Source: Agromyces sp. H17E-10 (lineage in GTDB: Bacteria > Actinomycetota > Actinomycetes > Actinomycetales > Microbacteriaceae). From it: a DNA stretch of 64,000 nucleotides. The translations under genes and the position numbers were made by a program. The stretch spans positions 930,001-994,000 of the forward strand of contig NZ_CP095042.1 in assembly GCF_022919715.1 (NCBI RefSeq). The letters are read 5' to 3'. Each line of letters begins with the position of its first letter. Within the stretch, counting starts at the first letter, position 1. Below the pieces are notes generated by a model. The model was not told where the DNA came from. It ran no database searches and was given only the letters and a program-made list of their open reading frames with translations. This document shows, in pieces, positions 1 through 64,000 of this stretch.

Positions 1-116
1 CTCGCGTCGGGGGCGAAGCCCGCGAAGTAGCGGGGTCCGTCGGTCGCGGCGAACGCGTCGACGATCGCGTCGGCGGCGGCGAGCACCTCGTCGACGGTCG
101 GTTCACGGGTGGTCAT
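1..116 (-). CDS. NTF2/SnoaL-like protein, N-terminal part only
   Basis: The reading frame starts at an ATG (114-116, minus strand) and runs off the left edge after 38 complete codons. The visible residues, an acidic helix followed by ATDGPRYF and GFAPDA, resemble the first helix of nuclear-transport-factor-2-like (SnoaL/DUF4440) proteins, which are small cone-shaped enzymes or binding proteins. It lies downstream of agmatinase on the same strand, with a palindromic element between them. Function cannot be assigned from so little sequence. Confidence 0.5.
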   Translation of the reverse strand, partial: MTTREPTVDEVLAAADAIVDAFAATDGPRYFAGFAPDA

Positions 117-149
117 GTCGATCTCCTTCGATCGGGTGGGGGTTCGAGG

Positions 150-240
150 GCCGCCACGATCTCGGCGATCGCCACGGAATCGGATGCATGTGCGCGATCC
201 GGTCCGAGATCGTGGCGATCTCCGAGGTCATGGCGGTCGG
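150..240. repeat. Palindromic element containing GCGATCGCC, copy 1
   Basis: Two arms of about 31 bp (153-183 and 204-234) are imperfect inverted copies of each other; both contain CTCGGNGATCGCCACG-type sequence. A second element of the same design lies at 12260-12345. It fills the gap between agmatinase and the NTF2-like gene and could act as a terminator or be a mobile palindrome. Confidence 0.55.
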
Positions 241-249
241 GTCGCCGGG

Positions 250-1206
250 TCAGGCGCGGGGCGCCATCGCGCTGATGAGCTCGTAGGCGACGTGGGATGC
301 CGCGACCGCCGTCAGCTGCGCGTGGTCGTAGGCCGGGGCGACCTCGACGACGTCGGCGCCGACGATGCGCTTGTCGGCGAGGGCGCGGATGATGCGGAGG
401 AGCTCACGGCTCGTGAGCCCGCCCGCCTCGGGGGTGCCCGTGCCGGGCGCGTGCGCCGGGTCGAGCACGTCGATGTCGATCGAGATGTAGAGCGGCTTGT
501 CGCCGATGCGGGCGCGGATGCGCTCGATCGCCGACTCGACGCCCTGCTCCTCGATGTCCTCGCTCGTGACGATCGCGAAGCCGAGTCGTGCGTCGTCGGT
601 CAGGTCCTCGACGCCGTAGAGCGGGCCGCGGGTGCCGACGTGCATGCTCGCGGTGAGGTCGATGAGCCCCTCCTCCGACGCACGGCGGAACGGCGTGCCG
701 TGCGTGATCGGGGCCCCGAAGTAGGTGTCCCACGTGTCGAGGTGGGCATCGAAGTGCAGCACTGCGACGGGGCCGTGCTGCGCCGTGACGGCGCGCAGCA
801 GCGGCAGCGCGATCGTGTGGTCGCCGCCGATGACGACGAGCCGGTCGGCCTGCTCGGCGAGCGAGCGGGCGCCGGCCTCGACGTCGGCGACGGCCTCGGC
901 GATGTCGAACGGGTTGACGGCGATGTCGCCCGCGTCGGCGACCTGCTGCACGGCGAAGGGCAGCACGCCCTGCGCCGGGTTGAACGGTCGCAGCAGGCGC
1001 GACGCCTCGCGCACGTGCGACGGGCCGAATCGCGCGCCGGGGCGGTAGCTCACGCCGCTGTCGAAGGGCACGCCCACGACGGCGATGTCGGCGTGCGGCA
1101 CCTCGTCGAGGCGGGGAAGGCGGGCGAACGTCGCGATGCCCGCGAAGCGCGGGACACGGCTGGCGTCGACGGGACCGATGGGTTCGGGCGAAACATCCGG
1201 TTGCAT
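250..1206 (-). CDS. speB: Agmatinase / ureohydrolase family
   Basis: Hydrolyses agmatine (or a related guanidino compound) to putrescine and urea in the cytoplasm. The 318-residue length is normal for the family. The binuclear manganese site is complete: GGDH at about 127-130, DAHLD at 153-157 and SIDIDVLDP at 242-250. The ATG start is the first in frame and faces a candidate palindromic operator. A divergent XRE-cupin regulator starts 100 bp away, an arrangement typical of polyamine genes under PuuR-like control. Guanidinobutyrase or another ureohydrolase specificity cannot be excluded from sequence. Confidence 0.85.
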
Positions 1207-1249
1207 ATTGCGAAACCTCCGATGTACTGGAGTAAACTTCGGGGCAATG
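1207..1249. promoter_or_regulatory. Candidate operator between agmatinase and its XRE-cupin regulator
   Basis: An imperfect palindrome lies in the divergent gap: CTCC (1217-1220), 8 nt, GGAG (1229-1232), flanked by outer arms ATTGC (1208-1212) and GCAAT (1244-1248). Its position next to the agmatinase start suggests the binding site of the adjacent XRE-cupin protein. This is inference. Confidence 0.35.
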
Positions 1250-1305
1250 CTACGACCGGCCCGCTACGGTGTCAACAGCCCGCCGTCGACCCCGAAGGAG
1301 CCCGC

Positions 1306-1893
1306 ATGCAACGACCGGTCCCGCCGTCGCCGAGCGACTCCCCCATGGCGATCGGCCCTCGCCTGCGCAACGCCCGCACCGCGCAGGGGCTCACCCTCGC
1401 GCAGGTCGCCGCAGCCGCCGGACTCACCAAGGGCTTCCTGAGCCGGCTCGAGCGCGACGAGACGTCGCCGAGCGTCGCGACGCTCGTGCAGCTCTGCCAG
1501 GTGCTCTCGATCTCGGTCGGCTCGCTGTTCGCCGAGCCCGAGATCCAGGTCGTCCAGCTCGCCTCTGCGCCCCGCATCAACCTCGGCGGCACGGGCGTCG
1601 CCGAGCACCTCATCTCGCCGCGCAGCGAGTCACGGGTGCAGATGATCCGCTCGGTCATGGAGCCCGGGGCGTCGGGCGGCGCCGAGCTCTACACGATCTC
1701 GAGCGACGTCGAGGTGCTGCACGTGCTCTCGGGCGCCGTGAGCGTGCGCTTCGTCGACCGCGAGGTGCCGCTCGTCGCGGGCGACTCGATGACCTTCCCC
1801 GGCCGCGAGCCGCACAACTGGCGCGCCGACGACGAACTCGGCGCCGAGGTCGTCTGGGTGATCGTGCCCGCGTCGTGGAGCGGCTCGAGCTGA
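1306..1893 (+). CDS. XRE-family regulator with C-terminal cupin domain
   Basis: A 195-residue protein with a Cro/CI helix-turn-helix (about residues 15-65; core LTLAQVAAAAGLTKGFLSRLE) and a C-terminal cupin-2 barrel (about 115-190) that probably binds a small effector. The start at ATG 1306 is chosen because GAAGGAG lies 6 nt upstream; the longer open frame upstream is antisense to agmatinase. This architecture (PuuR/SutR-like) usually controls amino-acid or polyamine genes, and the divergent agmatinase is the natural target. A dispersed GGTCGAG repeat begins 8 nt after its stop codon. Confidence 0.85.
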   Translation: MQRPVPPSPSDSPMAIGPRLRNARTAQGLTLAQVAAAAGLTKGFLSRLERDETSPSVATLVQLCQVLSISVGSLFAEPEIQVVQLASAPRINLGGTGVAEHLISPRSESRVQMIRSVMEPGASGGAELYTISSDVEVLHVLSGAVSVRFVDREVPLVAGDSMTFPGREPHNWRADDELGAEVVWVIVPASWSGSS

Positions 1894-1900
1894 ACCGGTC

Positions 1901-1975
1901 GGTCGAGTAGCGACGAAGGAGCGTTTCGAGACCACCCGCCGCGGCCTCGATACGGGGCTGCGCGCCTACTCGACC
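1901..1975. repeat. Dispersed GGTCGAG...TCGAGACC repeat, inverted pair
   Basis: Arm 1 (1901-1933) begins GGTCGAGTAGCGACGAAGG and ends TTTCGAGACC; arm 2 (1946-1975) is its inverted partner ending CTACTCGACC. The pair forms a long hairpin between two convergent genes. Arm 2 provides the last codons and the TAG stop of the PLDc_N gene at 1966-2340. Other copies are listed at 27376, 30978, 39118, 41683, 41844, 42946, 43951 and 63873. Confidence 0.85.
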
Positions 1976-2340
1976 TGCGAGCCCCCGCCGAGCTCGCGCT
2001 TGCGCTGCTCGAGCTCGGCGCGCTTCTGGTAGTACTCGATCTCGCGGTCGAGGTCGGCGATCTGCTCCTCGGTCGAGCGGGTGTCGCGCGGCATCGGCGG
2101 CACGTACGGCTCCTCGGGCGCGCGGCCCGCGGGCGTGAATCCGCCGAGGCCCCGGCCGCTCGACGAGTACTCGCGGCCGAGCGTGAACCAGAGCACCGTG
2201 CCGATGAGCGGCAGGAAGATCACGAGCAGGATCCACCCGAACTTCGGCAGGTGCTTGACCTGCGACTCGTCGCGCATGATGAGATCGACGAGGGCGTAGA
2301 CCATGCCCGCGAGGACCACGAGCGAGAAGACCATCGGCAT
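1966..2340 (-). CDS. PLDc_N-domain membrane protein
   Basis: A 124-residue protein with two transmembrane helices (about residues 3-22 and 34-54) joined by a short loop. The tryptophan- and proline-bearing second helix (WILLVIFLPLIGTVLWF) is typical of the phospholipase-D nuclease N-terminal (PLDc_N) family. A cytoplasmic tail ends in a charged coiled coil (about 88-115). Its function is unknown; full-length relatives are cardiolipin synthases, but the catalytic domains are absent here. The final residues (QVE, stop TAG) are encoded by the dispersed repeat, so the C-terminus was probably reset by repeat insertion. Confidence 0.75.
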   Translation of the reverse strand: MPMVFSLVVLAGMVYALVDLIMRDESQVKHLPKFGWILLVIFLPLIGTVLWFTLGREYSSSGRGLGGFTPAGRAPEEPYVPPMPRDTRSTEEQIADLDREIEYYQKRAELEQRKRELGGGSQVE

Positions 2341-2420
2341 GGCCGCCAGCCTAGGGCGACGGCGACCGCGAGGTCGAGCCCGCGCGAGCGGCGCGCGACG
2401 CCTTCACGTGTGCCCCGCGA

Positions 2421-3023
2421 TCACCGCGCTTCGCGCAGGTGCACGCGTTCACCCTGCGCGCTCAGGAGGTTGAGGATCTCGGCCGGCTCGAGCGACGCGC
2501 TCGCCGTGCCGTGCGGCATCCGCGTGTCGAACTCGGCGGCCTCGCCGGGCTCGAGCACGAGCTCCTCGTCGCCGAGCGCGAGGCGCACGCGACCGCTGAG
2601 CACGTAGATCCAGTCGTAGCCCTCGTGCGCGCGCTGCTCGACCGGCGCCTCGGGCGGATGCCCCGGCAGCACCATCTTGTAGGCGTGCAGGTCGGGGTTG
2701 CTGCGGGTGAGCGGGATGATCGCCTTGCCGCCGCGGTAGAAGGGCTTCGGGTGCACGCGGGGGTCGGCGATCTGCGGTGCGCCGACGAGGTCGTCGAGGC
2801 TCGCCCGGTAGACCGCGGCGAGCCGGATCAGCAGATCGAGCGTCGGTCGGCGGCCACCCGACTCGAGGCGCGAGAGCGTGCTCGTCGAGATGCCGGTCTC
2901 CTCCGAGAGCTCGGCGAGGGTGAGGCCACGACGGGTGCGGAGCGCGCGCAGCCGCGCGGCGACGCCGTCGAGCATGCGGTCGATGGGCGGATCGGAGGGC
3001 GATTCGGCGGGGTCGGCGGCCAC
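2421..3023 (-). CDS. XRE-family regulator with cupin domain (second copy)
   Basis: A 200-residue protein with a helix-turn-helix at about residues 20-75 (core LTLAELSEETGISTSTLSRLE) and a cupin-2 domain at about 105-190 (EGYDWIYVLSG, EPGEAAEFDTRMPH). Its start is divergent from the flavoprotein gene at 3091, and two small inverted repeats occupy the gap. This regulator/flavoenzyme pair is a common actinobacterial arrangement in which the regulator controls the neighbouring oxidoreductase. It is only moderately similar to the regulator at 1306, so it is a paralogue rather than a recent duplicate. Confidence 0.85.
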   Translation of the reverse strand: MAADPAESPSDPPIDRMLDGVAARLRALRTRRGLTLAELSEETGISTSTLSRLESGGRRPTLDLLIRLAAVYRASLDDLVGAPQIADPRVHPKPFYRGGKAIIPLTRSNPDLHAYKMVLPGHPPEAPVEQRAHEGYDWIYVLSGRVRLALGDEELVLEPGEAAEFDTRMPHGTASASLEPAEILNLLSAQGERVHLREAR

Positions 3024-3032
3024 GGGACATCC

Positions 3033-3059
3033 TTTGCTGTTCCGGCAAACTCACTTGCC
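3033..3059. promoter_or_regulatory. Two overlapping inverted repeats, probable operator
   Basis: TTTGC-N7-GCAAA (3033-3049) overlaps GGCAA-N6-TTGCC (3044-3059) in the 67-bp gap between the XRE-cupin gene and the divergent flavoprotein gene. The position fits an autoregulatory operator controlling both genes. Confidence 0.5.
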
Positions 3060-3090
3060 ATTTCATACTGCCACGGCCGACGATCGGATC

Positions 3091-4056
3091 ATGCAGCAGA
3101 ACTCGTGGGACGTCATCATCGTCGGCGGCGGCAGCGCCGGGCTCAGCGCGGCCCTCATGCTGGGCCGGTCGCGCCGCAGCGTGCTCGTGCTCGACGAGGG
3201 CGCTCCCCGCAACCGCTTCGCCGGCCACATGCACGGCGTGCTCGGCCGGGATCACACGTCGCCGCTCGACCTGCTCGCCGACGGCCGCGCCGAGTTGGGC
3301 CGCTACGAGAACGTGACGATCCGCACGGGCGTCGCGATCGGCGCGCGCGCCGAGCCCGAAGGGCCCGCCGGCTTCGAACTCGAGCTCGCCGATGGCGCGC
3401 GCCGGCGCACCCGACGGCTGCTCGTCGCGAGCGGCCTGCGTGACGCGCTGCCATCCGTCCCCGGTCTCGCCGAGCAGTGGGGACGCGGTGCGTTCCTCTG
3501 CCCGTACTGCGACGGCTGGGAGGTGCGCGACCGCCGCATCGCGGTCATCGCCACCTCGGCGGCGCAGGTGCACCAGGCGCAGCTCATGCGGCAGTTGTCG
3601 ACCGACGTCACCGTCTTCGCGCACGATGCCGGCCTCCCGGTCGACGCCCGCGACGGCCTCGTGGCACGCGGGGTGGTCGTCGAGGAGCGCCCCGTGGCCG
3701 CGGTCGTCGCCGACGAGCGGGGGTCGCTCCGCGGCATCCGGCTCGTCGACGGCACCGAGATCGCGGCCGACGCGATCTTCGTCGGCCCCGCACCCGAGCC
3801 GAACGACCCGGTGCTGCGCCGGCTGGGCGCCGAGCGCGCCCCGCACCCCATGGGCGGCGAGTTCGTCGTGGTCGACGCGATGGGGCGCACGAGCGTGCCG
3901 GGCGTGTGGGCGGCGGGCAACGTGACCGATCCCCGGTCGTCGGTGCCGTTCGCGATGGCCGCGGGCAGCATGGCCGGCGCGGCGATCAATGCCGACCTCG
4001 TCGAGGAGGAGGTCCGGGCCGTCGTCGCGCGCCGAGCGCCTGCCGCCGGCAGCTGA
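3091..4056 (+). CDS. NAD(P)/FAD-dependent dithiol oxidoreductase, thioredoxin-reductase-like
   Basis: A 321-residue cytoplasmic flavoprotein. The FAD site GGGSAG is at about residues 11-16, a redox CPYC motif with following DGWE is near 136-139, and a C-terminal FAD-binding segment contains GVWAAGNV. Classical thioredoxin reductase has CATC; CPYC followed by DGWE is typical of the dithiol-oxidase branch (the GliT/HlmI-like group) and of uncharacterised actinobacterial homologues. The usual GxGxxG NADPH motif of the second Rossmann domain is degenerate (IAVIATSAAQVHQA), so NADPH use is uncertain. Start ATG 3091. Confidence 0.8.
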   Translation: MQQNSWDVIIVGGGSAGLSAALMLGRSRRSVLVLDEGAPRNRFAGHMHGVLGRDHTSPLDLLADGRAELGRYENVTIRTGVAIGARAEPEGPAGFELELADGARRRTRRLLVASGLRDALPSVPGLAEQWGRGAFLCPYCDGWEVRDRRIAVIATSAAQVHQAQLMRQLSTDVTVFAHDAGLPVDARDGLVARGVVVEERPVAAVVADERGSLRGIRLVDGTEIAADAIFVGPAPEPNDPVLRRLGAERAPHPMGGEFVVVDAMGRTSVPGVWAAGNVTDPRSSVPFAMAAGSMAGAAINADLVEEEVRAVVARRAPAAGS

Positions 4057-4127
4057 CCGCCGCAGGGCGGGTGACTCGTCGCGACATCCACGGCCGCCGT
4101 TCACCTTCGACCATTTAGGCTGAGGTG

Positions 4128-4832
4128 ATGCTGGTCATCAGCTACAACCTGCGCAAGCACCGCGCCATCTCCGAGCTCGCGGCGCTCGATGAGCGCTACT
4201 CACCCGAGGTGCTCTGCCTGCAGGAGGTCGACACGTCGAACCTTGCCGAGCGGGTCGGCCGGCTGCGCCTCGCGCACTCGACGACGGGCAACCGGCTCGG
4301 CCTCGCGATGTACTACCGCGACGATCGGTTCGAGCCCCGCGACATCCGCGCCTTCGCGCTCAAGAAGTCGCTGCACGACCGCATCCTCCGGCCCGCCCAC
4401 GAGCGGCTGCTCGGCGCCCGGCTCACCGACCTCGAGCACGGCCGCGACGTGATCGTCGCGTCGTTCCACGCGGCGCCGCTCACGGCCCTCAACTCGTTGC
4501 GACGGCACCAGATCCGCTCGGCGCTCGGCGCGCTGCAGCTCATGGGGCCGCACCTGCCGACGCTCATGGTCGGCGACTACAACTACCCCGTGTTCAAGGA
4601 CAATCTGGCCGAGAAGGTGCGCGATGCGGGCTACGAGCTCACGCTGAGCGACAGTCGCACCTACACGCGGTACAAGTACTTCCGCGGGCACTTCGACTTC
4701 GCGACGTCGGCCGACTTCGAGATCCGTCGCGTCGAGACGCTGCCCCGCGGGTCGAGCGACCACCTGCCGATCCTCGTCGACGCGCAGTACGTCGGCCTGC
4801 ACGCCGACGACGAGATCGACGTCGTCATCTGA
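4128..4832 (+). CDS. Endonuclease/exonuclease/phosphatase-fold protein
   Basis: A 234-residue protein of the EEP superfamily of metal-dependent phosphodiesterases (DNase I, exonuclease III, inositol phosphatases). Visible motifs in order are SYNLR at the N-terminus, the metal ligand in LQEVD (about 30-34), VGDYNYP (about 147-153) and the catalytic C-terminal SDHLPIL (about 209-215). A GTG immediately precedes the ATG; the ATG at 4128 is preferred. No signal peptide, so it acts in the cytoplasm. The substrate cannot be deduced. Confidence 0.8.
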   Translation: MLVISYNLRKHRAISELAALDERYSPEVLCLQEVDTSNLAERVGRLRLAHSTTGNRLGLAMYYRDDRFEPRDIRAFALKKSLHDRILRPAHERLLGARLTDLEHGRDVIVASFHAAPLTALNSLRRHQIRSALGALQLMGPHLPTLMVGDYNYPVFKDNLAEKVRDAGYELTLSDSRTYTRYKYFRGHFDFATSADFEIRRVETLPRGSSDHLPILVDAQYVGLHADDEIDVVI

Positions 4833-4880
4833 TCAGGCGGACTCCGCGGGGCCGTTCGTCGCCGCTGTCACACCCGGGGC

Positions 4881-5297
4881 TCAGCGCCCGATCAGGGCGT
4901 TGAGCCAGCCCGGTCCCGCGACGCGCACACCCGGGTCGAGCCGGGCGCGCAGCCCGCGATCCGCGGTCACCACCAGGGTCGAACCGGATGCTCCGCCGAC
5001 GGCGACGTTCGCGATCTCCACGATCGCGGCGTCGCCGTCGGCCGTCGCGCGCACGAGCTCGATGCCGGCGGGCGCCTCGGCCGATCGGGCGGCACCCTCG
5101 ACCACGGCGACGACCGCGTCGACGCGAACGGGTTCGTCCGCCGCTTCGCCATGGGGCAGCTCGACCGTGCGTCCGAGAAGCTGCGGCAGTTCGCCGAGCA
5201 GACGCGTCGCGGCCCTCGCCCGGTCGCGCCACCAGCCGTCGGGCTTCGACCCCATCACGTTCGCGACGTCGACGATGAGCCGGACTCCTACCGTCAT
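4881..5297 (-). CDS. NYN/PIN-like domain protein
   Basis: A 138-residue protein. It opens with a beta strand ending in an acidic residue and asparagine (LIVDVANVMG), has DAVVAVVEG and DGDAAIVEIA in the middle and closes with the strand LVVTADRGLRAR. Such spaced acidic residues on Rossmann-like strands are typical of the PIN/NYN nuclease fold (YacP-like). The start is placed at the ATG at 5295-5297 because the upstream extension is low-complexity antisense. It is convergent with the EEP gene and divergent from the oxidase at 5338. An RNA-processing role is inference. Confidence 0.6.
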   Translation of the reverse strand: MTVGVRLIVDVANVMGSKPDGWWRDRARAATRLLGELPQLLGRTVELPHGEAADEPVRVDAVVAVVEGAARSAEAPAGIELVRATADGDAAIVEIANVAVGGASGSTLVVTADRGLRARLDPGVRVAGPGWLNALIGR

Positions 5298-5337
5298 GCG
5301 GACATTCTCCACCAGCGCGGCGGGCGAGGATGGAACC

Positions 5338-6540
5338 ATGCAGATCATCGTCATCGGCGCCGGCGCCTGGGGGCTTCCGACCGCGGCCGAGCTCGCCGAA
5401 CGCGGCCACCGCGTCACCCTCGTCGACCGCTACGGCCCCGGCAACGCGCTCTCGTCGTCGCACGGCCCGACCCGCATCTGGCGGCTCGCCGACCCCGACC
5501 CGGCGAAGATCGCGATGACCCGACAGAGCCTCGAGGCGATGGAGCGGCTGTCGTCGATCGCGGGCGAACCGGTGTTCCTGCGCCGCGGGCTCGTCTGGCG
5601 CGACGACCGTGCCTCGCTCGACCGCTTCGAGTGGACGCTCGCGATGGAGGGCATCCCCCACCTGCGGCTCGGCGCCGACCGGGTCGCCACCCGCTTCCCG
5701 GGCCTCGTACCCGACGGGCGCGGCGCCATCTACACCTCGGAGGCGGGTCCCGTGCTCGCCGAGGTCTCGCTGCGCGCGCAGCTGCGACGGTTCGAGCAGG
5801 CGGGCGGCGAACTGCGCATCGGGCACGTCGTCGACCTCGAGACGGATGCGACGGGCACCGGGTCGGGCGGCGGGGGCGCACGGGTCCACCTCGAGGGCGG
5901 TGAGGTGCTCGAGGCCGACGCCCTCGTGATCGCCGCCGGCCCCGGGGCATCCACCCTGCTCGGTCACCTGGGGCTCTCGGTGCCGCTGCGTCCGCACCTC
6001 GAGCAGGTCGTGCACGTCGCCGACCCGGCACGCCCGTTCGACGACCTGCCCGACCTCATCGACATCGCGAGCGGCGAGCGACCCACGCTCTACGCGATGA
6101 CGACGCCCCGAGTCGGCTACAAGCTCGGCCTCGACGCGCCGCTGCGCGACGTCGCGTGGGGCGTCGACGACGACCGCACGCCCGACGAATCGCGCACCGC
6201 GATGCTGCTCGACTACGCCCGATCGACCCTCGGCATGACGGGCGCGACCGTGGTCGACGCCAAGGTGTGCAGCTGGACCGACTCCCCCGACGGCCGCTTC
6301 GTGATCGGCACGCCGCTGCCGGGCGTGACGGTCGCGTGCGGCGACTCGGGCGAGGGCTTCAAGTTCTCGGCGCTCATGGGCCTCGTGCTCGCCGACCTCG
6401 CCGAGGGCGCGGCGCCGCGGGTCGACCTCGCACCATTCGCGTTCGACCGGTTCGACGCGGTCGACCCCGAGGCCGCTGCCGCGACCGCCGCAGCGCTCGA
6501 ATCGCCCACCGCGCTCGGCGGCGCGCCCGAGGCATCCTGA
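5338..6540 (+). CDS. FAD-dependent oxidoreductase, DAO/monomeric sarcosine oxidase type
   Basis: A 400-residue flavoenzyme that probably oxidises the N-methyl or amine group of an amino acid. It has the Rossmann FAD motif GAGAWG at residues 7-12, the RIWRLA segment near 46 that resembles the substrate/FAD loop of monomeric sarcosine oxidase and N-methyltryptophan oxidase, and a C-terminal GDSGEGFKFS motif near 338-347 (the covalent-flavin region of the family, here without the usual cysteine at that point). A GAGGA ribosome site lies 7 nt before the ATG. Its neighbours, an APC permease and an amidase, support a role in nitrogen-compound catabolism. Confidence 0.8.
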   Translation: MQIIVIGAGAWGLPTAAELAERGHRVTLVDRYGPGNALSSSHGPTRIWRLADPDPAKIAMTRQSLEAMERLSSIAGEPVFLRRGLVWRDDRASLDRFEWTLAMEGIPHLRLGADRVATRFPGLVPDGRGAIYTSEAGPVLAEVSLRAQLRRFEQAGGELRIGHVVDLETDATGTGSGGGGARVHLEGGEVLEADALVIAAGPGASTLLGHLGLSVPLRPHLEQVVHVADPARPFDDLPDLIDIASGERPTLYAMTTPRVGYKLGLDAPLRDVAWGVDDDRTPDESRTAMLLDYARSTLGMTGATVVDAKVCSWTDSPDGRFVIGTPLPGVTVACGDSGEGFKFSALMGLVLADLAEGAAPRVDLAPFAFDRFDAVDPEAAAATAAALESPTALGGAPEAS

Positions 6541-6565
6541 TCGGGGCCCGGCCGCGCCGCGGCAG

Positions 6566-8056
6566 TCAGGCGCCGACGGATGCCGCGGCCGCGGGCTCAT
6601 CCGCGATCGAGGACGGGGCATGCCCGGGCCTGGTGGCGCCGAAAACGGCCGCGACGACGAGCGTCGACATGAGCGCCCAGTTCACCCAGTCGTCGCGCCC
6701 GGTCAGCAGGTCGAGGTTCGTGAGCATGAGGGCGAGGCCCGCCGCGAGGCCGAGCACGCCGAGCAGGGGCGCGATCACCACGCGGAACACCCCGTGCCCG
6801 CGGCGATCACGGCTGAAGAAGCGCACGACGCTGACCATGCAGAGCAGCTGCAGCGCGACGACGCCGATGATGCCGACGCCGTTCGTCCAGAGCAGCAGCT
6901 GCAGGTAGGGGTCCCCGCGCAGTCCGATCGTGATCGCGATGAGCAGCACCGACACGATCGTCGTCACGAGGCTCGCGAGCACCGGCGAGTGGAACCGCGG
7001 GTGCGTGCGCGTGAGCTTCGCGGGCAGCACGCCGTCGCGGCCGAGGGCGAAGAGGTACCGGCTGGTCGCGTTGTGGAACGCGATCGTCGCCGCGAGGATG
7101 CTCGTCACGATGAGGAGCCCCATCACCGTCGACGCCCACGCCCCGAGGTACGACTCGGCGAGCATGAAGTACAGCCCCTGGAACGCGTCCGACAGCGAGA
7201 ACTCGGTGAGCCCGTCGACGCCGAGCGCCGCGACCGCGACCCACGCGATGAAGCCGTAGAACAGGGCGAGGAACCCGACTGCGAGGTACGTCGCCCGCGG
7301 CACGGTGCGCTCGGCATCGCGCGCCTCCTCGGCGTAGATCGCCGTGCCCTCGAAGCCGATGAACGCGCCGAGTGCGAGCACGAACATGCCGCCCGAGGCG
7401 AGGTTGAACACGTTGCCGGGCGCGAACGGCTCGACCGTGAAGTTCGTCGTGCCCTCGGTCGCGAGCACGGCGATCGCGAGCACCACGAGGATGAGCACCT
7501 CGAGGATCATGAGCACCGCGAGCACGCGCGCGCCGATGTCGATCTGCCGGTAGCCGAGCAGGGCGACGATCGCGACACCCGCGAGCGCGTACACCGACCA
7601 GTGCACGTCGAGTCCGAGCATCGGGTTGAACGTCTCGGCGGCGTAGAAGCCGAGGAACCCGTAGAAGCCCGCGCAGATGAGCGCGTACGACAGCAGGGCC
7701 ACGAGGGCCGCGGCCCCGCCGGTGCGCCGACCGAGGCCGCGCCCGATGAAGGCGTAGAACGCGCCCGCGTTGCGCACGTGGCGGGCGAACGCCGTGAACC
7801 CGGCGGCGCAGAGGATGTACACGATGCCGCTGAACACGTACGCCCCCGGAGCACCGATGCCGCCGAGGCGGAAGGCGAGCGGCGCCGCACCGGCCATGAC
7901 GGCGAGCGGGGCTGCCGCGGCGACCACGAAGAAGAAGATGTCGAAGGTGCCGAGCCTGCCGCGGGCGAGCGACCCGCCGGCGACGGCGCCTGGCGGGATG
8001 GTCGCGGGGGCGGGGGCGGTCGTGACGCCGGGCGCCGGGTCGGGGGATGTGGTCAT
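6566..8056 (-). CDS. APC-family amino acid/polyamine permease
   Basis: A 496-residue inner-membrane transporter with about 12 to 13 hydrophobic helices. The first helix carries the APC-family substrate-site pattern (FFFVVAAAAPLAVMAG), and the sixth region contains GFEGTAIYAEEARDAERTVPRA, the conserved loop after TM6. A proline-rich tail of about 30 residues precedes TM1. It ends close to the flavin oxidase at 5338 (convergent) and starts 95 bp after the end of the amidase gene on the same strand, so the two may share a transcript. The substrate is likely an amino acid or amine, but specificity is not visible. Confidence 0.85.
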   Translation of the reverse strand: MTTSPDPAPGVTTAPAPATIPPGAVAGGSLARGRLGTFDIFFFVVAAAAPLAVMAGAAPLAFRLGGIGAPGAYVFSGIVYILCAAGFTAFARHVRNAGAFYAFIGRGLGRRTGGAAALVALLSYALICAGFYGFLGFYAAETFNPMLGLDVHWSVYALAGVAIVALLGYRQIDIGARVLAVLMILEVLILVVLAIAVLATEGTTNFTVEPFAPGNVFNLASGGMFVLALGAFIGFEGTAIYAEEARDAERTVPRATYLAVGFLALFYGFIAWVAVAALGVDGLTEFSLSDAFQGLYFMLAESYLGAWASTVMGLLIVTSILAATIAFHNATSRYLFALGRDGVLPAKLTRTHPRFHSPVLASLVTTIVSVLLIAITIGLRGDPYLQLLLWTNGVGIIGVVALQLLCMVSVVRFFSRDRRGHGVFRVVIAPLLGVLGLAAGLALMLTNLDLLTGRDDWVNWALMSTLVVAAVFGATRPGHAPSSIADEPAAAASVGA

Positions 8057-8151
8057 GGGTACTCCTGGTCAGCGACGGTGATGACGGGGATGCTGCGTGG
8101 GGTGGTCGATCCGGTGCCGACGCGAACGGCGGCGGCACCGGATCGGGCGGC

Positions 8152-9546
8152 CTAGACCTCGGGCCACCAGGCGGGGTCGGTCCAGAGTCCGAGCTCCTGC
8201 TCGAGCGCGGCGCCGACGCGGAAGACGGCCGCGTCGTCATACGTGCGACCGACGATCTGCACGCCGGTCGGGACGCCGTTCGGCGCGACGCCCGACGGCA
8301 CGGCGAGCACGGGCACGCGGCCGATCACGTTGAACGGCAGCGTCATGAGCTTGCCGAACACTGCGGCGCTGTCGGTCGACGGCTCGTCGGCGGCGAAGCC
8401 GGTCGTCGCGATCGTCGGGCAGACGAGGGCGTCGTACTCGGTCATGAGTTCGGCGAAGGGACGGTAGAACGCGCTCTCGGCGACGAGGCCCTCGACGTAG
8501 TCGCCGCCGGCCGCGGCCTTCGCCGCGAACGCCCGGGTGTACGGCATGAGCTGGTCGGCGCGTGACGCGTCGCCCTCGAGGATCGACTCGATGAACGGGC
8601 CCATGACCGCGCCGAAGTGCGGCCACGAGGTCTCCTGCACGAGGTCGGGACCCCACGGCAGCTCGACCATGTCGACGGTCGCGCCGGCCGCGACGAGCGC
8701 CCGGCCGACCGCGCGCGTGTTGTGCTCGACCGACGGGTCGACGTCGTAGCCGCCGAGGTCGAGGCAGAGCGCGATGCGCACGCCCTCGAGGGATCCGACG
8801 GCGCCCGAGACGGTCGCGATGTCGCGCAGGGATGCCGCGTCGCCGACCCACGGCCCCGAGATGACGTTCTGCAGCATGGCGACGTCGCCGACGCTGCGGC
8901 CCATCGGACCGTCGGCGCAGTACGTGTCGGAGTTGAACGGCGCCATGCCCGGCACCCGCCCGAACGGCGGCTTGAAGCCGACGACCCCGCAGAACGACGC
9001 CGGGATGCGGATCGAGCCGCCGATGTCGGACCCCGTCGCGAGCAGGGTCGAACCGGCCGCGAGCACGGCGCCCGATCCACCCGACGAGCCGCCGGGGGTG
9101 AAGTCGGGGTTCCACGGGTTGCGGGTGATGCCCCACAGCTTCGAGTGCGTGACCGGCGCGCAGCAGTACTCGGGGGTGGTGGTGCGCGCGTGGACGACCG
9201 CGCCCGCGGCCAGGATGCGCTCGACGATCGGGTGCGTCTCGTCGGCGATGTGGCCCTTCTCGAGCAGGCAGCCGTCTTCGAGCAGGCGACCCGCGATGGG
9301 CTGCTCGTCCTTGAGCATGAGCGGGATGCCCTCGAGCGGGCGGAGGTCGTCGCCCGCCGCGAACCGGGCCTCCGACGTGCGCGCGGCGTCGCGCGCTTCG
9401 TCGATCCACTGCTCGGTGACGGCGTTGATCACGGGTTCGGTCGCCTCGGTGCGGGCGATGACCGATTCGAGCAGGTCGACGGGCGACAGCTCGCGTCGTC
9501 GCATCAGCTCCGATGCCTCGGTGGCGGTGAGCCGGAACAGGTCCAT
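8152..9546 (-). CDS. Amidase signature family hydrolase
   Basis: A 464-residue enzyme that hydrolyses an amide bond. The Ser-cisSer-Lys triad is complete: lysine in LMLKDEQ (about 78), cis-serine in GGSSGGSG (about 155-162) and nucleophilic serine in GSDIGGSIRIPA (about 173-184). ATG 9546 is chosen; the 15 extra upstream codons would cover the operators. It is divergent from a TetR regulator with two tandem palindromes in the 69-bp gap. The downstream APC permease may import the amide or its product. Aryl-amidase, nicotinamidase-like or peptide-amidase activity all remain possible. Confidence 0.88.
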   Translation of the reverse strand: MDLFRLTATEASELMRRRELSPVDLLESVIARTEATEPVINAVTEQWIDEARDAARTSEARFAAGDDLRPLEGIPLMLKDEQPIAGRLLEDGCLLEKGHIADETHPIVERILAAGAVVHARTTTPEYCCAPVTHSKLWGITRNPWNPDFTPGGSSGGSGAVLAAGSTLLATGSDIGGSIRIPASFCGVVGFKPPFGRVPGMAPFNSDTYCADGPMGRSVGDVAMLQNVISGPWVGDAASLRDIATVSGAVGSLEGVRIALCLDLGGYDVDPSVEHNTRAVGRALVAAGATVDMVELPWGPDLVQETSWPHFGAVMGPFIESILEGDASRADQLMPYTRAFAAKAAAGGDYVEGLVAESAFYRPFAELMTEYDALVCPTIATTGFAADEPSTDSAAVFGKLMTLPFNVIGRVPVLAVPSGVAPNGVPTGVQIVGRTYDDAAVFRVGAALEQELGLWTDPAWWPEV

Positions 9547-9565
9547 GTGGGGTGCCTTTCGCAGA

Positions 9566-9599
9566 TCCGTACGTTGTACGCTTCCGTACACTGTACGGA
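9566..9599. promoter_or_regulatory. Two tandem TetR-type operators
   Basis: TCCGTACA-C-TGTACGGA (9583-9599) is a perfect 17-bp palindrome. Directly beside it, 9566-9582 is a weaker copy (TCCGTACG-T-TGTACGCT) at exactly 17-bp periodicity. The pair fills the gap between the divergent amidase and TetR genes and should be the TetR binding site controlling both. Confidence 0.8.
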
Positions 9600-9615
9600 C
9601 GATACTCTTGCACGC

Positions 9616-10329
9616 ATGGCGTCACGTCAAGCGGCAGTTCAGAAGGCGGTTGCTCCGCGCCGGCGCGCACCCCGCCAGACCCTCACCCGCCGCGAGGTCA
9701 CCGACGCGGCGATCGACCTCGTCGAACGCGACGGGCTCGACGCGCTCACGATGCGCCGGCTCGCGACCGAGCTCGGCGTCGCGCCGATGAGCCTGTACAC
9801 GCACGTCGCGAGTCGCGACGACCTCGTCGATGCCATCGTCGAGCAGCTCATCGAGCGGCTCGACCTGCACGACGAACCGGGCGAGCCCTGGCAGCAGGCG
9901 GTGCGCCGAACCCTCGGTACCTACCGCGACCTCGCGGTCGCGCTGCCGCACGCGTTCGAGCTGCTCGCCCTCGCTCCGTACGACACGACACCCGTCGCAC
10001 CGCACCTCGTCGGCGTGCTCGCGGGCCTCGAGCGGGCCGGGCTCGCGCCCGACCAGGCACGCCAGGTGCTCGGCATCGTCGACGCGTACGCCTCGGGGTT
10101 CCTCGTGGTGTGGGCGCGCAGCACGACGTCGACGCGGCGGGCGGCCGCCGCGTCCGTGACCGCACCGGATGCCGCATCCACTGCCGAACGGGATGCGGCA
10201 GCCGCAGCCGCCGCGCCCGACGAGGTCGCCGCCATGCGCGACCTCGAGACGTTCGACCAGGGCCTCGAGGCCCTCATCGCGGGACTCGGCGCGACCCTCG
10301 TACCGGGTCCGGCCGAAGCCGGCACTTGA
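9616..10329 (+). CDS. TetR-family transcriptional regulator
   Basis: A 237-residue repressor. The N-terminal helix-turn-helix (about residues 23-70) contains RLATELGVAPMSLYTHVASRDDL, the TetR recognition region; the C-terminal domain (TetR_C type, about 85-200) is the ligand and dimer module. An alanine-rich stretch of about 25 residues near 180-205 is an unusual insertion. It is divergent from the amidase and its start is 17 bp after a perfect operator palindrome, so it probably represses the amidase (and possibly the permease) and itself. Confidence 0.88.
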   Translation: MASRQAAVQKAVAPRRRAPRQTLTRREVTDAAIDLVERDGLDALTMRRLATELGVAPMSLYTHVASRDDLVDAIVEQLIERLDLHDEPGEPWQQAVRRTLGTYRDLAVALPHAFELLALAPYDTTPVAPHLVGVLAGLERAGLAPDQARQVLGIVDAYASGFLVVWARSTTSTRRAAAASVTAPDAASTAERDAAAAAAAPDEVAAMRDLETFDQGLEALIAGLGATLVPGPAEAGT

Positions 10330-10355
10330 CATCACTCGGCGACCGCAACTAGGGT
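10326..10355 (+). promoter_or_regulatory. Promoter of the ABC-F gene
   Basis: TTGACA (10326-10331) and TAGGGT (10350-10355) are separated by 18 bp and overlap the end of the TetR gene. The transcript would start about 10361-10363, only a few bases before a small upstream ORF. Confidence 0.7.
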
Positions 10356-10364
10356 CGTGCGGCA

Positions 10365-10388
10365 ATGGGTACGCTGATCTACTCCTGA
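10365..10388 (+). CDS. Seven-codon leader peptide MGTLIYS upstream of ABC-F
   Basis: ATG at 10365 opens a 7-codon frame ending in TGA at 10386-10388. It lies 2 to 4 nt after the predicted transcription start, so it could be translated as a leaderless message. Several strong hairpins separate it from the ABC-F start 200 nt later. Short leader peptides whose stalled translation opens a downstream ribosome site or terminator are known for macrolide, lincosamide and ABC-F resistance genes. No known arrest motif is recognised in this peptide. Confidence 0.5.
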   Translation: MGTLIYS

Positions 10389-10393
10389 GTGGT

Positions 10394-10567
10394 GAGCCGT
10401 GTCGAGCTCAGCTCCACGGCTTCCGCATCGTTTCGCGCAGGCGCTTCGCGCCGCCGATCGACGCGCCATCGACCACTGATCGTACGGCTCGCAGCCGTCG
10501 ATGCTCGCAGCACCCTCTGAGCGGTGCTCGGCGACGAGCATCGACCGGCGTTCGCGCATTCGCGAAC
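10394..10567 (+). promoter_or_regulatory. Structured leader, candidate ribosome-mediated attenuator
   Basis: Hairpins in order: AGCCGTG/CACGGCT (10395-10421, with inner GAGC/GCTC), ACGGCT-CGC-AGCCGT (10484-10498), a nested hairpin with 9-bp outer arms CGATGCTCG/CGAGCATCG (10499-10543, inner AGCACC/GGTGCT), and GTTCGCG/CGCGAAC (10550-10567) just before the ribosome site. GAGCCGT at 10394-10400 is also fully complementary to ACGGCTC at 10484-10490, giving mutually exclusive folds as in an attenuator. Confidence 0.65.
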
Positions 10568-10589
10568 GGGCCGGGAAGGGAGTTCACCC

Positions 10590-12245
10590 ATGACCACCAG
10601 CCGACTCTCACTCCACGGAGTGACCAAGCGCTTCGCCGACCGCGTCGTGCTCGATCGCATCGACCTCTCGTTCCGCCCGGGCGAGCGCGTCGGCGTCATC
10701 GGCGACAACGGCTCGGGCAAGTCGACCCTGCTCCGCCTCATCGGCGGGGCGATCGACCCCGACGCCGGCGAGCTCATCGTGCGGGTCGCGGGCGGCATCG
10801 GCATGCTCGACCAGGTGCTCGAACTGCCCGCCGGCGCGACGATGCACGACGCGATCGACGCCTGCTCGGCCGAGCTGCGCGCGCTCGAACTCGCCATGCG
10901 CGTCGCCGAGCAGGGCCTGGCCGGACTCGACGGCGCCGGACTCGACGGCGCCGCCCTCGATGTCGCCCTCGCCGAGTACGCGGCGCTCACCGAGCGGTTC
11001 GAGTCGCGCGACGGCTACGGAGCCCCCACCCGACTCGACGCGTCGCTCGAGGCGCTCGGCGTCGGCGGCCTCGATCGCGAACGCGAGTGGGCGACGCTGT
11101 CGGGCGGCGAACGCTCGCGTGTCGCGATCGCGGCGACGGTCGCCGCCAACCCCGAGCTGCTGCTGCTCGACGAGCCGAGCAACGATCTCGACGACGACGC
11201 GTGGCAGTGGCTCGTCGACCGGTTGCGGGCGCACGACGGCACGGTCGTCGTGGTGACCCACGACCGCGCGTTCCTGCAGGCGCTCACGCAGGTGATCGTC
11301 GAGGTCGACGACGGCGGCGTCTCGCGCTACGGCGACGGCTACGCCGGTTACCTCGTCGCGAAGCGGAACGAGCGCGAACGGCATCGGCTCGCCTACGAGG
11401 AGTGGAAGGGCGACCTCGCCCGCAACCGAGAGCTCATCGCGGCGAACGCGGGCCGGCTCGCCGCGATCCCGCGAAAGATGGAGAAGGCGGCCATGGGGCA
11501 CGGCGCCTTCACACCCCGCGACCGCACCCACGGAGCGATGGGCCGCATCCGCATGGCGAAGGCGCAGGTCACGCGACTGCTCGCCGAACCGGTGGCGCCG
11601 CCGCCTGAACCGCTGACGTTCAGCGCACCCGGCATGAGCGCGGCGCCTGCGGCGGGCATCGGGCCGGATGCCGCGGACGACGCGAGCCCGGTGCTGCTCG
11701 CGCTCTCCGGGGTGCGCGTGGCCGAGGCATCCGTCGACGATCTCGAACTCGCCGCCGGCGACCGCCTGCTCATCACCGGGCGCAACGGCATCGGCAAGAC
11801 GAGCCTGCTGCGGGTCATCGCGGGCGAGCGGCGCGCCGACGCGGGCACGGTGACGGCGTCGCGGCGCATCGGGCACCTGCGACAGCACAGCGCGATCGCG
11901 CCGAGCGGGCAGCCCCTGCTCGACGTGTACGCCGCCGGTCTCCGCGAGGACCTCGAGACGGCCGAGGCGCGGCTCATGCCGCTCGGGCTGTTCCATCCGC
12001 GCGATCTCGCGGTGCCGGTCGGCGCGCTCTCGTACGGCCAGCGACGGCGGCTCGAGCTGGCCCTGCTCGTGAGCGAGCCGCACGAGCTGCTGCTGCTCGA
12101 CGAGCCGACGAACCACCTCTCCCCCGACCTCGTCGAAGACCTCGAGGGCGCGCTCGAGACGTTCGCGGGTGCGGTCGTGCTCGTCTCGCACGACCGGTTG
12201 CTGCGCGAGCGGTTCGGGGGGCAGCGGTTGCGGCTGCCGGAGTGA
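10590..12245 (+). CDS. ABC-F ATPase, antibiotic-resistance type
   Basis: A 551-residue soluble protein with two ABC cassettes and no membrane segments. Cassette 1 has Walker A GDNGSGKST (38-46), LSGGERSRV and LLLDEPSNDL; cassette 2 has GRNGIGKTS, LSYGQRRRLEL and LLLDEPTNHLS. ABC-F proteins bind the ribosomal E site, and the resistance class displaces macrolides, lincosamides, streptogramins or pleuromutilins. The long inter-cassette region and the leader with an upstream ORF favour the resistance class (TlrC/OleB/CarA-like) over EttA-like housekeeping factors. A GAAGGGAG ribosome site precedes the ATG at 10590. Drug specificity is unknown. Confidence 0.85.
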   Translation: MTTSRLSLHGVTKRFADRVVLDRIDLSFRPGERVGVIGDNGSGKSTLLRLIGGAIDPDAGELIVRVAGGIGMLDQVLELPAGATMHDAIDACSAELRALELAMRVAEQGLAGLDGAGLDGAALDVALAEYAALTERFESRDGYGAPTRLDASLEALGVGGLDREREWATLSGGERSRVAIAATVAANPELLLLDEPSNDLDDDAWQWLVDRLRAHDGTVVVVTHDRAFLQALTQVIVEVDDGGVSRYGDGYAGYLVAKRNERERHRLAYEEWKGDLARNRELIAANAGRLAAIPRKMEKAAMGHGAFTPRDRTHGAMGRIRMAKAQVTRLLAEPVAPPPEPLTFSAPGMSAAPAAGIGPDAADDASPVLLALSGVRVAEASVDDLELAAGDRLLITGRNGIGKTSLLRVIAGERRADAGTVTASRRIGHLRQHSAIAPSGQPLLDVYAAGLREDLETAEARLMPLGLFHPRDLAVPVGALSYGQRRRLELALLVSEPHELLLLDEPTNHLSPDLVEDLEGALETFAGAVVLVSHDRLLRERFGGQRLRLPE

Positions 12246-12259
12246 TGCGCCGCCCGCCA

Positions 12260-12345
12260 GCCATGACTTCGGCGATCGCCACGACTTCGGGTGTTTCGGC
12301 ACGATCCCGTCCGATCCGGCGGCGATCGCCGAAGTCGCGGCGGCG
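12260..12345. repeat. Palindromic element containing GCGATCGCC, copy 2
   Basis: GACTTCGGCGATCGCC (12265-12280) is repeated exactly inverted as GGCGATCGCCGAAGTC (12321-12336). The outer sequence GCCATGACTTCGG matches the element at 150-240 in design and partly in sequence. It sits just after the ABC-F stop codon. Confidence 0.6.
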
Positions 12346-12349
12346 ACGC

Positions 12350-12383
12350 GAACGCCCGGCCCGCGGATGCGGACCGGGCGTTC
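12350..12383. terminator. Bidirectional terminator hairpin
   Basis: GAACGCCCGG (12350-12359) and CCGGGCGTTC (12374-12383) form a perfect 10-bp stem between the convergent ABC-F and deacetylase genes. There is no T-run, as is common in high-GC actinobacteria. Confidence 0.7.
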
Positions 12384-12410
12384 ACCCAGTGGCGGTGCTT
12401 CAGCCGCGGA

Positions 12411-15400
12411 TCAGCCCTTGCCGGGGCGGGATGCCTCGATCGGGAAGCTCCACGCGTTGACCCCGTCGCCCGCGTCGACGCCGTCGCGCTCCGCGTACGA
12501 GACGAGGATGCGGGCGTCATCGGCGAGCGCGGCGCGCACGCCGGCGTCGATCGGCACGGTCAGCTTGGCCTTGCCCGCGTCGACGCTCTGCTCGAACGTG
12601 CCGAGCAGGCGACCGCTCATGTCGGGCGCCCACGGCGGTGCTGCACCGTCGGTCGGCGAGCACGCCTCGAAGCCGTACACGTCGCCGGCGCAGCTCGAGG
12701 TCCACACCGGGATGAACGTCGTGTCGCCCTTCCAGAGGAAGACGCGCACGGTTCCCGCCTGCTCTGCGTCGACCGAGATGCGCACGTTCTTCTGCTGGAT
12801 CTTGACGTCGGTCACGCTCATGGCGTCACTCGGCTGCACCCCCGAGATCGTGCCGCCGCGGGTGGCCGACTGGGCGACCGTCTGCGGCGACTGCACACCC
12901 TGCAGGGCGGTGTCGGGGATGATCGGCGCCGAGGCCTCGGTCGACCGGTCGGCCGGCGGCGTGTAGCCGTCGAGGTAGGCGTGACCCCAGCGGTACGGCT
13001 CCGACTGCTGGCTTCCGAAGGCCGACCACGCGGTGCGGGTCTGGCCGATGAAGTCCTGCGTGTCGGAGTCGTACGGCGTGACGTTGAGCCCGAGGTAGCT
13101 CGGGTCGACGTCGTTCGCCGCGGCGTCGCCCGACGGGACGGCGCTCGTCGGCCCCACGGCCGCGGGCAGGTCCGCGAGCGGCACCTTCACCTCGAGGTCG
13201 TAGCCGCCGCCGGCGTAGCTGCCGTCGGCCTCGCGCACGACCTCGACCGCCACCTCGACGCCGGGGGCGTTGAGCCCGCCCTCGACGGTCTCGGCGAGCG
13301 GGCCAGTCGAGAACCCCTGGTGGTTGTCGGCGTCGCGCGACCAGCACGGGCCGTTCTCGCCGTTGCCGTTGGCGCCCTCGGCATCGTCGGTGAAGGGGAA
13401 CATGCCGAGCTTGAACGTCGTCGACGTGTCGACCGAGTCGCCGCGCGGGTCGAGCAGCAGCTCGACCGAGTCGACGAGCCAGTGGCCGAAGCACCGGTCG
13501 GGCGTCGCCGCCGCGCTCGCGACGTCGTCGGTCACGCGGATCTGCGCGTAGAGCGCGTCGTCGAACCAGCCGAGCTTCGCGAGGCTGCCGTCGCCGCAGT
13601 CGACGCCGTCGGCGGCGCAGGCCGCGCCCTCCCAGCGGGTGCCGATGTCGACGGGCGCGCCCGTGTAGACGTCGTCGGCCGCGCCGTCGACGGTCGGCGC
13701 CGAGGCGAGCTCGGGGATCACGACCGTGGGCACGAGGTACACCGTCTCGTTCTCGGTCGACGTGCCCGCACCCGAGGTCGTCGTCGCGGTGAACGTCACC
13801 GTGCGGCTGCCCGGGTCGGCCGGGTCGGTGTGGGTGACGACGAACTCGACCGTCGCGGTGTCGCCCGGGGCGAGCCCCGTGAACGACTTGGATGCCGCGT
13901 CGGCGACGAACCCGGCGGGCACGGTCAGCGCGACCTGGCCCGACTCGGTCGCCGCGGTGCGGTTCGTCACCTCGACCGGCACGGTCATGGTCTCACCGGC
14001 ACCGATCTGGGCGACGGCACCCGAACGGCCGCCGACGTAGGCGTCGTGGTCGCGGGTCCACTGCTCGTACTCGGCCATGTTGCCCCAGCGCTCGAAGCGG
14101 CCCTCGACGGGTGCGACGAGCTCGATGCGGGTGTCGTTGTACGCCGTGACCTCGCCGTCGAAGGATGCTGCGAGCTTGTACACGCCGACCGCGGCGTTCG
14201 ACGCCGGGGTGACGGTGAAGGTCGCCGTGGCGGCATCCTCGTCGCCGATGCCGTCGATCGTGACGGGTTCGGAGACCTGCCAGCCGGCCGGCACCGCGAG
14301 GCTCACCGTGCCGCCGTCGAGGTCGCCCTCGCCGGAGCGCGCCGAGACGGTGACGTCGAACGGTTCGCCCGGCGCCTGGTAGTACTCGTCGACCGCGAGC
14401 GCGAACTGCGAGCCGAGCGGCATGCCGCCCGGGTCGGCGACGACCGCGCCGTAGAGCACCGCGTCGTCGTTCGCCGAGGCCGGTGCGCTGTTGGGCTGCA
14501 TCGGCACGATCGACTGCGAGACGCCGTAGCGCTGGCAGCTCGGGTTGGTGAGGCCCTTCTCCATCACGCGCGCCTGCGTCGGGTGCGCGCGACCGCCCTC
14601 GCGGCCGACCTGCGCCCACGTCTTGGCGGTGCCGGCCTGCTGGCCCTGCACGTTGCCCTCGGCCCAGGTGTACGGCGAGTCGTAACCGGTCCAGGTGCCG
14701 ACGACCGTGAACGGGTTCGTCGCGGCGGGCGTGAAGCCCGTGTTGCAGTTCGGCGCGGCGGTGCCGCCCGCGCCGGTGGTCAGGCCGCCGGCGAGGATCT
14801 TCTTCACCTGCCAGGTGTCGACGGCCCCCAGGCCGGTGAGCTGCTCGGGGAACATCTCGGGATCGGCGGCGGCCGCCGCGGCCTCCCAGATCATGCGGCC
14901 CTGCGCGTACTGGTGGTTGCCGTGCCCGGCCGCGAGCGACGGCGTCGAGCCGACGAGGATCTCGGGCTGGGTCTCGCGGATGATGCGCACCGTGCGGCGC
15001 AGCGTCTCGTCGGCGTCCCACACCTTCGCGGTGAGCGCCGCCGAGGTGTTGTAGAAGAAGTCGACGCGGTCGAGGTTGAAGATGTCGATCGTGCCCGAGC
15101 GCACGTGCGAGGTGCGGTCCTCGTTCTCGCGGCGCAGGCCGAGGTCGGGGCCGGCCTCGGGGCCGACCGAGTTCGAGCCGCCCTCGCCACGGGTGGCCAT
15201 GATGATGCCGCAGCGCACGCCGTACAGGTCGTGCCAGACGCCGCACGGTGTCGTGAACCCGGCGTCGTCGTCGGGGTGGGCCCAGATGCCCATGACGTCG
15301 ATCTTGCCCCGCTCGGTGTCGATCGCGATCGAGGGGTCGCCGACCTCGAGCTTGGTGGCGGCGTCGGCCGCGGCGGTCGACCCGGTCGCGGCAGCCGCGG

Positions 15401-15512
15401 CGGGCGAGCCGGAGTCGCCGTTGCCCATCGTCGCCGCGAGCGCGGTGCCGGGCGTCAAGAGCACGGCGGCCGCGACCAGCGAGGTCAGCAGGATGGCGTG
15501 ATGTCGTTTCAT
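12411..15512 (-). CDS. Secreted PIG-L family deacetylase with NEW3 and CBM9-like domains
   Basis: A 1033-residue exported protein. A Sec signal peptide (residues 1-27, ending ALA) is followed by a PIG-L/LmbE zinc deacetylase domain (about 70-330). The metal motif AHPDDD is at 78-83 and the distal histidine region GHGNHQYAQ near 205. Two NEW3-type beta-sandwich domains follow (about 360-620), then a CBM9/DOMON-like carbohydrate-binding region beginning APTVDGAADDVY (about 640-860) and a small beta-rich C-terminal domain. PIG-L enzymes remove N-acetyl groups from GlcNAc-containing substrates. The sugar ABC importer immediately downstream suggests that its products are imported. Confidence 0.85.
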   Translation of the reverse strand: MKRHHAILLTSLVAAAVLLTPGTALAATMGNGDSGSPAAAAATGSTAAADAATKLEVGDPSIAIDTERGKIDVMGIWAHPDDDAGFTTPCGVWHDLYGVRCGIIMATRGEGGSNSVGPEAGPDLGLRRENEDRTSHVRSGTIDIFNLDRVDFFYNTSAALTAKVWDADETLRRTVRIIRETQPEILVGSTPSLAAGHGNHQYAQGRMIWEAAAAAADPEMFPEQLTGLGAVDTWQVKKILAGGLTTGAGGTAAPNCNTGFTPAATNPFTVVGTWTGYDSPYTWAEGNVQGQQAGTAKTWAQVGREGGRAHPTQARVMEKGLTNPSCQRYGVSQSIVPMQPNSAPASANDDAVLYGAVVADPGGMPLGSQFALAVDEYYQAPGEPFDVTVSARSGEGDLDGGTVSLAVPAGWQVSEPVTIDGIGDEDAATATFTVTPASNAAVGVYKLAASFDGEVTAYNDTRIELVAPVEGRFERWGNMAEYEQWTRDHDAYVGGRSGAVAQIGAGETMTVPVEVTNRTAATESGQVALTVPAGFVADAASKSFTGLAPGDTATVEFVVTHTDPADPGSRTVTFTATTTSGAGTSTENETVYLVPTVVIPELASAPTVDGAADDVYTGAPVDIGTRWEGAACAADGVDCGDGSLAKLGWFDDALYAQIRVTDDVASAAATPDRCFGHWLVDSVELLLDPRGDSVDTSTTFKLGMFPFTDDAEGANGNGENGPCWSRDADNHQGFSTGPLAETVEGGLNAPGVEVAVEVVREADGSYAGGGYDLEVKVPLADLPAAVGPTSAVPSGDAAANDVDPSYLGLNVTPYDSDTQDFIGQTRTAWSAFGSQQSEPYRWGHAYLDGYTPPADRSTEASAPIIPDTALQGVQSPQTVAQSATRGGTISGVQPSDAMSVTDVKIQQKNVRISVDAEQAGTVRVFLWKGDTTFIPVWTSSCAGDVYGFEACSPTDGAAPPWAPDMSGRLLGTFEQSVDAGKAKLTVPIDAGVRAALADDARILVSYAERDGVDAGDGVNAWSFPIEASRPGKG

Positions 15513-15612
15513 GCGGTCCTCCGTTGGACACTCGGACGACGGACTGCCGCCCGATCTCCCCTCAAGCTAGAGCAGACTCGATCGAACAATCAAGCAGTTT
15601 CACGCAGCTTCG

Positions 15613-15624
15613 CGCATTAATGCG
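15613..15624. promoter_or_regulatory. Perfect 12-bp palindrome upstream of the deacetylase
   Basis: CGCATTAATGCG lies about 100 bp upstream of the deacetylase start, in the 212-bp gap after the ABC operon. A perfect palindrome with an AT-rich centre suggests a regulator site. The candidate DeoR operator at 19970 has a different sequence. Confidence 0.35.
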
Positions 15625-15657
15625 TGCGCGCTCGTGCGCACATTTGGGCATGCCGAC

Positions 15658-15694
15658 GCGGGGTGCGCGCCCACCAGACGCGCGCGCACCCCGC
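15658..15694. terminator. Terminator after the sugar ABC operon
   Basis: GCGGGGTGCGCGC (15658-15670) and GCGCGCACCCCGC (15682-15694) form a perfect 13-bp stem with an 11-nt loop, 30 bp after the last permease gene. Confidence 0.75.
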
Positions 15695-15724
15695 TCTGCG
15701 CCGGCCACGCCCGGCGCGCATCGA

Positions 15725-16543
15725 TCACTCGCGCACGGCGCCCTCGATCATGCCCTTGATGAAGTGGCGCTGCAGGAACACGTAGAGCAGCACGATCGGC
15801 AACGCGACGATGACGGCGCCCGCCGCGAGCAGCGCCGTGCCCTGCGTGTACTGGCCCTGGAAGAACGCGAGCCCGAGCGGCGCGGTGCGCACCGAGCCGT
15901 TCGGCGACATCACGAGCGGGATCAGGAACTCGTTCCACGTCCACATGAACGTCAGCAGCACGAGCGTGAGGATCGCCGGTCGCCCGATCGGCACGAGCAC
16001 CTGCCACAGGATGCGCATCGACCCCGCGCCGTCGAGGCGGGCGGCGTCGATGAGCGCGCGACTCGAGGTGCGGAAGTACGTCCGCATCCAGTACGTGCCG
16101 AACGCGATCGACATCGCGATCTGCGGCAGGGCGACGCCCCACACCGTGTTCGTCAGCCCGACGACCCGCAGGTCGAAGTAGAGCGGCACGATGAACGCCT
16201 CGGTCGGCACCATGATGCCGAGCAGGAACACGTAGAACACCACGGTCGCCCCGCGGAACTTCATCGTGCCGAGCGCATACCCGGCGAGGATCGACGCGAG
16301 CACGGCGACGATCACGACGATCACGGCGACGACGAGCGAGGTCAGCATGTACTGGCCGAAACGGCCGATCTCCCACGCCTCGGGGAAGTTCTCGGGGTGG
16401 AACAGTCCGCCCTCGCGCGCGGCCGACGCGCTCTGCGGGCCGAACGCGAGCGACACGATGACGGCGATGGGGCCGAGCACGATGAGCGCGAACCCGATGA
16501 GCACGACGTAGTTCGCGCCCCGTTCGATCGGGGACACCTTCAT
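15725..16543 (-). CDS. Carbohydrate ABC transporter permease (MalG type)
   Basis: A 272-residue inner-membrane protein with six helices. The EAA-type cytoplasmic loop (ALIDAARLDGAGSMRILWQVLVP, near residue 170) couples to the ATPase. Its ATG overlaps the stop codon of the upstream permease in an ATGA junction at 16540-16543, so the two are translationally coupled. It is the distal gene of the kinase, binding protein, permease, permease operon. No dedicated ATPase gene is present, so a shared MsiK-type ATPase elsewhere in the genome is probably used, as is usual in actinobacteria. Confidence 0.88.
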   Translation of the reverse strand: MKVSPIERGANYVVLIGFALIVLGPIAVIVSLAFGPQSASAAREGGLFHPENFPEAWEIGRFGQYMLTSLVVAVIVVIVAVLASILAGYALGTMKFRGATVVFYVFLLGIMVPTEAFIVPLYFDLRVVGLTNTVWGVALPQIAMSIAFGTYWMRTYFRTSSRALIDAARLDGAGSMRILWQVLVPIGRPAILTLVLLTFMWTWNEFLIPLVMSPNGSVRTAPLGLAFFQGQYTQGTALLAAGAVIVALPIVLLYVFLQRHFIKGMIEGAVRE

Positions 16544-17445
16544 TTGCGGTCTCCGATCACGTTCACGACGGCGTTGATGGCGAAGACGATGAGCGTCAGC
16601 ACGACGCCGACGGCGGTCGCGACCCCGACCTCGCCCAGTTGGAACGCCCGCCGGTAGATCTCGAAGCTCGGCACCGTCGTCGAGGTGCCCGGCCCGCCGC
16701 TCGTGGTCACGTAGACGAGGTCGAAGGTCTTGAGCGCGGCGACGATCGTGAGCGTGAGTGCGACCGTGATCTCGCCGCGCACCATCGGCAACGTGATCGC
16801 GAAGAACTCGCGCACGGGCCCCGAGCCGTCGAGACGCGCGGCCTCGTAGAGCTCGCGCGGCACCCGGCTCATGCCGGCCATGAGCAGCACGGTCACGAGG
16901 CCCGTGCAGACCCACGTGCCGATGAGGCCGACCGCGGGCAGCGTGAACGTGTAGTCGCCGAGCCACGGCCGCGCGAGCGACCCGAGCCCGATCAGGCGCA
17001 GGAACCCGTTGAGCGGTCCGTCGGGCGCGTAGATCTGCCGCCAGGTGACGGCGACGACCACCATCGCGATGACCTGCGGCAGGAAGATCACGCTGCGGAA
17101 GAACCCGAGCCCGCGCACCTGCGCCCGGGTGAGCAGGCTCGCGAGCAGCAGTCCGATGCCGAGCGGCAGCACCGCGTAGAAGAAGACGAGCACGAGGGCG
17201 TGCCAGAACGCCTCGCGCAGTCGCGGGTCGGCGATGATCTCGGCGTAGTTGTCGAGCCCCACGAAGGTGGAGGCGCCGAGCCCGTCCCACTGGAAGAGGG
17301 AGAACTGCGCGGCGCGGCCGAGCGGGAAGAGCAGGAAGGCGCCGTAGAGCAGGATGGCGGGCGCGAGGTACGCCCAGGGAACCCACGCCGATCGGGCGGA
17401 ACGCCGCGAGGCGCTCCGCCCGACCGTGGTCGTGCCGCTACTCAT
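16540..17445 (-). CDS. Carbohydrate ABC transporter permease (MalF type)
   Basis: A 301-residue inner-membrane protein with six helices and an EAA loop (ELYEAARLDGSGPVREFFAITLP, near residue 200). It overlaps the end of the binding-protein gene by 8 bp and the start of the second permease by 4 bp. It is the partner of the MalG-type permease in one heterodimeric sugar importer; the sugar is not identifiable from sequence. Confidence 0.88.
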   Translation of the reverse strand: MSSGTTTVGRSASRRSARSAWVPWAYLAPAILLYGAFLLFPLGRAAQFSLFQWDGLGASTFVGLDNYAEIIADPRLREAFWHALVLVFFYAVLPLGIGLLLASLLTRAQVRGLGFFRSVIFLPQVIAMVVVAVTWRQIYAPDGPLNGFLRLIGLGSLARPWLGDYTFTLPAVGLIGTWVCTGLVTVLLMAGMSRVPRELYEAARLDGSGPVREFFAITLPMVRGEITVALTLTIVAALKTFDLVYVTTSGGPGTSTTVPSFEIYRRAFQLGEVGVATAVGVVLTLIVFAINAVVNVIGDRK

Positions 17446-18793
17446 TGCTCGCGACGAACTCCGAGTAGTCGGCCTCGAGGGTCTCGGTGAACTTCTCGGG
17501 CGTCGTCTGGCCGGCGAGCAGGTCCTGCAGCGCCTGACCCATCGTGTCGCCGAAGGTCGGCGTCGCGTAGTCGAGGTACGGAAGCAGGGCGCCCTTGCCG
17601 GTGACGTCGCCGAACACGGTGAACACGTCGGCCATCACGCCCTCGCTCGGTGCGAGCTCGGCGGTGCGGTTGACGGGCAGGTTGCCGGTGTCGGCGAGCA
17701 CCTGCATCGCGTCGTCGCTCGTGATGAAGTCGATGTACGCAGCGGCCACGTCGGTGTTGTCGGCGGCCGAGGTGATCGTGAACGGCAGGCCGGTGCCGCC
17801 GGTGGTCGCGGGCGTGCCGTCGCCGGTGTTCGGGATGAAGAACCCGACGTCGTCGCCCATCGCGTCGGCGAGGTCGGCGGCGAGCCACGACCCGCCGATG
17901 AGGAACACGCCGTCGCCGGCCGCGAGCGACTGCCAGGCCGCGTCGTAGTCGGTGCCGTTCACGCCGTCGTTGAAGTAGCCGGCGTCGACCCACTCCTGCA
18001 GGGTCGTCGCGGCGGCGACGTTCTCGGGGGTGGTCCAGCTCTGGCCTGCGTTGCCGAGGCCGAGGTCGGTGATGACCTCGGGGTCGACGTCGTCGCCCTG
18101 CACCGGGCCGAACACGTGCAGCGCGGGCCACTTCTCGATGTTGCCGAGCAGCATCGGGGTCTCCCCCGCGGCCTTCGCGGACTTGAGGGCCGCGTCGAAC
18201 TCGCTCCAGTCGGTCGGCACCTCGAGGCCGAGTTCCTCGAGCTTGGACTTCGAGTAGAAGACGCCGACGACCTCGCCCACCTGGGGCAGGCCGTAGAGGC
18301 TGCCGTCGCCGAACACCTTCGCGTCGTCGCTGTAGGTCGAGTACTGCAGCACCGAGGGCGAGTAGCGGTCGGTCCAGCCGTACGCCTCGGCGTAGTCGTC
18401 GAGCGGGCGCAGCTGCTGCGCGGCGACGAACTGGCCCATGGTGTTGCGGCCGTTGTTCGCCTGCACGACGTCGGGGGCGTCCTCGTCGGTGAGGGCGAGC
18501 CGCAGCGTCGTGGCGAGGTCGTCGAACGACTGCGAGTTGCGGTCGATCGTGACGTTCGGGTACTTCTCCATGAAGGCCTTGTTGAGCTGTTCCATCTGCT
18601 CGTTCTGGCCGCCGCGCACCTCCTGGTCCCAGACGGTGAGCGTCACGTCGCCCACGCCCGAGATGTCGGTGCTGATGTCGCCGGTGTCGGCGGTGCCCGT
18701 GGGGGCGCCGGTGCCGGGGGCGCAGCTCGTGAGGGCGACGACGAGCGCGGCGCCGGTCAGCGCCACCGCGGTCAGTCGGGTGTTCCGTCTCAT
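17438..18793 (-). CDS. Extracellular sugar-binding lipoprotein of an ABC importer
   Basis: A 451-residue solute-binding protein of family 1 (SBP_bac_1). The N-terminus has a basic segment, a hydrophobic core and a lipobox LTSC with the lipid-modified cysteine at about residue 24, so it is anchored to the outer face of the membrane. The mature part begins LTVWDQEV, typical of sugar-binding proteins. The ribosome site GAGAGG lies before the ATG, and the gene overlaps the upstream kinase by 4 bp. Substrate prediction: a carbohydrate, possibly an amino-sugar oligomer given the secreted deacetylase. Confidence 0.88.
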   Translation of the reverse strand: MRRNTRLTAVALTGAALVVALTSCAPGTGAPTGTADTGDISTDISGVGDVTLTVWDQEVRGGQNEQMEQLNKAFMEKYPNVTIDRNSQSFDDLATTLRLALTDEDAPDVVQANNGRNTMGQFVAAQQLRPLDDYAEAYGWTDRYSPSVLQYSTYSDDAKVFGDGSLYGLPQVGEVVGVFYSKSKLEELGLEVPTDWSEFDAALKSAKAAGETPMLLGNIEKWPALHVFGPVQGDDVDPEVITDLGLGNAGQSWTTPENVAAATTLQEWVDAGYFNDGVNGTDYDAAWQSLAAGDGVFLIGGSWLAADLADAMGDDVGFFIPNTGDGTPATTGGTGLPFTITSAADNTDVAAAYIDFITSDDAMQVLADTGNLPVNRTAELAPSEGVMADVFTVFGDVTGKGALLPYLDYATPTFGDTMGQALQDLLAGQTTPEKFTETLEADYSEFVASNE

Positions 18794-19887
18794 GATGTAC
18801 CTCTCTTCTCGGGATTCGATCGCCGGGCTGCTGTGGAGCCGTAGTCGGCGAAGGGGAAGGTGAGCTCCGCTCTGCGGCGCCCGGATGCCTCGGGGAAGGC
18901 GTCGTCCATGAACGCGAACCGGCGCGCGAGCTCGCGGTCGGCCCCGTCGCGCGTGTGCTGCCACCAGTCGGCGAGGTCGCCCCGGCCGGGCGCACCGACC
19001 GCTCCGCCGGCGTGCTCGACCGCGAGCGCGGCGCACAGCGCTGCGAACGAGAGCCGATCGGCGAGCGGCAGTTCGTGCAGGGTGCCGTAGACGAGGGCCG
19101 CGCCGAAGACGTCGCCCGCACCCGTGGCATCGCGGCCGTTCGAGGGCACGGCCGCAACGGTGACCTCTTCACCGCGGGCGGCGTCGATCGCGACGGCCCC
19201 CTGCTCGCCGCGGGTGACGACGACGAGGGGCACGCGTTCGGCGAGTGCGCGGGCCGCGGCGGCGGCCGAGTCGGTGCGCGTGTAGGCCATCGCCTCGGTC
19301 TCGTTGGGGGTGAACGCGAAGCAGTCGGCGAGCGGGCCGAGGTCGGCCGGGTCCCATCGCTCCGTCGCATCCCACCCGAGGTCGGCGAAGACCTTGGTGC
19401 CCGCGTGCGCGGCGGTGCGCCACCAGGCGTCGTCGCCGCGGCCGCCGCGCGCGGCGCCGAGGTCGACGAAGGCGGCGCGGGCGCGGGTGCCGTCGCCGAC
19501 GAGTTCGGCAGCGGTGAACGGCGAGGGTTCCTCGCGGGTGACCATGCTGCGGTCGTCGCCCGACGCGATGGAGACCGTGACGGGGGTCGGCCAGCCGGGC
19601 ACGAGGCGCGAGCGGCCGAGGTCGACGCCCTCGCGGTCGCCGAGGAACTCCCAGCACCAGCGGCCGTAGACGTCGTCGCCGAGCGTCGCGGCGAGCGAGG
19701 TGCTGAGCCCGAGGCGGGCGGTCGCGACGGCGAGATTGGCGACGCCGCCGGGGCTCGTGGCGAGCGCGTCGGCGTAGATCTCGGTGCCGGGCCGCGGTGC
19801 TCCGGCCACGCCGGTCATCACCAGGTCGAAGAAGACCGGCCCGGTGAGGAGCACGTCGACGGTGCCGTCGACCACCCGTTCTGCCAC
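18790..19887 (-). CDS. PfkB-family carbohydrate kinase
   Basis: A 365-residue ribokinase-like enzyme that phosphorylates a sugar or nucleoside. The N-terminal PfkB signature region (SPGGVANLAVATARLG, 45-60) and the C-terminal anion-hole signature DATGAGDVF (253-261, catalytic aspartate in GAGD) are intact. It is the first gene of the ABC importer operon and is divergent from a DeoR regulator. In this context it probably phosphorylates the imported sugar and so makes a substrate for the GH4 enzyme on the other side of the regulator. The C-terminal tail beyond residue 300 is longer than usual. Confidence 0.85.
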   Translation of the reverse strand: MAERVVDGTVDVLLTGPVFFDLVMTGVAGAPRPGTEIYADALATSPGGVANLAVATARLGLSTSLAATLGDDVYGRWCWEFLGDREGVDLGRSRLVPGWPTPVTVSIASGDDRSMVTREEPSPFTAAELVGDGTRARAAFVDLGAARGGRGDDAWWRTAAHAGTKVFADLGWDATERWDPADLGPLADCFAFTPNETEAMAYTRTDSAAAAARALAERVPLVVVTRGEQGAVAIDAARGEEVTVAAVPSNGRDATGAGDVFGAALVYGTLHELPLADRLSFAALCAALAVEHAGGAVGAPGRGDLADWWQHTRDGADRELARRFAFMDDAFPEASGRRRAELTFPFADYGSTAARRSNPEKRGTS

Positions 19888-19946
19888 GCATCCTCCTCGA
19901 TTGCATCGACCGCGCGATCGCGAGATCGGCTTTGACTGAACATACT

Positions 19947-20002
19947 CTCGAATGAACGGTTCTGCGTCAATTCATGCTCGAAATCGTCGATTCATGCTCG
20001 AA
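19947..20002. promoter_or_regulatory. DeoR-type operator region with direct repeats
   Basis: ATTCATGCTCGAA occurs twice exactly (19970-19982 and 19990-20002) at 20-bp spacing, with a related TCGAATGAAC at 19949-19958. The sites lie between the divergent kinase operon and the DeoR gene, so they probably bind that regulator and control both directions. Confidence 0.6.
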
Positions 20003-20024
20003 GTTGACTGCTAGCATCGTGCTC

Positions 20025-20774
20025 ATGCTCACAGCAACGCGACAGGCTCAGATCCTGAACTCCCTGCGCACCGACGGCGAAGTCACCGTCGAAGAGCTCG
20101 CCGTGCAGTTCGGCGTCTCGCTCTCGACGATCCGCCGCGACCTCAACGCCCTCAGCGCCGAGGGCCTGCTGCGCCGCGTGCGCGGGGGCGGCAGCATCGA
20201 GCCCGACCAGATCCCGTTCACCGACGTCGAGCGCCAGCACGCGCCCGAGAAGTCGCGGGTCGCCGAGCGGGCGGCCGAGCTCGTCGCCGACGGCGACGTC
20301 GTCATCATCGACATCGGCACGACGACCGCGCTGCTCGCGGCCCAGCTGCGCGGCCGACGCATCACGGTCGTCACCTCGAGCCTCGCCGTCATCGATGAAC
20401 TGCGCGACGACGACGACGTCGAGCTCATCGTGCTCGGCGGCGCGGTGCGCAAGAACTACAACTCCATGATCGGCACGCTCACCGAGCAGGCGCTCGCGCA
20501 GATCCGGGCGACCATGTGCTTCCTCGGCACGAGCGGCATCCGCGCCGACGGCACCATCAGTGACACGACCGGCATGGAGGTGCCCGTCAAACGGGCGATG
20601 ATCGAGTCGTCGCAACGCACGGTCGTGCTGGCCGACGCGTCGAAGTTCCCGGGCGTGGGCGTGCTGAGCGTGTGCGGGCCCGAGCAGATCTCGGCGGTCG
20701 TCACCAACGACGATGCGGATGCCGCGACCCTCGACCTCCTCCGCGAAGCGGGAGTCGAGGTGATGACGGCGTGA
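20025..20774 (+). CDS. DeoR-family transcriptional regulator
   Basis: A 249-residue regulator. The N-terminal DeoR helix-turn-helix (about residues 6-58; VSLSTIRRDLNALSAEGLLRRVRGG) is followed by the sugar-phosphate-sensing DeoRC domain (about 75-235; VIIDIGTTTALLA, SRTVVLADASKF-like segment). ATG 20025 is chosen; the 17 extra upstream codons overlap the operator repeats. It overlaps the GH4 gene by 4 bp (GTGA) and is divergent from the kinase/ABC operon, so it should sense a phosphorylated sugar made by that kinase. Confidence 0.88.
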   Translation: MLTATRQAQILNSLRTDGEVTVEELAVQFGVSLSTIRRDLNALSAEGLLRRVRGGGSIEPDQIPFTDVERQHAPEKSRVAERAAELVADGDVVIIDIGTTTALLAAQLRGRRITVVTSSLAVIDELRDDDDVELIVLGGAVRKNYNSMIGTLTEQALAQIRATMCFLGTSGIRADGTISDTTGMEVPVKRAMIESSQRTVVLADASKFPGVGVLSVCGPEQISAVVTNDDADAATLDLLREAGVEVMTA

Positions 20775-22102
20775 AGCTCACGATCATCGGCGGCGGCGGG
20801 TTCCGCGTTCCCCAGGTGTTCGAGGCGGTCGCCGCCGACGACGCCCCCGTGCGCATCGACGAACTCGCACTCTACGACGTGTCGGCCGACCGGCTCGAGA
20901 TCATCGGAGCGATCCTGGCGCGCTTGGCGGCCGAGCGCCGTCACGTGCCGACGATCACGACGACGACCGACCTCGACGAGGCGCTGCGCGGCGCCGACTT
21001 CATCTTCAGCGCGGTTCGCATCGGCGGCACCCGCGGCCGCATCCTCGACGAGCGCACCGCACTGGAGCTCGGCGTGCTCGGCCAGGAGACGGTCGGCCCC
21101 GGCGGCCTCGCGTACGCCCTGCGCACGGTGCCGTTCATGACGCGCCTCGCCGAGACGATCCGCCGGGTCGCCCCCGAGGCGTGGGTCATCAACTTCACGA
21201 ACCCGGCCGGCATCGTCACCGAGGCGATGCAGCGCGTGCTCGGCGAGCGGGTCGTCGGCATCTGCGACACCCCGATCGGCCTCATGCGCCGCGCGGCTGC
21301 GGCCGCCGGCAGCTCGGCCGACGCGATCACGTTCGACTACGTCGGCCTCAACCACCTCGGCTGGTTGCGGTCGATCACGGCGGGCGGCGACGACCTGCTG
21401 CCCCGCCTGCTCGGGTCGGATGCCTCGCTCGAGTCGATCGAAGAGGCGAGGCTCATGGGCTTCGACTGGGTGCGCGCGATCGGCGCGCTGCCGAACGAGT
21501 ACCTGTACTACTACTACTTCACGCGGGAGGCGACGGCGCGCATCAGCGCGGCCGCGACGACGCGCGGCGAGTTCATCGACCGCCAGCAGGCGCAGTTCTA
21601 TTCGGCGCCGGGCGACGACCCGCTCGCCACCTGGCTGCAGGCGCGCCACGACCGCGAGTCGAGCTACATGGCCGAGAGCCGCGAGGCCGACGAGGAGCGC
21701 CACGCCTCCGACGTCGACGGCGGCGGCTACCACCAGGTCGCGCTCGACCTCATGGCGGCGCTCGCGAGCGGCCGCCCGTCGACCATGATCCTCAACGTGC
21801 GCAACAACACCCTCGTGCCGCAGTTGCCCGAGGACGCGGTCGTCGAGGTCGGCTGCGTCGTCGACGCCGACGGGGTGCACCCGTGGCCGATCGCACCCGT
21901 GCGCGGCGACATGCTGGGACTCATGACGCAGGTGAAGTCGGCCGAGCGGCTCGTCATCGGTGCCGTGCACGAGGGGTCGCGCGAGCTCGCCTGGCGCGGC
22001 TTCGCCGCGCACCCGCTCGTCGACTCGGTCGGCGTCGCGCGCTCGCTCGTCGACCGCTACAGCCAGGCGTTCCCCGAGATCGGCGAGACGCTCACGGCGT
22101 AG
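20771..22102 (+). CDS. Family 4 glycoside hydrolase (6-phospho-glycosidase type)
   Basis: A 443-residue GH4 enzyme. This family uses NAD+ and a divalent metal to cleave glycosides by a redox elimination mechanism, mostly on 6-phosphorylated disaccharides. Visible are the NAD site GGGGFR (7-12), NFTNPAG (141-147), the metal-site cysteine in CDTPIG (165-170) and GLNHLG (192-197). The start is the GTG at 20771 overlapping the DeoR stop. The pairing with a PfkB kinase and an ABC importer, rather than with a PTS, implies that the kinase supplies the phosphate that GH4 usually needs. Confidence 0.88.
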   Translation: MKLTIIGGGGFRVPQVFEAVAADDAPVRIDELALYDVSADRLEIIGAILARLAAERRHVPTITTTTDLDEALRGADFIFSAVRIGGTRGRILDERTALELGVLGQETVGPGGLAYALRTVPFMTRLAETIRRVAPEAWVINFTNPAGIVTEAMQRVLGERVVGICDTPIGLMRRAAAAAGSSADAITFDYVGLNHLGWLRSITAGGDDLLPRLLGSDASLESIEEARLMGFDWVRAIGALPNEYLYYYYFTREATARISAAATTRGEFIDRQQAQFYSAPGDDPLATWLQARHDRESSYMAESREADEERHASDVDGGGYHQVALDLMAALASGRPSTMILNVRNNTLVPQLPEDAVVEVGCVVDADGVHPWPIAPVRGDMLGLMTQVKSAERLVIGAVHEGSRELAWRGFAAHPLVDSVGVARSLVDRYSQAFPEIGETLTA

Positions 22103-22121
22103 GCGCCCCCGACGTCGGCGC

Positions 22122-22757
22122 TCACTCCGGCGCCGGCGCCCACGCGAAGCCGTCTGGGTCGACGAAGGCCGCGGCATCCCCGTTGATCTCCACCCGATGC
22201 GAACCGGTGCCGTCGGCCGCGACGCCCACGGTCTTCGCGAGCGAGCGACGCTTGTAGAGCCCGAGGCCGATCGGGCTGTCGCCCATGGCGAAGTCGACGT
22301 AGCCGCCGATGCTCTTCGCGACGGTGAGGCCGCGGTCTGCGTAGATGCGCTTGCTCGCCGACACGTCGTCGGCGCCGAGCAGCAGCACGACGTTCTCGAT
22401 GCGATGCGTGGCGGGGCCGGTGTCCTTCTTCGACTCGCTCGCCATCTGCCAGATGGTGCCGTCGGGTGCCTGCACGATGCCGCCGAACCCCCAGAGCGAC
22501 TTCTCGGCGGGCTTCAGCACGGTCGCACCGGCGGCGACGGCCGCGTCGAACAGGTGCAGGACGTCGGCCGGCTGGGCGACGATGAGCGACATCGTGAATC
22601 CGCGGAAGCCGCTCGTCGGGGCATCCGATCGCCTGAGCCGCAGCCGATCGCCGAGCTCGAAGGCCTCGTCGTAGAACCGGGCGGCGGCGTCGGGGTCGTC
22701 GACCTCGAGCGTGATCGAGCGGATCGACGTGAGCCGTTGCTGGTCTTCGGTGTCCAT
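22122..22757 (-). CDS. VOC/glyoxalase superfamily protein, tandem domains
   Basis: A 211-residue cytoplasmic protein with two vicinal-oxygen-chelate half domains. The first (about residues 10-125) contains ITLEVDDPDAAARFYDEAFEL, the second (about 125-211) VVLLLGADDVSASKRIYADRG and ends FVDPDGFAWAPAPE. The family includes glyoxalases, dioxygenases and drug-binding resistance proteins; which activity applies is not visible. ATG 22757 is chosen over a longer GTG-type extension. It is convergent with the GH4 gene. Confidence 0.75.
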   Translation of the reverse strand: MDTEDQQRLTSIRSITLEVDDPDAAARFYDEAFELGDRLRLRRSDAPTSGFRGFTMSLIVAQPADVLHLFDAAVAAGATVLKPAEKSLWGFGGIVQAPDGTIWQMASESKKDTGPATHRIENVVLLLGADDVSASKRIYADRGLTVAKSIGGYVDFAMGDSPIGLGLYKRRSLAKTVGVAADGTGSHRVEINGDAAAFVDPDGFAWAPAPE

Positions 22758-22976
22758 GGGGGTGACGATTCCGGAGCGGGCGGGCCGCGTCAACCCCGGC
22801 GCCCGTCCATCCGGTCCGCATTCACTCCCGTGCTCGTCAACCCCGGTGCGGATGCTGCCGGTTCCGCGTAGGTTCGCGAACGACGGCGCTCCCGCTGGCT
22901 CGCTCCCGACTGTCTCACTGCTCGCGCCGCGGGACGGGCGGCTCGAGCGAGGGATGTACCGCTCCGGCGAGGGACG

Positions 22977-23031
22977 CCACAAATCCACATTTCCACACCG
23001 TGTGCGACCACATGACCACATGACCACACAC
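22977..23031. repeat. 55-bp element of six CCACANNN octamers, copy 1
   Basis: Three octamers starting CCACA (22977, 22985, 22993), a 7-nt spacer (23001-23007), then three more (23008, 23016, 23024). The identical 3+7 nt+3 layout with different octamer tails is found at 63771-63825. It ends 14 nt before the start of the DUF2188 gene. It is not coding and not a CRISPR. Confidence 0.75.
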
Positions 23032-23045
23032 GCCGAGGAGACGAC

Positions 23046-23258
23046 ATGGCCAAGGGAGACATCGAGACCCGCTCGAACCGCGGGCAGTGGGAGAACCACG
23101 TCGAAGACTCACCGGAGCTCTCGCAGAGCTTCGCGAGTCGCGAGGAGGCCGTCGAGGAGGGCGAGCGGCTCGCACTCGCGATGGGCACCCGGCACACCGT
23201 GATCGACGCAGAGCCGACCGGCGCCATCACCGACGAGGGCGACACGACCGCGGGCTGA
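23046..23258 (+). CDS. DUF2188 family small protein
   Basis: A 70-residue acidic soluble protein. It begins MAKGDIETRSNRGQWENHVE and includes a short helix (SREEAVEEGERLAL) and a final strand with HTVIDAEPTG, matching the small beta-beta-alpha-beta DUF2188 fold. A GAGGAG ribosome site precedes the ATG. The biochemical role is unknown; relatives are widespread in soil bacteria as stand-alone small proteins. An octamer repeat element lies immediately upstream and could influence its expression. Confidence 0.75.
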   Translation: MAKGDIETRSNRGQWENHVEDSPELSQSFASREEAVEEGERLALAMGTRHTVIDAEPTGAITDEGDTTAG

Positions 23259-23364
23259 CGCGACGTCCTGCAACCGCTTCCGGCGACCGTCGCGCGACGA
23301 CTCACCCCGGCTTTCGGGGGTTCTCCCCCTGTCGGCGCTCCCGGCGCGGTCGTAGCTTGCCGCT

Positions 23365-24198
23365 GTGACCACCGAGACCGCAGCCCAGCAGAGCACCCTT
23401 CCCGAACGTTCGAGCACGTCGGACGACCAGATCGTCACCGGCCGCACCGGAGACGGCCCGACTCGCGCACCGCGCCGCACCGGTACCCGCATCGCTTGGA
23501 CCTGGGTGCTGCTCTCGTCGCTCGGCATCGCCGCGTTCGCCGTCGTGCCCTACCTGACGGCACCGCTGCGCGAGCTCGCCGCGTCGCCGTCGGGCGGGCT
23601 CGCCGGCAACTACGCCGAGCAGTCACTGCCGATCCAGGTCGCGTTCTACGCCCACATCGTCGGCGGCGGCATCGCGCTCATGCTCGGGCCGCTGCAGTTC
23701 TGGCGCGGCCTGCGCGACCGGCATCCGCGCGTGCACCGCTGGACGGGGCGCGTCTACCTGGGGGCGATCGGCGTCGGCGGCATCGCGGCGCTCGTGATCG
23801 CACCGGTGAACGACGCCGGACTCGTCGGCCTGTTCGGCTTCGGCGGGCTCGGCGTGCTCTGGCTCGTGTCGGGATGGCTCGCCTATCGCGCGATCCGCCG
23901 GCGCGACGTCGACACCCACCGAGCCTGGATGATGCGCAACCTCGCCCTCACCTACGCCGCCGTGACCCTGCGCATCTGGCTGCCGCTGCTGCTCCTCGTG
24001 CAACTGCCCTTCGTCGCCCCGGGCACCGACTTCGACGCCGTGTTCGCGAACGCGTACGCCGCGGTGCCGTTCCTCTGCTGGGTGCCGAACCTCATCGTCG
24101 CCGAGTGGCTCATCGCGCGGCGCGGGCTGCCGGGCGTCTGGCGGTCAGGCGGTCCAGCGCCGACCCCCGGTGTCGTCACCGGCGCGCATCGGCGCTGA
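23365..24198 (+). CDS. DUF2306 family membrane protein
   Basis: A 277-residue membrane protein. A 40-residue polar N-terminus is followed by about seven helices. HPRVHRWTGRVYL after helix 3 and DTHRAWMMRN after helix 5 are DUF2306 hallmarks; the histidines may bind haem or a quinone, but no function is established. GTG start at 23365. Its 3' end overlaps the convergent DeoR gene by 23 bp. A second DUF2306 protein is encoded at 39225. Confidence 0.78.
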   Translation: MTTETAAQQSTLPERSSTSDDQIVTGRTGDGPTRAPRRTGTRIAWTWVLLSSLGIAAFAVVPYLTAPLRELAASPSGGLAGNYAEQSLPIQVAFYAHIVGGGIALMLGPLQFWRGLRDRHPRVHRWTGRVYLGAIGVGGIAALVIAPVNDAGLVGLFGFGGLGVLWLVSGWLAYRAIRRRDVDTHRAWMMRNLALTYAAVTLRIWLPLLLLVQLPFVAPGTDFDAVFANAYAAVPFLCWVPNLIVAEWLIARRGLPGVWRSGGPAPTPGVVTGAHRR

Positions 24199-24940
24199 TC
24201 AACCGAACCCCGGCCGCGGTGAGCTCGCGCAACGTCGCGTCGTCCGGTTCGCCGTCGGTGACGATTCCGGCGACTGCGTCGAACGGCACGACGGTGTACC
24301 GCGAGGCCGTGCCGATCTTCTCGGCACTCGCGAGCACGTACGTCTCGGCGGCACGCGAGGCGAGGGCACGCTTCATGGCGGCTTCGTCGGGATCGCCGGT
24401 GGTCAGCCCCGCCGCCGGGTGCACGCCCGTGACGCCGAGGAGGAACAGGTCGGCGCTGATCGTGTTGGCGGCCTCGACGGCGGCTGCGCCGCAGGCCACC
24501 GCGGAGTGCTTGAAGAGCCGGCCGCCGATCAGGAACACGTCGGCCGCGTGCTCGAGGAGGCTGCCCGCGACGGTCGGGCTGTGCGTGATGATCGTGCACT
24601 CCAGCATCCTGGGCAGGGCCTCGACGACCGCGAGGGTCGTCGTGCCGCCGTCGAGGATGACGGTGGCCCCGGGCTCGATCAGCGCTGCGGCGGCCGCGGC
24701 CACGTCGCGCTTGCTCTCGGGGGCGACCGACGTGCGGGTCGCATAGTCGGCGACGGCGGGCGACGCCGGGAGCGCCCCGCCGTACACCCGCACGGCCAGG
24801 CCCGCAGCTTCCAGGCCACGCAGGTCGCGCCGGATGCTGTCCTCCGACAGCCCGAGTTCGAGGGCGATCTTCTTCGCGACGATGCGACCGTCGCGGCGGA
24901 GTCGAGCGAGGAGCAGGTCTTTGCGCGCAGCGGCCAGCAT
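24176..24940 (-). CDS. DeoR-family transcriptional regulator
   Basis: A 254-residue regulator with a DeoR helix-turn-helix (about residues 5-58; IALELGLSEDSIRRDLRGLEAAG) and DeoRC sensor domain (ATVILDGGTTTLAVVEAL near 90-110; ETYVLASAEKIG near 210). It is only 47 bp from the divergent small gene at 24988, its likely target. It is distinct from the DeoR at 20025 and has no sugar transport genes beside it, so its effector is unknown. Confidence 0.85.
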   Translation of the reverse strand: MLAAARKDLLLARLRRDGRIVAKKIALELGLSEDSIRRDLRGLEAAGLAVRVYGGALPASPAVADYATRTSVAPESKRDVAAAAAALIEPGATVILDGGTTTLAVVEALPRMLECTIITHSPTVAGSLLEHAADVFLIGGRLFKHSAVACGAAAVEAANTISADLFLLGVTGVHPAAGLTTGDPDEAAMKRALASRAAETYVLASAEKIGTASRYTVVPFDAVAGIVTDGEPDDATLRELTAAGVRLISADARR

Positions 24941-24987
24941 TCACGTTCCTTCCGGTTCTTTCACGATTCTGCAGTATTGTGCCCGAT

Positions 24988-25362
24988 ATGAGCAAATCGA
25001 TGATGATCCTGATCGCTGGACCCTATGCCTCGGGCACGGGAGGCGACCCCGAGTTGATGGCCGAGAACCTGCGGCGCCTCGAAGCAGCGGCCTGGCCGAT
25101 CTTCCGGGCCGGCCACGTGCCGATGATCGGCGAGTGGGTCGCACTGCCCGTCCTCTCGAGCGCCGGTGCGACCGGCCCGGCCGATCCACTCGCGGCCGAG
25201 GTCATGTACCCGACGGCGGAGCGCCTCCTGCAGCACTGCGACGCCGTGCTGCGGCTCCCCGGCGACTCGCGCGGCGCCGACCAGGACGTCGCGATCGCCC
25301 ACGACCGCGGCATCCCCGTCTATCACTCGCTCGACGAGGTTCCCGCACGCTCGACCTGCTGA
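24988..25362 (+). CDS. DUF4406 / nucleoside 2-deoxyribosyltransferase-like protein
   Basis: A 124-residue protein. It begins with a hydrophobic strand and a glycine-rich turn (MILIAGPYASG), has GHVPMIGEWVALP in the middle and VLRLPGDSRGADQDVAIAHDRGIPVY near the C-terminus, where the SRGADxD motif contains the acidic residues typical of the deoxyribosyltransferase fold. Such small enzymes cleave or transfer nucleoside-like N-glycosidic bonds, but the substrate here is unknown. The start could be ATG 24988 or ATG 25000. It is divergent from a DeoR regulator. Confidence 0.68.
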   Translation: MSKSMMILIAGPYASGTGGDPELMAENLRRLEAAAWPIFRAGHVPMIGEWVALPVLSSAGATGPADPLAAEVMYPTAERLLQHCDAVLRLPGDSRGADQDVAIAHDRGIPVYHSLDEVPARSTC

Positions 25363-25383
25363 CGCGCCGGCCCGGCCGGCGCC

Positions 25384-26004
25384 CTACTCGACGACGCCGG
25401 TCGTGGCCGCCTGCTTGCGCGCGTAGAAGTCGCGCACCCGGTTGCGGTTGCCGCAGTCGGATGCGACGCACCAGCGGCGGTTGTGCCGGGGCGACGAGTC
25501 GAGGAACACCCAGCCGCACTCGGCGTCGGCGCACTGCGCGAGCCGGTCGAGGTCGTCGCGCAGCAGCAGGTCGACCGCCGCGAGCGCCAGACGTCGGCGC
25601 GGCAGCGCGAGGTCGACGGCGAAGCTCCACTCCCACCCGTCGCCGGCTCGCGCGAGCGTGCCCGCCGCGACCGCCTCGGCGTGCTCGCGCACGACCGGTT
25701 CGGTGGGCCCGCCCTCGTAGCAGGCCGCGTACAGGTCCTCGCGCAGTCCGCGCACGAGAGTCCACTCGGCAACGGCGACGTCGGGATGCCGCGACGCGAG
25801 CGCGCGCAGCACCGCCGCCTGCTCGTCGTCGACGAGGCCGGTCTCGACGCCGAAGCGCACGACCTCGTCGTAGTCGACGAGGTAGTCGACGCAGAGCTCG
25901 GGCGCGAGCCGCTCGGAGACGGTGTTCATGAGATCGAGCCCGACGGCGCCCGCGATCTGCGCGAAGGGACTTTCGCGCCGACGATACGAGTCGAGAACCG
26001 CCAC
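25384..26004 (-). CDS. ABATE-domain protein with CGNR zinc finger
   Basis: A 206-residue presumed transcription regulator. The N-terminal ABATE domain (about residues 15-150; GLDLMNTVSERL) is followed by a zinc-binding CGNR domain whose cysteines are in CADAECGWVF, RRWCVASDCGNRNRV (about 157-190). The family is thought to regulate stress or antibiotic-related genes and is often divergent from a transporter. Here it is divergent from an MFS transporter, and TAATGCA occurs twice in the 63-bp gap, so it probably controls that pump. Confidence 0.82.
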   Translation of the reverse strand: MAVLDSYRRRESPFAQIAGAVGLDLMNTVSERLAPELCVDYLVDYDEVVRFGVETGLVDDEQAAVLRALASRHPDVAVAEWTLVRGLREDLYAACYEGGPTEPVVREHAEAVAAGTLARAGDGWEWSFAVDLALPRRRLALAAVDLLLRDDLDRLAQCADAECGWVFLDSSPRHNRRWCVASDCGNRNRVRDFYARKQAATTGVVE

Positions 26005-26014
26005 ACCATCATGC

Positions 26015-26068
26015 TAATGCACATTCCGGGCTTTACGCATTGGAGATGTTCTGCCACGCTGTAATGCA
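26015..26068. promoter_or_regulatory. Repeated TAATGCA sites between CGNR and MFS genes
   Basis: TAATGCA occurs at 26015-26021 and 26062-26068, with an inverted GCATT at 26037-26041. The spacing and position suggest binding sites for the CGNR regulator. The evidence is short sequence only. Confidence 0.35.
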
Positions 26069-27381
26069 TGCTCGTACGATCATCCGTTAGACACCGCATC
26101 GTGGCGGTCCGTCCTCGACGCGCGGCCGACTTCTCGCGCCTCTGGGTCGCACAGGGCGCCGGTGTCGCGGCCGCCCAGGTCGCCGAGCTCGCCCTGCCGC
26201 TGCTCGCGGTGCTCACGCTGAACGCCTCCGCGCTCGAACTCGGGCTGCTCGGGGTCGCACGGTGGCTGCCGTTCCTGCTGCTCGCGCTGCCGCTCGGCGT
26301 GCTCGTCGACCGGCACCGTCGTCGCCCGATGATCGTCATCTCCGACTGGGGCCGCGCCGCGCTCACCGTCGCGATCATCGTCGCGGCCGTCGCGGGCATG
26401 CTGACGATGCCGGCCCTGCTCCTGCTCGCCGCGGCGATCGGCTGCTTCACCGTGCTCTTCGAGGTGTCGTACCAGTCGATCGTGCCGAGCGTCGTCCCAC
26501 CCTCGGGGCTCGCCTCCGCGAACTCGAAGCTCGCCGCCACGGCGGCCGCCATCCAGGTCGGCGGTCCGGGGCTCGGCGGGCTGCTCGTGCAGCTCATCAC
26601 CGCGCCGCTCGCCCTCCTCGTCACGGCGGGCGGCTACGTCATCTCGGCCCTCTCGGTCGGCGGCATCCGTGCGCATGAGACCCTGCCCGCCGAGCGAGGC
26701 CGCTTCATCGACGAACTGCGGGCCGGGCTCTCGTTCGTGCGCCGCGACAGGTACCTCGTCGCGAACCTCGGGTTCTCGGCGCTCTACAACCCCTTCATCC
26801 AGTGGGTCATGGTGCTGTTCCTGCTGCACGCGGTCGACGAGCTCGGGCTCGACGCGTTCCAGGTCGGCCTCATCCTCGCGATCGGAGCGACGGGCGCGCT
26901 GGCGGGCTCGCTCCTCGCGGGGCCGCTCGTCCGGAGGTTCGGGGCGGGCCGCCCCATCCTGCTGACCGCGATCGCCGAGTGCGTCGTGCTGCTCGTGCTC
27001 CCGGTCGCGGATGCCTCGTGGGGTGCACCCCTGCTCGTCATCGTGCTCGGACTCGTGTTCGCCGTCGGCGACGCCGGGGCGACGCTGTCGAGCGTCATCC
27101 TCATCACGATCCGGCAGCTGCGCACGCCCGACCACATGCTCGGGCGCGTGAACGCGAGCATGCGCTGGGTCTCGTACGGCACGATCGCGTTCGGCGCTGC
27201 CGCCGGCGGCATCGTCGGCGAGCTCGTCGGCACGCGCCTCGGCATCCTGATCGGCGTGCTCTTCACGTTCGCGGCCGTGATCTGGGTCGCACTCGGCCCG
27301 CTGCCGCGCGTCACCGACCCCGCCGAGCTCGCGATCCCCGAGCGGCGCGAGCCCGAGGCATCCCCGGTCGCCGCTGGTTGA
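26068..27381 (+). CDS. MFS transporter (enterobactin-exporter-like subgroup)
   Basis: A 437-residue inner-membrane transporter with about 12 helices. The loop between helices 2 and 3 carries PLGVLVDRHRRRPMIV, the MFS motif A. The overall pattern, including LGRVNASMRWVSYGTIAFGAA in the second half, matches the drug/siderophore exporter branch (MFS_3, EntS-like). The frame ends within a dispersed repeat, whose GGTTGA supplies the last glycine and the TGA stop. It is divergent from the CGNR regulator, suggesting inducible efflux. Confidence 0.85.
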   Translation: MLVRSSVRHRIVAVRPRRAADFSRLWVAQGAGVAAAQVAELALPLLAVLTLNASALELGLLGVARWLPFLLLALPLGVLVDRHRRRPMIVISDWGRAALTVAIIVAAVAGMLTMPALLLLAAAIGCFTVLFEVSYQSIVPSVVPPSGLASANSKLAATAAAIQVGGPGLGGLLVQLITAPLALLVTAGGYVISALSVGGIRAHETLPAERGRFIDELRAGLSFVRRDRYLVANLGFSALYNPFIQWVMVLFLLHAVDELGLDAFQVGLILAIGATGALAGSLLAGPLVRRFGAGRPILLTAIAECVVLLVLPVADASWGAPLLVIVLGLVFAVGDAGATLSSVILITIRQLRTPDHMLGRVNASMRWVSYGTIAFGAAAGGIVGELVGTRLGILIGVLFTFAAVIWVALGPLPRVTDPAELAIPERREPEASPVAAG

Positions 27382-27557
27382 GGAGCGAGCGACGAAGGAG
27401 CACGCGTCTTCCCTCCGCTGGTTGAGGAGCGAGCGACGAAGGAGCACGCGTCTCGAAACCCTTGCGAGCCGGTTTCGAGACGCGTCGCCGCTCCGCGTCG
27501 GCGCTCCTCAACCAGCAGGAGAGACGCGTCGCCGCTCCGCGTCGGCGCTCCTCAACC
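27376..27557. repeat. Cluster of four dispersed GGTTGAG repeat arms
   Basis: Two arms in plus orientation (27376-27410, then 27420-27460) are followed by two inverted arms (27471-27513 and 27521-27557). The plus arms begin GGTTGAGGAGCGAGCGACG and end TCTCGAAACC. The cluster forms a strong hairpin between convergent genes and provides stop codons for both the MFS gene (27379-27381) and the membrane protein at 27552. Confidence 0.88.
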
Positions 27558-28982
27558 AGCGGGAGGGGTGCGGCGCTGCGCGCGTCGATCGCGCTTGGCA
27601 CGTCGGCGCTGCTCGGCCAGACGACGGCCGGCGAGCGACGACTGGTCGGGGTCTCCGGGCGAGAGCGCCGCGCGCAGCAGGTTGCGCTCGCGAACGGCGC
27701 CGCGCAGGTCGGCCATGCCGACGAGCGTCGCGAGCGTCGGCGCGGCGACCACCACGGCGACCGCCACCGCGAGCGCGATGCCGGGTCGCCCGGCCCTCAG
27801 GTCAGACCCGGCGAATCCCGCGATCGCGAACAGGGCGATCGGCATGATCGCGGCGACGATCGCCAGCGACGCCCACCGCCCGGCCCGCGGGTCGAGCAGC
27901 AGCGCGTCGGTGACCTCATCGGGAGCACGCCTCGGTCGCCCGTCGGCGACCCAGCGCACCGCGGCCAGCTCGACGCGGCGCATCATGACGATCCGCACGA
28001 CGGCGAGCCCGATCGTGATCGCCAGTGCGCACGCGATCGCGACGCCGCCCCAGAGGCTGAGCCCGTCGATGAACCGTTCGACCGGCTCGTCGAAGTAGCG
28101 TTCGTCGCACTGCCGGCACGGCTGTCGCAGCCAGACCGACACGAACCAGATCGCCGCCACCGCGAAGAGCGCGCACCCCGCGACGAGGAGCGCGCGGTCG
28201 ATGACGCGGAAGAAGCGTTCGCGCAGCAGCGCGGGCGGGTCCTCGACCGGGGATGCCTCGCGCCGATGTTCCTCGGCGAAGTCGGCGGCGACGACCGTAC
28301 GGTTCCAGCCCACCTCGAGCTCGGCGCGGCGGGCCTCCTGCCCCTCCTCGACGCCGAGCAGGATCGACCGCACGACGAGCCACGCGACGATCACCGCCGC
28401 GCTGACGCCCACGATCGTCCACACGACGGGTGTCCGTCCCTCGTCGTCGAACAGCGCGAAGCACAGACAGAAGCCGCCGACCGCCATGGCGATCACGGCG
28501 ACCGCGAGCACCGCACGGCGGACGTGACGGGCGGGAAGGATCGCGAGCCGTGCGCGCTGCCCCGCCGACGGCACCTGGTCGGGGTGCGCGGCGACGTGGC
28601 GTTCGAGCAGCCGCAGCGACGTCGTGGCGTCGAGGGCGCCGAGCAAGGGAATCGCGAGCGCCAGCGCCGCGGCGAGCCCGAACAGCGGCAGCACCGTCGC
28701 GCGGAAGAACTCCTCGAACTCGAGCTCGCGCGACAGGTCGCCGAGCGCTTCGTCGCCGACGATCGCGGTGATGAGCAACAGCAGCCACGTCGCCCCCGCG
28801 CCGATGGCGAAGGCGTTCGCGAGTCCGGCCGCCGTGCGTGCGAAGGCCGAAGCCGACGTCTCGGGCACCTCGACGAACCGGACGTCGCGCAGTTCGCGCT
28901 CGACGCGAGCGCGCTCCGCCCGGCGTCGTGCGGTGCGGGCGGCGCGTCCGCGTGAAAACCGCTCGTCGTGGGCGCGCACCAC
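27552..28982 (-). CDS. Uncharacterised multi-pass membrane protein
   Basis: A 476-residue protein that I do not recognise. About 50 basic cytoplasmic residues are followed by roughly eight transmembrane helices arranged in pairs. A short external loop contains the pair of cysteines RQPCRQCDERYF (near residue 295), a possible metal or disulphide site. The C-terminal tail is strongly basic (AEQRRRAKRDRRAQRR). The final residues TPPAG and the stop lie in a dispersed repeat, so the C-terminus may have been altered by the repeat. No operon partner is evident. Confidence 0.65.
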   Translation of the reverse strand: MVRAHDERFSRGRAARTARRRAERARVERELRDVRFVEVPETSASAFARTAAGLANAFAIGAGATWLLLLITAIVGDEALGDLSRELEFEEFFRATVLPLFGLAAALALAIPLLGALDATTSLRLLERHVAAHPDQVPSAGQRARLAILPARHVRRAVLAVAVIAMAVGGFCLCFALFDDEGRTPVVWTIVGVSAAVIVAWLVVRSILLGVEEGQEARRAELEVGWNRTVVAADFAEEHRREASPVEDPPALLRERFFRVIDRALLVAGCALFAVAAIWFVSVWLRQPCRQCDERYFDEPVERFIDGLSLWGGVAIACALAITIGLAVVRIVMMRRVELAAVRWVADGRPRRAPDEVTDALLLDPRAGRWASLAIVAAIMPIALFAIAGFAGSDLRAGRPGIALAVAVAVVVAAPTLATLVGMADLRGAVRERNLLRAALSPGDPDQSSLAGRRLAEQRRRAKRDRRAQRRTPPAG

Positions 28983-29062
28983 CGGCTCAGGCCCTGCGCT
29001 CGACCGCGACGGTCGGTCGGTGGTCGGAGGCGGGTCGGGCCGAGACGGTCATGCCCGACAGA

Positions 29063-29521
29063 TTATCGGCTGCGGATCGGCGCCTCGGGGTCGATCGCGA
29101 TGAGCGCCTGCTCGATCGCGTCGGCGAGCGCACGCACGCCGTCGCGACCGACCGGTGCGAACTCGCGATCGATCGCCGGCAGGTACGCCTTCGCCCCGGC
29201 GAGGAACCGCCGTCGGCCGGCGGCGGTGAGCACTGCGTAGGCCGAACGCCCGTCGTCGGGGTTGACCTCGCGGCCGACCAGCCCAGCGGCGACGAGGTCG
29301 TCGACGAGGCGGCTCACCCGGGTGCGGCTCAGCACGACGCGCTCCCCCAACTTGCCCATCGTCAGGCGCCCGCCCGCGTCGTTGAGCTCGAGCAGCACGT
29401 CGTACCAGCCGAGCGGCAGCCCGCCATCGGTCGCGACCGCGCGCTCGAGTCGCGGCAGCACGGCTGCGTGCAGCCGCAGCAGGGACTCCCAGGCGCGTTC
29501 GGCGTCGCTCGATCTGCTCAT
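29063..29521 (-). CDS. MarR-family transcriptional regulator
   Basis: A 152-residue winged-helix regulator. The core (about residues 50-105) contains LTMGKLGERVVLSRTRVSRLVDDL and the wing NPDDGRSAYAVLT, both typical of MarR. ATG 29521 is chosen; a longer upstream frame would run into the operators. It is divergent from an FMN azoreductase gene, and two matching inverted repeats lie between them. MarR proteins next to azoreductases normally respond to quinones, azo dyes or thiol-reactive compounds and derepress the enzyme. Confidence 0.85.
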   Translation of the reverse strand: MSRSSDAERAWESLLRLHAAVLPRLERAVATDGGLPLGWYDVLLELNDAGGRLTMGKLGERVVLSRTRVSRLVDDLVAAGLVGREVNPDDGRSAYAVLTAAGRRRFLAGAKAYLPAIDREFAPVGRDGVRALADAIEQALIAIDPEAPIRSR

Positions 29522-29540
29522 GCCGTGAACCCTACCACTT

Positions 29541-29602
29541 GCGTGCGTGCGCACACATATGCCAGACTCGCCTCTCGTCACGATATGTGCGTCTGCACAC
29601 AC
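29541..29602. promoter_or_regulatory. Two MarR-type operators
   Basis: Two related 18-bp sites, 29541-29558 and 29585-29602, share 13 of 18 positions (core GTGCGT-N2-GCACAC). Each has inverted symmetry (GTGCGCAC in the first; TGTGC-N4-GCACA in the second). One is near the MarR start and the other near the azoreductase start. Confidence 0.6.
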
Positions 29603-29616
29603 TTGAAGGGACCACC

Positions 29617-30270
29617 ATGACCACGCTCCTGCACATCTCCGCCTCGCCGCGCGGTGAGGCGTCGCACTCGCTCGCGATCGCCCGCACGTTCGTCGAGTCG
29701 TTCGCGGAGGTCTCGCCCGAGGCATCCGTCTCGCACTGGGACCTCTGGGACGGCTCGCTGCCCGCCTTCGGCCCCGACGGAGCGGGCGCCAAGATGCGCG
29801 TGTTCGCAGGCGACGAGCCCAAGGGTGCCGAGGAGATCGCCTGGCACCGCGCCCGCCTCGCGTTCGAGCGCTTCGCCGCGGCCGACCTCTACCTGTTCAG
29901 CCTGCCCATGTGGAACTCGGGGGTGCCCTACATCGCGAAGCAGTTCATCGACGTCGTGAGCCAGCCCGGCTGGGTGTTCGGCTTCGACGGCGAGACGGGG
30001 TACTCGGGCCTGCTCGAGGGCAAGCGCGCCGCGGTCGTGTACTCGAGCGCGGTCTACGGCGAGGGGCGGCCGCCGGCGTTCGGCGCCGACTTCCAGCAGC
30101 CGTTCTTCGAGGGGTGGCTGCGCTGGGCGGGCATCGACGAGATCGACTCGATCGAGTTCCGCCCGAACCTCGCGATCGCCGACGCCGAGCCCGGCCGGCT
30201 CGCTGCACATGCCGAGGCGCGTCGGCTGGGCGCCGAGTTCGGGCGCGACGCGCGAGCCGCGGCGGCGTGA
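29617..30270 (+). CDS. azoR: FMN-dependent NADH:quinone oxidoreductase / azoreductase
   Basis: A 217-residue flavodoxin-fold enzyme that reduces azo dyes and quinones with NAD(P)H in the cytoplasm. The FMN phosphate loop SASPRGEASHS is at about residues 8-18, and MWNSGVPYIAKQFIDVVSQPGWVF near 100-125 is the conserved AzoR isoalloxazine/dimer segment. ATG 29617 is chosen on AAGGGA spacing; the upstream extension covers the operator. It is divergent from a MarR regulator. Confidence 0.85.
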   Translation: MTTLLHISASPRGEASHSLAIARTFVESFAEVSPEASVSHWDLWDGSLPAFGPDGAGAKMRVFAGDEPKGAEEIAWHRARLAFERFAAADLYLFSLPMWNSGVPYIAKQFIDVVSQPGWVFGFDGETGYSGLLEGKRAAVVYSSAVYGEGRPPAFGADFQQPFFEGWLRWAGIDEIDSIEFRPNLAIADAEPGRLAAHAEARRLGAEFGRDARAAAA

Positions 30271-30325
30271 GGTTTCGGGGGTTGACCCGATATCGCCCGG
30301 CCGCGCGGGCCGGTTGACTCGAGGC

Positions 30326-30898
30326 ATGTCTCTCGTCAGCTTCCTGCGCGGCTGGGCGGTCACCGCCCTCGGCTGCCTGCCCCTGCTCGTCCTCCTCCTC
30401 ATCCCGCAGCTCATGCGGAGCCGTGCCGGCAGCGAATCGTTGCTCATGATCGGGATGCTGCTGCTGTTCGCCCTGCTCATCGCCGGCGTCGTGCTCGCTC
30501 CGGTGCTGAGCGCGATCGCCGCACCGGTCGACGGCACGTGGCAACCGCGCACGGCGCTGCGGTCGGCCCGCGACGTGTGGCGGCGACGCGCCGGCCAGGC
30601 CTGGCTCGCGCTCGGCATGCTGGTCGTCGTCTACGGTGCCGGCCAGGCGGTCGGCTACCTCCTCGCCGAGGCTGTGCCGTACGTGCACGACAACCCGGCG
30701 AGCGCGACCGACCCGTCGGCACCGCTGTGGGTCATCGACTACCCCGCCTACGTGCTGCAGGCTCTCGTGATCTACGCGTTCACGACGCTCGCGATCACGG
30801 CGTACGGAGCGCGGCTGCGCGCGCTCGCGATCGGCCTCGCCCGATCGACGACCGATGGAGTCCTGTCTGGAGGCTCTTTCAGTTCCGCCTCATCGTGA
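30326..30898 (+). CDS. Small four-helix membrane protein, uncharacterised
   Basis: A 190-residue protein with about four hydrophobic segments: near residues 8-30, 38-62, 95-118 and 140-165. It has no recognised family motif. The C-terminal 16 residues are serine- and glycine-rich and end inside a perfect 16-bp hairpin at 30877-30911 that also contains the TGA stop. The tail therefore looks as if it arose from, or was truncated by, an inserted palindrome. It follows the azoreductase by 55 bp on the same strand and may be co-transcribed. Confidence 0.6.
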   Translation: MSLVSFLRGWAVTALGCLPLLVLLLIPQLMRSRAGSESLLMIGMLLLFALLIAGVVLAPVLSAIAAPVDGTWQPRTALRSARDVWRRRAGQAWLALGMLVVVYGAGQAVGYLLAEAVPYVHDNPASATDPSAPLWVIDYPAYVLQALVIYAFTTLAITAYGARLRALAIGLARSTTDGVLSGGSFSSASS

Positions 30899-30911
30899 GG
30901 CGGAACTGAAA
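30877..30911. terminator. Perfect 16-bp hairpin overlapping a stop codon
   Basis: TTTCAGTTCCGCCTCA (30877-30892), loop TCG, then its exact complement (30896-30911). The TGA stop of the upstream gene is the first triplet of the second arm. It may terminate transcription or be a palindromic insertion. Confidence 0.65.
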
Positions 30912-30977
30912 CAGCTCCGGCCGCCTTCTCCTGGGCGTCTCGACGCCGCATCGTCGCCGCGCCACCGGCGCCCCGCC

Positions 30978-31047
30978 GGTCGAGTAGCGCGTGACTCCCC
31001 ACCGCCGGTCGAGTAGCGCGCGACGAAGGAGCACGCGTATCGAGACC
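30978..31047. repeat. Dispersed GGTCGAG repeat, one truncated and one complete arm
   Basis: GGTCGAGTAGCGCG at 30978 is cut short after about 20 bp; a full arm follows at 31007-31047, ending GTATCGAGACC. It lies between the small membrane protein and the inositol-monophosphatase homologue. Confidence 0.8.
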
Positions 31048-31073
31048 CCGCACGCGAGTCTCGCCGAGTCGGG

Positions 31074-31883
31074 CTACGTGGCGAGCTCGGCCCGAACGGC
31101 TTCCGAGTGCGGGGCGATGAGTGCGAGCGTCCGTTCATGGGTCGGGGCATCGGCGGCGATGAGCAGCCCGTTCCCGCTGCGCAGGGGCTCGCCCGCCAGG
31201 TCGCTGACGACGCAACCGGATGCTTCGCACAGCGCGATCCCTGCGGCGAAGTGCAGGTTGTCATGCAGACGCCCGTCTGAGACGTACGCGGCTCGGCGAC
31301 CGGCGGCGACCCACGCCACCCCGAGCGTGGAGGAGATGACCCGCGGACCGTACTCGGCGCGAAGGAGCGAGTCGGCGACGAGTTGCCCGCCGACGAACGG
31401 GCGGTCGAGCGGCCCGTCGCAGTTGATCTCGACGAGCCCCGATCTCGCGCTCGGGACGAGCGCCTCTTCAGTGCCGCGAGATCGGCGCCGTGCACGTTCG
31501 CCATCGGTCCAGAAGAGATCGCCGGAGATCGGTTCGGCGACGGCCGAGGCGAGATCGGCGTCGCCCTCGCGAAGCGCGACGTTCACCGCGAAGAGGGGCG
31601 TCCCTGCGGCGAAGTTCAACGTTCCGCAGAGCGGGTCGATGAGCCAGCGGCGAGTTCCGCCGCCGCCGCCCGACGCACCCGATTCCTCGCCGATGCGGGC
31701 GTCAGCCGGTCGATGCTCGTCGAGTACTGCGAGCATCGCCTGCTCGGCATCGAGATCGGCTTGCGTGGCGAAATCAGTCGCCGATTTCGCGAACCGCGCA
31801 TTCGGACCGCCGTAGCGTCTCGCCACGACAGCGGCTCCGGCCTCGGCCGTGGCGATCGCCACATCGACGTCACTGAGGTGCAC
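31074..31883 (-). CDS. Inositol-monophosphatase-family protein with altered metal site
   Basis: A 269-residue member of the IMPase superfamily of lithium-sensitive, magnesium-dependent sugar phosphatases. IGEESG (64-69) supplies the usual glutamate metal ligand. The signature WLIDPxDGTxN reads WLIDPLCGTLN (80-90), with cysteine in place of the second metal-binding aspartate. The C-terminal WDxAAG motif reads LHFAAG (210-215), with histidine in place of aspartate. The rest of the fold is intact and there are no stops, so this looks like a divergent active subfamily or a non-catalytic relative rather than a decaying gene. Confidence 0.78.
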   Translation of the reverse strand: MHLSDVDVAIATAEAGAAVVARRYGGPNARFAKSATDFATQADLDAEQAMLAVLDEHRPADARIGEESGASGGGGGTRRWLIDPLCGTLNFAAGTPLFAVNVALREGDADLASAVAEPISGDLFWTDGERARRRSRGTEEALVPSARSGLVEINCDGPLDRPFVGGQLVADSLLRAEYGPRVISSTLGVAWVAAGRRAAYVSDGRLHDNLHFAAGIALCEASGCVVSDLAGEPLRSGNGLLIAADAPTHERTLALIAPHSEAVRAELAT

Positions 31884-32050
31884 GCGCCGAAGATAGCAGG
31901 CTCGGTGCTACGCGGGTCTCCCCCGGGGTAAAGCTACGCGAGGTTCTGCCCGACCCTGAGCCCGATCTCCGTGCGCGCACGGATGCGGCACCGCACCGCC
32001 CCGACCGACACTCGCTCCTGTTGTCATCACCCCGACTGAAGGAGCCCCCG

Positions 32051-32905
32051 ATGACTGGAACCAACCCGACCACCTCGGCCGGCGTCGACACCGACGCCGA
32101 CCGCGAACTCAAGGCCAAGCACCGCAGCATGTGGGCGTCGGGCGACTACCCGGCGGTCGCCGCCGACCTCGTCTGGCCGCTCGGAGCGCGCCTCGTCGAC
32201 GCCGTCGGCGTGCGCGCCGGCGACCGCGTGCTCGACGTCGCGGCGGGCACCGGCAGCGCTGCGATCCGCGCGGCCGCCCGCGGTGCCGACGTCGTGGCGA
32301 GCGACCTCGCACCCGAGCTCTTCGAGGCAGGCCGCCGCAACGCGGCCGATGCCGGCGTCGACCTCGAGTGGGTCGAGGCCGACGCCGAGCACCTGCCGTA
32401 CGACGACGCCGCGTTCGACGCGGCGATCTCGGCCATCGGCATCATGTTCGCCCCGCACCACGAGGCGGCGGCGGGCGAACTGCTGCGCGTCACCCGCCCC
32501 GGCGGTCGCGTCGGTGTGCTGAGCTGGACGCCCGAGGGGTTCATCGGCCGCATGTTCCGCGCGATGAAGCCGTTCGCTCCGCCCCTGCCCGAGGGTACGC
32601 AGCCGGCCCCGCTCTGGGGCGACGAGTCGCACGTGCGCACCCTCTTCGGCGACGCGGTCGACGACGTCGAGGTGCAGCGCGACTCGGTCGTCGTCGATCA
32701 CTTCGCCACGGGCGCAGAGTTCCGCGACTACTTCAAGGCCAACTACGGCCCGACGATCGCGGTGTACCGCCGCATCGCCGACGATGCCGACGCCGTGCGG
32801 GCGCTCGACGACGCGCTCGCCGCGCTCGGCGACACGCAGCTGCAGACCGACGGCGACGGCGCGATGCGGTGGGAGTACCTGCTCGTCACCGCGACCCGCC
32901 GCTGA
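32051..32905 (+). CDS. Class I SAM-dependent methyltransferase
   Basis: A 284-residue cytoplasmic methyltransferase. The SAM-binding motif I VLDVAAGTGSAAI is at about residues 64-76, motif II EWVEADAEHLPY near 105-116 and post-motif GGRVGVLSWTPEGF near 153-166. The last pattern is typical of the UbiE/Methyltransf_11 group. The ribosome site GAAGGAG lies 8 nt before ATG 32051. The acceptor substrate is unknown. A strong bidirectional terminator follows. Confidence 0.82.
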   Translation: MTGTNPTTSAGVDTDADRELKAKHRSMWASGDYPAVAADLVWPLGARLVDAVGVRAGDRVLDVAAGTGSAAIRAAARGADVVASDLAPELFEAGRRNAADAGVDLEWVEADAEHLPYDDAAFDAAISAIGIMFAPHHEAAAGELLRVTRPGGRVGVLSWTPEGFIGRMFRAMKPFAPPLPEGTQPAPLWGDESHVRTLFGDAVDDVEVQRDSVVVDHFATGAEFRDYFKANYGPTIAVYRRIADDADAVRALDDALAALGDTQLQTDGDGAMRWEYLLVTATRR

Positions 32906-32925
32906 CCGGCCGCACGCGCGCTGAA

Positions 32926-32962
32926 ACCCCGTGAGCCGGTCGTGGCGACCGGCTCACGGGGT
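32926..32962. terminator. Bidirectional terminator, 17-bp perfect stem
   Basis: ACCCCGTGAGCCGGTCG (32926-32942), loop TGG, exact complement at 32946-32962. It separates the convergent methyltransferase and large surface-protein genes. Confidence 0.88.
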
Positions 32963-32983
32963 CTCAGCTGGGCGTACGCCGGG

Positions 32984-35900
32984 TCACTGCGCGGTCGCGC
33001 ATGGAGAGAAGCCGGCCGTCGCTTTCGAGAGGAAGGTGCCACCGACGCCGAGGTCGCCCGGCGTACTCGCGTTGAGACTGTTCACGTAGAACTCGACGTT
33101 GGGCGATGCGGTCAGCCCTGCCGGCAGGCCCTCGATGCCGAAGGGATTCTTGAGCAGGTCGTCCGCCTCCTTCGCGAGCTCGATACCGGGCGCGCGGAAC
33201 CCGACCAGCTGGTCCGTGCCGCCCGCCGTCGTGTTGCCGGTGATCGCCAGGCAGAGCCGGGCTCCGATGTCGCCATCCTCGCCCGAAGCGGCGAAGATGC
33301 CCGCGTAGCCGCCGGTCGGCGCCCAGACGGTGTTGTCCTTCACGCGCGACGAGACCTCGCCGGCGCCACTCGCCACTACCGAGATCCCCGGGCCGGCGGT
33401 CGACCGTACCTGGTTGTTCGTGACCCGCGCGGCGAGGTCCGCCCCGACCGAGCCGAACGAGCGCGCTTCGGCCGAGATACCGACGCAACCTGATCCGTTT
33501 CCGGCCGCGATGACGTTGGCGTTCACTGTCGCCGTGACGTTCGCCGCGCCGCCGGTCGCGATATCGATCACCTCGCACTCGAAGTGGCGGAGCGGCTCGG
33601 CGTTGGTGCCGTTGTTCGACACGTCGAAGTTGCCGACGCCCGCACCGAACACTCTGACGTCGGCGAACGTGTCGGGTTGCTGCCCGGGGCCGCCGTCGCC
33701 GCCGTCCATGCGGTTGCCGGTGATTGCGACGACACTCGCGCCGAGTGTCGACGGGATGGCACTCTCGGTGTTGCCGCCGAGCACGCGGATACCATCGCCG
33801 GCGCGGAAGTCGCTGATCACGTTGCTCGAGATCGTGCCCTTCGAGATCGTCGCGGCACCGGCCGAACTTCCGGTCGCCGACATCACCACCGCCGAGCCGG
33901 GCGTGAGCAGGTCACCGGCATCGGCGATGCGGTTGCCGTCGATCTTCAGCTGCGAGATCGTGCCGCCGCGGTTGGCGATCGAGATGCCGGATGCCTCGTT
34001 CGACGTGAGCACGTTGTTCGAGATGTCGACGACGCCCGAGAGGTTGACGATGCCCGCCCCGTCGAAGGCGATGCCGTCTTCGCCAGCAGCGTCGCCCGCC
34101 CCCGTGACCGTGCCGCTGAGGAACGAGAACCCGGTGACGCCGATGCCCGAGATGCCGTTGCCGGCACTGTTCTCGACGCGGACGTTGCGGAACGAGGCAT
34201 CCGCGGTGTTCTGCAGCGAGATGCCGTCGCCGGTGGCGGCGGCGATCGTGCCGCCCGAGGCGTCCCCGCCCTGGACGGTGCTGCCGCCGCCCGTGACGTG
34301 CAGTCCGCCCGCCGTGCCCGTGCCGGCCAGCACGATGCCCGAGGGCGCCCCGTTCGAGGCGATGCGCTGGAACGTGACGTCGTCGGCCCCGATGCCGGTC
34401 AGCGCGATCGTGAGCGCGGTGCCGGTCGTGCTCGAGAGCCTGTTGCCGGCGCCGGTGACGACGATGGTGCCCGACAGGGCGGCTTCGAGCGGCATCCCGC
34501 TCGTCGTCGTGACGTCGAGTCCGCCGCCCGTGATCGAGAGGCTGTGCCCGCTGGATGAGGCGAACCGGATGCCGTCGGCGGTACCGGTCTCGAGGTGCTT
34601 CGACGGCCCCGAGAGCACGGTGGCGCCGCCGGTGTTGTTCGCGACGACGATGCCGCCGCCCGCGTCGCTGCCGTCGGTGATCGATCCCGAGAGCGTGACG
34701 GTGCCTCCGGCGCGGTTCTGGATGTCGACGCTGGTGGTCGCCGGTCCGTCGGTGATCGAGCCGCCGTACGAGATGTCGCCGGTGCCGCCGCGCACCCTGA
34801 ATGGCGTGAGTCCGAAGGGCCCCGACGAGAGCTCGCCAGCCGCCGCCGAGAACGTGCCCGCGCCGATCTGGTCGATGTTGATGCCGTACACACCGCTCTT
34901 CGTCGCGGTCACCTCGTCGAACGAGAGCTGCGAGCCCGACGACGCGCCGACGCTGACCGCCGGGCCGTTGGTCGCGACGATCTTCGCGGTCGCGCTCGCC
35001 GGCACGGTCACCGGACCGGTCAGGCTGAGCGAGAAGGCCGCCTGGCTCGAGTTCAGCGTGCGGATGTCGAGGTCGCCGAACGCGAGGGCGCCGGTCGTCT
35101 GCTGCAGGTTGACGCCGCCGCCGTTGGACACTCCGGTCGTGACGAGCTGGTCGATCTGGCTTCCTTCGAGATTGCAGAGCCGCGCGAGCAACGTCCAACC
35201 GGTTCCCGAGGTGCGGATCTTCACGGTGGCCGCCGGGTCGAACACGACCTTCTGGGTGGAGTCGACGAACACGCCCGTGCCGATCACGTCGACGTCGAGA
35301 TCGCCGATCACGTTCGTGCCGGTCAGGCCCTGCAGCGCGAGGCCGATGCCGCCGTCGATCGCATCGACGATGCGCACGTCGTCGATGGTCGCGTCACCGC
35401 CCGGGTCGTTCGCGATGTCGACGACGCCGATGCCGCCGCCCGCGGTGACGGGGTGCACCTCGAGCCCGGCGACGCGGTTGCCGACGCCGAGTCCGATGAC
35501 GAAGGTGCCAGAGGCCATGGTGATCGTCGGCCGCTTCGCCGGGTCGCCCTGGTGCAGGGTGCGGCCGTCGACGACGAGGTCGGATGCCTCGCCGATGAGC
35601 TGCTGGTCGTCGTCGAGCGTGATCGCGGTCGAGTACCCGGTGGTGCTGCCGTCGCCGTCGAAGACGAAGAGGTCGTCGCCCGCGGCGCTCGCCGAGGCCG
35701 CCTGCGCGATCGTGTCGAACGGTGCGGTCGAGGTGCCGCTGTTGCCCGCCGCGTCGTTGCTCACGTACCAGACGCAGTCGCCGATGGCGATGGTGACGTG
35801 GCCGGTGCCGGTGAGCGGGGCGACCGCGTCCTGGTCGGTGACGGTGTAGTCGAACCCGTCGGAGACCGTCGTGCAGCCGGCCGGCGGCGTGTAGACGACG

Positions 35901-37516
35901 TCGCCGTCGGCCTCGAGCGTGACACTGCCGCCCTGCTGGGTCGCGAACGTGCCGGGCACGATCGCGAGCTCGGTACCTTGGTCGCCGTCGGTGTCGCCCT
36001 CGAGCAGGTCGCCCGTGACCACGAGATGCGGGCCGGCAACGGTCGGCGCGGCGTCGGTGGGGTCGTCGATCACGTAGGCGGTGTTGCCGACCGCTGCGTC
36101 GGCGTCGCCGAAGCTCTCATCGTCGGCGACGGGCGCGTCCGCGATGCAGGTCACGGTGACCGACACCTGGGCATTGCCGTCGCCCGGCGTGAGGGTGTAG
36201 CTGAACACGTCGGGCTCGCCGCCCGGGGCGTTGCAGTAGTCGGCATCGGGCGCGTAGGTGAGCCCGGTTCCGCCGCCGGTGATGGCGACGGTGCCGTGGT
36301 CGGGCTGCACGACGCTCGTGATCGAGCGCGGGCCGCCGTCGAGGTCCTCGTCGTTCGCGAGCACGTCGATCGCCGTGGCGGGAGCATCCTCATTCACGGT
36401 CGCCTCGTCGTCGGCGGCGACCGGCAGGTCGTCGACGCACGTGACCCGCACGCTCACCGTCGCGGTCGACCCGCCGGGCGCGAGCGTGTAGGTGAACGTG
36501 TCGGGGGTCGTTCCGGGCGGGTCGTTGCAGTACGCGGGGCCGGGTTCGTAGGTGAGGGATGCCTCGTCGCCGGCGATCTCGACGGTGCCGTCCGCCGGCT
36601 GCGAGACCTGGCTGATCGCGATCGGTCCGCCGTCGCCGTTCTCGTCGTTCGCGAGCACGTCGATCGCCGTCGCGCCGCTGTCCTCGTCGACGGTCGCCGA
36701 GTCGTCGACGGCGGTCGGCGGCAGGTCCTCGACGACGTCGAGCACGCCGATCGTGAACGCCTCCTCGCGGCTGCCGCCGTAGCCGTCGCTGCCGCGCACG
36801 CGGATCGAGTAACTCTGCTTCACCTCGTAGTCGAAGCTCGCGGCGGTCTTCAGGGTCGACCCGGTGATCGTGAACGACGAGTTGTCGGCGTCACCCGTGC
36901 CGCTCACGAGCGTGAACGCGGGCGTCGCCGCGGGGTCTTCGTCGACGAGCGCGAGGGTTCCGACGACGGTGCCGGCGGGCTCGTTCTCGAGCACGTCGTC
37001 GTTCGAGAGCGTGAGGTCGCTCGGCACGTGGTTGCCGATCACCCAGCGCCGCTCGCCGCTGAGACACGCGGTCGAGGCGCTCACCCGTCGCAGCACCCCC
37101 GAGCTCGGGGCGCAGAAGTAGACGGGCTGCCCGTTCGTGGTCGGCACGACGAGCTTGGTGCCCGCCGGCTTCGTTCCCGTGCACGACTTCGCCGATACAT
37201 AGCGGCGCACCGAGCCGTCGGGCTGGATGCACAGCGTGGTCGGGCCGGGCCAGATGGCGACCGCCGTCTCCTGCTTCGGCCGGCAGTCGCCGGGAGCTGA
37301 CGCCGCCCGCATGAGCCCGTTCGACTTCTGGGCGCACGCGTACCGCAGCTGCATCCCGTCATCGACGGCGAAGGCGACCGACGGCGTCGCGACCGCGAGG
37401 ACCACCGCAGCGACGGTGAGGAGCACGAGCGCGAGCAGTCTCGGTCGGTGCACGCCCGCATCGGTCGCCGCCGAGGCGACCACGTCGGTTGAGCGCGGTT
37501 CGGACGCGTAGGACAT
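32984..37516 (-). CDS. Large secreted cadherin/Ig-like/beta-helix surface protein
   Basis: A 1510-residue exported protein. An N-terminal signal region (about 25-50, LLALVLLTVAAVVLAVATP then AFA) is followed by three short cysteine-paired repeats (about 55-150; RYACAQ, LCIQPDG, YFCAPSSG). Next come a cadherin-like domain (about 165-265) and three tandem Ig/cadherin-like domains (about 270-570) each opening DDxATVxED...IDVLANDE, and finally a very long right-handed parallel beta-helix (about 590-1480) rich in Gly-Ser-Thr and in NxVxG-type rungs. There is no sortase motif or C-terminal anchor. This suggests a secreted adhesin or polysaccharide-binding protein. A GAGGAGGG ribosome site precedes ATG 37516. 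Confidence 0.82.
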   Translation of the reverse strand: MSYASEPRSTDVVASAATDAGVHRPRLLALVLLTVAAVVLAVATPSVAFAVDDGMQLRYACAQKSNGLMRAASAPGDCRPKQETAVAIWPGPTTLCIQPDGSVRRYVSAKSCTGTKPAGTKLVVPTTNGQPVYFCAPSSGVLRRVSASTACLSGERRWVIGNHVPSDLTLSNDDVLENEPAGTVVGTLALVDEDPAATPAFTLVSGTGDADNSSFTITGSTLKTAASFDYEVKQSYSIRVRGSDGYGGSREEAFTIGVLDVVEDLPPTAVDDSATVDEDSGATAIDVLANDENGDGGPIAISQVSQPADGTVEIAGDEASLTYEPGPAYCNDPPGTTPDTFTYTLAPGGSTATVSVRVTCVDDLPVAADDEATVNEDAPATAIDVLANDEDLDGGPRSITSVVQPDHGTVAITGGGTGLTYAPDADYCNAPGGEPDVFSYTLTPGDGNAQVSVTVTCIADAPVADDESFGDADAAVGNTAYVIDDPTDAAPTVAGPHLVVTGDLLEGDTDGDQGTELAIVPGTFATQQGGSVTLEADGDVVYTPPAGCTTVSDGFDYTVTDQDAVAPLTGTGHVTIAIGDCVWYVSNDAAGNSGTSTAPFDTIAQAASASAAGDDLFVFDGDGSTTGYSTAITLDDDQQLIGEASDLVVDGRTLHQGDPAKRPTITMASGTFVIGLGVGNRVAGLEVHPVTAGGGIGVVDIANDPGGDATIDDVRIVDAIDGGIGLALQGLTGTNVIGDLDVDVIGTGVFVDSTQKVVFDPAATVKIRTSGTGWTLLARLCNLEGSQIDQLVTTGVSNGGGVNLQQTTGALAFGDLDIRTLNSSQAAFSLSLTGPVTVPASATAKIVATNGPAVSVGASSGSQLSFDEVTATKSGVYGINIDQIGAGTFSAAAGELSSGPFGLTPFRVRGGTGDISYGGSITDGPATTSVDIQNRAGGTVTLSGSITDGSDAGGGIVVANNTGGATVLSGPSKHLETGTADGIRFASSSGHSLSITGGGLDVTTTSGMPLEAALSGTIVVTGAGNRLSSTTGTALTIALTGIGADDVTFQRIASNGAPSGIVLAGTGTAGGLHVTGGGSTVQGGDASGGTIAAATGDGISLQNTADASFRNVRVENSAGNGISGIGVTGFSFLSGTVTGAGDAAGEDGIAFDGAGIVNLSGVVDISNNVLTSNEASGISIANRGGTISQLKIDGNRIADAGDLLTPGSAVVMSATGSSAGAATISKGTISSNVISDFRAGDGIRVLGGNTESAIPSTLGASVVAITGNRMDGGDGGPGQQPDTFADVRVFGAGVGNFDVSNNGTNAEPLRHFECEVIDIATGGAANVTATVNANVIAAGNGSGCVGISAEARSFGSVGADLAARVTNNQVRSTAGPGISVVASGAGEVSSRVKDNTVWAPTGGYAGIFAASGEDGDIGARLCLAITGNTTAGGTDQLVGFRAPGIELAKEADDLLKNPFGIEGLPAGLTASPNVEFYVNSLNASTPGDLGVGGTFLSKATAGFSPCATAQ

Positions 37517-37583
37517 GGGCCCTCCTCGGGGCGGCCATCGCCGTCGATCCGCGATCGTCGGGTTCGATGCGGAACTGGTGCCA

Positions 37584-37653
37584 ACAATCGCGCCGTCGCG
37601 CGACATCCGCCACCCCGAGAACGGGGGTGGCGGGCGCACCCGCGGGCGATTGT
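37584..37653. promoter_or_regulatory. Nested inverted repeats upstream of the surface-protein gene
   Basis: Outer arms ACAATCGC (37584-37591) and GCGATTGT (37646-37653) enclose a 10-bp hairpin CCGCCACCCC/GGGGTGGCGG (37607-37633). It lies in the 215-bp divergent gap to the flavoprotein gene, about 70 bp upstream of the surface-protein start. It could be an operator or a DNA cruciform. Confidence 0.45.
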
Positions 37654-37731
37654 GCCCGTCGGCCGACGGGAGGATCCTGAGAGCATGACCGATCGTGAGG
37701 ATTTCTTGGCTTGTTTGCGGGAGGTCTTCCC

Positions 37732-39129
37732 ATGAGCACCGCGGTCGACGTCGACTACCTCGTGGTCGGGGCGGGGGCGATGGGGATGGCGTTCACCGAC
37801 GCGCTCATTGACCACACCGACCGGGCGAGGGTGGCGATCGTCGATCGCCGGCACGGGGTCGGCGGCCACTGGCTCGAGGCCTACCCGTTCGTGCGCCTGC
37901 ACCAGGCATCCGCCCTCTACGGCGTCGGCTCGACGCTGCTCGGCGGTGGCCGCGTGCAGCACCGCGGGCCGGAGACCGGGCTGCAGGAGCGCGCGACGAA
38001 GTCGGAGATCTGCGCGTACTACGAGCGCATCCTCGCCGACCGCCTGCTCGACTCGGGACGGGTCGAGTTCTTCCCCGGCTGCGAGTACCTCGGCGACCGC
38101 ACGTTCGCGTCGCGGGTGTCGGGCGAACGGTTCACGGTTCCCGATCGGTGCCGGGTCGTCGACGCGCACTACCTCGCACCCCTGGTGCCTGCCGAGCTTC
38201 CGCCCCCGTTCGAGGTCGACGACGGCGCGCGCGTCGTGCCGGTGGGGGAGCTCGCCCACGTCGACGAACCGGCGAGTCAGTACGTGATCGTCGGGTCGGG
38301 CAAGACCGCGACCGACGCCTGCGTGTGGCTGCTGACGCACGGCGTCGCACCCGACGCCATCACGTGGATTCGGCCGCGCGACCCGTGGATGATCAACCGC
38401 GCAGTCGTACAGCCCGTGCCAGAGGTGTTCCTCGGCATGGTCGCCGACACCATGGAGGCGGGCGAGACGGCGGAGTCGCTCGAGCAGCTGTTCCTGCGGC
38501 TCGAGGACGCGGGCATCATGCTGCGCATCGACCGCTCGGTGATGCCCACCATGGCGCGGGCGCCCACCCTCGCGACGTGGGAGCTCGACCTGCTGCGCAC
38601 GATCGATGACGTCGTGCGACTCGGGCACATCACGCGGGTCGCACGGGGGCGAATCGACTTCGCGAGCGGGTCGATCCCGATCGCCGACGACGCACTCGTC
38701 GTGCACTGCGCCGGCAAGGGCCTGCTCAACCGGCCGCTCGTGCCGATCTGGTCGCCCGGCGAGATGACGCTGCAGCCGGTGCGGTCGGGCTTTCCGTGCT
38801 TCGGGGCGGCGATCGCGGGCTACGTCGAGGCCACCCGCACCGACGACGACGAGAAGAACCGGCTGTGCCCGCCGTCGCCCTACCCCGACTCGATGGCGGC
38901 GTGGGTGCGCATGACCGCGGTCGGCGCCCGCAACGCGATGTCGTTCGGGGCGGAGCCCGACATCGCCGCGTGGGCGTCGACCGTCGCGATCAATCCGGCA
39001 CGCATCGCGCCCGGGTCTCCGCACTCGACCGAGCTCGACGAGGTACTCGGTCGGCTGCAGGCGCACACCCGGCCGGGCGTCGCCCGGCTCATGGAGCTGA
39101 GCGGAGGCACCGTCTCGGTGGTCGAGTAG
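37732..39129 (+). CDS. FAD/NAD(P)-binding flavoprotein
   Basis: A 465-residue protein with an N-terminal FAD Rossmann motif (VGAGAMGMAF, about 13-22) and a second nucleotide-binding motif VGSGKTATDA near residue 186, the layout of flavin monooxygenase-like or pyridine-nucleotide disulphide oxidoreductase-like proteins. HWLEAYPFVRLHQASALYG near 45-65 is a conserved substrate-site segment of an actinobacterial group with no defined substrate. The last residues and the TAG stop (TVSVVE) come from a dispersed repeat. Start ATG 37732. Confidence 0.72.
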   Translation: MSTAVDVDYLVVGAGAMGMAFTDALIDHTDRARVAIVDRRHGVGGHWLEAYPFVRLHQASALYGVGSTLLGGGRVQHRGPETGLQERATKSEICAYYERILADRLLDSGRVEFFPGCEYLGDRTFASRVSGERFTVPDRCRVVDAHYLAPLVPAELPPPFEVDDGARVVPVGELAHVDEPASQYVIVGSGKTATDACVWLLTHGVAPDAITWIRPRDPWMINRAVVQPVPEVFLGMVADTMEAGETAESLEQLFLRLEDAGIMLRIDRSVMPTMARAPTLATWELDLLRTIDDVVRLGHITRVARGRIDFASGSIPIADDALVVHCAGKGLLNRPLVPIWSPGEMTLQPVRSGFPCFGAAIAGYVEATRTDDDEKNRLCPPSPYPDSMAAWVRMTAVGARNAMSFGAEPDIAAWASTVAINPARIAPGSPHSTELDEVLGRLQAHTRPGVARLMELSGGTVSVVE

Positions 39130-39152
39130 CGACGAAGGAGCGCATCGAGGCT
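39118..39152. repeat. Dispersed GGTCGAG repeat, single arm
   Basis: GGTGGTCGAGTAGCGACGAAGG begins here within the last codons of the flavoprotein gene and continues to about 39152, with a degenerate 3' end (GCATCGAGGC). Its GTCGAGTAG supplies the last codons and stop. Confidence 0.75.
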
Positions 39153-39224
39153 CGGCCGATCGGCCGATGCGGTCGAGCCACTCGGCCGATGTGCCGGAGA
39201 CCTCGGCGGCGCGAGCATCGGGGC

Positions 39225-39878
39225 ATGACCACGACGACCGCCGCACGCCGCACCACGACCCGCCGCCCCGAGTGGCTCGTTCCCGCGGGCCTCATCGCCC
39301 TGAGCCTCGTGCCGCTCCTCGGCGGCGCGTTCCGCCTGACCTCGCTCGCGAGCGGCGGCCCGGTGAACGCCGACAACGCGCGGTTCTTCGACTCGCCGGT
39401 GCCCGTGATCGTGCACGTCGTGGGGTCGAGCATCTTCCTCGTGCTCGGCGCGCTGCAGTTCGCACCGTCGCTGCGACGTCACCGCTGGCACCGCATCGCG
39501 GGGCGCATCGCGGCACCCGCGGGCCTGCTCTCGGCGGGGTCGGCGCTGTGGATGACGCTGTTCTACTCGATGCCGGCGGTCAACGGCCCCGCCCTCTGGG
39601 TGATGCGCCTCGGCTTCGGCACCACGATGGCGGCCGCGATCGTCGTCGCGTTCCTCGCGATCCGCCGCGGCGACGTCGCGACGCACAGCGCCTGGATGAC
39701 GCGCGCCTACGCGATCGGCATCGGCGCCGGCACGCAGGTCTTCACGTTCCTGCCGTTCACGCTCGTGTTCGGCGCCCCCGGCGAGGCGATGCACGCGGTG
39801 CTCATGGGCGCGGGTTGGGTGATCAACCTCGCGGTGGCCGAGTTCGTCATCCGTCGCCGACGTATCATCGGGGCATGA
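39225..39878 (+). CDS. DUF2306 family membrane protein
   Basis: A 217-residue protein with about six transmembrane helices. RRHRWHRIAGR after helix 2 and VATHSAWMTRAYAIGIG near residue 150 are DUF2306 features shared with the protein at 23365. It overlaps the histidine kinase gene by 4 bp (ATGA, 39875-39878) and so is the first gene of a three-gene operon with a two-component system. A sensing or accessory role for the kinase is a reasonable inference; no biochemical function is established for the family. Confidence 0.78.
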   Translation: MTTTTAARRTTTRRPEWLVPAGLIALSLVPLLGGAFRLTSLASGGPVNADNARFFDSPVPVIVHVVGSSIFLVLGALQFAPSLRRHRWHRIAGRIAAPAGLLSAGSALWMTLFYSMPAVNGPALWVMRLGFGTTMAAAIVVAFLAIRRGDVATHSAWMTRAYAIGIGAGTQVFTFLPFTLVFGAPGEAMHAVLMGAGWVINLAVAEFVIRRRRIIGA

Positions 39879-41032
39879 CGAGCCCCGCCAGCGCGCTCTG
39901 GCACGCGCCGGCCGCTGCACCGCCACCGCCGCGACGGGTCTGGCGCGACTGGGTGCTCGTCGGCCTCGTCATGGCGCTCGCGCTCGTCGAGGTCGCGCTG
40001 CGAACCGACGTGCCGTGGCGCTGGCTCTGGGCGGTCGTGCTCGTGGCGCTCGCGCCGACGCTGTTGTGGCGACGCACGCGGCCGTTCACGATGCTCGCGA
40101 TCGCGTTCGGCGCCGGCACCGCCGTGAGCCTCGCGACGGGCGGCGACTCGCAGCTGTTCACGACCGCGTACTTCCTCGTGCTCGTGTACGCGACATTCCG
40201 CTGGGGGTCGGGCCGGGCGCTCATCGGCGGCGCCGCGCTCGTCGTCGCCGGCGTGCTGCTCGAGTACGTCGGCGGTGCCCCGCCGTTGGGCGACGTCATC
40301 GGCGGAGTCGCGGTCGCGACCCTGACGTGCACCCTCGGCGTCGCGTTCCGCTGGCGCGCCGGCTCCCGGGCGCGCGAGCTCGACCGGGCGCGCCTGCTCG
40401 AACGCGAGCAGCTCGCGCGCGACCTGCACGACACCGTCGCGCACCACGTGTCGGCGATCGCGATCCAGGCGCAGGCGGGCACGGCGGTCGCACGGGCCGA
40501 CCCCGCGGCCGCAGCCGAGGTGCTGCGCGTGATCGAGATCGAGGCGTCGCGCACGCTCGACGAGATGCGGGCGATCGTGCGCGTGCTGCGCCGACCCGAC
40601 TCGGCGGCATCGGGGCGGGATGCCGCACCCGCGGCCGACCTGGCACCGCTGCCCGGCATCGCCGACCTGCGGGCTCTCGCCGCGGGCGACGGCTCCCCCG
40701 TCGTCGACGTGCAGCTCGAGGGCGACGTCGACGCGCTGCCGCCGGTCGTCGCCGCGACCGTCTTCAGACTCGCACAGGAGGGCGTGACGAACGCCCGCCG
40801 GCACGCCCGTGGTGCGACGCGCGTCGACGTGCGGGTGCTCGCCGACGCCGACGGCGTGCGGCTCTCGGTTCAGAACGACGGCGAGCCTGAGGCATCCGCA
40901 CAGCCCGGTTTCGGCCTCACCGGCATGGCCGAGCGGGCCGCGCTGCTCGGCGGCACCTGCCAGGCCGGCCCGGCGCCGCGCGGCGGATGGGCCGTCACCG
41001 CGAACCTGCCACGCGCAGGATGGTCGTCATGA
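39875..41032 (+). CDS. Sensor histidine kinase, DesK/NarX type
   Basis: A 385-residue membrane kinase. Four to five helices occupy residues 25-165. The dimerisation and phosphoacceptor domain (HisKA_3) contains ARDLHDTVAHHVSAIAIQA near 185-205, with the phosphorylated histidine in DLHDTVAHH. The HATPase_c domain (about 280-380) has TNARRHA (N box) and GFGLTGMAERA (G box). It is translationally coupled to a LuxR-type response regulator by an ATGA overlap at 41029-41032. The stimulus is unknown. Confidence 0.88.
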   Translation: MTSPASALWHAPAAAPPPPRRVWRDWVLVGLVMALALVEVALRTDVPWRWLWAVVLVALAPTLLWRRTRPFTMLAIAFGAGTAVSLATGGDSQLFTTAYFLVLVYATFRWGSGRALIGGAALVVAGVLLEYVGGAPPLGDVIGGVAVATLTCTLGVAFRWRAGSRARELDRARLLEREQLARDLHDTVAHHVSAIAIQAQAGTAVARADPAAAAEVLRVIEIEASRTLDEMRAIVRVLRRPDSAASGRDAAPAADLAPLPGIADLRALAAGDGSPVVDVQLEGDVDALPPVVAATVFRLAQEGVTNARRHARGATRVDVRVLADADGVRLSVQNDGEPEASAQPGFGLTGMAERAALLGGTCQAGPAPRGGWAVTANLPRAGWSS

Positions 41033-41688
41033 ACGTGCGCGTGCTGATCGCCGACGACCAGGAGCTCGTGCGGTCGGGCCTGCGCATGATCCTCGATGCG
41101 CAGCCCGGCATCGAGGTGGTCGGCGAGGCCGCCGACGGCGCCGCGGCGGTCTCCCTCGCGCGCGAGCTGCGGCCCGACGTGTGCCTGTTCGACATCCGGA
41201 TGCCGGTGATGGACGGTCTCGAGGCGACGCGTGAGCTCGCGGGGCCCGGGATCGCCGACCCGATGGCGGTCGTGGTCATCACGACGTTCGATCTCGACGA
41301 GTACGTCTACGGCGCGCTGCGGGTGGGCGCGCGCGGATTCCTGCTCAAGAACGCCGGGCCCGTGCTGCTCGCCGAGGCCGTGCACGCGGCCGCCCGCGGC
41401 GACGCGCTCATCGACCCGAACGTGACGGTGCGCCTCATCGAGGCGTTCGCGGGGTCGGCTGGATCCGCACCTGCAGTACCGGTGGCACCGGTCACCCCGC
41501 TCACCGACCGCGAGGAGGACGTGCTCGCCGCGCTCGCCCGCGGCCTCGGCAACACCGAGATCGGGCGCGAGCTGCACATCTCGCTGAGCACGGTGAAGAC
41601 GCACATCGCGAGCATCATGGCCAAGACGGGCGCCCGCAACCGCGTCGAGCTCGCGATCTGGGCGCACGAGCGCGCCGCCGCCGGTTGA
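41029..41688 (+). CDS. LuxR/NarL-family response regulator
   Basis: A 219-residue regulator. The receiver domain has the acidic pair DD at 9-10, phosphoacceptor aspartate in CLFDIRMPVMDG (near 54) and lysine in FLLKNAGP (near 105). The C-terminal LuxR helix-turn-helix contains LTDREEDVLAALARGLGNTEIGRELHISLSTVKTHI. It is coupled to the kinase at 39875. The last glycine and stop (GGTTGA) lie in a dispersed repeat, so the natural C-terminus may once have been different. Confidence 0.88.
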   Translation: MNVRVLIADDQELVRSGLRMILDAQPGIEVVGEAADGAAAVSLARELRPDVCLFDIRMPVMDGLEATRELAGPGIADPMAVVVITTFDLDEYVYGALRVGARGFLLKNAGPVLLAEAVHAAARGDALIDPNVTVRLIEAFAGSAGSAPAVPVAPVTPLTDREEDVLAALARGLGNTEIGRELHISLSTVKTHIASIMAKTGARNRVELAIWAHERAAAG

Positions 41689-41768
41689 GTAGCGCCCGAC
41701 GGAGTCGGACGCGTATCGAAACCCTTGGGTTGAGGAGCGCCTGACGAAGGAGCACGCGTATCGAGACC
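41683..41768. repeat. Two tandem dispersed GGTTGAG repeat arms
   Basis: Arms at 41683-41723 and 41728-41768, both in plus orientation, each running from GGTTGAG to GTATCGARACC. The first supplies the stop codon of the response regulator gene. Confidence 0.85.
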
Positions 41769-41783
41769 CGCGACCGCGCACGA

Positions 41784-41822
41784 CGAACGCCCGGCCCTCG
41801 GGGAACGAGGGCCGGGGGTTCG
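41784..41822. terminator. Bidirectional terminator between convergent genes
   Basis: CCCGGCCCTCG (41790-41800) and CGAGGGCCGGG (41806-41816) with loop GGGAA, extended by CGAAC/GTTCG outer arms. It separates the response regulator and the Clp ATPase gene. Confidence 0.85.
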
Positions 41823-41843
41823 GTTTCGCAGGTCGGGTCACTG

Positions 41844-41877
41844 GGTTTCGAGACGGCGCTGGCGCGCCTCCTCAACC
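41844..41877. repeat. Dispersed repeat arm, inverted orientation
   Basis: GGTTTCGAGACGGCGCTGGC at 41844 runs to CTCCTCAACC at 41877. It is the inverted partner of the two plus arms at 41683-41768 and ends 12 bp from the Clp stop codon. Confidence 0.82.
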
Positions 41878-41888
41878 GGCGGGAGGGG

Positions 41889-44522
41889 TTACGCCGCCAT
41901 CGGCACGAGACCGGCGGCGGTGACGACGAACTCGCCGTCGCGGGCGTCGACGTGCACCGCGCCCCCGTCGCCCACGGCACCCGAGACGAACAGGTCGGCG
42001 ATGCGGTCGTCGACCTCGCGCTGGATGACGCGGCGCAACGGGCGCGCACCGTACTCGGGCTCGTACCCTCGCTCGGCGAGCAGCGCGACCGCGGCATCGG
42101 TCACCTCGAGGCCGACCTCGCGCGAGGCGAGACGTCGCGCCGTGGCACCGAGCATCAGGCGCACGATCTGCTCGAGCTGGGGCTGGTCGAGCTTCTGGAA
42201 CAGCACGATCTCGTCGATGCGGTTGAGGAACTCGGGCCGCATGGCCTCGCGCAGCTTGCCCATGACGCGAGCCTTCACGTCGTCCTGCGACGCGAAGCCC
42301 GAGGCATCCGTGCCCGCGACGAAGCCGAGCGCACCCGACCGCGACGCGAGGAACTCCGAACCGAGGTTCGAGGTCATCACGACGACCGTGTTGCGGAAGT
42401 CGACCGTGCGGCCCTGGCCGTCGGTGAGGCGTCCGTCGTCGAGCACCTGCAGCAGCAGGTTGAACACGTCGGGGTGCGCCTTCTCGATCTCGTCGAACAG
42501 CACGATCGAGTACGGGTTGCGGCGCACGCGCTCGGTGAGCTGGCCGGCCTCGTCGTAGCCGACGTAGCCGGGAGGGGCGCCGACGAGGCGCGACACGGTG
42601 TGCCGCTCGCCGAACTCCGACATGTCGAATCGGATCACGGCGGTCTCGTCGTCGAACAGGCGGTCGGCGAGGGACTTCGCGAGCTCGGTCTTGCCGACAC
42701 CCGTCGGCCCGAGGAACAGGAACGACCCGACCGGCCGGCGGCTGTCGCCCATGCCGGTGCGGTTGCGGCGCACGGCCTTCGCGACCGCGGTGACCGCGTC
42801 GTCCTGCCCGATGACGCGCTGGTGCAGCTCGCCCTCGAGGTCGGCGAGGCGCTCGCGCTCGGTCTCAGTGAGGCGGTTCACCGGGATGCCGGTGGCCCGC
42901 GAGATCACCGCGGCGATGTCGGCCTCGTCGACAATGGTCGCCGCCGGTTGAGTAGCGAGCGACGAAGGAGCACGCGTATCGAAACCCTCGCTATCGGTGG
43001 TCTCGATACGGCGCTGCGCGCCTACTCGACCGACCGACGTCGCCTCATCGAGCTTCCCCTGCACCTTCGAGATCTCATCCCGAATCCGGGATGCCTCCTC
43101 ATAGTGCTCGTTCGACACCGCGGCGTTCTTCTCCGCCTCGAGCTCACCCAGGCGCACCTGCAGGGCGGAGACATCCACCTTCACGCCGAGGCGCAGCCGC
43201 AGGCGCGCGCCGGCCTGGTCGATGAGGTCGATCGCCTTGTCGGGCAGCACCCGGTCGGTCAGGTAGCGGGCGCTCAGTTCGACGGCGGCGCGGATCGCGG
43301 CATCCGTGTATTCGATGCCGTGGTGCTGCTCGTACGCAGGCTTGACGCCCTGCAGGATGAGCACGGCGTCGTCGATCGACGGCTCGCCGACGCGCACCGG
43401 CTGGAAGCGGCGCTCGAGCGCCGGGTCCTTCTCGATCTTGCGGTACTCGTTGAGCGTGGTCGCACCCACGAGGTGCAGGTCGCCGCGTGCGAGGCGGGGC
43501 TTCAGGATGTTGCCCGCGTCCATGCCGCCGTCGCCCGCACCACCTGCGCCGACGACCGTGTGCACCTCATCGATGAAGACGATGAGCTCGCCCTTGTTGT
43601 CGGCGATCTCCTCCATGGTCTTCGTGAGGCGCTCTTCGAAGTCGCCGCGGTAGCGGGTGCCGGCGAGCATGCCGGGCAGGTCGAGCGCGATGACGCGCTT
43701 GCCGAGCAGCGCCTCGGGCACGTTCTCCTCGACGATCGCGCGGGCGAGGCCCTCGACGATCGCCGTCTTGCCGACGCCGGCCTCGCCGACGAGCACCGGG
43801 TTGTTCTTGGTGCGGCGGCTGAGAATCTCAATCGTCTGCTCGATCTCGTCGGCACGCCCGATCACGGGGTCGAGCTCGCCGTTCGCGGCCAGCTCGGTGA
43901 GGTCCATGCCGAACTTGTCGAGCATCGGCGTGGTCGACTCCTCATCCGCGGGTTGAGGAGCACCCGACGAAGTCGGACGCGTCTCGAAACCGGTCCCCCC
44001 GTCGTGCTCACGCATCCCCTGCGTCAACGCCTCAGCCGTCACCCCAGCCCGAGCCAGCACCTGCCCCGCAGGCGCATCCTGCCCCAGCACCAACGCGAAG
44101 AACAGGTGCTCGGGGTCGATGTACGTCGCCCCCGACGAGCGCGCCACCTGGTAGCTGTGGAACAGCGCGCGGGAAGCACTCGGCGTGATCGTCGCCGCGT
44201 TGATGTCGGCGACCTCGCCGGCAGCGGGCAGACGTGCCTCGGTCGCCGTGATGATGCGTTCGGGGCTCGCGCCGATGCGTCGGATCGCCTGCTGCACGCT
44301 CTCGTCTTCGACGATGACGCGCAGGATGTGCAGGGCGTCGAGCTCGACCTGTCCGCGTTCGAGGGCGAAGCGGCCCGCCTGCTGAAGGATCGATTGAGTA
44401 CGGGCAGTCAAGAACCGGCTGAGGTCGATCGACCGCGCCTGCCGAGCTTGCTCACCCGCGAGGTATCGGGCGAGGAACTCGTCGAACGAGCTCGCGCCGG
44501 CCTCGTTGAAGTCGTTGGGCAC
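41889..44522 (-). CDS. clpC: ClpC-type AAA+ unfoldase with two repeat-derived linker insertions
   Basis: An 877-residue Clp ATPase. Order: double Clp_N domain (about 30-170), AAA-1 with Walker A GEAGVGKT (246-253) and IVFIDEVHT, a short UVR-like middle segment (about 450-490), AAA-2 with [10 protein letters not shown] and [12 protein letters not shown], and a C-terminal D2-small domain. An LGF loop in AAA-2 suggests ClpP binding. Residues about 178-191 ([14 protein letters not shown]) and 498-526 are encoded by dispersed repeats on the antisense strand of the repeat. Both lie in linkers between domains, leaving catalytic parts intact. GTG start with AGGAGG ribosome site; an HspR-like operator lies just upstream. 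Confidence 0.85.
42946..43031. repeat. Complete inverted repeat pair inside the Clp gene
   Basis: Arm 1 (42946-42985) reads GGTTGAGTAGCGAGCGACG to TATCGAAACC; arm 2 (42999-43031) reads GGTCTCGATACGGCGCTGCG to CTACTCGACC. In the Clp reading frame both arms are open and encode about 29 residues between the middle domain and AAA-2. Confidence 0.9.
43951..43991. repeat. Single dispersed repeat arm inside the Clp gene
   Basis: A 41-bp arm from GGTTGAGGAGCACCCGACG to TCTCGAAACC. Read on the minus strand it encodes [14 protein letters not shown] in the linker between the N-domain and AAA-1. Confidence 0.9.
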
Positions 44523-44533
44523 CTGGCCTCCTG

Positions 44534-44566
44534 GTTGAAGTTGAGTGTGGTTCGCTCAAGTTCAAC
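44534..44566. promoter_or_regulatory. HAIR-like (HspR) operator of the Clp gene
   Basis: GTTGAGT-N7-GCTCAAG (44540-44560) matches the HspR inverted repeat CTTGAGT-N7-ACTCAAG at 12 of 14 positions. Flanking bases extend the symmetry (GTTGAA/TTCAAC). It lies 12 to 44 bp upstream of the GTG start, as expected for heat-shock repression. Confidence 0.6.
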
Positions 44567-44576
44567 GCGTCCGTGT

Positions 44577-44600
44577 CTGGAGTATTCCACGCGACTCCAG
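44577..44600. terminator. Short hairpin after the kinase-like gene
   Basis: CTGGAGT (44577-44583) and ACTCCAG (44594-44600) form a 7-bp stem just beyond the stop codon of the minus-strand kinase-like gene. Confidence 0.5.
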
Positions 44601-44607
44601 TCGGCAG

Positions 44608-45216
44608 CTAGGCGAGGGCCCGCAGAATATCTGCCGCGACGGTCGAAGCGGATGCGGGCTGTCGAATGTCAAGCGTGGAGGTGTCAACCCGCACGACGGG
44701 CACGGTCGTGGTCGCGAGGAACCTCTCGCGCTCCGCTGTCACCAATTCCAGATAACGGATGTCGGGGACTCGGTCCGCGCCACGACCTCGAGCAGTGACC
44801 CGCTCGATAAGCACCTCAAAAGGACACTCCGCGAGCACGTACACATCAGGAACCGCGATCCCGCGTGTCAAAGTCCGCCCAAGCGCCGTCAACAAATCAG
44901 CTTCAGACCGCTCCAGCCACTTGTTCTCGACGAACACGGGTGTGTGGATCTCAATCAGTTCTTCCAACGAGTGATCCAACACCCCGCCCTGTCCCATTGC
45001 GAGGCGCAGCGAGTTAGCAGCTTCGTTGATATACCACGCCTGATTCGCGAAGCACCATCGAGTCGGCGCCGCGCGCAGCCTTGGCAAGAACGGATTGAGT
45101 TCCGGCCGCTCGAGCACGGGTCTCAGCGAGATGCTGCGGGCGAGCGACCCAGCGATCGTGGTCTTTCCAGCCGCAATGTTGCCGAGTACCGACACCACGA
45201 CCGATGATTTCGTCAT
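44608..45216 (-). CDS. Deoxynucleoside-kinase-like P-loop protein
   Basis: A 202-residue protein with Walker A GNIAAGKTT (near residues 13-21), the exact form found in deoxycytidine/deoxyadenosine kinases. A glutamate-containing segment LERPELNPFL (about 36-45), WCFANQAWYI and a lid-like stretch RVTARGRGADRVPDIRYLELV (about 140-160) follow the family order. Its ATG overlaps the stop of the upstream gene (ATGA), so the two are coupled. It should phosphorylate a deoxynucleoside, but a role outside salvage is possible because it sits in an acquired, AT-richer islet next to a dCTP-deaminase-fold protein. Confidence 0.72.
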   Translation of the reverse strand: MTKSSVVVSVLGNIAAGKTTIAGSLARSISLRPVLERPELNPFLPRLRAAPTRWCFANQAWYINEAANSLRLAMGQGGVLDHSLEELIEIHTPVFVENKWLERSEADLLTALGRTLTRGIAVPDVYVLAECPFEVLIERVTARGRGADRVPDIRYLELVTAERERFLATTTVPVVRVDTSTLDIRQPASASTVAADILRALA

Positions 45217-45998
45217 TTCCGACGCCGCAAGTTCAGTCCGAACCACAGAATGAGCTGAAAGAGTACGTTGCTCAGCACACCGATTACGACCGCTAACCAG
45301 TTGTCTTCAATTGACTCGTCACCGATTGCCAGGACGACGGCCATGGACAACAGAACAAACAGCGCCGAAGCTATAAGCAACCTCCGCTCGTAGCGGAACA
45401 CTCGGGTGGTAACGCGACCGAAATCGTCTCCGTATGCGCGAGTGAGCTCACTTACCGTATCGCCAACCCTTGGATCCTTCTTGATCTCGGATTTGGACAG
45501 TTTGAATGAGTTCGCGATCGGCCATATCTCGGTCTCGTATCCGTGCTGCCCGGAATAAGGCCGCGCGACAGGCTCATCCAGTTTCACGAACTCGATTTTC
45601 GCGATCGCTGTGCCTGGAGGGATCGCGAGGTACTCGTTCGACGCGTTGATCATCACAATTCCCAGGCGGCCGACGAACCCTGGGTCGGCAAATGTGTTGA
45701 CAGGCACGAGGCCCAAACTGAATAGTTGTCCCTTGCTCATGACCCGACCGAAATAGTCGTCTGGTAGATCGAGGGACTCCATCGTGATGAACACGATCAT
45801 CTGCTTTGGCTTCATCAAGATTGTGTCGCCTAGCGCTGCAACGTGTCGCCGATCTGGCTCGTCGAGATCATAGAAGATATCCGAAGCGCGTAGCTCGTAG
45901 CACGCTTGTTTGACGCGCTCCGGCGCAAACTCGGAGGTGATCAAGAGCCCGCTCTCCGCGAGCGAGATGATCTGCTTGTCGATGAGTGTCGAAGACAT
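45213..45998 (-). CDS. dCTP-deaminase/dUTPase-fold protein with C-terminal membrane helices
   Basis: A 261-residue protein. The N-terminal part (about residues 1-160) opens with STLIDKQIISLAESGLLI and contains ADPGFVGRLGIVMINASNEY followed by IPPGTAIAKIEF, matching the trimeric dCTP deaminase/dUTPase fold. The position of the catalytic glutamate in dCTP deaminase (LEF/LEL in ordinary enzymes) is occupied by valine/methionine, so deamination is unlikely. Two hydrophobic helices (about 200-220 and 232-255) anchor it to the membrane. ATG 45998 is chosen; ATG 46010 is possible. Coupled to the kinase-like gene. Candidate nucleotide sensor. Confidence 0.68.
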   Translation of the reverse strand: MSSTLIDKQIISLAESGLLITSEFAPERVKQACYELRASDIFYDLDEPDRRHVAALGDTILMKPKQMIVFITMESLDLPDDYFGRVMSKGQLFSLGLVPVNTFADPGFVGRLGIVMINASNEYLAIPPGTAIAKIEFVKLDEPVARPYSGQHGYETEIWPIANSFKLSKSEIKKDPRVGDTVSELTRAYGDDFGRVTTRVFRYERRLLIASALFVLLSMAVVLAIGDESIEDNWLAVVIGVLSNVLFQLILWFGLNLRRRK

Positions 45999-46071
45999 GA
46001 GTTGAAGCATTCCAGTCGCCGCGATGCTCGGCCACTCGCCCTGCCGATTGAGTACGGATGATTGACTCGCG

Positions 46072-46392
46072 TTGGCGGCGGCCCGGCCCATTCGCTCGAC
46101 AGAGTTGCTCTTGCGGCACAACTGGGACGCGAACATCCCAACATGGACGGGCGGCGTCGCGCACACTCTCCGTGGCCTCGTCAACCTGATCTTGTTGTGC
46201 AGTGGGAAACCTATCGACACGAAGATTCACCAACTCACGCCCGCGACGCGAGACCTGCCTCCTGTACCAGGTGAGGGCTTCGAAGCGGCGTTCTATGGCG
46301 ACTTGATGTGCTCAGCCTCGAAGGGGCCACCCCTAGAACGGGTCACAAAGACATACGTCAATTTGCGTCAAGCCGACCGTAGGATCGCATGA
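46072..46392 (+). CDS. Possible small protein in the divergent gap
   Basis: An open frame of 106 codons from a TTG start to TGA fills most of the 457-bp gap between the divergent dCTP-deaminase-fold gene and the P-loop ATPase. Codon use is plausible (mostly G/C third bases), and the product has coherent segments (TWTGGVAHTLRGLVNLILL, VPGEGFEAAFYGDLM). I recognise no family and see no clear ribosome site. It could be a small gene of the islet or the C-terminal remnant of a lost gene. Confidence 0.35.
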   Translation: MAAARPIRSTELLLRHNWDANIPTWTGGVAHTLRGLVNLILLCSGKPIDTKIHQLTPATRDLPPVPGEGFEAAFYGDLMCSASKGPPLERVTKTYVNLRQADRRIA

Positions 46393-46467
46393 CGATCAGG
46401 AGGATGCGCCGCAGCAGCATTCAAGGGCCTGTTGTCGGAGCGATGTGCGCGTGTGAAGGAAGAGCCA

Positions 46468-48087
46468 ATGGGAGAACTGTTCGTCCGCGACGTTGGCGCA
46501 GTACGAAAAGCACTCGCGGAAGCAGCTCGCGCCGATGAGAGTTCAGCGGATCGCGTGTACGAGCGCTTCATCGAACTCCGCCCTGGGGTCACCGACAAAC
46601 TCGCTGCCCGCCGCCACCATCTGCTGACTGGCCGTCGTGGGACAGGCAAATCCACGCTGCTGCACGTGGTCCGCAAGCGTCTTCAAGCAGATGGCATTGC
46701 GGTGGCGACGGTTGACATGGAGAGGTTCAAGGGTCGGGAATTCCCCGACGTCCTGATCGAGATACTTGTTGCACTTCTTGACGAGATCGCCCCTCCAATT
46801 CGAGTCGGTCACCTGTACAAGGACACTCGTCTCAAAGTCGATTCGAAGCGACTCGCCCGAAAACTGAGCGCAATTCTCGAGGACCCGCAAAGCCTGATTC
46901 GAAAGGTCGAGAGAAGAGCTGCGCGCGACGTAAAGGCCCAAGGACGTCTCAGCCTCGGAATCCCGCTCGAAGGCGGCAATGCCGGGGCACGACTCGCGGC
47001 CGGGCGCTCCTCCACGTCCACACATTCGAGCGAGGCGGAGTTCGAAGAGCTGAAAATTGAACGCCTTCAACAACTCGCACCACAGATCGCACACGTACTT
47101 TCGCAACTCGTCAAGCGTTCCGCGGATCAGCACGCGATCATATTCATCGACGATTACTACTTCGTGAGGTTGCAGGATCAGCCGCATGTTCTCGACTACC
47201 TACACCAAGTTTGCAAGAGCACCGGAGTTTGGCTGAAAGTCGGCGGAGTGGGGTCGCGATTGCGCCCATTCGTGGAAGGTAATCCACCGATTGGTATGCA
47301 GCCAACCCAAGACATTGACAGGCTGGCACTGGACGTTACCCTCGACGATTTTGCGACGGCCCAGCGCTTTCTCGAAGACATGCTCGACGGCGTGCTCGCC
47401 GAGTTCAAAGTTACTTCGCCTCAACTCTTTACCGACACCGCTCGTGCGCGCATGGTTCTTGCTTGCGGCGGAGCCGTGGCTCGCGACTACATCACCCTGA
47501 CCGATGCCGCGCTCGACGAGGCGATCGAACGAATGAGCAAGGCAGGAACCTACAAGGACGCTGCCAGGGTGAACATCCAAGCGGGGGATGTACATCGGGC
47601 AGTTCGGAAGCGGCTCAATACCAAGGAAGAGGAAGAACTGAGCCTGGACGCCGGAACTGATGCTCCGGCATTGAGTTCGCGATGGCGAGACATTTGTGAT
47701 TTCACTCGAGAATCCGGCGATATCGCGTTCGTACTCGTGAAGCAATCCGACCTCGAAGGAAGTGGGTGGGGTAAGGAGATTCAACAGCTCGAAAGCCTTC
47801 GACTCTTGCATCGAATCAAAGACACGGTTCCGAACACTCCAAACTGGCGTGGGATCAAGACCATGGCATTCATGGTTGACCTCGCCCAGGTCGCAGATCA
47901 GCGGCTCCGAACCGGCATCCCGGAGTTCTGGAAAGGAACCGCCGAGTTCGACAAGCTTCGCCGCGCCGAGTGGGTCTACTCGCCAGAGTGGCGCGACCAT
48001 CAAGCAAGTAATCTTCGTGCACAACGTGATGGGCTTGGTGAGTCTGTCGCGACAGAACCATCACCGTTGTTTGACCTAGAGCCATAA
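46468..48087 (+). CDS. P-loop ATPase of ORC/STAND-like type, uncharacterised
   Basis: A 539-residue soluble protein. Walker A GRRGTGKST is at residues 55-63 and Walker B IIFIDDYYF near 225-233. An AAA-type lid follows (about 290-340), then a C-terminal region (about 370-520) containing winged-helix-like segments and a long amphipathic stretch. There is no nuclease or membrane motif. The AT-richer codon use differs from the surrounding core genes. It is divergent from the kinase/dCTP-deaminase-fold pair and may act with it. The start ATG 46468 has GAAGGAAGAG upstream. Confidence 0.7.
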   Translation: MGELFVRDVGAVRKALAEAARADESSADRVYERFIELRPGVTDKLAARRHHLLTGRRGTGKSTLLHVVRKRLQADGIAVATVDMERFKGREFPDVLIEILVALLDEIAPPIRVGHLYKDTRLKVDSKRLARKLSAILEDPQSLIRKVERRAARDVKAQGRLSLGIPLEGGNAGARLAAGRSSTSTHSSEAEFEELKIERLQQLAPQIAHVLSQLVKRSADQHAIIFIDDYYFVRLQDQPHVLDYLHQVCKSTGVWLKVGGVGSRLRPFVEGNPPIGMQPTQDIDRLALDVTLDDFATAQRFLEDMLDGVLAEFKVTSPQLFTDTARARMVLACGGAVARDYITLTDAALDEAIERMSKAGTYKDAARVNIQAGDVHRAVRKRLNTKEEEELSLDAGTDAPALSSRWRDICDFTRESGDIAFVLVKQSDLEGSGWGKEIQQLESLRLLHRIKDTVPNTPNWRGIKTMAFMVDLAQVADQRLRTGIPEFWKGTAEFDKLRRAEWVYSPEWRDHQASNLRAQRDGLGESVATEPSPLFDLEP

Positions 48088-48142
48088 TGTCTCCTGCCTG
48101 ACCCTGCCGGTGCTCGGCCGAAGCCGCACGAGTCGACCCTCT

Positions 48143-48285
48143 TCACGCCGTCGGAATCGCCACGAACACGTAGTGCGGCATTGTCTGGCCAGCAAGGTCC
48201 CGCTCGGTGCGGTCGACGAACTGATGGTCGTTACGCGTAGCACGTCCGCGGCATCGGTGAAATGGAGCGTCTCAATGAGATGCCG
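48143..48285 (-). pseudogene. Possible 3' remnant of a lost gene
   Basis: In the 405-bp gap between the ATPase and the ACT-domain gene, the minus strand is open for about 45 codons with no start. It ends in a protein-like sequence FVDRTERDLAGQTMPHYVFV followed by AIPTA and a stop at 48143. The upstream part is in another frame. I see no family match. The rest of the gap holds nothing that I can identify. Confidence 0.28.
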
Positions 48286-48492
48286 TGGGCCCCACCGCTC
48301 CAGAGGGTATTCAATGCGGGTTTGCGTTGCCCGACACAGTGATCCGCTCGATCGGCTCGCACACCGGCCGTTCTCGCGCGTCGATATATGCATTTCAGTT
48401 GGCTCCTGACATCGGTGGACTCGCGGCAACATGCATTGACGCCCCAACCCCACCGGCGTAGACCAGAGACAGCCCGAGAAGGAGGTGCCGTC

Positions 48493-48888
48493 ATGGCGAA
48501 GGATCTCTTGGTCACCCTCGAGGATCAGCCCGGCGAGGGGGCTCGGCTCGGCGAAGCGCTCGGCAATGCGGGCGTCAACATCGAGGGTCTCTGCGCGATC
48601 ATGGAGGGTGGTCGGGGTGCCGTCCACATCCTCGTCGACGACGTCGCGGGTGCCACGGCGGCGCTCGAGGGCGCAGACATCGCGGTCGACGCGGTGACCG
48701 ACGTCATCGTGAGCCCGGCGCTGCCCGAGCCCGACATCGATACGCCGGGCGTGTTCGGCGGCATGGCGCGTGCGCTGGGCGAGGCCGGCATCAACATCTC
48801 GCTCGTCTACGTCGCCACCCGCAACCGCGTCGTGCTCGCGACCGACGACAATCAGCAGGCCACGCGGCTCTTGCAGTCGATGATGTAG
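48493..48888 (+). CDS. ACT-domain amino-acid-binding protein
   Basis: A 131-residue protein made of two ACT-like repeats. The first (about residues 1-60) begins LLVTLEDQPGEGARLGEALGN and the second (about 65-131) has GGMARALGEAGINISLVYVATR. ACT domains bind small effectors, often amino acids. The ribosome site AGAAGGAGG precedes the ATG. GC-rich codon use is like the chromosome core, so it is a native gene flanked by the acquired genes. Its 3' end is duplicated at 50601, marking the left side of the PIN-gene insertion. Confidence 0.75.
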   Translation: MAKDLLVTLEDQPGEGARLGEALGNAGVNIEGLCAIMEGGRGAVHILVDDVAGATAALEGADIAVDAVTDVIVSPALPEPDIDTPGVFGGMARALGEAGINISLVYVATRNRVVLATDDNQQATRLLQSMM

Positions 48889-48991
48889 TCGCCCGAGGCA
48901 TCTATCATTCACACGCTGCCCGCCTCGCATGCTGGGAGCGTGCCACGACTCCACGCCGGACCCGATCGCTCCACGTAGGTGCTGTCACCGA
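48858..48991 (+). repeat. Left copy of ~134-bp direct repeat flanking the PIN gene
   Basis: Contains the last 31 bases of the ACT gene and the first codons of the gene that follows it natively. It matches 50601-50735 with roughly 85% identity; the 29-bp segment covering the ACT 3' end is exact. Confidence 0.85.
48940..48978 (+). pseudogene. Truncated 5' copy of the conserved hypothetical at 50682
   Basis: GTG at 48940 opens MPRLHAGPDRST then TAG. The intact gene at 50682 begins MPRLHAEPDRSLW, so this is a degenerate duplicate of its first 12 codons, left behind by the insertion event. Confidence 0.75.
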
Positions 48992-49112
48992 ATGCAGGTC
49001 CGCCGCCAACCGACGATCCGCCGCGCCGTGGTCGTCGACATCAGCTGCCTAAAGTCAACAATCGAGCCAGACGGCACTGCCCTGCACCGACAAATCGCCT
49101 CAGTCGCGCCAG

Positions 49113-50423
49113 TTATTCGTCGAGGTCAAAGTAGCCCGCGTCTCGCAGTCGATCATCGATCTCCGTCAATCTACGCTCAAGATCGCGTGAATCGGCCCGC
49201 AGGTGCGCATCGCGCCGTCGGCGCCGCTGCAGGACATCGAGGTGACGGGTCAGTGTAGCCAACTGGCTCGTAAGGTGCGACTGCTCAGCGAGCAACCCTT
49301 CGCGCATTTCCAGCGCTTGCACCCGGTTACCGTCGACATCCTCATGAGCAAGATCGTCTTGGATAGAACTGATTCTCGCGGAAAGCTCATCGAGGCGATC
49401 CTCCAGCGAACGCACGATGTTCAGGGTTTCGCGAAGGCCAACTCCTCCAGCTTCTTCTCGACGTTCAAGCAAGTTGGTGTGGAGATGCCGTCGCAGAACT
49501 TCCCGCTCGTGCAGTAGATCATTAACCTGCGGTGCCGATCGACCAGCACGGGCCGTCGAGACCTGCTCAACCTCATCCAGCGAACTCGCGCTGATCTGCG
49601 AACCTCGCTCCTGGGCGTATGCAAGAAACCGCTCAGGGCTGTAGAAGTGGATGCGGGCCTTCGCAGAATCAAAATACTCGTCGATGAGCTCAACTCGCGG
49701 CCCCTGAGTCTTTCCTTCGACGATGTACCACCAGTCTTCCTTCGAATCGTCCGTGACGAAGATTGCGGGCTTCTGCATCGCTCGCCCATAGTCAAGGATC
49801 TGGCGCCAGAGGACGAGATCACCGTACTTCGCTGTCCCATCCTTGGCTTTGTCTTTGTAGCCCGGCGGGATGCTCTCGGCATACCGCACTTCACCTTCGT
49901 CGTGTATCGCCTTCAGCTCGGAATCTCCGAAGGGTTCGCCTACCTTTCCTTCGTACAGCGCCGTAATGGAATCAAAGGTCGCTTCAATCGCATGAGCGCC
50001 AACGACATCGGCATCGTGACTTGCACGTGCCTTTGCAAGGCCGTTGGCGATATCGCGAATGCTGGTCTCCAAGAGCTCCGAGAGTCCTGCCGTGTCCAGA
50101 GAAGGATGCCTCTTGAACTTGTTGATCGCAGCCTGCACCGAATTCTTCGCCGAAGTGAGACTCTCATCGATATCGACGAAGGCCCTCCCCTGCATGTTGA
50201 TGACTTCGAGTCGCCGACGATGGAACTCGAGCCCAACCTGATGTGGCAGCCACAGGGACTCCACCCGCTCCGCAAGCAACGTTAGGAAGCTATTTCTCGT
50301 GTCGGCTGTGTATCGAAACAGATTCAAGAGCGCGTTGGTGTCGAGTATTACGACGCCGTCATTCCAGAGCTCGGCAAGCTCATCGTGCGAAGGCGGGTAG
50401 TACCCGCGAAACCTGCTTTTCAT
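49113..50423 (-). CDS. PIN-like domain protein with C-terminal coiled coil
   Basis: A 436-residue protein. The N-terminal PIN-like (PIN_8) nuclease domain (about residues 15-260) has the acidic residue in VVILDTNALLNLFRY (Asp28), further acidic residues near 145 and the terminal TDDSKEDWWY (about 222-231). The remainder (about 300-436) is a long charged coiled coil (HEREVLRRHLHT, RRRRRDAHLRAD). PIN-like proteins of this class occur as single genes in defence islands and are predicted RNases. AT-richer codon use and flanking duplications show that it was inserted here. Confidence 0.72.
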   Translation of the reverse strand: MKSRFRGYYPPSHDELAELWNDGVVILDTNALLNLFRYTADTRNSFLTLLAERVESLWLPHQVGLEFHRRRLEVINMQGRAFVDIDESLTSAKNSVQAAINKFKRHPSLDTAGLSELLETSIRDIANGLAKARASHDADVVGAHAIEATFDSITALYEGKVGEPFGDSELKAIHDEGEVRYAESIPPGYKDKAKDGTAKYGDLVLWRQILDYGRAMQKPAIFVTDDSKEDWWYIVEGKTQGPRVELIDEYFDSAKARIHFYSPERFLAYAQERGSQISASSLDEVEQVSTARAGRSAPQVNDLLHEREVLRRHLHTNLLERREEAGGVGLRETLNIVRSLEDRLDELSARISSIQDDLAHEDVDGNRVQALEMREGLLAEQSHLTSQLATLTRHLDVLQRRRRRDAHLRADSRDLERRLTEIDDRLRDAGYFDLDE

Positions 50424-50600
50424 ACTCTCGACTCCGCTCTACTTGCGTCATCGTGCCACGGCGAAGCCCCGATCGACTTGAAGTGATGAGTCCCCAGATC
50501 GGGGGCTTGCCCAACGCCGATTTCCCATAATCCGGAAAAGGCCGGATTCACATTCATGGCGAAACCGGGGTCACATGGTGCTACGCAATCAAAGACAACC

Positions 50601-50735
50601 GGCCACGCGGCTCTTGCAGTCGATGATGTAGCGGCCGAGGCATCCGCCGATCGAACACTGCCCGCCTCGTAGGCTGGGAGCGTGCCCCGACTCCACGCCG
50701 AACCCGATCGCTCCCTGTGGGTGCCCGTCACCGAC
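50601..50735 (+). repeat. Right copy of ~134-bp direct repeat flanking the PIN gene
   Basis: Begins with an exact copy of the ACT gene 3' end and runs into the start of the conserved hypothetical gene at 50682. It pairs with 48858-48991. Confidence 0.85.
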
Positions 50736-51269
50736 TCCCTCGGGTTCCGCGGTCGCCGCGCCCGCAAGGCGGCGATCGGCATGCTGCTGTCGCAGGCCAA
50801 GGGGGCGGATGCCTCGGGGTCGAAGCGCGGCGGCTTCAGCGCGTGGGCGATGAGCCAGGCCGTGCCGTTCCTGATGCGCAAGGCCGACGGGCGCGTGCTC
50901 GTGTGGGTCTGGAAGGCCGAGCCCGACCTGCTCGTCGTGATGGCCCAGGTGCAGGCAGCGACGCCTGAGGTGCGGATCGCGCGAGCATCGATGCCGATCG
51001 AGTACGACGACACCGAGGAGTTCCGCGGTACGTACCTTGGCGTGGGCGAGAAGCTCGTGATGCCTCATCCGGCTGGTGGCCGGCCGCCGTTCGCGACGTA
51101 CACGTGGGATCTCGGCACGCACCTCGTGACCGTGACGGCGGTGTGCGGGGATCGTGAGCGGTTCGGGACGGTCGTCGGGGAGGTCGATGAGCTCGCTCGT
51201 GAGATTCGGGTTGTCGATGATCTGACCGTGGATGAGGCGGCGCCGGTGCTGCGGATCGATCCTGTCTGA
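50682..51269 (+). CDS. Conserved hypothetical protein
   Basis: A 195-residue soluble protein starting with GTG (MPRLHAEPDRSLWVPV). It has regular alternating strands and ends with FGTVVGEVDELAREIRVVDDL. No catalytic motif is recognised. GC-rich core-type codon use and linkage to the ACT gene (now interrupted by the PIN insertion) suggest a native two-gene unit. Its first codons are duplicated in degraded form at 48940. Confidence 0.6.
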   Translation: MPRLHAEPDRSLWVPVTDSLGFRGRRARKAAIGMLLSQAKGADASGSKRGGFSAWAMSQAVPFLMRKADGRVLVWVWKAEPDLLVVMAQVQAATPEVRIARASMPIEYDDTEEFRGTYLGVGEKLVMPHPAGGRPPFATYTWDLGTHLVTVTAVCGDRERFGTVVGEVDELAREIRVVDDLTVDEAAPVLRIDPV

Positions 51270-51476
51270 TTACCTGCGCTCCCATCCCCGATGCCGATTC
51301 GAGCTAGGCGTCATCCCCGTCGAACGGGCCCAAAGATGCGGACCCGCCCGGCCCCACTTCGAGGGTGATGGACGTGTTTAAGGTCGCGTATGGACCGTTA
51401 GCCGGACAGCATTGACAGCACGTTGGCTTGCGCCTCCGCGTCAGGGGATGCAGCAGGCACCAAGGAGGCCCGGACG

Positions 51477-52127
51477 ATGAAGAACCTTCCTGCGCACGCC
51501 GCTCTTCTTGCCGCGACGTGTCTGATGCTCGCAGGGTGCACGGCGACACCGAACCACCAGGCCGCTCCCAAGCCATCGCAGACGATCACCCCAAGCCCGA
51601 CGCCGACGATCGACCCAGGGCCAGTGGAGCTCACGGTTGACGAAGCGGCCGATCGCTACCTCGGCATCGTCTGCCCGACGAATGCAACGATCGAAGCGCT
51701 GACCGCGGCGTTCAAGGCGAGCGAAGATGAGTTCCTCAACGGGGGTTCGCCCGACCCCGCAGCCGTGAAAGCGGCCGCCCAGGTCCAAATGGACTCCATC
51801 AGCGCGCAGACTGAGTTGTTCGACGACGAGTATTACGAGTGGCCAAACGATCTCGGCAACGAGATCACCACTCTGCGCGACTTCAATATCAGCGCGCTCG
51901 GCACGTTGAGCACCATGGTGAACGCACCTGATTACGAGTCCGCGTACGACGCGGTCTGGCCAGATGGCGCTGCGTCCCAGGCAGCAGCGCAGGAGATCCG
52001 GTATCAGCTCGGTATCGGCGCCGACACCTCGGCTACCTGCATGGATCATCGAGACAAGCACGCCGTTCTCATCGCAGAGAAGCAAGAGCGCGAGAAGCAA
52101 CTCGCTGCTCAGAGCGAAGGCGAGTAG
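51477..52127 (+). CDS. Putative lipoprotein
   Basis: A 216-residue exported protein. The signal peptide ends in the lipobox LMLAGC, so cysteine 20 or so is lipid-modified and the protein is membrane-anchored on the outside. A proline/threonine-rich spacer (TITPSPTPTIDP) leads to a helical domain (VDEAADRYLGIVCPT..., paired cysteines near 62 and 195) of unknown function. TTGACA at 51412 may be part of its promoter. The 207-bp upstream gap holds nothing else that I can identify. Confidence 0.7.
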   Translation: MKNLPAHAALLAATCLMLAGCTATPNHQAAPKPSQTITPSPTPTIDPGPVELTVDEAADRYLGIVCPTNATIEALTAAFKASEDEFLNGGSPDPAAVKAAAQVQMDSISAQTELFDDEYYEWPNDLGNEITTLRDFNISALGTLSTMVNAPDYESAYDAVWPDGAASQAAAQEIRYQLGIGADTSATCMDHRDKHAVLIAEKQEREKQLAAQSEGE

Positions 52128-52267
52128 GCGACTCCGCCGCTTCGAAGCGGAATGCCAGTCGACGTGTCCTCGATGCGGCGTCAGCGCCGGGCGGAACACG
52201 CCACGGCGATCCCTCAATCTCCACGCGGAGCCTTCCAGGCGTTGCGCTCCGCGCGGTACCCGACCAG

Positions 52268-52846
52268 CTACGGTGTCGGGTTCGACCGCTCCACGACCAC
52301 ATCGCGCTGCGGCCCATACTCCAGCGGTGACGCGACGAACGCGAGCACCGCGACGAGCGAAAGTGTCGTGACGACGACGCACACGCGCGACATCACGACC
52401 GACGTGCGCTCGCCCGCCACGCGCCGCACGGCGACGAAGATGCTCCAGCCGATGAGCGCTCCGGCGGTGTTGACGATGAGGTCGGTGGTGTCGAAGCTGC
52501 CCGTCGAGATGGCGTGCTGCACCGTCTCGAGCACGAGGCTCGTGGCGAGCGCGGCGAGGCCGGTCTTCCACCACGACCATTTTGGCGCGAGTGCGCCGGC
52601 GAACAGCCCGAAGGGCACGAAGAGCACGAGGTTGATCAGCAGTTCGGTCGGTTTGCTCGCGCCGTCGTCGCCGGCCGGCACGAACGGCACCAGCTTGATC
52701 GGCCTGGCGAGGCCTGCGGCTTCGCCGATCCAGGGCACGTCGAGCTTCCACAGCACCACCCACGCGAGCAGCGCAAGGTACACGACGAACGCGACGATCA
52801 GGATGCCGCGGCCGCGGTTCGATCGCGAGGGGGTCGAGGAGGTCAC
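52268..52846 (-). CDS. VanZ-family membrane protein
   Basis: A 192-residue membrane protein with four to five helices. VPFVP and the NLVLFVPFGLFAGAL segment (about residues 68-85), then ETVQHAISTGSFDTTDLIVNTAGALIGW (about 110-137), are the conserved VanZ core. VanZ-like proteins are linked to glycopeptide and lipoglycopeptide tolerance in some bacteria, but most chromosomal members have no defined role. No van genes are nearby. Confidence 0.82.
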   Translation of the reverse strand: MTSSTPSRSNRGRGILIVAFVVYLALLAWVVLWKLDVPWIGEAAGLARPIKLVPFVPAGDDGASKPTELLINLVLFVPFGLFAGALAPKWSWWKTGLAALATSLVLETVQHAISTGSFDTTDLIVNTAGALIGWSIFVAVRRVAGERTSVVMSRVCVVVTTLSLVAVLAFVASPLEYGPQRDVVVERSNPTP

Positions 52847-52972
52847 AGGGCATTCTCTCCCTGCGAACCTTCAGAACGGCCGAGCCACGCGCTCAGCGGG
52901 ATCGGCACGAGCCTTTCCGCACCACCGCTGGCGCTCCCTGTTCGACCGCTCCGATGCGCCGGATGCCACGGC

Positions 52973-53021
52973 GCGCGACTTGTCCTCCACAGGTCGCGTT
53001 CTGCGCGATTTGTCCACAGGC
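52973..53021 (+). promoter_or_regulatory. Direct repeat with DnaA-box-like sequence upstream of DUF222 gene
   Basis: GCGCGACTTGTCC(TC)CACAGG is repeated about 30 bp later as GCGCGATTTGTCCACAGGC. The second copy contains TTGTCCACA (53010-53018), identical to the actinobacterial DnaA box. It lies 67 bp before the HNH gene and may be a regulatory site. Confidence 0.45.
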
Positions 53022-53087
53022 GAAACAGCCGATCATCGCTGATTTCCAGCGCGGGCGAATGTCAGTGGGTGGGCGCAGAGTGGAGAC

Positions 53088-54527
53088 ATGGAAGAGACCT
53101 CGCGACCCGCGCAGGCCGTGCCCGCGGCACCGGCCGCGCTGCACGCGCTGGCCGCCCTCGAACGCGGGGTGGCGGGGCTCCGTGAGGCGTGGGCCGGCGC
53201 GATGCCGCCCTTCGGCGCGAGCCTCGGGTCGGCTCAGCTCGACCTCGAGCAGATGAGCGATTCGGGTCTCATCCGGGTCACCGATGCGCTGGCGAAGACG
53301 CGGCGCGACATCGACGCCGTGCTCGCCCGGGTCGCGGCCGAGGTCGCGCGACGCTCCGGGCCCGAGTTCGGCGAGACCGGGCTCGCGAAGGCGCAGGGGT
53401 TCCACAATCCGACACGACTCATCGCCGCGTCCACCGGGGCGTCGCGCACCGACGCGCAGCGGCTGATCGCGGTGGGCACGGCGACCGCCGAACGGCAGAC
53501 CTTCAGCGGTGAGCGCGCGCCGTCGCGGCATCCGCATGTGGCGACGGCGCTCGCAGCCGCGGTGATTGGTCTCGATGCCGCCTCCGCGATCACCTCGATG
53601 CTCGACCGAGCGTCTGCGAGAGCCGATGCCTCCCGAGTCGACGTGGTCGAAGCTGCGCTCGTCGAACTGGCCAGGCAGGTTCCGCTCGAGACGCTCCTGC
53701 GCGGAGTCCGCGAGGCAGAGGCGCGGCTCGATCCCGACGGCGTCGAGCCCCGCGACGACGAACTCCGTTCGGAGCGCTCGCTGACGATGCGCGAAGACCG
53801 CCACGGCGTGGTGCACCTGGTGGCCCGACTCGACCCCGAGAGCGCCGCACCGGTCAAGGCGGCGATCGAGGCCCTCGTCAGCGATGCGCTGCGCCGACGC
53901 CAGGCGGGCGACGTCGACCACGCGCCGGTCCTCGACGACACCCGATCGATCCCGCAGATCCAGGCCGACGCGCTCGCCGCGCTCGCGCGCCACACGCTCG
54001 GCTGCAGCCAGACGCTCACGCCCCTCGCGAAGACCACGGTCGTCGTCCGCGTCGACCTCGACACCCTCCAGAGCGGCCTCGGACACGCCCGCATCGACGG
54101 TCTCGACCAGCCCGTCTCGGCATCCACGGCGCGCCGCATGGCCGCCGACGCCGAACTCATCCCCGCTGTGCTCGGCGGCGAGAGCCTCCCGCTCGACCTC
54201 GGAAGGCAGGTCCGGCTCTTCACCAGGGCGCAACGCCTCGCGCTCGGCGAGCGCGACGGCGGCTGCGCCTCCTGCGGCCAGAACATCGCGTATGTCGAAG
54301 CCCACCACATCCGGTGGTGGGAGCGAGACGCCGGACCGACCAACCTCTCGAACGGCGTGATGCTCTGCAGCTTCTGCCACCACCGCATCCACCGCGACGG
54401 GTGGAGTATCGACGCGCGACCGAGCGAGGTGTGGTTCATCCCACCACCGCACATCGACCCCGACCAGGTGCCGCGCCTCGGTGGGCGGGCGCGATTCGAG
54501 CTGCGCCACGATCGGGTGACGCGATGA
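53088..54527 (+). CDS. DUF222 protein with C-terminal HNH endonuclease domain
   Basis: A 479-residue protein of the actinobacterial 13E12-repeat family. The DUF222 region (about residues 50-330; LAKTRRDIDAVLARVAAEVARRSG and HLVARLDPESAAPVKAAIEAL) is followed by an HNH domain (about 390-450). The zinc-binding cysteines in CASCG and CSFCHHRIH and the catalytic EAHHIRWWERDAG are all present. These genes occur in many copies in Microbacteriaceae genomes and behave like mobile or intron-type homing endonuclease relatives. The last codons and stop lie in a 16-bp tandem repeat. Confidence 0.88.
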   Translation: MEETSRPAQAVPAAPAALHALAALERGVAGLREAWAGAMPPFGASLGSAQLDLEQMSDSGLIRVTDALAKTRRDIDAVLARVAAEVARRSGPEFGETGLAKAQGFHNPTRLIAASTGASRTDAQRLIAVGTATAERQTFSGERAPSRHPHVATALAAAVIGLDAASAITSMLDRASARADASRVDVVEAALVELARQVPLETLLRGVREAEARLDPDGVEPRDDELRSERSLTMREDRHGVVHLVARLDPESAAPVKAAIEALVSDALRRRQAGDVDHAPVLDDTRSIPQIQADALAALARHTLGCSQTLTPLAKTTVVVRVDLDTLQSGLGHARIDGLDQPVSASTARRMAADAELIPAVLGGESLPLDLGRQVRLFTRAQRLALGERDGGCASCGQNIAYVEAHHIRWWERDAGPTNLSNGVMLCSFCHHRIHRDGWSIDARPSEVWFIPPPHIDPDQVPRLGGRARFELRHDRVTR

Positions 54528-54588
54528 TCGGGTGACGCGATGATCGGGTGCGTGACGATCGAGCGGCGCGACGATCGAGCGGCGTAAC
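54510..54588 (+). repeat. Five tandem copies of a 16-bp unit
   Basis: Units begin GATCGGGTGACGCGAT (two exact copies at 54510 and 54526), then a 15-bp variant (54542) and two GATCGAGCGGCG variants (54557, 54573). The first unit contains the DUF222 stop codon. Confidence 0.8.
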
Positions 54589-54596
54589 CGCCAGCT

Positions 54597-54962
54597 TCAG
54601 CGGGCGTTCTCCCACGCCAGTCGCACCCAACCGACCAGTTCAGCGTCGACATCGTCGACCTGCCGAAGCTCGACATGATGCATCCACGTCGAATTCGCTG
54701 GATGCGCGATCTCTTTGAACCGCTCCGATTCCAGCCGCTCGGGCAACGCGATCGACACGACCACCGGCACGTCCGACGAGATGTACCGCGACGGAGCCCA
54801 GCAGTAGGCGAAGCCCCGTCTGGCGCGAAGGGCGACCTGGCTCTTCGAGACGCGCACCTCCACGCCCTCGAGGCCGACGAACGGACGCGCGAGCGCACGA
54901 TAGATCGCACGTGCCTGAGCGTCGTCCGCGAAGAACTCCTCGCCCTCGACCGGCTCGCTCAT
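54597..54962 (-). CDS. DUF5655 domain protein
   Basis: A 121-residue soluble protein. GVEVRVSKSQVALRARRGFAYCWAP near residues 35-60 and FKEIAHPANSTWMHHVELRQVDDVD near 83-108 match the DUF5655 pattern, small proteins of unknown function found near transport or restriction genes. The ATG at 54960-54962 is preferred to a GTG three codons upstream. It lies 26 bp from the end of the LysR gene on the same strand. Confidence 0.72.
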   Translation of the reverse strand: MSEPVEGEEFFADDAQARAIYRALARPFVGLEGVEVRVSKSQVALRARRGFAYCWAPSRYISSDVPVVVSIALPERLESERFKEIAHPANSTWMHHVELRQVDDVDAELVGWVRLAWENAR

Positions 54963-54988
54963 GCCGACCACGATAGGCAGCGACGACG

Positions 54989-55942
54989 TCAGCCGGTAGC
55001 CGACGAGGTCGCCTCCGCCGAAAGTCCGACCGCGGCATCCACGACCGCATCGAGCACCACCTGCAACGCCGGCGAATCCGCCTGGCTGCGCCGATGCACC
55101 GCCGACACGCCACGCGTCGAGGCCGGCCGCACCGTCGGGATCGCCACCAGGTCAGGGTGCAACGCCGGCCGCCCCATCCGCGGAACCAACGCGACCCCGA
55201 GCCCCGCCCGCACGAGCTCGAGGTGGTTCTCGAACTCCATCGACTCGTGCACGACGCGCGGCGCGTTCGAGACGCCGTCGAACAGCCGCCGCAGCCACTG
55301 CCGGCAAATGGTCGAGTCGAACGTCGCGATCCACTCCTCGTTCGCGAGATCGAGCGGCGTGAGTTCTGCCCGGTCCGCGAGCCGGTGGTCCCGCCGCAGG
55401 ATCACATCCGCGACATCCGTGAACAGCGGCGTCTCGACGAGGTGCTCGGGCATCGCGAGCGCCACGCCGCCCCACCGGTGCACGATGCCGAGGTCGCGCT
55501 GCCCCGACGCGACGAGGGCGATCGTCTCCCACGGCTCGCTCTCGCGCATCGGCACCCGCAGTTCGGGATGCTCCGCCCGCAGCCGCGGCAGCACATCGAC
55601 GAGGATGCCGCGCACCGCCGTCGAGAACGCGCCGATGCGCACCTCGCCAACCACCGGACCGCGTTCGGCCGCACCGGTGCCGCCCGCCAAGTGCAGGTCG
55701 GCCTCGAGTCGCTCGAGGTCGGCGAGCACGTTCGCCGACGACGTGACCAGGTGCCGCCCGGCATCGGTGAGCACGACCCCGCGGCCGGCTCGCTCGAGCA
55801 GGGCGACGCGCGTGCCGCGTTCGAGCCGCTTGATCTGCTGCGACACCGCCGACGGCGTGAAGCCGAGCGCGTCGGCCGCGGCCGCGACGCTTCCGTTGGT
55901 GGCAACGGCACGCAGGGCGACCACCGCTTCGAGATCGATCAT
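54989..55942 (-). CDS. LysR-family transcriptional regulator
   Basis: A 317-residue regulator. The N-terminal winged helix (about residues 1-62; GSVAAAADALGFTPSAVSQQIKRLE) and the C-terminal periplasmic-binding-like effector domain (about 95-300) are complete. It is divergent from an EamA-family exporter 72 bp away, the usual arrangement for a LysR protein activating a metabolite exporter. The effector is unknown. Confidence 0.87.
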   Translation of the reverse strand: MIDLEAVVALRAVATNGSVAAAADALGFTPSAVSQQIKRLERGTRVALLERAGRGVVLTDAGRHLVTSSANVLADLERLEADLHLAGGTGAAERGPVVGEVRIGAFSTAVRGILVDVLPRLRAEHPELRVPMRESEPWETIALVASGQRDLGIVHRWGGVALAMPEHLVETPLFTDVADVILRRDHRLADRAELTPLDLANEEWIATFDSTICRQWLRRLFDGVSNAPRVVHESMEFENHLELVRAGLGVALVPRMGRPALHPDLVAIPTVRPASTRGVSAVHRRSQADSPALQVVLDAVVDAAVGLSAEATSSATG

Positions 55943-56014
55943 GTACGGATGCTACCGAATTACTCGCACAAATGATCGCTGGTGTTTCCGGATGCGACGC
56001 GGTGAAGTAGAGCC

Positions 56015-57007
56015 ATGACGAGACGCGACATGCTGCTGGCTGCCCTGGTGGCGACGATGTGGGGCTTCAATTTCGTCGTGATCGACTGGGGCATGCGAGG
56101 CATCCCGCCCCTCTTCTTCGTCGCCGTGCGCTTCGCAGTCGTCGCCCTCGCGGTCGTCTTCGTGCCCCGCCCGGTTGCGAGCTGGAAGACCATCGTCGGC
56201 GTCGGCCTGTTCATGAGCCTCGGCCAGTTCGCCCTGCTCTACACCTCGATCGCGCTCGGACTGCAGCCCGGCATCGCGGCGCTGCTGCTGCAGGCGCAGG
56301 TCGTACTGACGATCGTGGTGGCGGCGCTCGCCCTGCGCGAACGGCCGAACCGCATGCAGACGATCGGCGTGCTCGTCGGTACGGTCGGGCTCGGCGTCGT
56401 CGCGCTCGGTCGCGGCGGCGACGCCCCGGCGATCGCGGTCGTGATGTGCCTGCTCGCCGCACTCTCATGGGCGATCGGCAACGTGATCTCGCGCAAGGCC
56501 GGTCCGGTCGCACCCGCGAAGCGGTTCGGTGCGCTGTCGCTCACGGTCTGGTCGTCGCTCGTCGTGCCGCTGCCGGCACTCGCCCTGTCGGCGCTCATCG
56601 AGGGGCCCGACGCGATCGCCGCGGGCATCGCCGTGTTCGGCTGGCGGCCACTCGTCTCAACCCTGTACACGGCGGGGCTCTGCACCCTCGTCGGCTACGC
56701 CATCTTCAACGCGCTGCTCGCCCGCAACCGCTCGGCGTCGGTGGTGCCGTGGGTGCTGCTCGCGCCCGTCGTCGCGATGATCTCGGCGGCCCTGCTGCTC
56801 GCGCAGATCCCGAACGGGTGGGAGATCATCGGCGGGGTCGTGCTCGTCGGCGGCGTGTTCATCGCGAATGCGCCGGTGCGGCGTGGCGCTGGACGGGGCC
56901 CTGGCGGCACGGCGCAGGCTCAGGTCCCGCCCCGCACGCGACCCTCGGAACGCACCGCGATCACCCCGATGCCCCAACCCGCAAGTCCCCGTTCTGGGAC
57001 GAGCTGA
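56015..57007 (+). CDS. EamA/DMT-superfamily exporter
   Basis: A 330-residue inner-membrane protein with ten helices in two EamA repeats (about 5-140 and 150-290). MWGFNFVVIDWGM in helix 1 and the EAxxR-like ALRERPNRMQTIGVLVG after helix 4 are family hallmarks. The C-terminal 40 residues are polar and proline-rich. It is probably a metabolite or amino-acid (RhtA/YdeD-like) exporter under the divergent LysR regulator. Confidence 0.85.
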   Translation: MTRRDMLLAALVATMWGFNFVVIDWGMRGIPPLFFVAVRFAVVALAVVFVPRPVASWKTIVGVGLFMSLGQFALLYTSIALGLQPGIAALLLQAQVVLTIVVAALALRERPNRMQTIGVLVGTVGLGVVALGRGGDAPAIAVVMCLLAALSWAIGNVISRKAGPVAPAKRFGALSLTVWSSLVVPLPALALSALIEGPDAIAAGIAVFGWRPLVSTLYTAGLCTLVGYAIFNALLARNRSASVVPWVLLAPVVAMISAALLLAQIPNGWEIIGGVVLVGGVFIANAPVRRGAGRGPGGTAQAQVPPRTRPSERTAITPMPQPASPRSGTS

Positions 57008-57046
57008 TCCACTCACGCCCGGCATCCAGCGCCCTAGTCTTTCGGG

Positions 57047-57304
57047 GTGACCAACGTTGTTCCTCAGTCGAGCGGACTCCGTACCGCTGCGATCGTGCTC
57101 CTCGCGTGCGGCATTCCCGCGACGCTGTTCGGCCTCATCTGGATACTCACCTTCTACGCCTCGCGCGGGGAGCTTCCGATGCCCGAGCTCGGCTCGGCGA
57201 ACCTCGTGGTGGGGCTGATCCCCCTGCTCATCGGCGCCCCCTTGGCACTGACGGGCAGGCTCCTCCTGGCCGCGAGCCGACGACAGCCGACGCGCTCGTT
57301 CTGA
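57047..57304 (+). CDS. Small two-helix membrane protein
   Basis: An 85-residue protein (GTG start) with two transmembrane helices (about 12-34 and 49-71) separated by a short polar loop, ending in a basic tail. No family recognised. It follows the EamA gene by 39 bp and ends at a strong terminator, so it may be the last gene of that transcript. Confidence 0.55.
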   Translation: MTNVVPQSSGLRTAAIVLLACGIPATLFGLIWILTFYASRGELPMPELGSANLVVGLIPLLIGAPLALTGRLLLAASRRQPTRSF

Positions 57305-57307
57305 ACG

Positions 57308-57341
57308 GAGACGGCCGCACCCCGGAGGGCGCGGCCGTCTC
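57308..57341. terminator. Bidirectional terminator between convergent genes
   Basis: GAGACGGCCGC (57308-57318) and GCGGCCGTCTC (57331-57341) form a perfect 11-bp stem between the small membrane protein and the epoxide hydrolase gene. Confidence 0.82.
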
Positions 57342-57352
57342 GGTTCGCGGAC

Positions 57353-58549
57353 TCAGCGCAGCGGTCGGAAGAACTCGCGCAGGTCGCCGACCAGGGCCTC
57401 GGGCACCTCCATCGCGGCGAAGTGGCCGCCGACCTCGTGCTCCTTCCAGAACACGATCTGGTCGTTGTCTCGCTCGGCGAACGTGCGGATCGAGTGGAAG
57501 TCGTTCTTGAAGATCGACACCCCCGTCGGTGCGTGATTGATGCGGGCAGCGACGCCCTCACCCGCGTTGAACCGCGCGTCCTCCTTGTACTGCCGCGCCG
57601 AGGACCCGGCGGTGTTCGTGAACCAGTACAGCGACACGTGCGTGAGGATCTGGTCGCGGGTGAGTTCGGTCGGCCGGTCGAACGTCGCCATGAGCTCGTT
57701 CCAGGCGAGCTGCCCGACCGGCGAGTCGGCGAGCGCGTGCGCGAGTGTCTGCGGCCTCGTCGACTGCAGGCTGGCGAACGCCGAGATCTCGCCGAAGTTC
57801 TTCAAGATCTCGAGCGCCTCGAAATCCTTCGGCTCCAGCTTCTCGAACTCGGCGGGGTCGCCGCTCGGGAACGAGAACAGCTGCAGCACATGCGTGCCGA
57901 CGAGGCCGTCGGGGGCGAGGATGCCGAGTTCGCGGCCGACGAGCGATCCGCCGTCACCACCGTGCGCGCCGTAGCGCTCGTAGCCGAGGCGCTTCATCAG
58001 CACGTCCCATGCGGCCGCGACCCGCGCCGATCCCCAGCCCGCCTCCGTGACCGGCCCGCTGAACGCGTAACCCGGGAAGCTCGGCACCACGACGTGGAAG
58101 GCGTCCTCGGCGCGACCGCCGTGCGCAACCGGATCGACCAGCGGCCCGATCATGTCGGCGAACTCGGCGAACGATCCCGGCCAGCCGTGCGTGAGCACGA
58201 TGGGGAACGCGTTCGGCTCGGCCGAGCGCACGTGCAGGAAGTGGATCGGCTGCCCGTCGATCGTCGTCATGAACTGCGGAAAGGCGGCAAGTCGCTGCTC
58301 GACGGCGCGCCAGTCGAACTCGTCTCGCCAGTACTCGGCCGTCTCGCGCACCTTGGTGAGGCTCGCTCCGTAGGCCGGGTCGCCGCCCGGCACCTCGGTC
58401 GTGTAGCGCGTGCGGGCGAGACGGTCGTGGAGGTCGTCGAGATCCGCGGCAGGGATCGAGAGGGTGAACGGGATGACGCGCTCGTCGTTCGGCTCGATCG
58501 TCGAAGTGGTGGCCTGCTGGGTGCCGGTGGTCGGCTCGCTGTTCGTCAT
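57353..58549 (-). CDS. Epoxide-hydrolase-family alpha/beta hydrolase (EHN type)
   Basis: A 398-residue enzyme. The N-terminal EHN domain (about residues 20-130; FTLSIPAADLDDLHDRLARTR) precedes an alpha/beta-hydrolase fold with the oxyanion motif HGWPGS, the nucleophile elbow GGDGGS (aspartate where epoxide hydrolases carry their nucleophile, usually GGDWGS) and the catalytic histidine in EVGGHFAAMEVP near the C-terminus. It opens epoxides to diols in microsomal-type enzymes, but several members act on other substrates. It is divergent from a WYL regulator, its likely controller. Confidence 0.82.
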   Translation of the reverse strand: MTNSEPTTGTQQATTSTIEPNDERVIPFTLSIPAADLDDLHDRLARTRYTTEVPGGDPAYGASLTKVRETAEYWRDEFDWRAVEQRLAAFPQFMTTIDGQPIHFLHVRSAEPNAFPIVLTHGWPGSFAEFADMIGPLVDPVAHGGRAEDAFHVVVPSFPGYAFSGPVTEAGWGSARVAAAWDVLMKRLGYERYGAHGGDGGSLVGRELGILAPDGLVGTHVLQLFSFPSGDPAEFEKLEPKDFEALEILKNFGEISAFASLQSTRPQTLAHALADSPVGQLAWNELMATFDRPTELTRDQILTHVSLYWFTNTAGSSARQYKEDARFNAGEGVAARINHAPTGVSIFKNDFHSIRTFAERDNDQIVFWKEHEVGGHFAAMEVPEALVGDLREFFRPLR

Positions 58550-58571
58550 GCCCCTACGGTAGAAACGAATG

Positions 58572-58588
58572 CGGAAGATGAGCTTCCG
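58572..58588. promoter_or_regulatory. Inverted repeat between epoxide hydrolase and WYL genes
   Basis: CGGAAG-N5-CTTCCG. It lies 16 nt before the chosen GTG start of the WYL regulator, so a site for autoregulation is likely; this is one reason to reject the longer ATG start at 58569. Confidence 0.5.
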
Positions 58589-58604
58589 TGAATCGAGGAC
58601 GCCC

Positions 58605-59561
58605 GTGAACCAGACCGCGACGCGCGTGCTGCAGGTCCTGGCGCTGCTACGGCAGCGCCAGGACTGGACGGCGACCGAACTCGCGGAGCGGCTGGCGGTG
58701 TCGACCCGCACCATCCGCTCCGACATCGGGCGCCTTCGTCAACTCGGCTACGTCATCGACGCCACGAGCGGCAGGGCGGGCGGCTACCGCCTCGACCGAG
58801 CGACCGACCTGCCGCCGCTGATGCTCGACGACGACGAGGGCATCGCCGTAGCGATCGCCCTGCACCAGGTCACGTCGAACGCCGTCGCCGGCATCGAGGC
58901 GAGCGCTGCACGGTCCCTCGCCAAGCTCGAGCACGTGCTGCCGCATCAGCTGGCCGAACAGGTGAGCGCGATGGCCGCGGCGACCGCCCCTCAGGCGCGA
59001 GACACCGGGCCGAGCGTCGAGGCGCCGATGCTCGCCGCGATCGCCGGCGCCGTGCAGCGCACCGAATGGCTCCGGTTCGAGTACACGCCGTTCCAGGGCG
59101 AGGCGTCGCTCCGTCGGGTCGAGCCGTACCGGCTCGTGAGTTGGGGCCGTCGTTGGTACCTCGTGGCGTTCGACCTCGAGCGCGACGACTGGCGCAGCTT
59201 CCGCGTCGACCGCATGGCGCTTCGCCCGCCGACCCGGCGACGGTTCAACCCGCGCGGTCTCCCGGCCGACGACGTCGCGGGCTACGTGCTGCGCGGCGTC
59301 GCCTCGGCGGGTTGGCGCTTTCGCGCCCGTGTCGTCGTGCACGCGCCGGCGAGCGTCGTCGCCGAGAAGATCGATCCCTCGGTCGGCCTGGTCGAGACGA
59401 TCGACGACGAGCGCTGCGTGCTCGTCACGGGCGCCGACCACCCTATGACGGTCGCCGTCTACCTCGCCCTGCTCGACGAGGACTTCACCGTCGATGGCCC
59501 GCCCGAGCTGACCGAGGCGATTCAGGTGCTCGCTCGCAGGTACGCGACCGCGAGCGCGTGA
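58605..59561 (+). CDS. YafY/WYL-family transcriptional regulator
   Basis: A 318-residue regulator. The N-terminal winged helix (LRQRQDWTATELAERLAVSTRTIRSDIGRL, about residues 13-43) is followed by a WYL domain (about 130-215; EWLRFEYTP, RVEPYRLVSWGRRWYLVAFDLERDDWR) and a WCX C-terminal domain. WYL domains bind nucleic acids or nucleotides in several characterised cases. GTG 58605 (GAGGAC upstream) is preferred over ATG 58569. It is divergent from the epoxide hydrolase. Confidence 0.82.
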   Translation: MNQTATRVLQVLALLRQRQDWTATELAERLAVSTRTIRSDIGRLRQLGYVIDATSGRAGGYRLDRATDLPPLMLDDDEGIAVAIALHQVTSNAVAGIEASAARSLAKLEHVLPHQLAEQVSAMAAATAPQARDTGPSVEAPMLAAIAGAVQRTEWLRFEYTPFQGEASLRRVEPYRLVSWGRRWYLVAFDLERDDWRSFRVDRMALRPPTRRRFNPRGLPADDVAGYVLRGVASAGWRFRARVVVHAPASVVAEKIDPSVGLVETIDDERCVLVTGADHPMTVAVYLALLDEDFTVDGPPELTEAIQVLARRYATASA

Positions 59562-59609
59562 CCGGGGATTCCGAATGGCCCTGTGTTCGCCCCCGGGGCG
59601 ATCCGAACG

Positions 59610-60158
59610 TCAACCGAAGTCGGCGAGCGCAGCGTTCACCGCAGCGAGCCGTGCTGTTCGATCGCCGACCACCTCGATCACACGGGCACGGTCGCCGGTC
59701 AGATCCTGGTCGTCGCTCAGTTCGAGCAGGGACTCGTTCATCGCGCTGCGCAGTTCGAGGTCTTCGTCGGCAGCCGCCTCGGGGCCGTTGCGGTGCTGGA
59801 GCGGCAGGATGACGAGCAGGTCGACCTCGCTCATCGCCCGCGAGGTCAGCTCGAGTCCCTGTTCGTAGAGGGCCGACGAGCGACCGCCGCGCCCCAGCGT
59901 CTCGAGCGCGGCCAGGTACGCGAGGAAGTCGAGCGGCCCCCGCTCGACGATGACGTCTTGCTCCGGTCCGCCGGCGAGCAGGCGCTTACCGCTCGAGACG
60001 AGCTGCTCGAAGTACGTCGACGCGTCGGGCTCGTCGAGCGCGGAGTCGACGAACTCGAAGGCGTCGCCCCATCGCTCATACTCGGGGTGGGCCTCGACGA
60101 AGTCGTCGATTAGCGTGGTCTTGCCGCTGGCGTGGGTACCCGAGACGACGATCCGCAT
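59610..60158 (-). CDS. Small P-loop kinase / AAA-family ATPase
   Basis: A 182-residue protein beginning with a strand and Walker A GTHASGKTT (residues 7-15). VERGPLDFLAYLAAL (about 70-84) supplies a DRGxxD-like acidic motif, and VDLLVILPL (about 109-117) a second strand. The order matches small NMP/NAD-type kinases (NadR-like kinase domain). The ATG at 60156-60158 is chosen to start the beta strand MRIVVSGTH; an ATG three codons upstream is possible. The substrate is not determined. Confidence 0.7.
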   Translation of the reverse strand: MRIVVSGTHASGKTTLIDDFVEAHPEYERWGDAFEFVDSALDEPDASTYFEQLVSSGKRLLAGGPEQDVIVERGPLDFLAYLAALETLGRGGRSSALYEQGLELTSRAMSEVDLLVILPLQHRNGPEAAADEDLELRSAMNESLLELSDDQDLTGDRARVIEVVGDRTARLAAVNAALADFG

Positions 60159-60168
60159 GCGGGGCATT

Positions 60169-60603
60169 CTAGGGGTGGTCCGACGCAGTCGATCCGTCGT
60201 CATTCGTCAAGGACGGCCCGGTTTCGTCACTCCCATTCACGATGACATCGAGCAATCGCGACCCCGAGTCGACCAGGACGACGCCATTGTCGTGGAGCTC
60301 CGGCGGTACAGAATCAGCCTGCGCCTCACTCACGACGCACACCGGGCATCCGACAGGCATGATGACCCAGTCGCCCGCTACGGCGAGATCGAAGATGACC
60401 TGCCAGACGAGCTCACCCTCGACATGGTTGAGCATCAATCCCGTCAGCGGGTCGTCGTCCGCCCCGTAGACCGCGGCCATGCCATCAGCAGTGCGGATAT
60501 TCTCGCCGGACTCGTCCGTGAACGAGCGCAGAAGTGGCCCGACCGCGTCACGGCGGTCGCGCGGAGTGTCGGCGAAGTCCTGCAGGTAGATTTCGAAGCT
60601 CAC
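60169..60603 (-). CDS. Conserved hypothetical acidic protein
   Basis: A 144-residue protein, MSFEIYLQDFADTPRDRRD at the start, then alternating strands with a cysteine pair in MPVGCPVCVVSE (about residues 80-90). The N-terminal pattern resembles small actinobacterial proteins of unknown function. It is strongly acidic with a low-complexity C-terminal tail. It lies just upstream of the P-loop kinase on the same strand, with 10 bp between them, and may form an operon with it. Confidence 0.58.
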   Translation of the reverse strand: MSFEIYLQDFADTPRDRRDAVGPLLRSFTDESGENIRTADGMAAVYGADDDPLTGLMLNHVEGELVWQVIFDLAVAGDWVIMPVGCPVCVVSEAQADSVPPELHDNGVVLVDSGSRLLDVIVNGSDETGPSLTNDDGSTASDHP

Positions 60604-60696
60604 GACCCCATCATCGTCGAGCCTGCTCCGCGCCGGGTACCCGGGCTCGGATCACCACGGCATCGTAGGCTGACCCGTGTTCCCGAGGAGGTCTCG

Positions 60697-61339
60697 ATGG
60701 TCGAGCCGACCAATGCCCGCGGCATCCCGTCGGAAGCAGCCGCAGGCGCTGCGCTGCTCGCGATCGCCCGCTCCGAGCGCACCCCCTCGCAGGCGATTCG
60801 CGACGCGGGCCTGATCGACGCGATCCCCGAGATCGCCGCGCTCGCAACGACCCCGCAGGACCCGCACTGGCACCCCGAGGGCGACGTGCTCGTGCACTCG
60901 CTGTGGGCGGCCGACCTCGCCGCCGCGTACGCCGACGAGCGCGACGTCGACGACGAACGTCGCGCCCTGCTCGTGCTCGCGGCGCTCCTCCACGACATCG
61001 GCAAGCCCGACACCACGACCCGCAGGGATGGCCGGATCAGCTCGCACGGTCATGCCGAGCGGGGCGCCGACGTGATCGGGTCGATGGGGCGACGGATGCG
61101 ACTCGCCCAGCCGCTCGTCACCGCGGCGGCCGCGATCACTGCGACGCACATGGCGCACGTCTCGGTGCAAGGCACGCCGTCAGCGCGGGCGGTGCGCCGC
61201 CTGCGCACCCGACTCGAAGCTGCGGGCGCTCGCCGACTGGGCCGTCATCGTGCGCTGCGATGGCGAGGCCCGGGGTGCGGCGGCGCGGCCGGATGCCTCG
61301 ATCCCGTGGCTGCGCGTCGCGCAGATGCCCGATCGCTGA
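60697..61339 (+). pseudogene. HD-domain phosphohydrolase with a frameshift
   Basis: The N-terminal part (from ATG 60697, GAGGAGG upstream) is open and contains the HD signature HSLWAADLAAAY, LAALLHDIGKPD and SSHGHAERGADVI, as in HD hydrolases of the tRNA-nucleotidyltransferase type. Near 61210 the frame changes: the original frame becomes low-complexity, while the +1 frame continues sensibly as SKLRALADWAVIVRCDGEA and stops at 61337-61339. The break lies in a short C run (CACCCG), so a one-base indel, either real or a sequencing error, would restore a normal C-terminus. Confidence 0.7.
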
Positions 61340-61353
61340 CGTCTCGCAGCCCG

Positions 61354-61968
61354 TCACACCCACCCGCGGTCGCGGGCGATCGCAAGCGCCTCGATGCGGT
61401 TGCGGGCGTCGAGCTTGCCGATCGCGTTCGACAGGTAGTTGCGCACGGTGCTCGGCGAGAGGAAGAACTGCTCGGCGAGATCGTGGATCGTCGCGCCGTC
61501 GGCCGAGGCGCGCAGTACCTCGGCTTCACGGGCAGTGAGCGGGTTGTCGCTCGTGCCGAGCGCCTCGGCGGCGAGCTTCGGGTCGACGACCCGCTCCCCC
61601 GCGCGCACCCGGCGGATCGCCGCGGCGAGCTGCTCGACCGGGTCGTCCTTCACGAGGAAGCCGCTCGCCCCAGCCGCGAGCGCCCGGGCCAGGTAGCCGG
61701 GCCGGCCGAAGGTCGTCACGACGACGACGAGGCAGCTCGGCAGCGCGGCGAGCAGCGGCGCGATCACGTCGAGTCCGCTCCTGCCGGGCAGCTCGATGTC
61801 GAGCAGTACCACGTCGGGCGCCAGCCGCTCGGCGGCCGCGACCACCTCGTCGCCGCGCTCGACCGCGCCGACGACCTCGAGGTCGGGCTCGAGCCCCAGC
61901 AGGGTGGCGAGCGCCGAGCGCATCATGCGCTGGTCCTCGGCGATGAGGATCGTCGTCGGCTCGCTCAC
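61354..61968 (-). CDS. LuxR/NarL-family response regulator (DesR-like)
   Basis: A 204-residue regulator. Receiver domain with acidic ED at 11-12, phosphoacceptor aspartate in VVLLDIELPGRSG (near 56) and lysine in FLVKDD (near 108). The C-terminal helix-turn-helix contains LTAREAEVLRASADGATIHDLAEQFFLSPSTVRNYLSNAI. It overlaps the kinase gene by 4 bp. The kinase/regulator pair resembles DesK/DesR, which in Bacillus senses membrane fluidity; the signal here is unknown. Confidence 0.87.
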   Translation of the reverse strand: MSEPTTILIAEDQRMMRSALATLLGLEPDLEVVGAVERGDEVVAAAERLAPDVVLLDIELPGRSGLDVIAPLLAALPSCLVVVVTTFGRPGYLARALAAGASGFLVKDDPVEQLAAAIRRVRAGERVVDPKLAAEALGTSDNPLTAREAEVLRASADGATIHDLAEQFFLSPSTVRNYLSNAIGKLDARNRIEALAIARDRGWV

Positions 61969-63134
61969 CGCAGCGTCTCCCCGTTCAGCGGCACGACGGC
62001 CGTCACCCTGAAGCGCGGCGCAGCTTCGACCGCGAACTCGCCGCCCGCGGCTGCGACGCGTTCACGGAGGCCGCGCAGGCCGTTGCCCACGGCAGGCGAC
62101 GCGGATGCCGCGGCCGACGCCCCGCGCGACCGACTCGGCCCGTCGTCGGAGAAGGCGATCGTGACCCGATCGTCGTCGGCTACGACCTCGATCGCGCACT
62201 CGCGCGCCACCGAGTGCCGCAGCACATTCGTCGCCGCCTCGCGCACGACCCAGCCGAGCAGGGCGTCGACCGTGACCGGCAGCGGCCGCTCGGGCATGAT
62301 CACGGATGTCGCCACCCCGGCCTCCTCGAGGGTGCGACGTGCGTTCGCCACCTCGTCGCGAAGGCTCACCGCTCGCGAGCCGGCCACCACCGAACGCACC
62401 TCGCCGAGGGCTTCGCGGGCGATCCCTTCGACATCCGAGATGTGTGCGGCCGCGGCATCCGGATCGGGGTTCATCAACCGGCGCGCGGCCTCGGACTTCA
62501 CCGCGATGACCGAGAGCGAATGACCGAGCAGGTCGTGCAGGTCGCGCGAGAAGCGCAGGCGCTCCTCGGCGACGGCCGCATCGGCGAGCCGCTCGCGGGT
62601 GCGGTCGAGCTCGTGCGCGAGCGCGACGTAGTACTGCACGAGGTAGTTGCCCGCGCCGCCCGCGAACGCGGCGAAGCCCACGAGCACTGCTCCGGCGAGC
62701 GACCACTCGGCGAAGCCCACCGCCAGTGCACCGGTCACCGCGATCGAGCCGACGACGCCCATCGCCCAGCGCCGCCGGATCGCGAGCGACGCGGCGACGG
62801 CGAGCAGCGGAAACAGCAGCGCCTGCCCCGACTGCCAGAGCCAGAAGTATCCGGTGCAGAGTGCGAGCAGGGCGACGAAGACGATCTCGGTCATGACGCT
62901 CGGGCGGCGGCCGGCGCCGAACGGCCGCGACACCGCGACGCCGAACGCGACGCCGATGAGCACGACGTAGGCGATGCGCACCGGGTCGCCGGCGACGATG
63001 GCCGCGACGAGCGGGGCGACGAGCAGCACGGGCGCCGCGATGAGGGCGAGCCACGCCGCCGGCCGGTAGGCGAGCCACGCGGCCGTGCGCGGCGGGGACT
63101 GCGGTTCTTCGATCGTCGTCATCACGTCACGCAT
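61965..63134 (-). CDS. Sensor histidine kinase (DesK-like)
   Basis: A 389-residue membrane kinase with about five helices in residues 30-160. The HisKA_3 domain has FSRDLHDLLGHSLSVIAVKSE (near 205-225; phosphorylated histidine in DLHDLLGHS), and the HATPase_c domain (about 285-380) has NVLRHS (N box) and NGLRGLRERV (G box). Three in-frame starts exist (63122, 63134, 63173); 63134 is chosen. It is the upstream partner of the response regulator, coupled by the ATGA overlap at 61965-61968. Confidence 0.87.
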   Translation of the reverse strand: MRDVMTTIEEPQSPPRTAAWLAYRPAAWLALIAAPVLLVAPLVAAIVAGDPVRIAYVVLIGVAFGVAVSRPFGAGRRPSVMTEIVFVALLALCTGYFWLWQSGQALLFPLLAVAASLAIRRRWAMGVVGSIAVTGALAVGFAEWSLAGAVLVGFAAFAGGAGNYLVQYYVALAHELDRTRERLADAAVAEERLRFSRDLHDLLGHSLSVIAVKSEAARRLMNPDPDAAAAHISDVEGIAREALGEVRSVVAGSRAVSLRDEVANARRTLEEAGVATSVIMPERPLPVTVDALLGWVVREAATNVLRHSVARECAIEVVADDDRVTIAFSDDGPSRSRGASAAASASPAVGNGLRGLRERVAAAGGEFAVEAAPRFRVTAVVPLNGETLR

Positions 63135-63174
63135 CCTGGTCGGCTCCGCAATCGGGCTGGTTCCGCGAGCCAAT

Positions 63175-63666
63175 CTACTCAGCGCTCCGTCGGCGGGCCG
63201 CGAGCGGCAGGCCGATGATGATGGCGCCGCCCGTGACGAGGTGCATCGCGAGGAGGGTCACGAGCACCGCGCCCGAGGCGCCCGCGCCGACCGGGCCGAG
63301 CAGCGAGAGCGCGAGGAGCGTCCAGCCGACGATGGCGAAAATGCGTCGGCCGTGGCGGGTCACCCGCTCCAGCAGGGCGATGACGCCCCACGCGGCGAAG
63401 CCCATCAGCAGCGCGACGGCGACGATCGACGCCGGCGTGACGGTCTGGGCGGTCGGGCCGACGCCCGCCACGAGGTCGAGCCCCGCGAGCGGCACCGCGA
63501 CCACCCACACGAGCAGGGGCAGCACGACCGCGGCTGCGACGGTCGCGGCGCGGAGGAGTCGACGGCGGCGGGCCGCGGCGATGTCGGCCGGGGGGCGAAC
63601 GGCAGCGGCGTTGGTCGGGTCGTTGGTCTGGGCGTCGGTCTCGGTCTGATCGGTTGTCGTATCCAT
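63175..63666 (-). CDS. DUF6069 family membrane protein
   Basis: A 163-residue membrane protein. About 40 polar residues are followed by four helices (about 42-62, 78-100, 107-125, 132-155). The spacing and the SIVAVALLMGFAAWG segment match the DUF6069 family, which has no known function and often precedes two-component systems. It is upstream of the DesK/DesR-like pair on the same strand and may be part of the same transcript. An octamer repeat element lies about 105 bp upstream. Confidence 0.68.
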   Translation of the reverse strand: MDTTTDQTETDAQTNDPTNAAAVRPPADIAAARRRRLLRAATVAAAVVLPLLVWVVAVPLAGLDLVAGVGPTAQTVTPASIVAVALLMGFAAWGVIALLERVTRHGRRIFAIVGWTLLALSLLGPVGAGASGAVLVTLLAMHLVTGGAIIIGLPLAARRRSAE

Positions 63667-63770
63667 GCCTTCGACGGTATGAACTGCGACGGCGCGGCGG
63701 CAGAGACGAATGTCACTGATCGGGGGTGGGTGTTTCGCGTGCGCTGGCGAGATCCATCCGGGAGCAACGG

Positions 63771-63825
63771 CCACAAGTCCACAAGTCCACCGGTCAGGCG
63801 GCCACAATTCCACATGTCCACAGGG
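63771..63825. repeat. 55-bp element of six CCACANNN octamers, copy 2
   Basis: Octamers at 63771, 63779 and 63787 (the third is CCACC), a 7-nt spacer (63795-63801), then octamers at 63802, 63810 and 63818. The architecture is identical to 22977-23031 although the octamer tails differ. Confidence 0.75.
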
Positions 63826-63872
63826 TGCGCGAAGGGATGTCCCGCCGACGGCGTGCGCTCCTCGGCGGCCGC

Positions 63873-63946
63873 GGGTTTCGAGACGGCGCTTCGCGCCTCC
63901 TCAACCTGCCGCGGGTTTCGAGACGGCGCTTCGCGCCTCCTCAACC
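63873..63946. repeat. Two tandem dispersed repeat arms (inverted orientation)
   Basis: GGTTTCGAGACGGCGCTTCG to CTCCTCAACC at 63873-63906, repeated exactly 40 bp later at 63913-63946. It lies just beyond the stop codon of the minus-strand gene at the window's right edge. Confidence 0.85.
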
Positions 63947-63955
63947 TGCCGTGGG

Positions 63956-64000
63956 CTACGCGAACGAGGCGGCGAGCGCGATCGAGTCGAAGAAGCTCAG
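63956..64000 (-). CDS. C-terminal end of an unidentified gene
   Basis: The last 14 codons (ending FFDSIALAASFA) and TAG stop of a minus-strand gene whose body lies beyond the right edge. Too short to identify. Confidence 0.5.
   Translation of the reverse strand: MSFFDSIALAASFA

What the first reader, a model, noticed from the sequence alone, without database searches (positions are those of the whole stretch)
41889..44522. Dispersed palindromic repeats read in frame as protein linkers of a Clp ATPase
Two copies of the genome's GGTYGAG...TCGARACC repeat lie inside the Clp coding sequence (42946-43031 and 43951-43991). Both are read without stops on the antisense strand of the repeat and add about 29 and 14 residues. 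Both fall exactly in inter-domain linkers (N-domain to AAA-1, and middle domain to AAA-2). This is a visible case of a non-coding repeat being domesticated as protein sequence, comparable to the RPE elements of Rickettsia but in a Microbacteriaceae-type genome. The arm's antisense peptide (GFETRxxSS...PQP) recurs in both inserts.
Basis: partly seen in the sequence, partly recalled or inferred. Interest (0 to 1): 0.85.

Follow-up and report, generated by a model that had tools for sequence, protein, structure and literature searches.

The report
DNA hairpin repeats inside protein linkers
In a soil bacterium of the genus Agromyces, small hairpin-shaped DNA repeats that mostly sit between genes have also landed inside a protein-remodelling enzyme, where they are read as part of its flexible joints; related species carry different repeats at the same joints, which makes a usable natural record of how such repeats enter proteins.

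Summary
The window lies in an Agromyces genome. The ClpC-like gene at 41889-44522 (-) is intact and holds one repeat in the N-domain/AAA-1 linker (43951-43991) and an inverted doublet in the M-domain/AAA-2 linker (42946-42986, 42999-43031), all in frame. The repeat is a 31-44 nt imperfect hairpin with covarying stems, 260 copies in this genome. Of 47 Agromyces orthologues 31 carry exact-arm repeats, and 62 of 64 such hits fall in three linkers; other genera 1 of 55. Types, frames and presence differ between close species (at least 12, 13 and 16 changes at the three sites). In 1.26 Mb of this genome 37 of 190 repeats lie inside 21 genes, 33 of the 37 outside Pfam envelopes. An alpha-mannosidase carries the same cassette, with empty sites in relatives. 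"Domesticated" is not supported: tolerated insertions that turn over fit better. In-frame palindromic repeats are already known (Rickettsia RPEs, intragenic REPs). New here, as far as my searches reach, are this Microbacteriaceae repeat family, its repeated turnover at the same linkers, and the lack of an IS200/RAYT-type transposase in the genus genomes searched.

The parts
41889..44522 (-). ClpC-like AAA+ ATPase gene, 877 aa, open, with Clp_N, AAA, AAA lid, UVR (M-domain), AAA_2 and D2-small domains
   Evidence: ORF; Pfam; best solved-structure matches ClpC/MecB; K252/T253, D318/E319, K611/T612, D677/E678 invariant in 32 sequences
43951..43991 (-). 41-nt repeat in linker 1 (residues 178-191, N-domain to AAA-1), read [14 protein letters not shown]
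   Evidence: 1 mismatch from two other copies in the sampled genome
42999..43031 (-). 33-nt repeat, first half of the inverted doublet in linker 2 (M-domain to AAA-2), read [11 protein letters not shown]
   Evidence: identical to at least four other copies in the sampled genome
42946..42986 (-). 41-nt repeat, second half of the inverted doublet in linker 2, read [14 protein letters not shown]
   Evidence: 1 mismatch from another copy in the sampled genome
42987..42998 (-). 12-nt spacer between the two halves of the doublet
44187..44234 (-). Third linker (residues 97-112, between the two N-domain repeats): empty in this genome, filled with repeats in 14 of 47 relatives by eye, 9 by exact arms
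41683..41877 (.). Three further repeats just downstream of the Clp gene (41683-41723, 41728-41768, 41844-41877), mostly intergenic; the first overlaps the end of the neighbouring ORF
1901..1975 (.). Inverted doublet of the same family (second half with a changed outer arm)
27376..27565 (.). Cluster of same-family repeats, partly truncated copies
31007..31047 (+). Same-family repeat
63874..63946 (.). Two same-family repeats in direct orientation

Best explanation
A family of REP-like DNA hairpins (GGTY-TC-GAX-AC-G...CT-MTC-RACC, 31-44 nt, often inverted doublets) spreads in Agromyces genomes. Most surviving copies are between genes. A minority that land in frame in a flexible linker or loop are tolerated, translated, and later lost, replaced or worn down into ordinary linker sequence. 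This Clp has three tolerant linkers and has therefore collected repeats many times in the genus. Shown: anatomy, open in-frame reading, copy numbers, restriction to linkers, species-to-species turnover, the same cassette in an unrelated enzyme. Inferred: that selection against damage (not a target preference) confines them to linkers, that the peptides are near-neutral, that the protein is made and works. Unknown: what moves the repeat.
For: 62 of 64 exact-arm hits in 47 Agromyces Clp genes lie in three linkers. Presence/absence needs at least 12, 13 and 16 changes at the three sites, with different elements and frames at one site in close species. In the sampled 1.264 Mb 37 of 190 elements lie in 21 genes, all with Pfam domains; 33 of 37 lie outside Pfam envelopes, which make up 39.5% of residues (24 of 28 groups). 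GH38 alpha-mannosidase carries a cassette 76% identical to the Clp linker 2 insert and relatives have empty sites. Clp copies are 0-1 base from copies elsewhere in the genome. Decayed copies occur in relatives (L034, L049, L084).
Against: Four of 37 in-gene elements lie inside Pfam envelopes, and two second-family hits in Clp lie at residues 624-628 of AAA-2. Antisense copies strongly favour one frame (20 of 24), which simple tolerance does not predict. No protein-level data. Gain and loss cannot be separated on the tree.
Confidence: 0.75

Rival explanations
1. Domestication: the repeats are kept because the peptides do something useful, such as lengthening or tuning the linkers of the Clp motor.
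For: Linker 2 is longer in filled than unfilled Agromyces genes (median 43 and 27 aa; linker 1 37.5 and 35). The linkers of this motor were hit repeatedly. One antisense frame is favoured.
Against: 16 of 47 Agromyces genes have no exact-arm repeat. Types and frames change between close species. An unrelated alpha-mannosidase has the same cassette.
Confidence: 0.08
2. Target preference: the mover prefers DNA that happens to encode these linkers (for example GGTCG-like or GC-rich stretches), and selection plays little part.
For: Two palindrome families share the sites; GGTCG occurs in several unfilled linker 2 alleles.
Against: Repeats are rare inside genes overall (37 of 190) and avoid Pfam domains in 21 different proteins, which a local DNA motif would not explain. 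I did not test motifs at the target sites.
Confidence: 0.15
3. Old insertions plus repeat-to-repeat conversion: an ancestral element, at least in linker 2, was inherited and later changed type by recombination with other copies, or was lost, so that there were fewer independent insertions.
For: The S-then-AS layout of linker 2 recurs in many species, and relatives share decayed versions (L084, L115).
Against: Linker 1 holds elements in different frames, which conversion inside one old copy would not give. The two closest relatives lack the linker 2 insert. The parsimony count cannot tell gain from loss, so this stays open for part of linker 2.
Confidence: 0.2

Closest known systems
Rickettsia palindromic elements (RPE; Ogata et al. 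2000, known to me here through passages of Delihas 2007, PMC2229807, and Di Nocera 2013, PMC3733652)
   Same: Palindromic repeats fused in frame into conserved proteins; one RPE-bearing enzyme (guanylate kinase) stays active
   Different: RPEs are given as 105-146 bp and Rickettsia-specific; here units are 31-44 nt, of different sequence, in a free-living actinobacterial genus
Intragenic GTAG and CGTC REPs (Di Nocera et al. 2013, PMC3733652; passages and section 15 read)
   Same: 20-40 bp palindromes, inverted dimers, mostly intergenic near gene 3' ends, some inside ORFs adding 20-30 residues, different REPs at about the same site of recB in two Xanthomonas species; linkers proposed as tolerant
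   Different: No terminal GTAG or CGTC tag; that paper names Proteobacteria, Cyanobacteria, Chloroflexi and PVC for GTAG repeats, and 'actinobacteria' does not occur in it; here the recurrence is followed over 47 orthologues
REPtron / RAYT (TnpA-REP) systems and BIMEs (recalled, and the passages)
   Same: High-copy hairpins with stem mismatches, arranged as inverted pairs
   Different: No Y1_Tnp domain in the own genome or the 36 same-genus genomes searched

Membership tests
REP in the general sense | Short (20-40 bp) palindrome at high copy number | tested here: met
   260 matches against 0 reversed; 31-44 nt; stem partners match in 178 of 190 and 183 of 190 copies
REP in the general sense | Mainly outside genes, near gene 3' ends, often as inverted pairs | tested here: met
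   37 of 190 inside genes; 49 in convergent gaps where 22 are expected, 17 in divergent where 49 are expected; S>AS 37, same direction 18, AS>S 0 among pairs under 60 nt apart
GTAG REP / REPtron | Terminal GTAG tetranucleotide | tested here: not met
   The element ends in GGTYGAGKAG...; GTAG occurs only in the K=T variants and internally, not at the end (patterns and copies)
GTAG REP / REPtron | Associated tyrosine transposase (RAYT, Y1_Tnp domain) | tested here: not met
   PF01797: 0 in the own genome and 36 same-genus genomes; 2 of 60 genomes in all, both outside the genus; 5 of 14 control genomes positive
CGTC REP / RPE-4 and RPE-6 type | Terminal CGTC tetranucleotide | tested here: not met
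   CGTC appears only inside the N=C variants of CGTNTCGARACC, not at the end
RPE (Rickettsia) | In-frame insertion into conserved proteins | tested here: met
   21 Pfam-recognised proteins with 37 elements; empty sites in relatives for Clp and GH38
RPE (Rickettsia) | Expression of the insert-bearing protein | not testable with these tools
   No transcript or protein data
Rfam-described RNA family | Match at gathering score | tested here: not met
   0 matches in the window, gathering threshold only

The most novel reading that the evidence does not exclude
In Microbacteriaceae a REP-like hairpin family without a transposase of its own, moved by host repair or replication enzymes through deletion-plus-insertion, keeps rewriting the disordered linkers of multidomain proteins, so that a sizeable share of linker sequence in these bacteria is recycled hairpin DNA at various stages of decay.
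Probability: 0.35. Interest if true: 0.75.

Novelty: new variant of a known kind. Interest (0 to 1): 0.55.

Why it matters
It offers a comparative system (47 gene copies, three linkers, at least 41 changes in all) for asking how mobile repeats enter proteins and become ordinary linker sequence, with insert-free orthologues as controls. It also shows an abundant hairpin family, without a recognised IS200/RAYT-type transposase in the genus genomes searched, in free-living actinobacteria, which makes the question of how such repeats move testable there.

Tried and rejected
Domestication was considered and set aside for lack of evidence and because of the turnover. Chance was rejected (with the loose pattern 44 of 94 Agromyces linkers have an element, against a mean of 0.48 of 94 after shuffling). 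RAYT-type mobilisation was looked for by PF01797 and not found; other transposase families were not searched. Folding of single units as DNA: the two strands of the 41-nt linker 2 unit have z near 0, the other variants z -1.0 to -2.0, so the argument for a hairpin rests on covariation. Rfam gave nothing in the window.

Literature (open-access library only; 'listing' means that I saw the search listing alone): in-frame palindromes, (11 papers, listing; 276 papers, 20 listed); REP with Microbacteriaceae, (2 papers, listing, irrelevant); sequence strings, (340 papers hold at least one string, 20 listed, none relevant); Agromyces with palindromic, (11 papers, listing); RAYT with Actinobacteria and REP, (0); intragenic and linker terms, (33 papers, 15 listed); REP with Microbacterium, Nocardioides, Leifsonia, (95 papers, 15 listed). 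Passages were read in PMC3733652 (section 15 whole), PMC12306157 (one passage: a table of genomes in which a few Actinomycetota occur; no match for intragenic, Microbacteri or Agromyces) and PMC2229807.

The two-domain ABC ATPase was searched in 41 genus genomes but its inserts were not analysed there.

Rows dropped or judged by hand: 15 loci with proteins identical to another were merged (117 loci, 102 distinct). The loose pattern also marked L043 in linker 2, which I judged chance, so 22 became 21. The type labels for one search were assigned by eye; the third linker counts 14 by eye and 9 by exact arms. The loose pattern marks 4 of 55 other-genus genes in linker 2 and gives background hits in the rest of the genes (25 in Agromyces, of which several are the third linker; 36 in other genera). 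Exact arms leave 1 of 55 and 2 hits elsewhere in Agromyces. Frame numbers printed for S elements are off by an offset slip of mine; those are right. The Pfam envelopes were typed; LigD was scanned in two pieces and one ABC envelope was merged from overlapping hits.

Full report
What the window is. The window is 930001-994000 of a 4.25 Mb single-contig genome. By this gene its nearest named relatives are Agromyces sp. S2-1-8 and A. lapidis. The gene at 41889-44522 (-) encodes an 877-aa AAA+ protein. Its best solved-structure matches are ClpC/MecB and its Pfam domains are Clp_N, AAA, AAA lid, UVR, AAA_2 and D2-small. A paralogue of about 50% identity lies at G000:C1:2866849-2869215. Key P-loop and Walker B residues are invariant in a 32-sequence alignment, so the gene looks functional.

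The observation. Both insert regions exist as described. Linker 1 holds one 41-nt element, read [14 protein letters not shown]. Linker 2 holds an inverted doublet of a 33-nt and a 41-nt element 12 nt apart, read in mRNA order as [11 protein letters not shown] and [14 protein letters not shown]. In the AlphaFold model both lie in segments with pLDDT under 50 (171-194, 497-527), but eight other segments are also under 50, the model is moderate (mean 69.4, pTM 0.33, 32 sequences), and alignment gaps at the inserts lower confidence there anyway.

The repeat. The relaxed pattern occurs 260 times in this genome and 0 times reversed. Among 190 copies read in full, the X of TCGAXACG and the M of CTMCTC are G-C or T-A in 178, and the Y of GGTY and the R of RACC are T-A or C-G in 183. 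This supports a hairpin with an outer stem, an asymmetric bulge, a middle stem and a variable inner stem; single variants differ in predicted stability. Neighbours under 60 nt apart are S then AS 37 times, same direction 18 times, AS then S never. Outside genes the copies favour convergent gaps (49 where 22 are expected) and avoid divergent ones (17 where 49 are expected). Copy number in 36 same-genus genomes ranges from 0 to 269. In a sample of 150 Microbacteriaceae genomes 75 have at least one match, many of them only one or two, which may be chance; the highest count is 666.

No transposase of the expected kind. PF01797 (Y1_Tnp, the IS200/RAYT domain) is absent from the own genome and the 36 same-genus genomes searched; 2 of the 60 genomes have it, both outside the genus, and 5 of 14 controls. 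Other transposase families were not searched.

The same gene in relatives. I collected 117 loci; 102 proteins are distinct, 47 from Agromyces or same-genus genomes and 55 from other genera. With exact arms 31 of 47 Agromyces genes hold a repeat, against 1 of 55. Of 64 exact-arm hits 30 fall in linker 2, 23 in linker 1, 9 in a third linker between the two N-domain repeats (residues 97-112) and 2 at residues 624-628 (both A. mediolanus). The linkers hold antisense copies in two frames, sense copies, and a second palindrome family (TTCGACARGCTCA-like; peptides SLRQAQGT, GFDKLNQQ). Three genomes with no first-family copy by the exact pattern (G003, G024, G030) carry the second family in linker 1, and two of them also in linker 2. 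On a gene tree without the linker columns, presence/absence needs at least 12, 13 and 16 changes (third linker, linker 1, linker 2), and 12, 16 and 20 by type. The tree has 9 open forks of 50, one outgroup row falls among the Agromyces rows, and the count cannot separate gain from loss. The two closest relatives lack the linker 2 insert and have their own elements in linker 1. The Clp copies are 0 or 1 base from copies elsewhere in the sampled genome, so they are young or were recently renewed. Filled linkers are longer: medians 37.5 against 35 aa for linker 1 and 43 against 27 aa for linker 2.

It is not only Clp. In 1.264 Mb of this genome (blocks largely chosen for holding repeats) a simple codon-usage gene caller of mine gives 1119 genes covering 89.5%. 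Of 190 elements 37 lie inside 21 genes, 31 overlap gene ends and 122 are intergenic. All 21 genes have Pfam domains, among them LigD, a two-domain ABC ATPase, a MocR-type regulator, a beta-galactosidase, an alpha-mannosidase and an MTS methyltransferase. By midpoint 33 of 37 lie outside Pfam envelopes, while 39.5% of the residues do; grouped within 60 residues, 24 of 28. Nine of the 37 lie within 60 residues of a protein end, where the called start or stop could be wrong, and stretches without a Pfam match are not all linkers, so the test is rough. In LigD the doublet falls between the phosphoesterase and ligase domains, in the MocR-type protein one element falls between the GntR and aminotransferase domains.

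Independent replication. The GH38 alpha-mannosidase (G000:C1:2733496-2736822) has repeats at three sites. In an alignment with 20 relatives most lack them; L241 and L246 have other or related repeats at the same places, and L242 at the third. The insert at residues 145-182 hits the Clp linker 2 insert at 76% identity, E 6.2e-9. In one near pair (L246, L242) the filled loop has 42 nt where the empty one has 12 (my reading), so the change looks like replacement, though later deletion cannot be excluded.

Interpretation. Tolerated insertion in flexible linkers, followed by turnover and decay, explains the placement, the shortage inside genes, the mix of types and frames, and the presence in unrelated enzymes. 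The excess of one antisense frame in this genome (20 of 24) is not explained. In-gene copies keep both covarying pairs somewhat less often (30 of 37 against 143 of 153, p 0.026), as expected if the hairpin matters less there. Domestication has no positive support here.

Relation to known work. Delihas 2007 (passages) reports Rickettsia palindromic elements in 19 reading frames and an active RPE-bearing guanylate kinase. Di Nocera 2013 (passages and section 15) reports intragenic REPs, dimers adding 20-30 residues, different REPs at about the same site of recB in two Xanthomonas species, and proposes linkers as tolerant places. The kind is therefore known. I found no description of this repeat family or its coding copies in the searches listed under Tried and rejected; that library lacks most subscription papers.

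Noticed in passing
G000:C1 659176-3086796; dnaA at 1987815-1989185: All 41 strict-pattern copies lie between 0.66 and 3.09 Mb, centred near dnaA: the repeats seem concentrated in the origin half of the chromosome. The relaxed lists (capped at 100 of 260 rows) show a few copies outside.
   Followed up: partly
Own genome, 24 antisense in-gene copies: 20 of 24 antisense in-gene copies are read in the same frame (GGT TTC/CTC GAX ACG) although all three antisense frames of the arms are free of stops. Unexplained.
   Followed up: partly
L058, L060, L061 (G030, G003, G024; the last two are A. mediolanus): A second palindrome family (CTTCGACAGGCTCAGGGA, peptide SLRQAQGT) fills Clp linkers in genomes without the first family by the exact pattern.
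   Followed up: partly
L199:8978-11200 (-), two-domain ABC ATPase: Four repeats in one gene, three between the two ATPase domains and one inside the second; alignments in relatives break in this region.
   Followed up: no
G017:C1 431328-431504, 515174-515837, 1015412-1015968: Regularly spaced tandem runs of the same element in another Agromyces genome.
   Followed up: no
G104 (another Microbacteriaceae genus, unnamed): 666 copies by the relaxed pattern, the highest count.
   Followed up: no
Own genome, non-gene repeats in the sampled 1.264 Mb: Repeats favour convergent gene gaps and avoid divergent ones, a REP-like pattern that would fit a role at transcript ends.
   Followed up: partly
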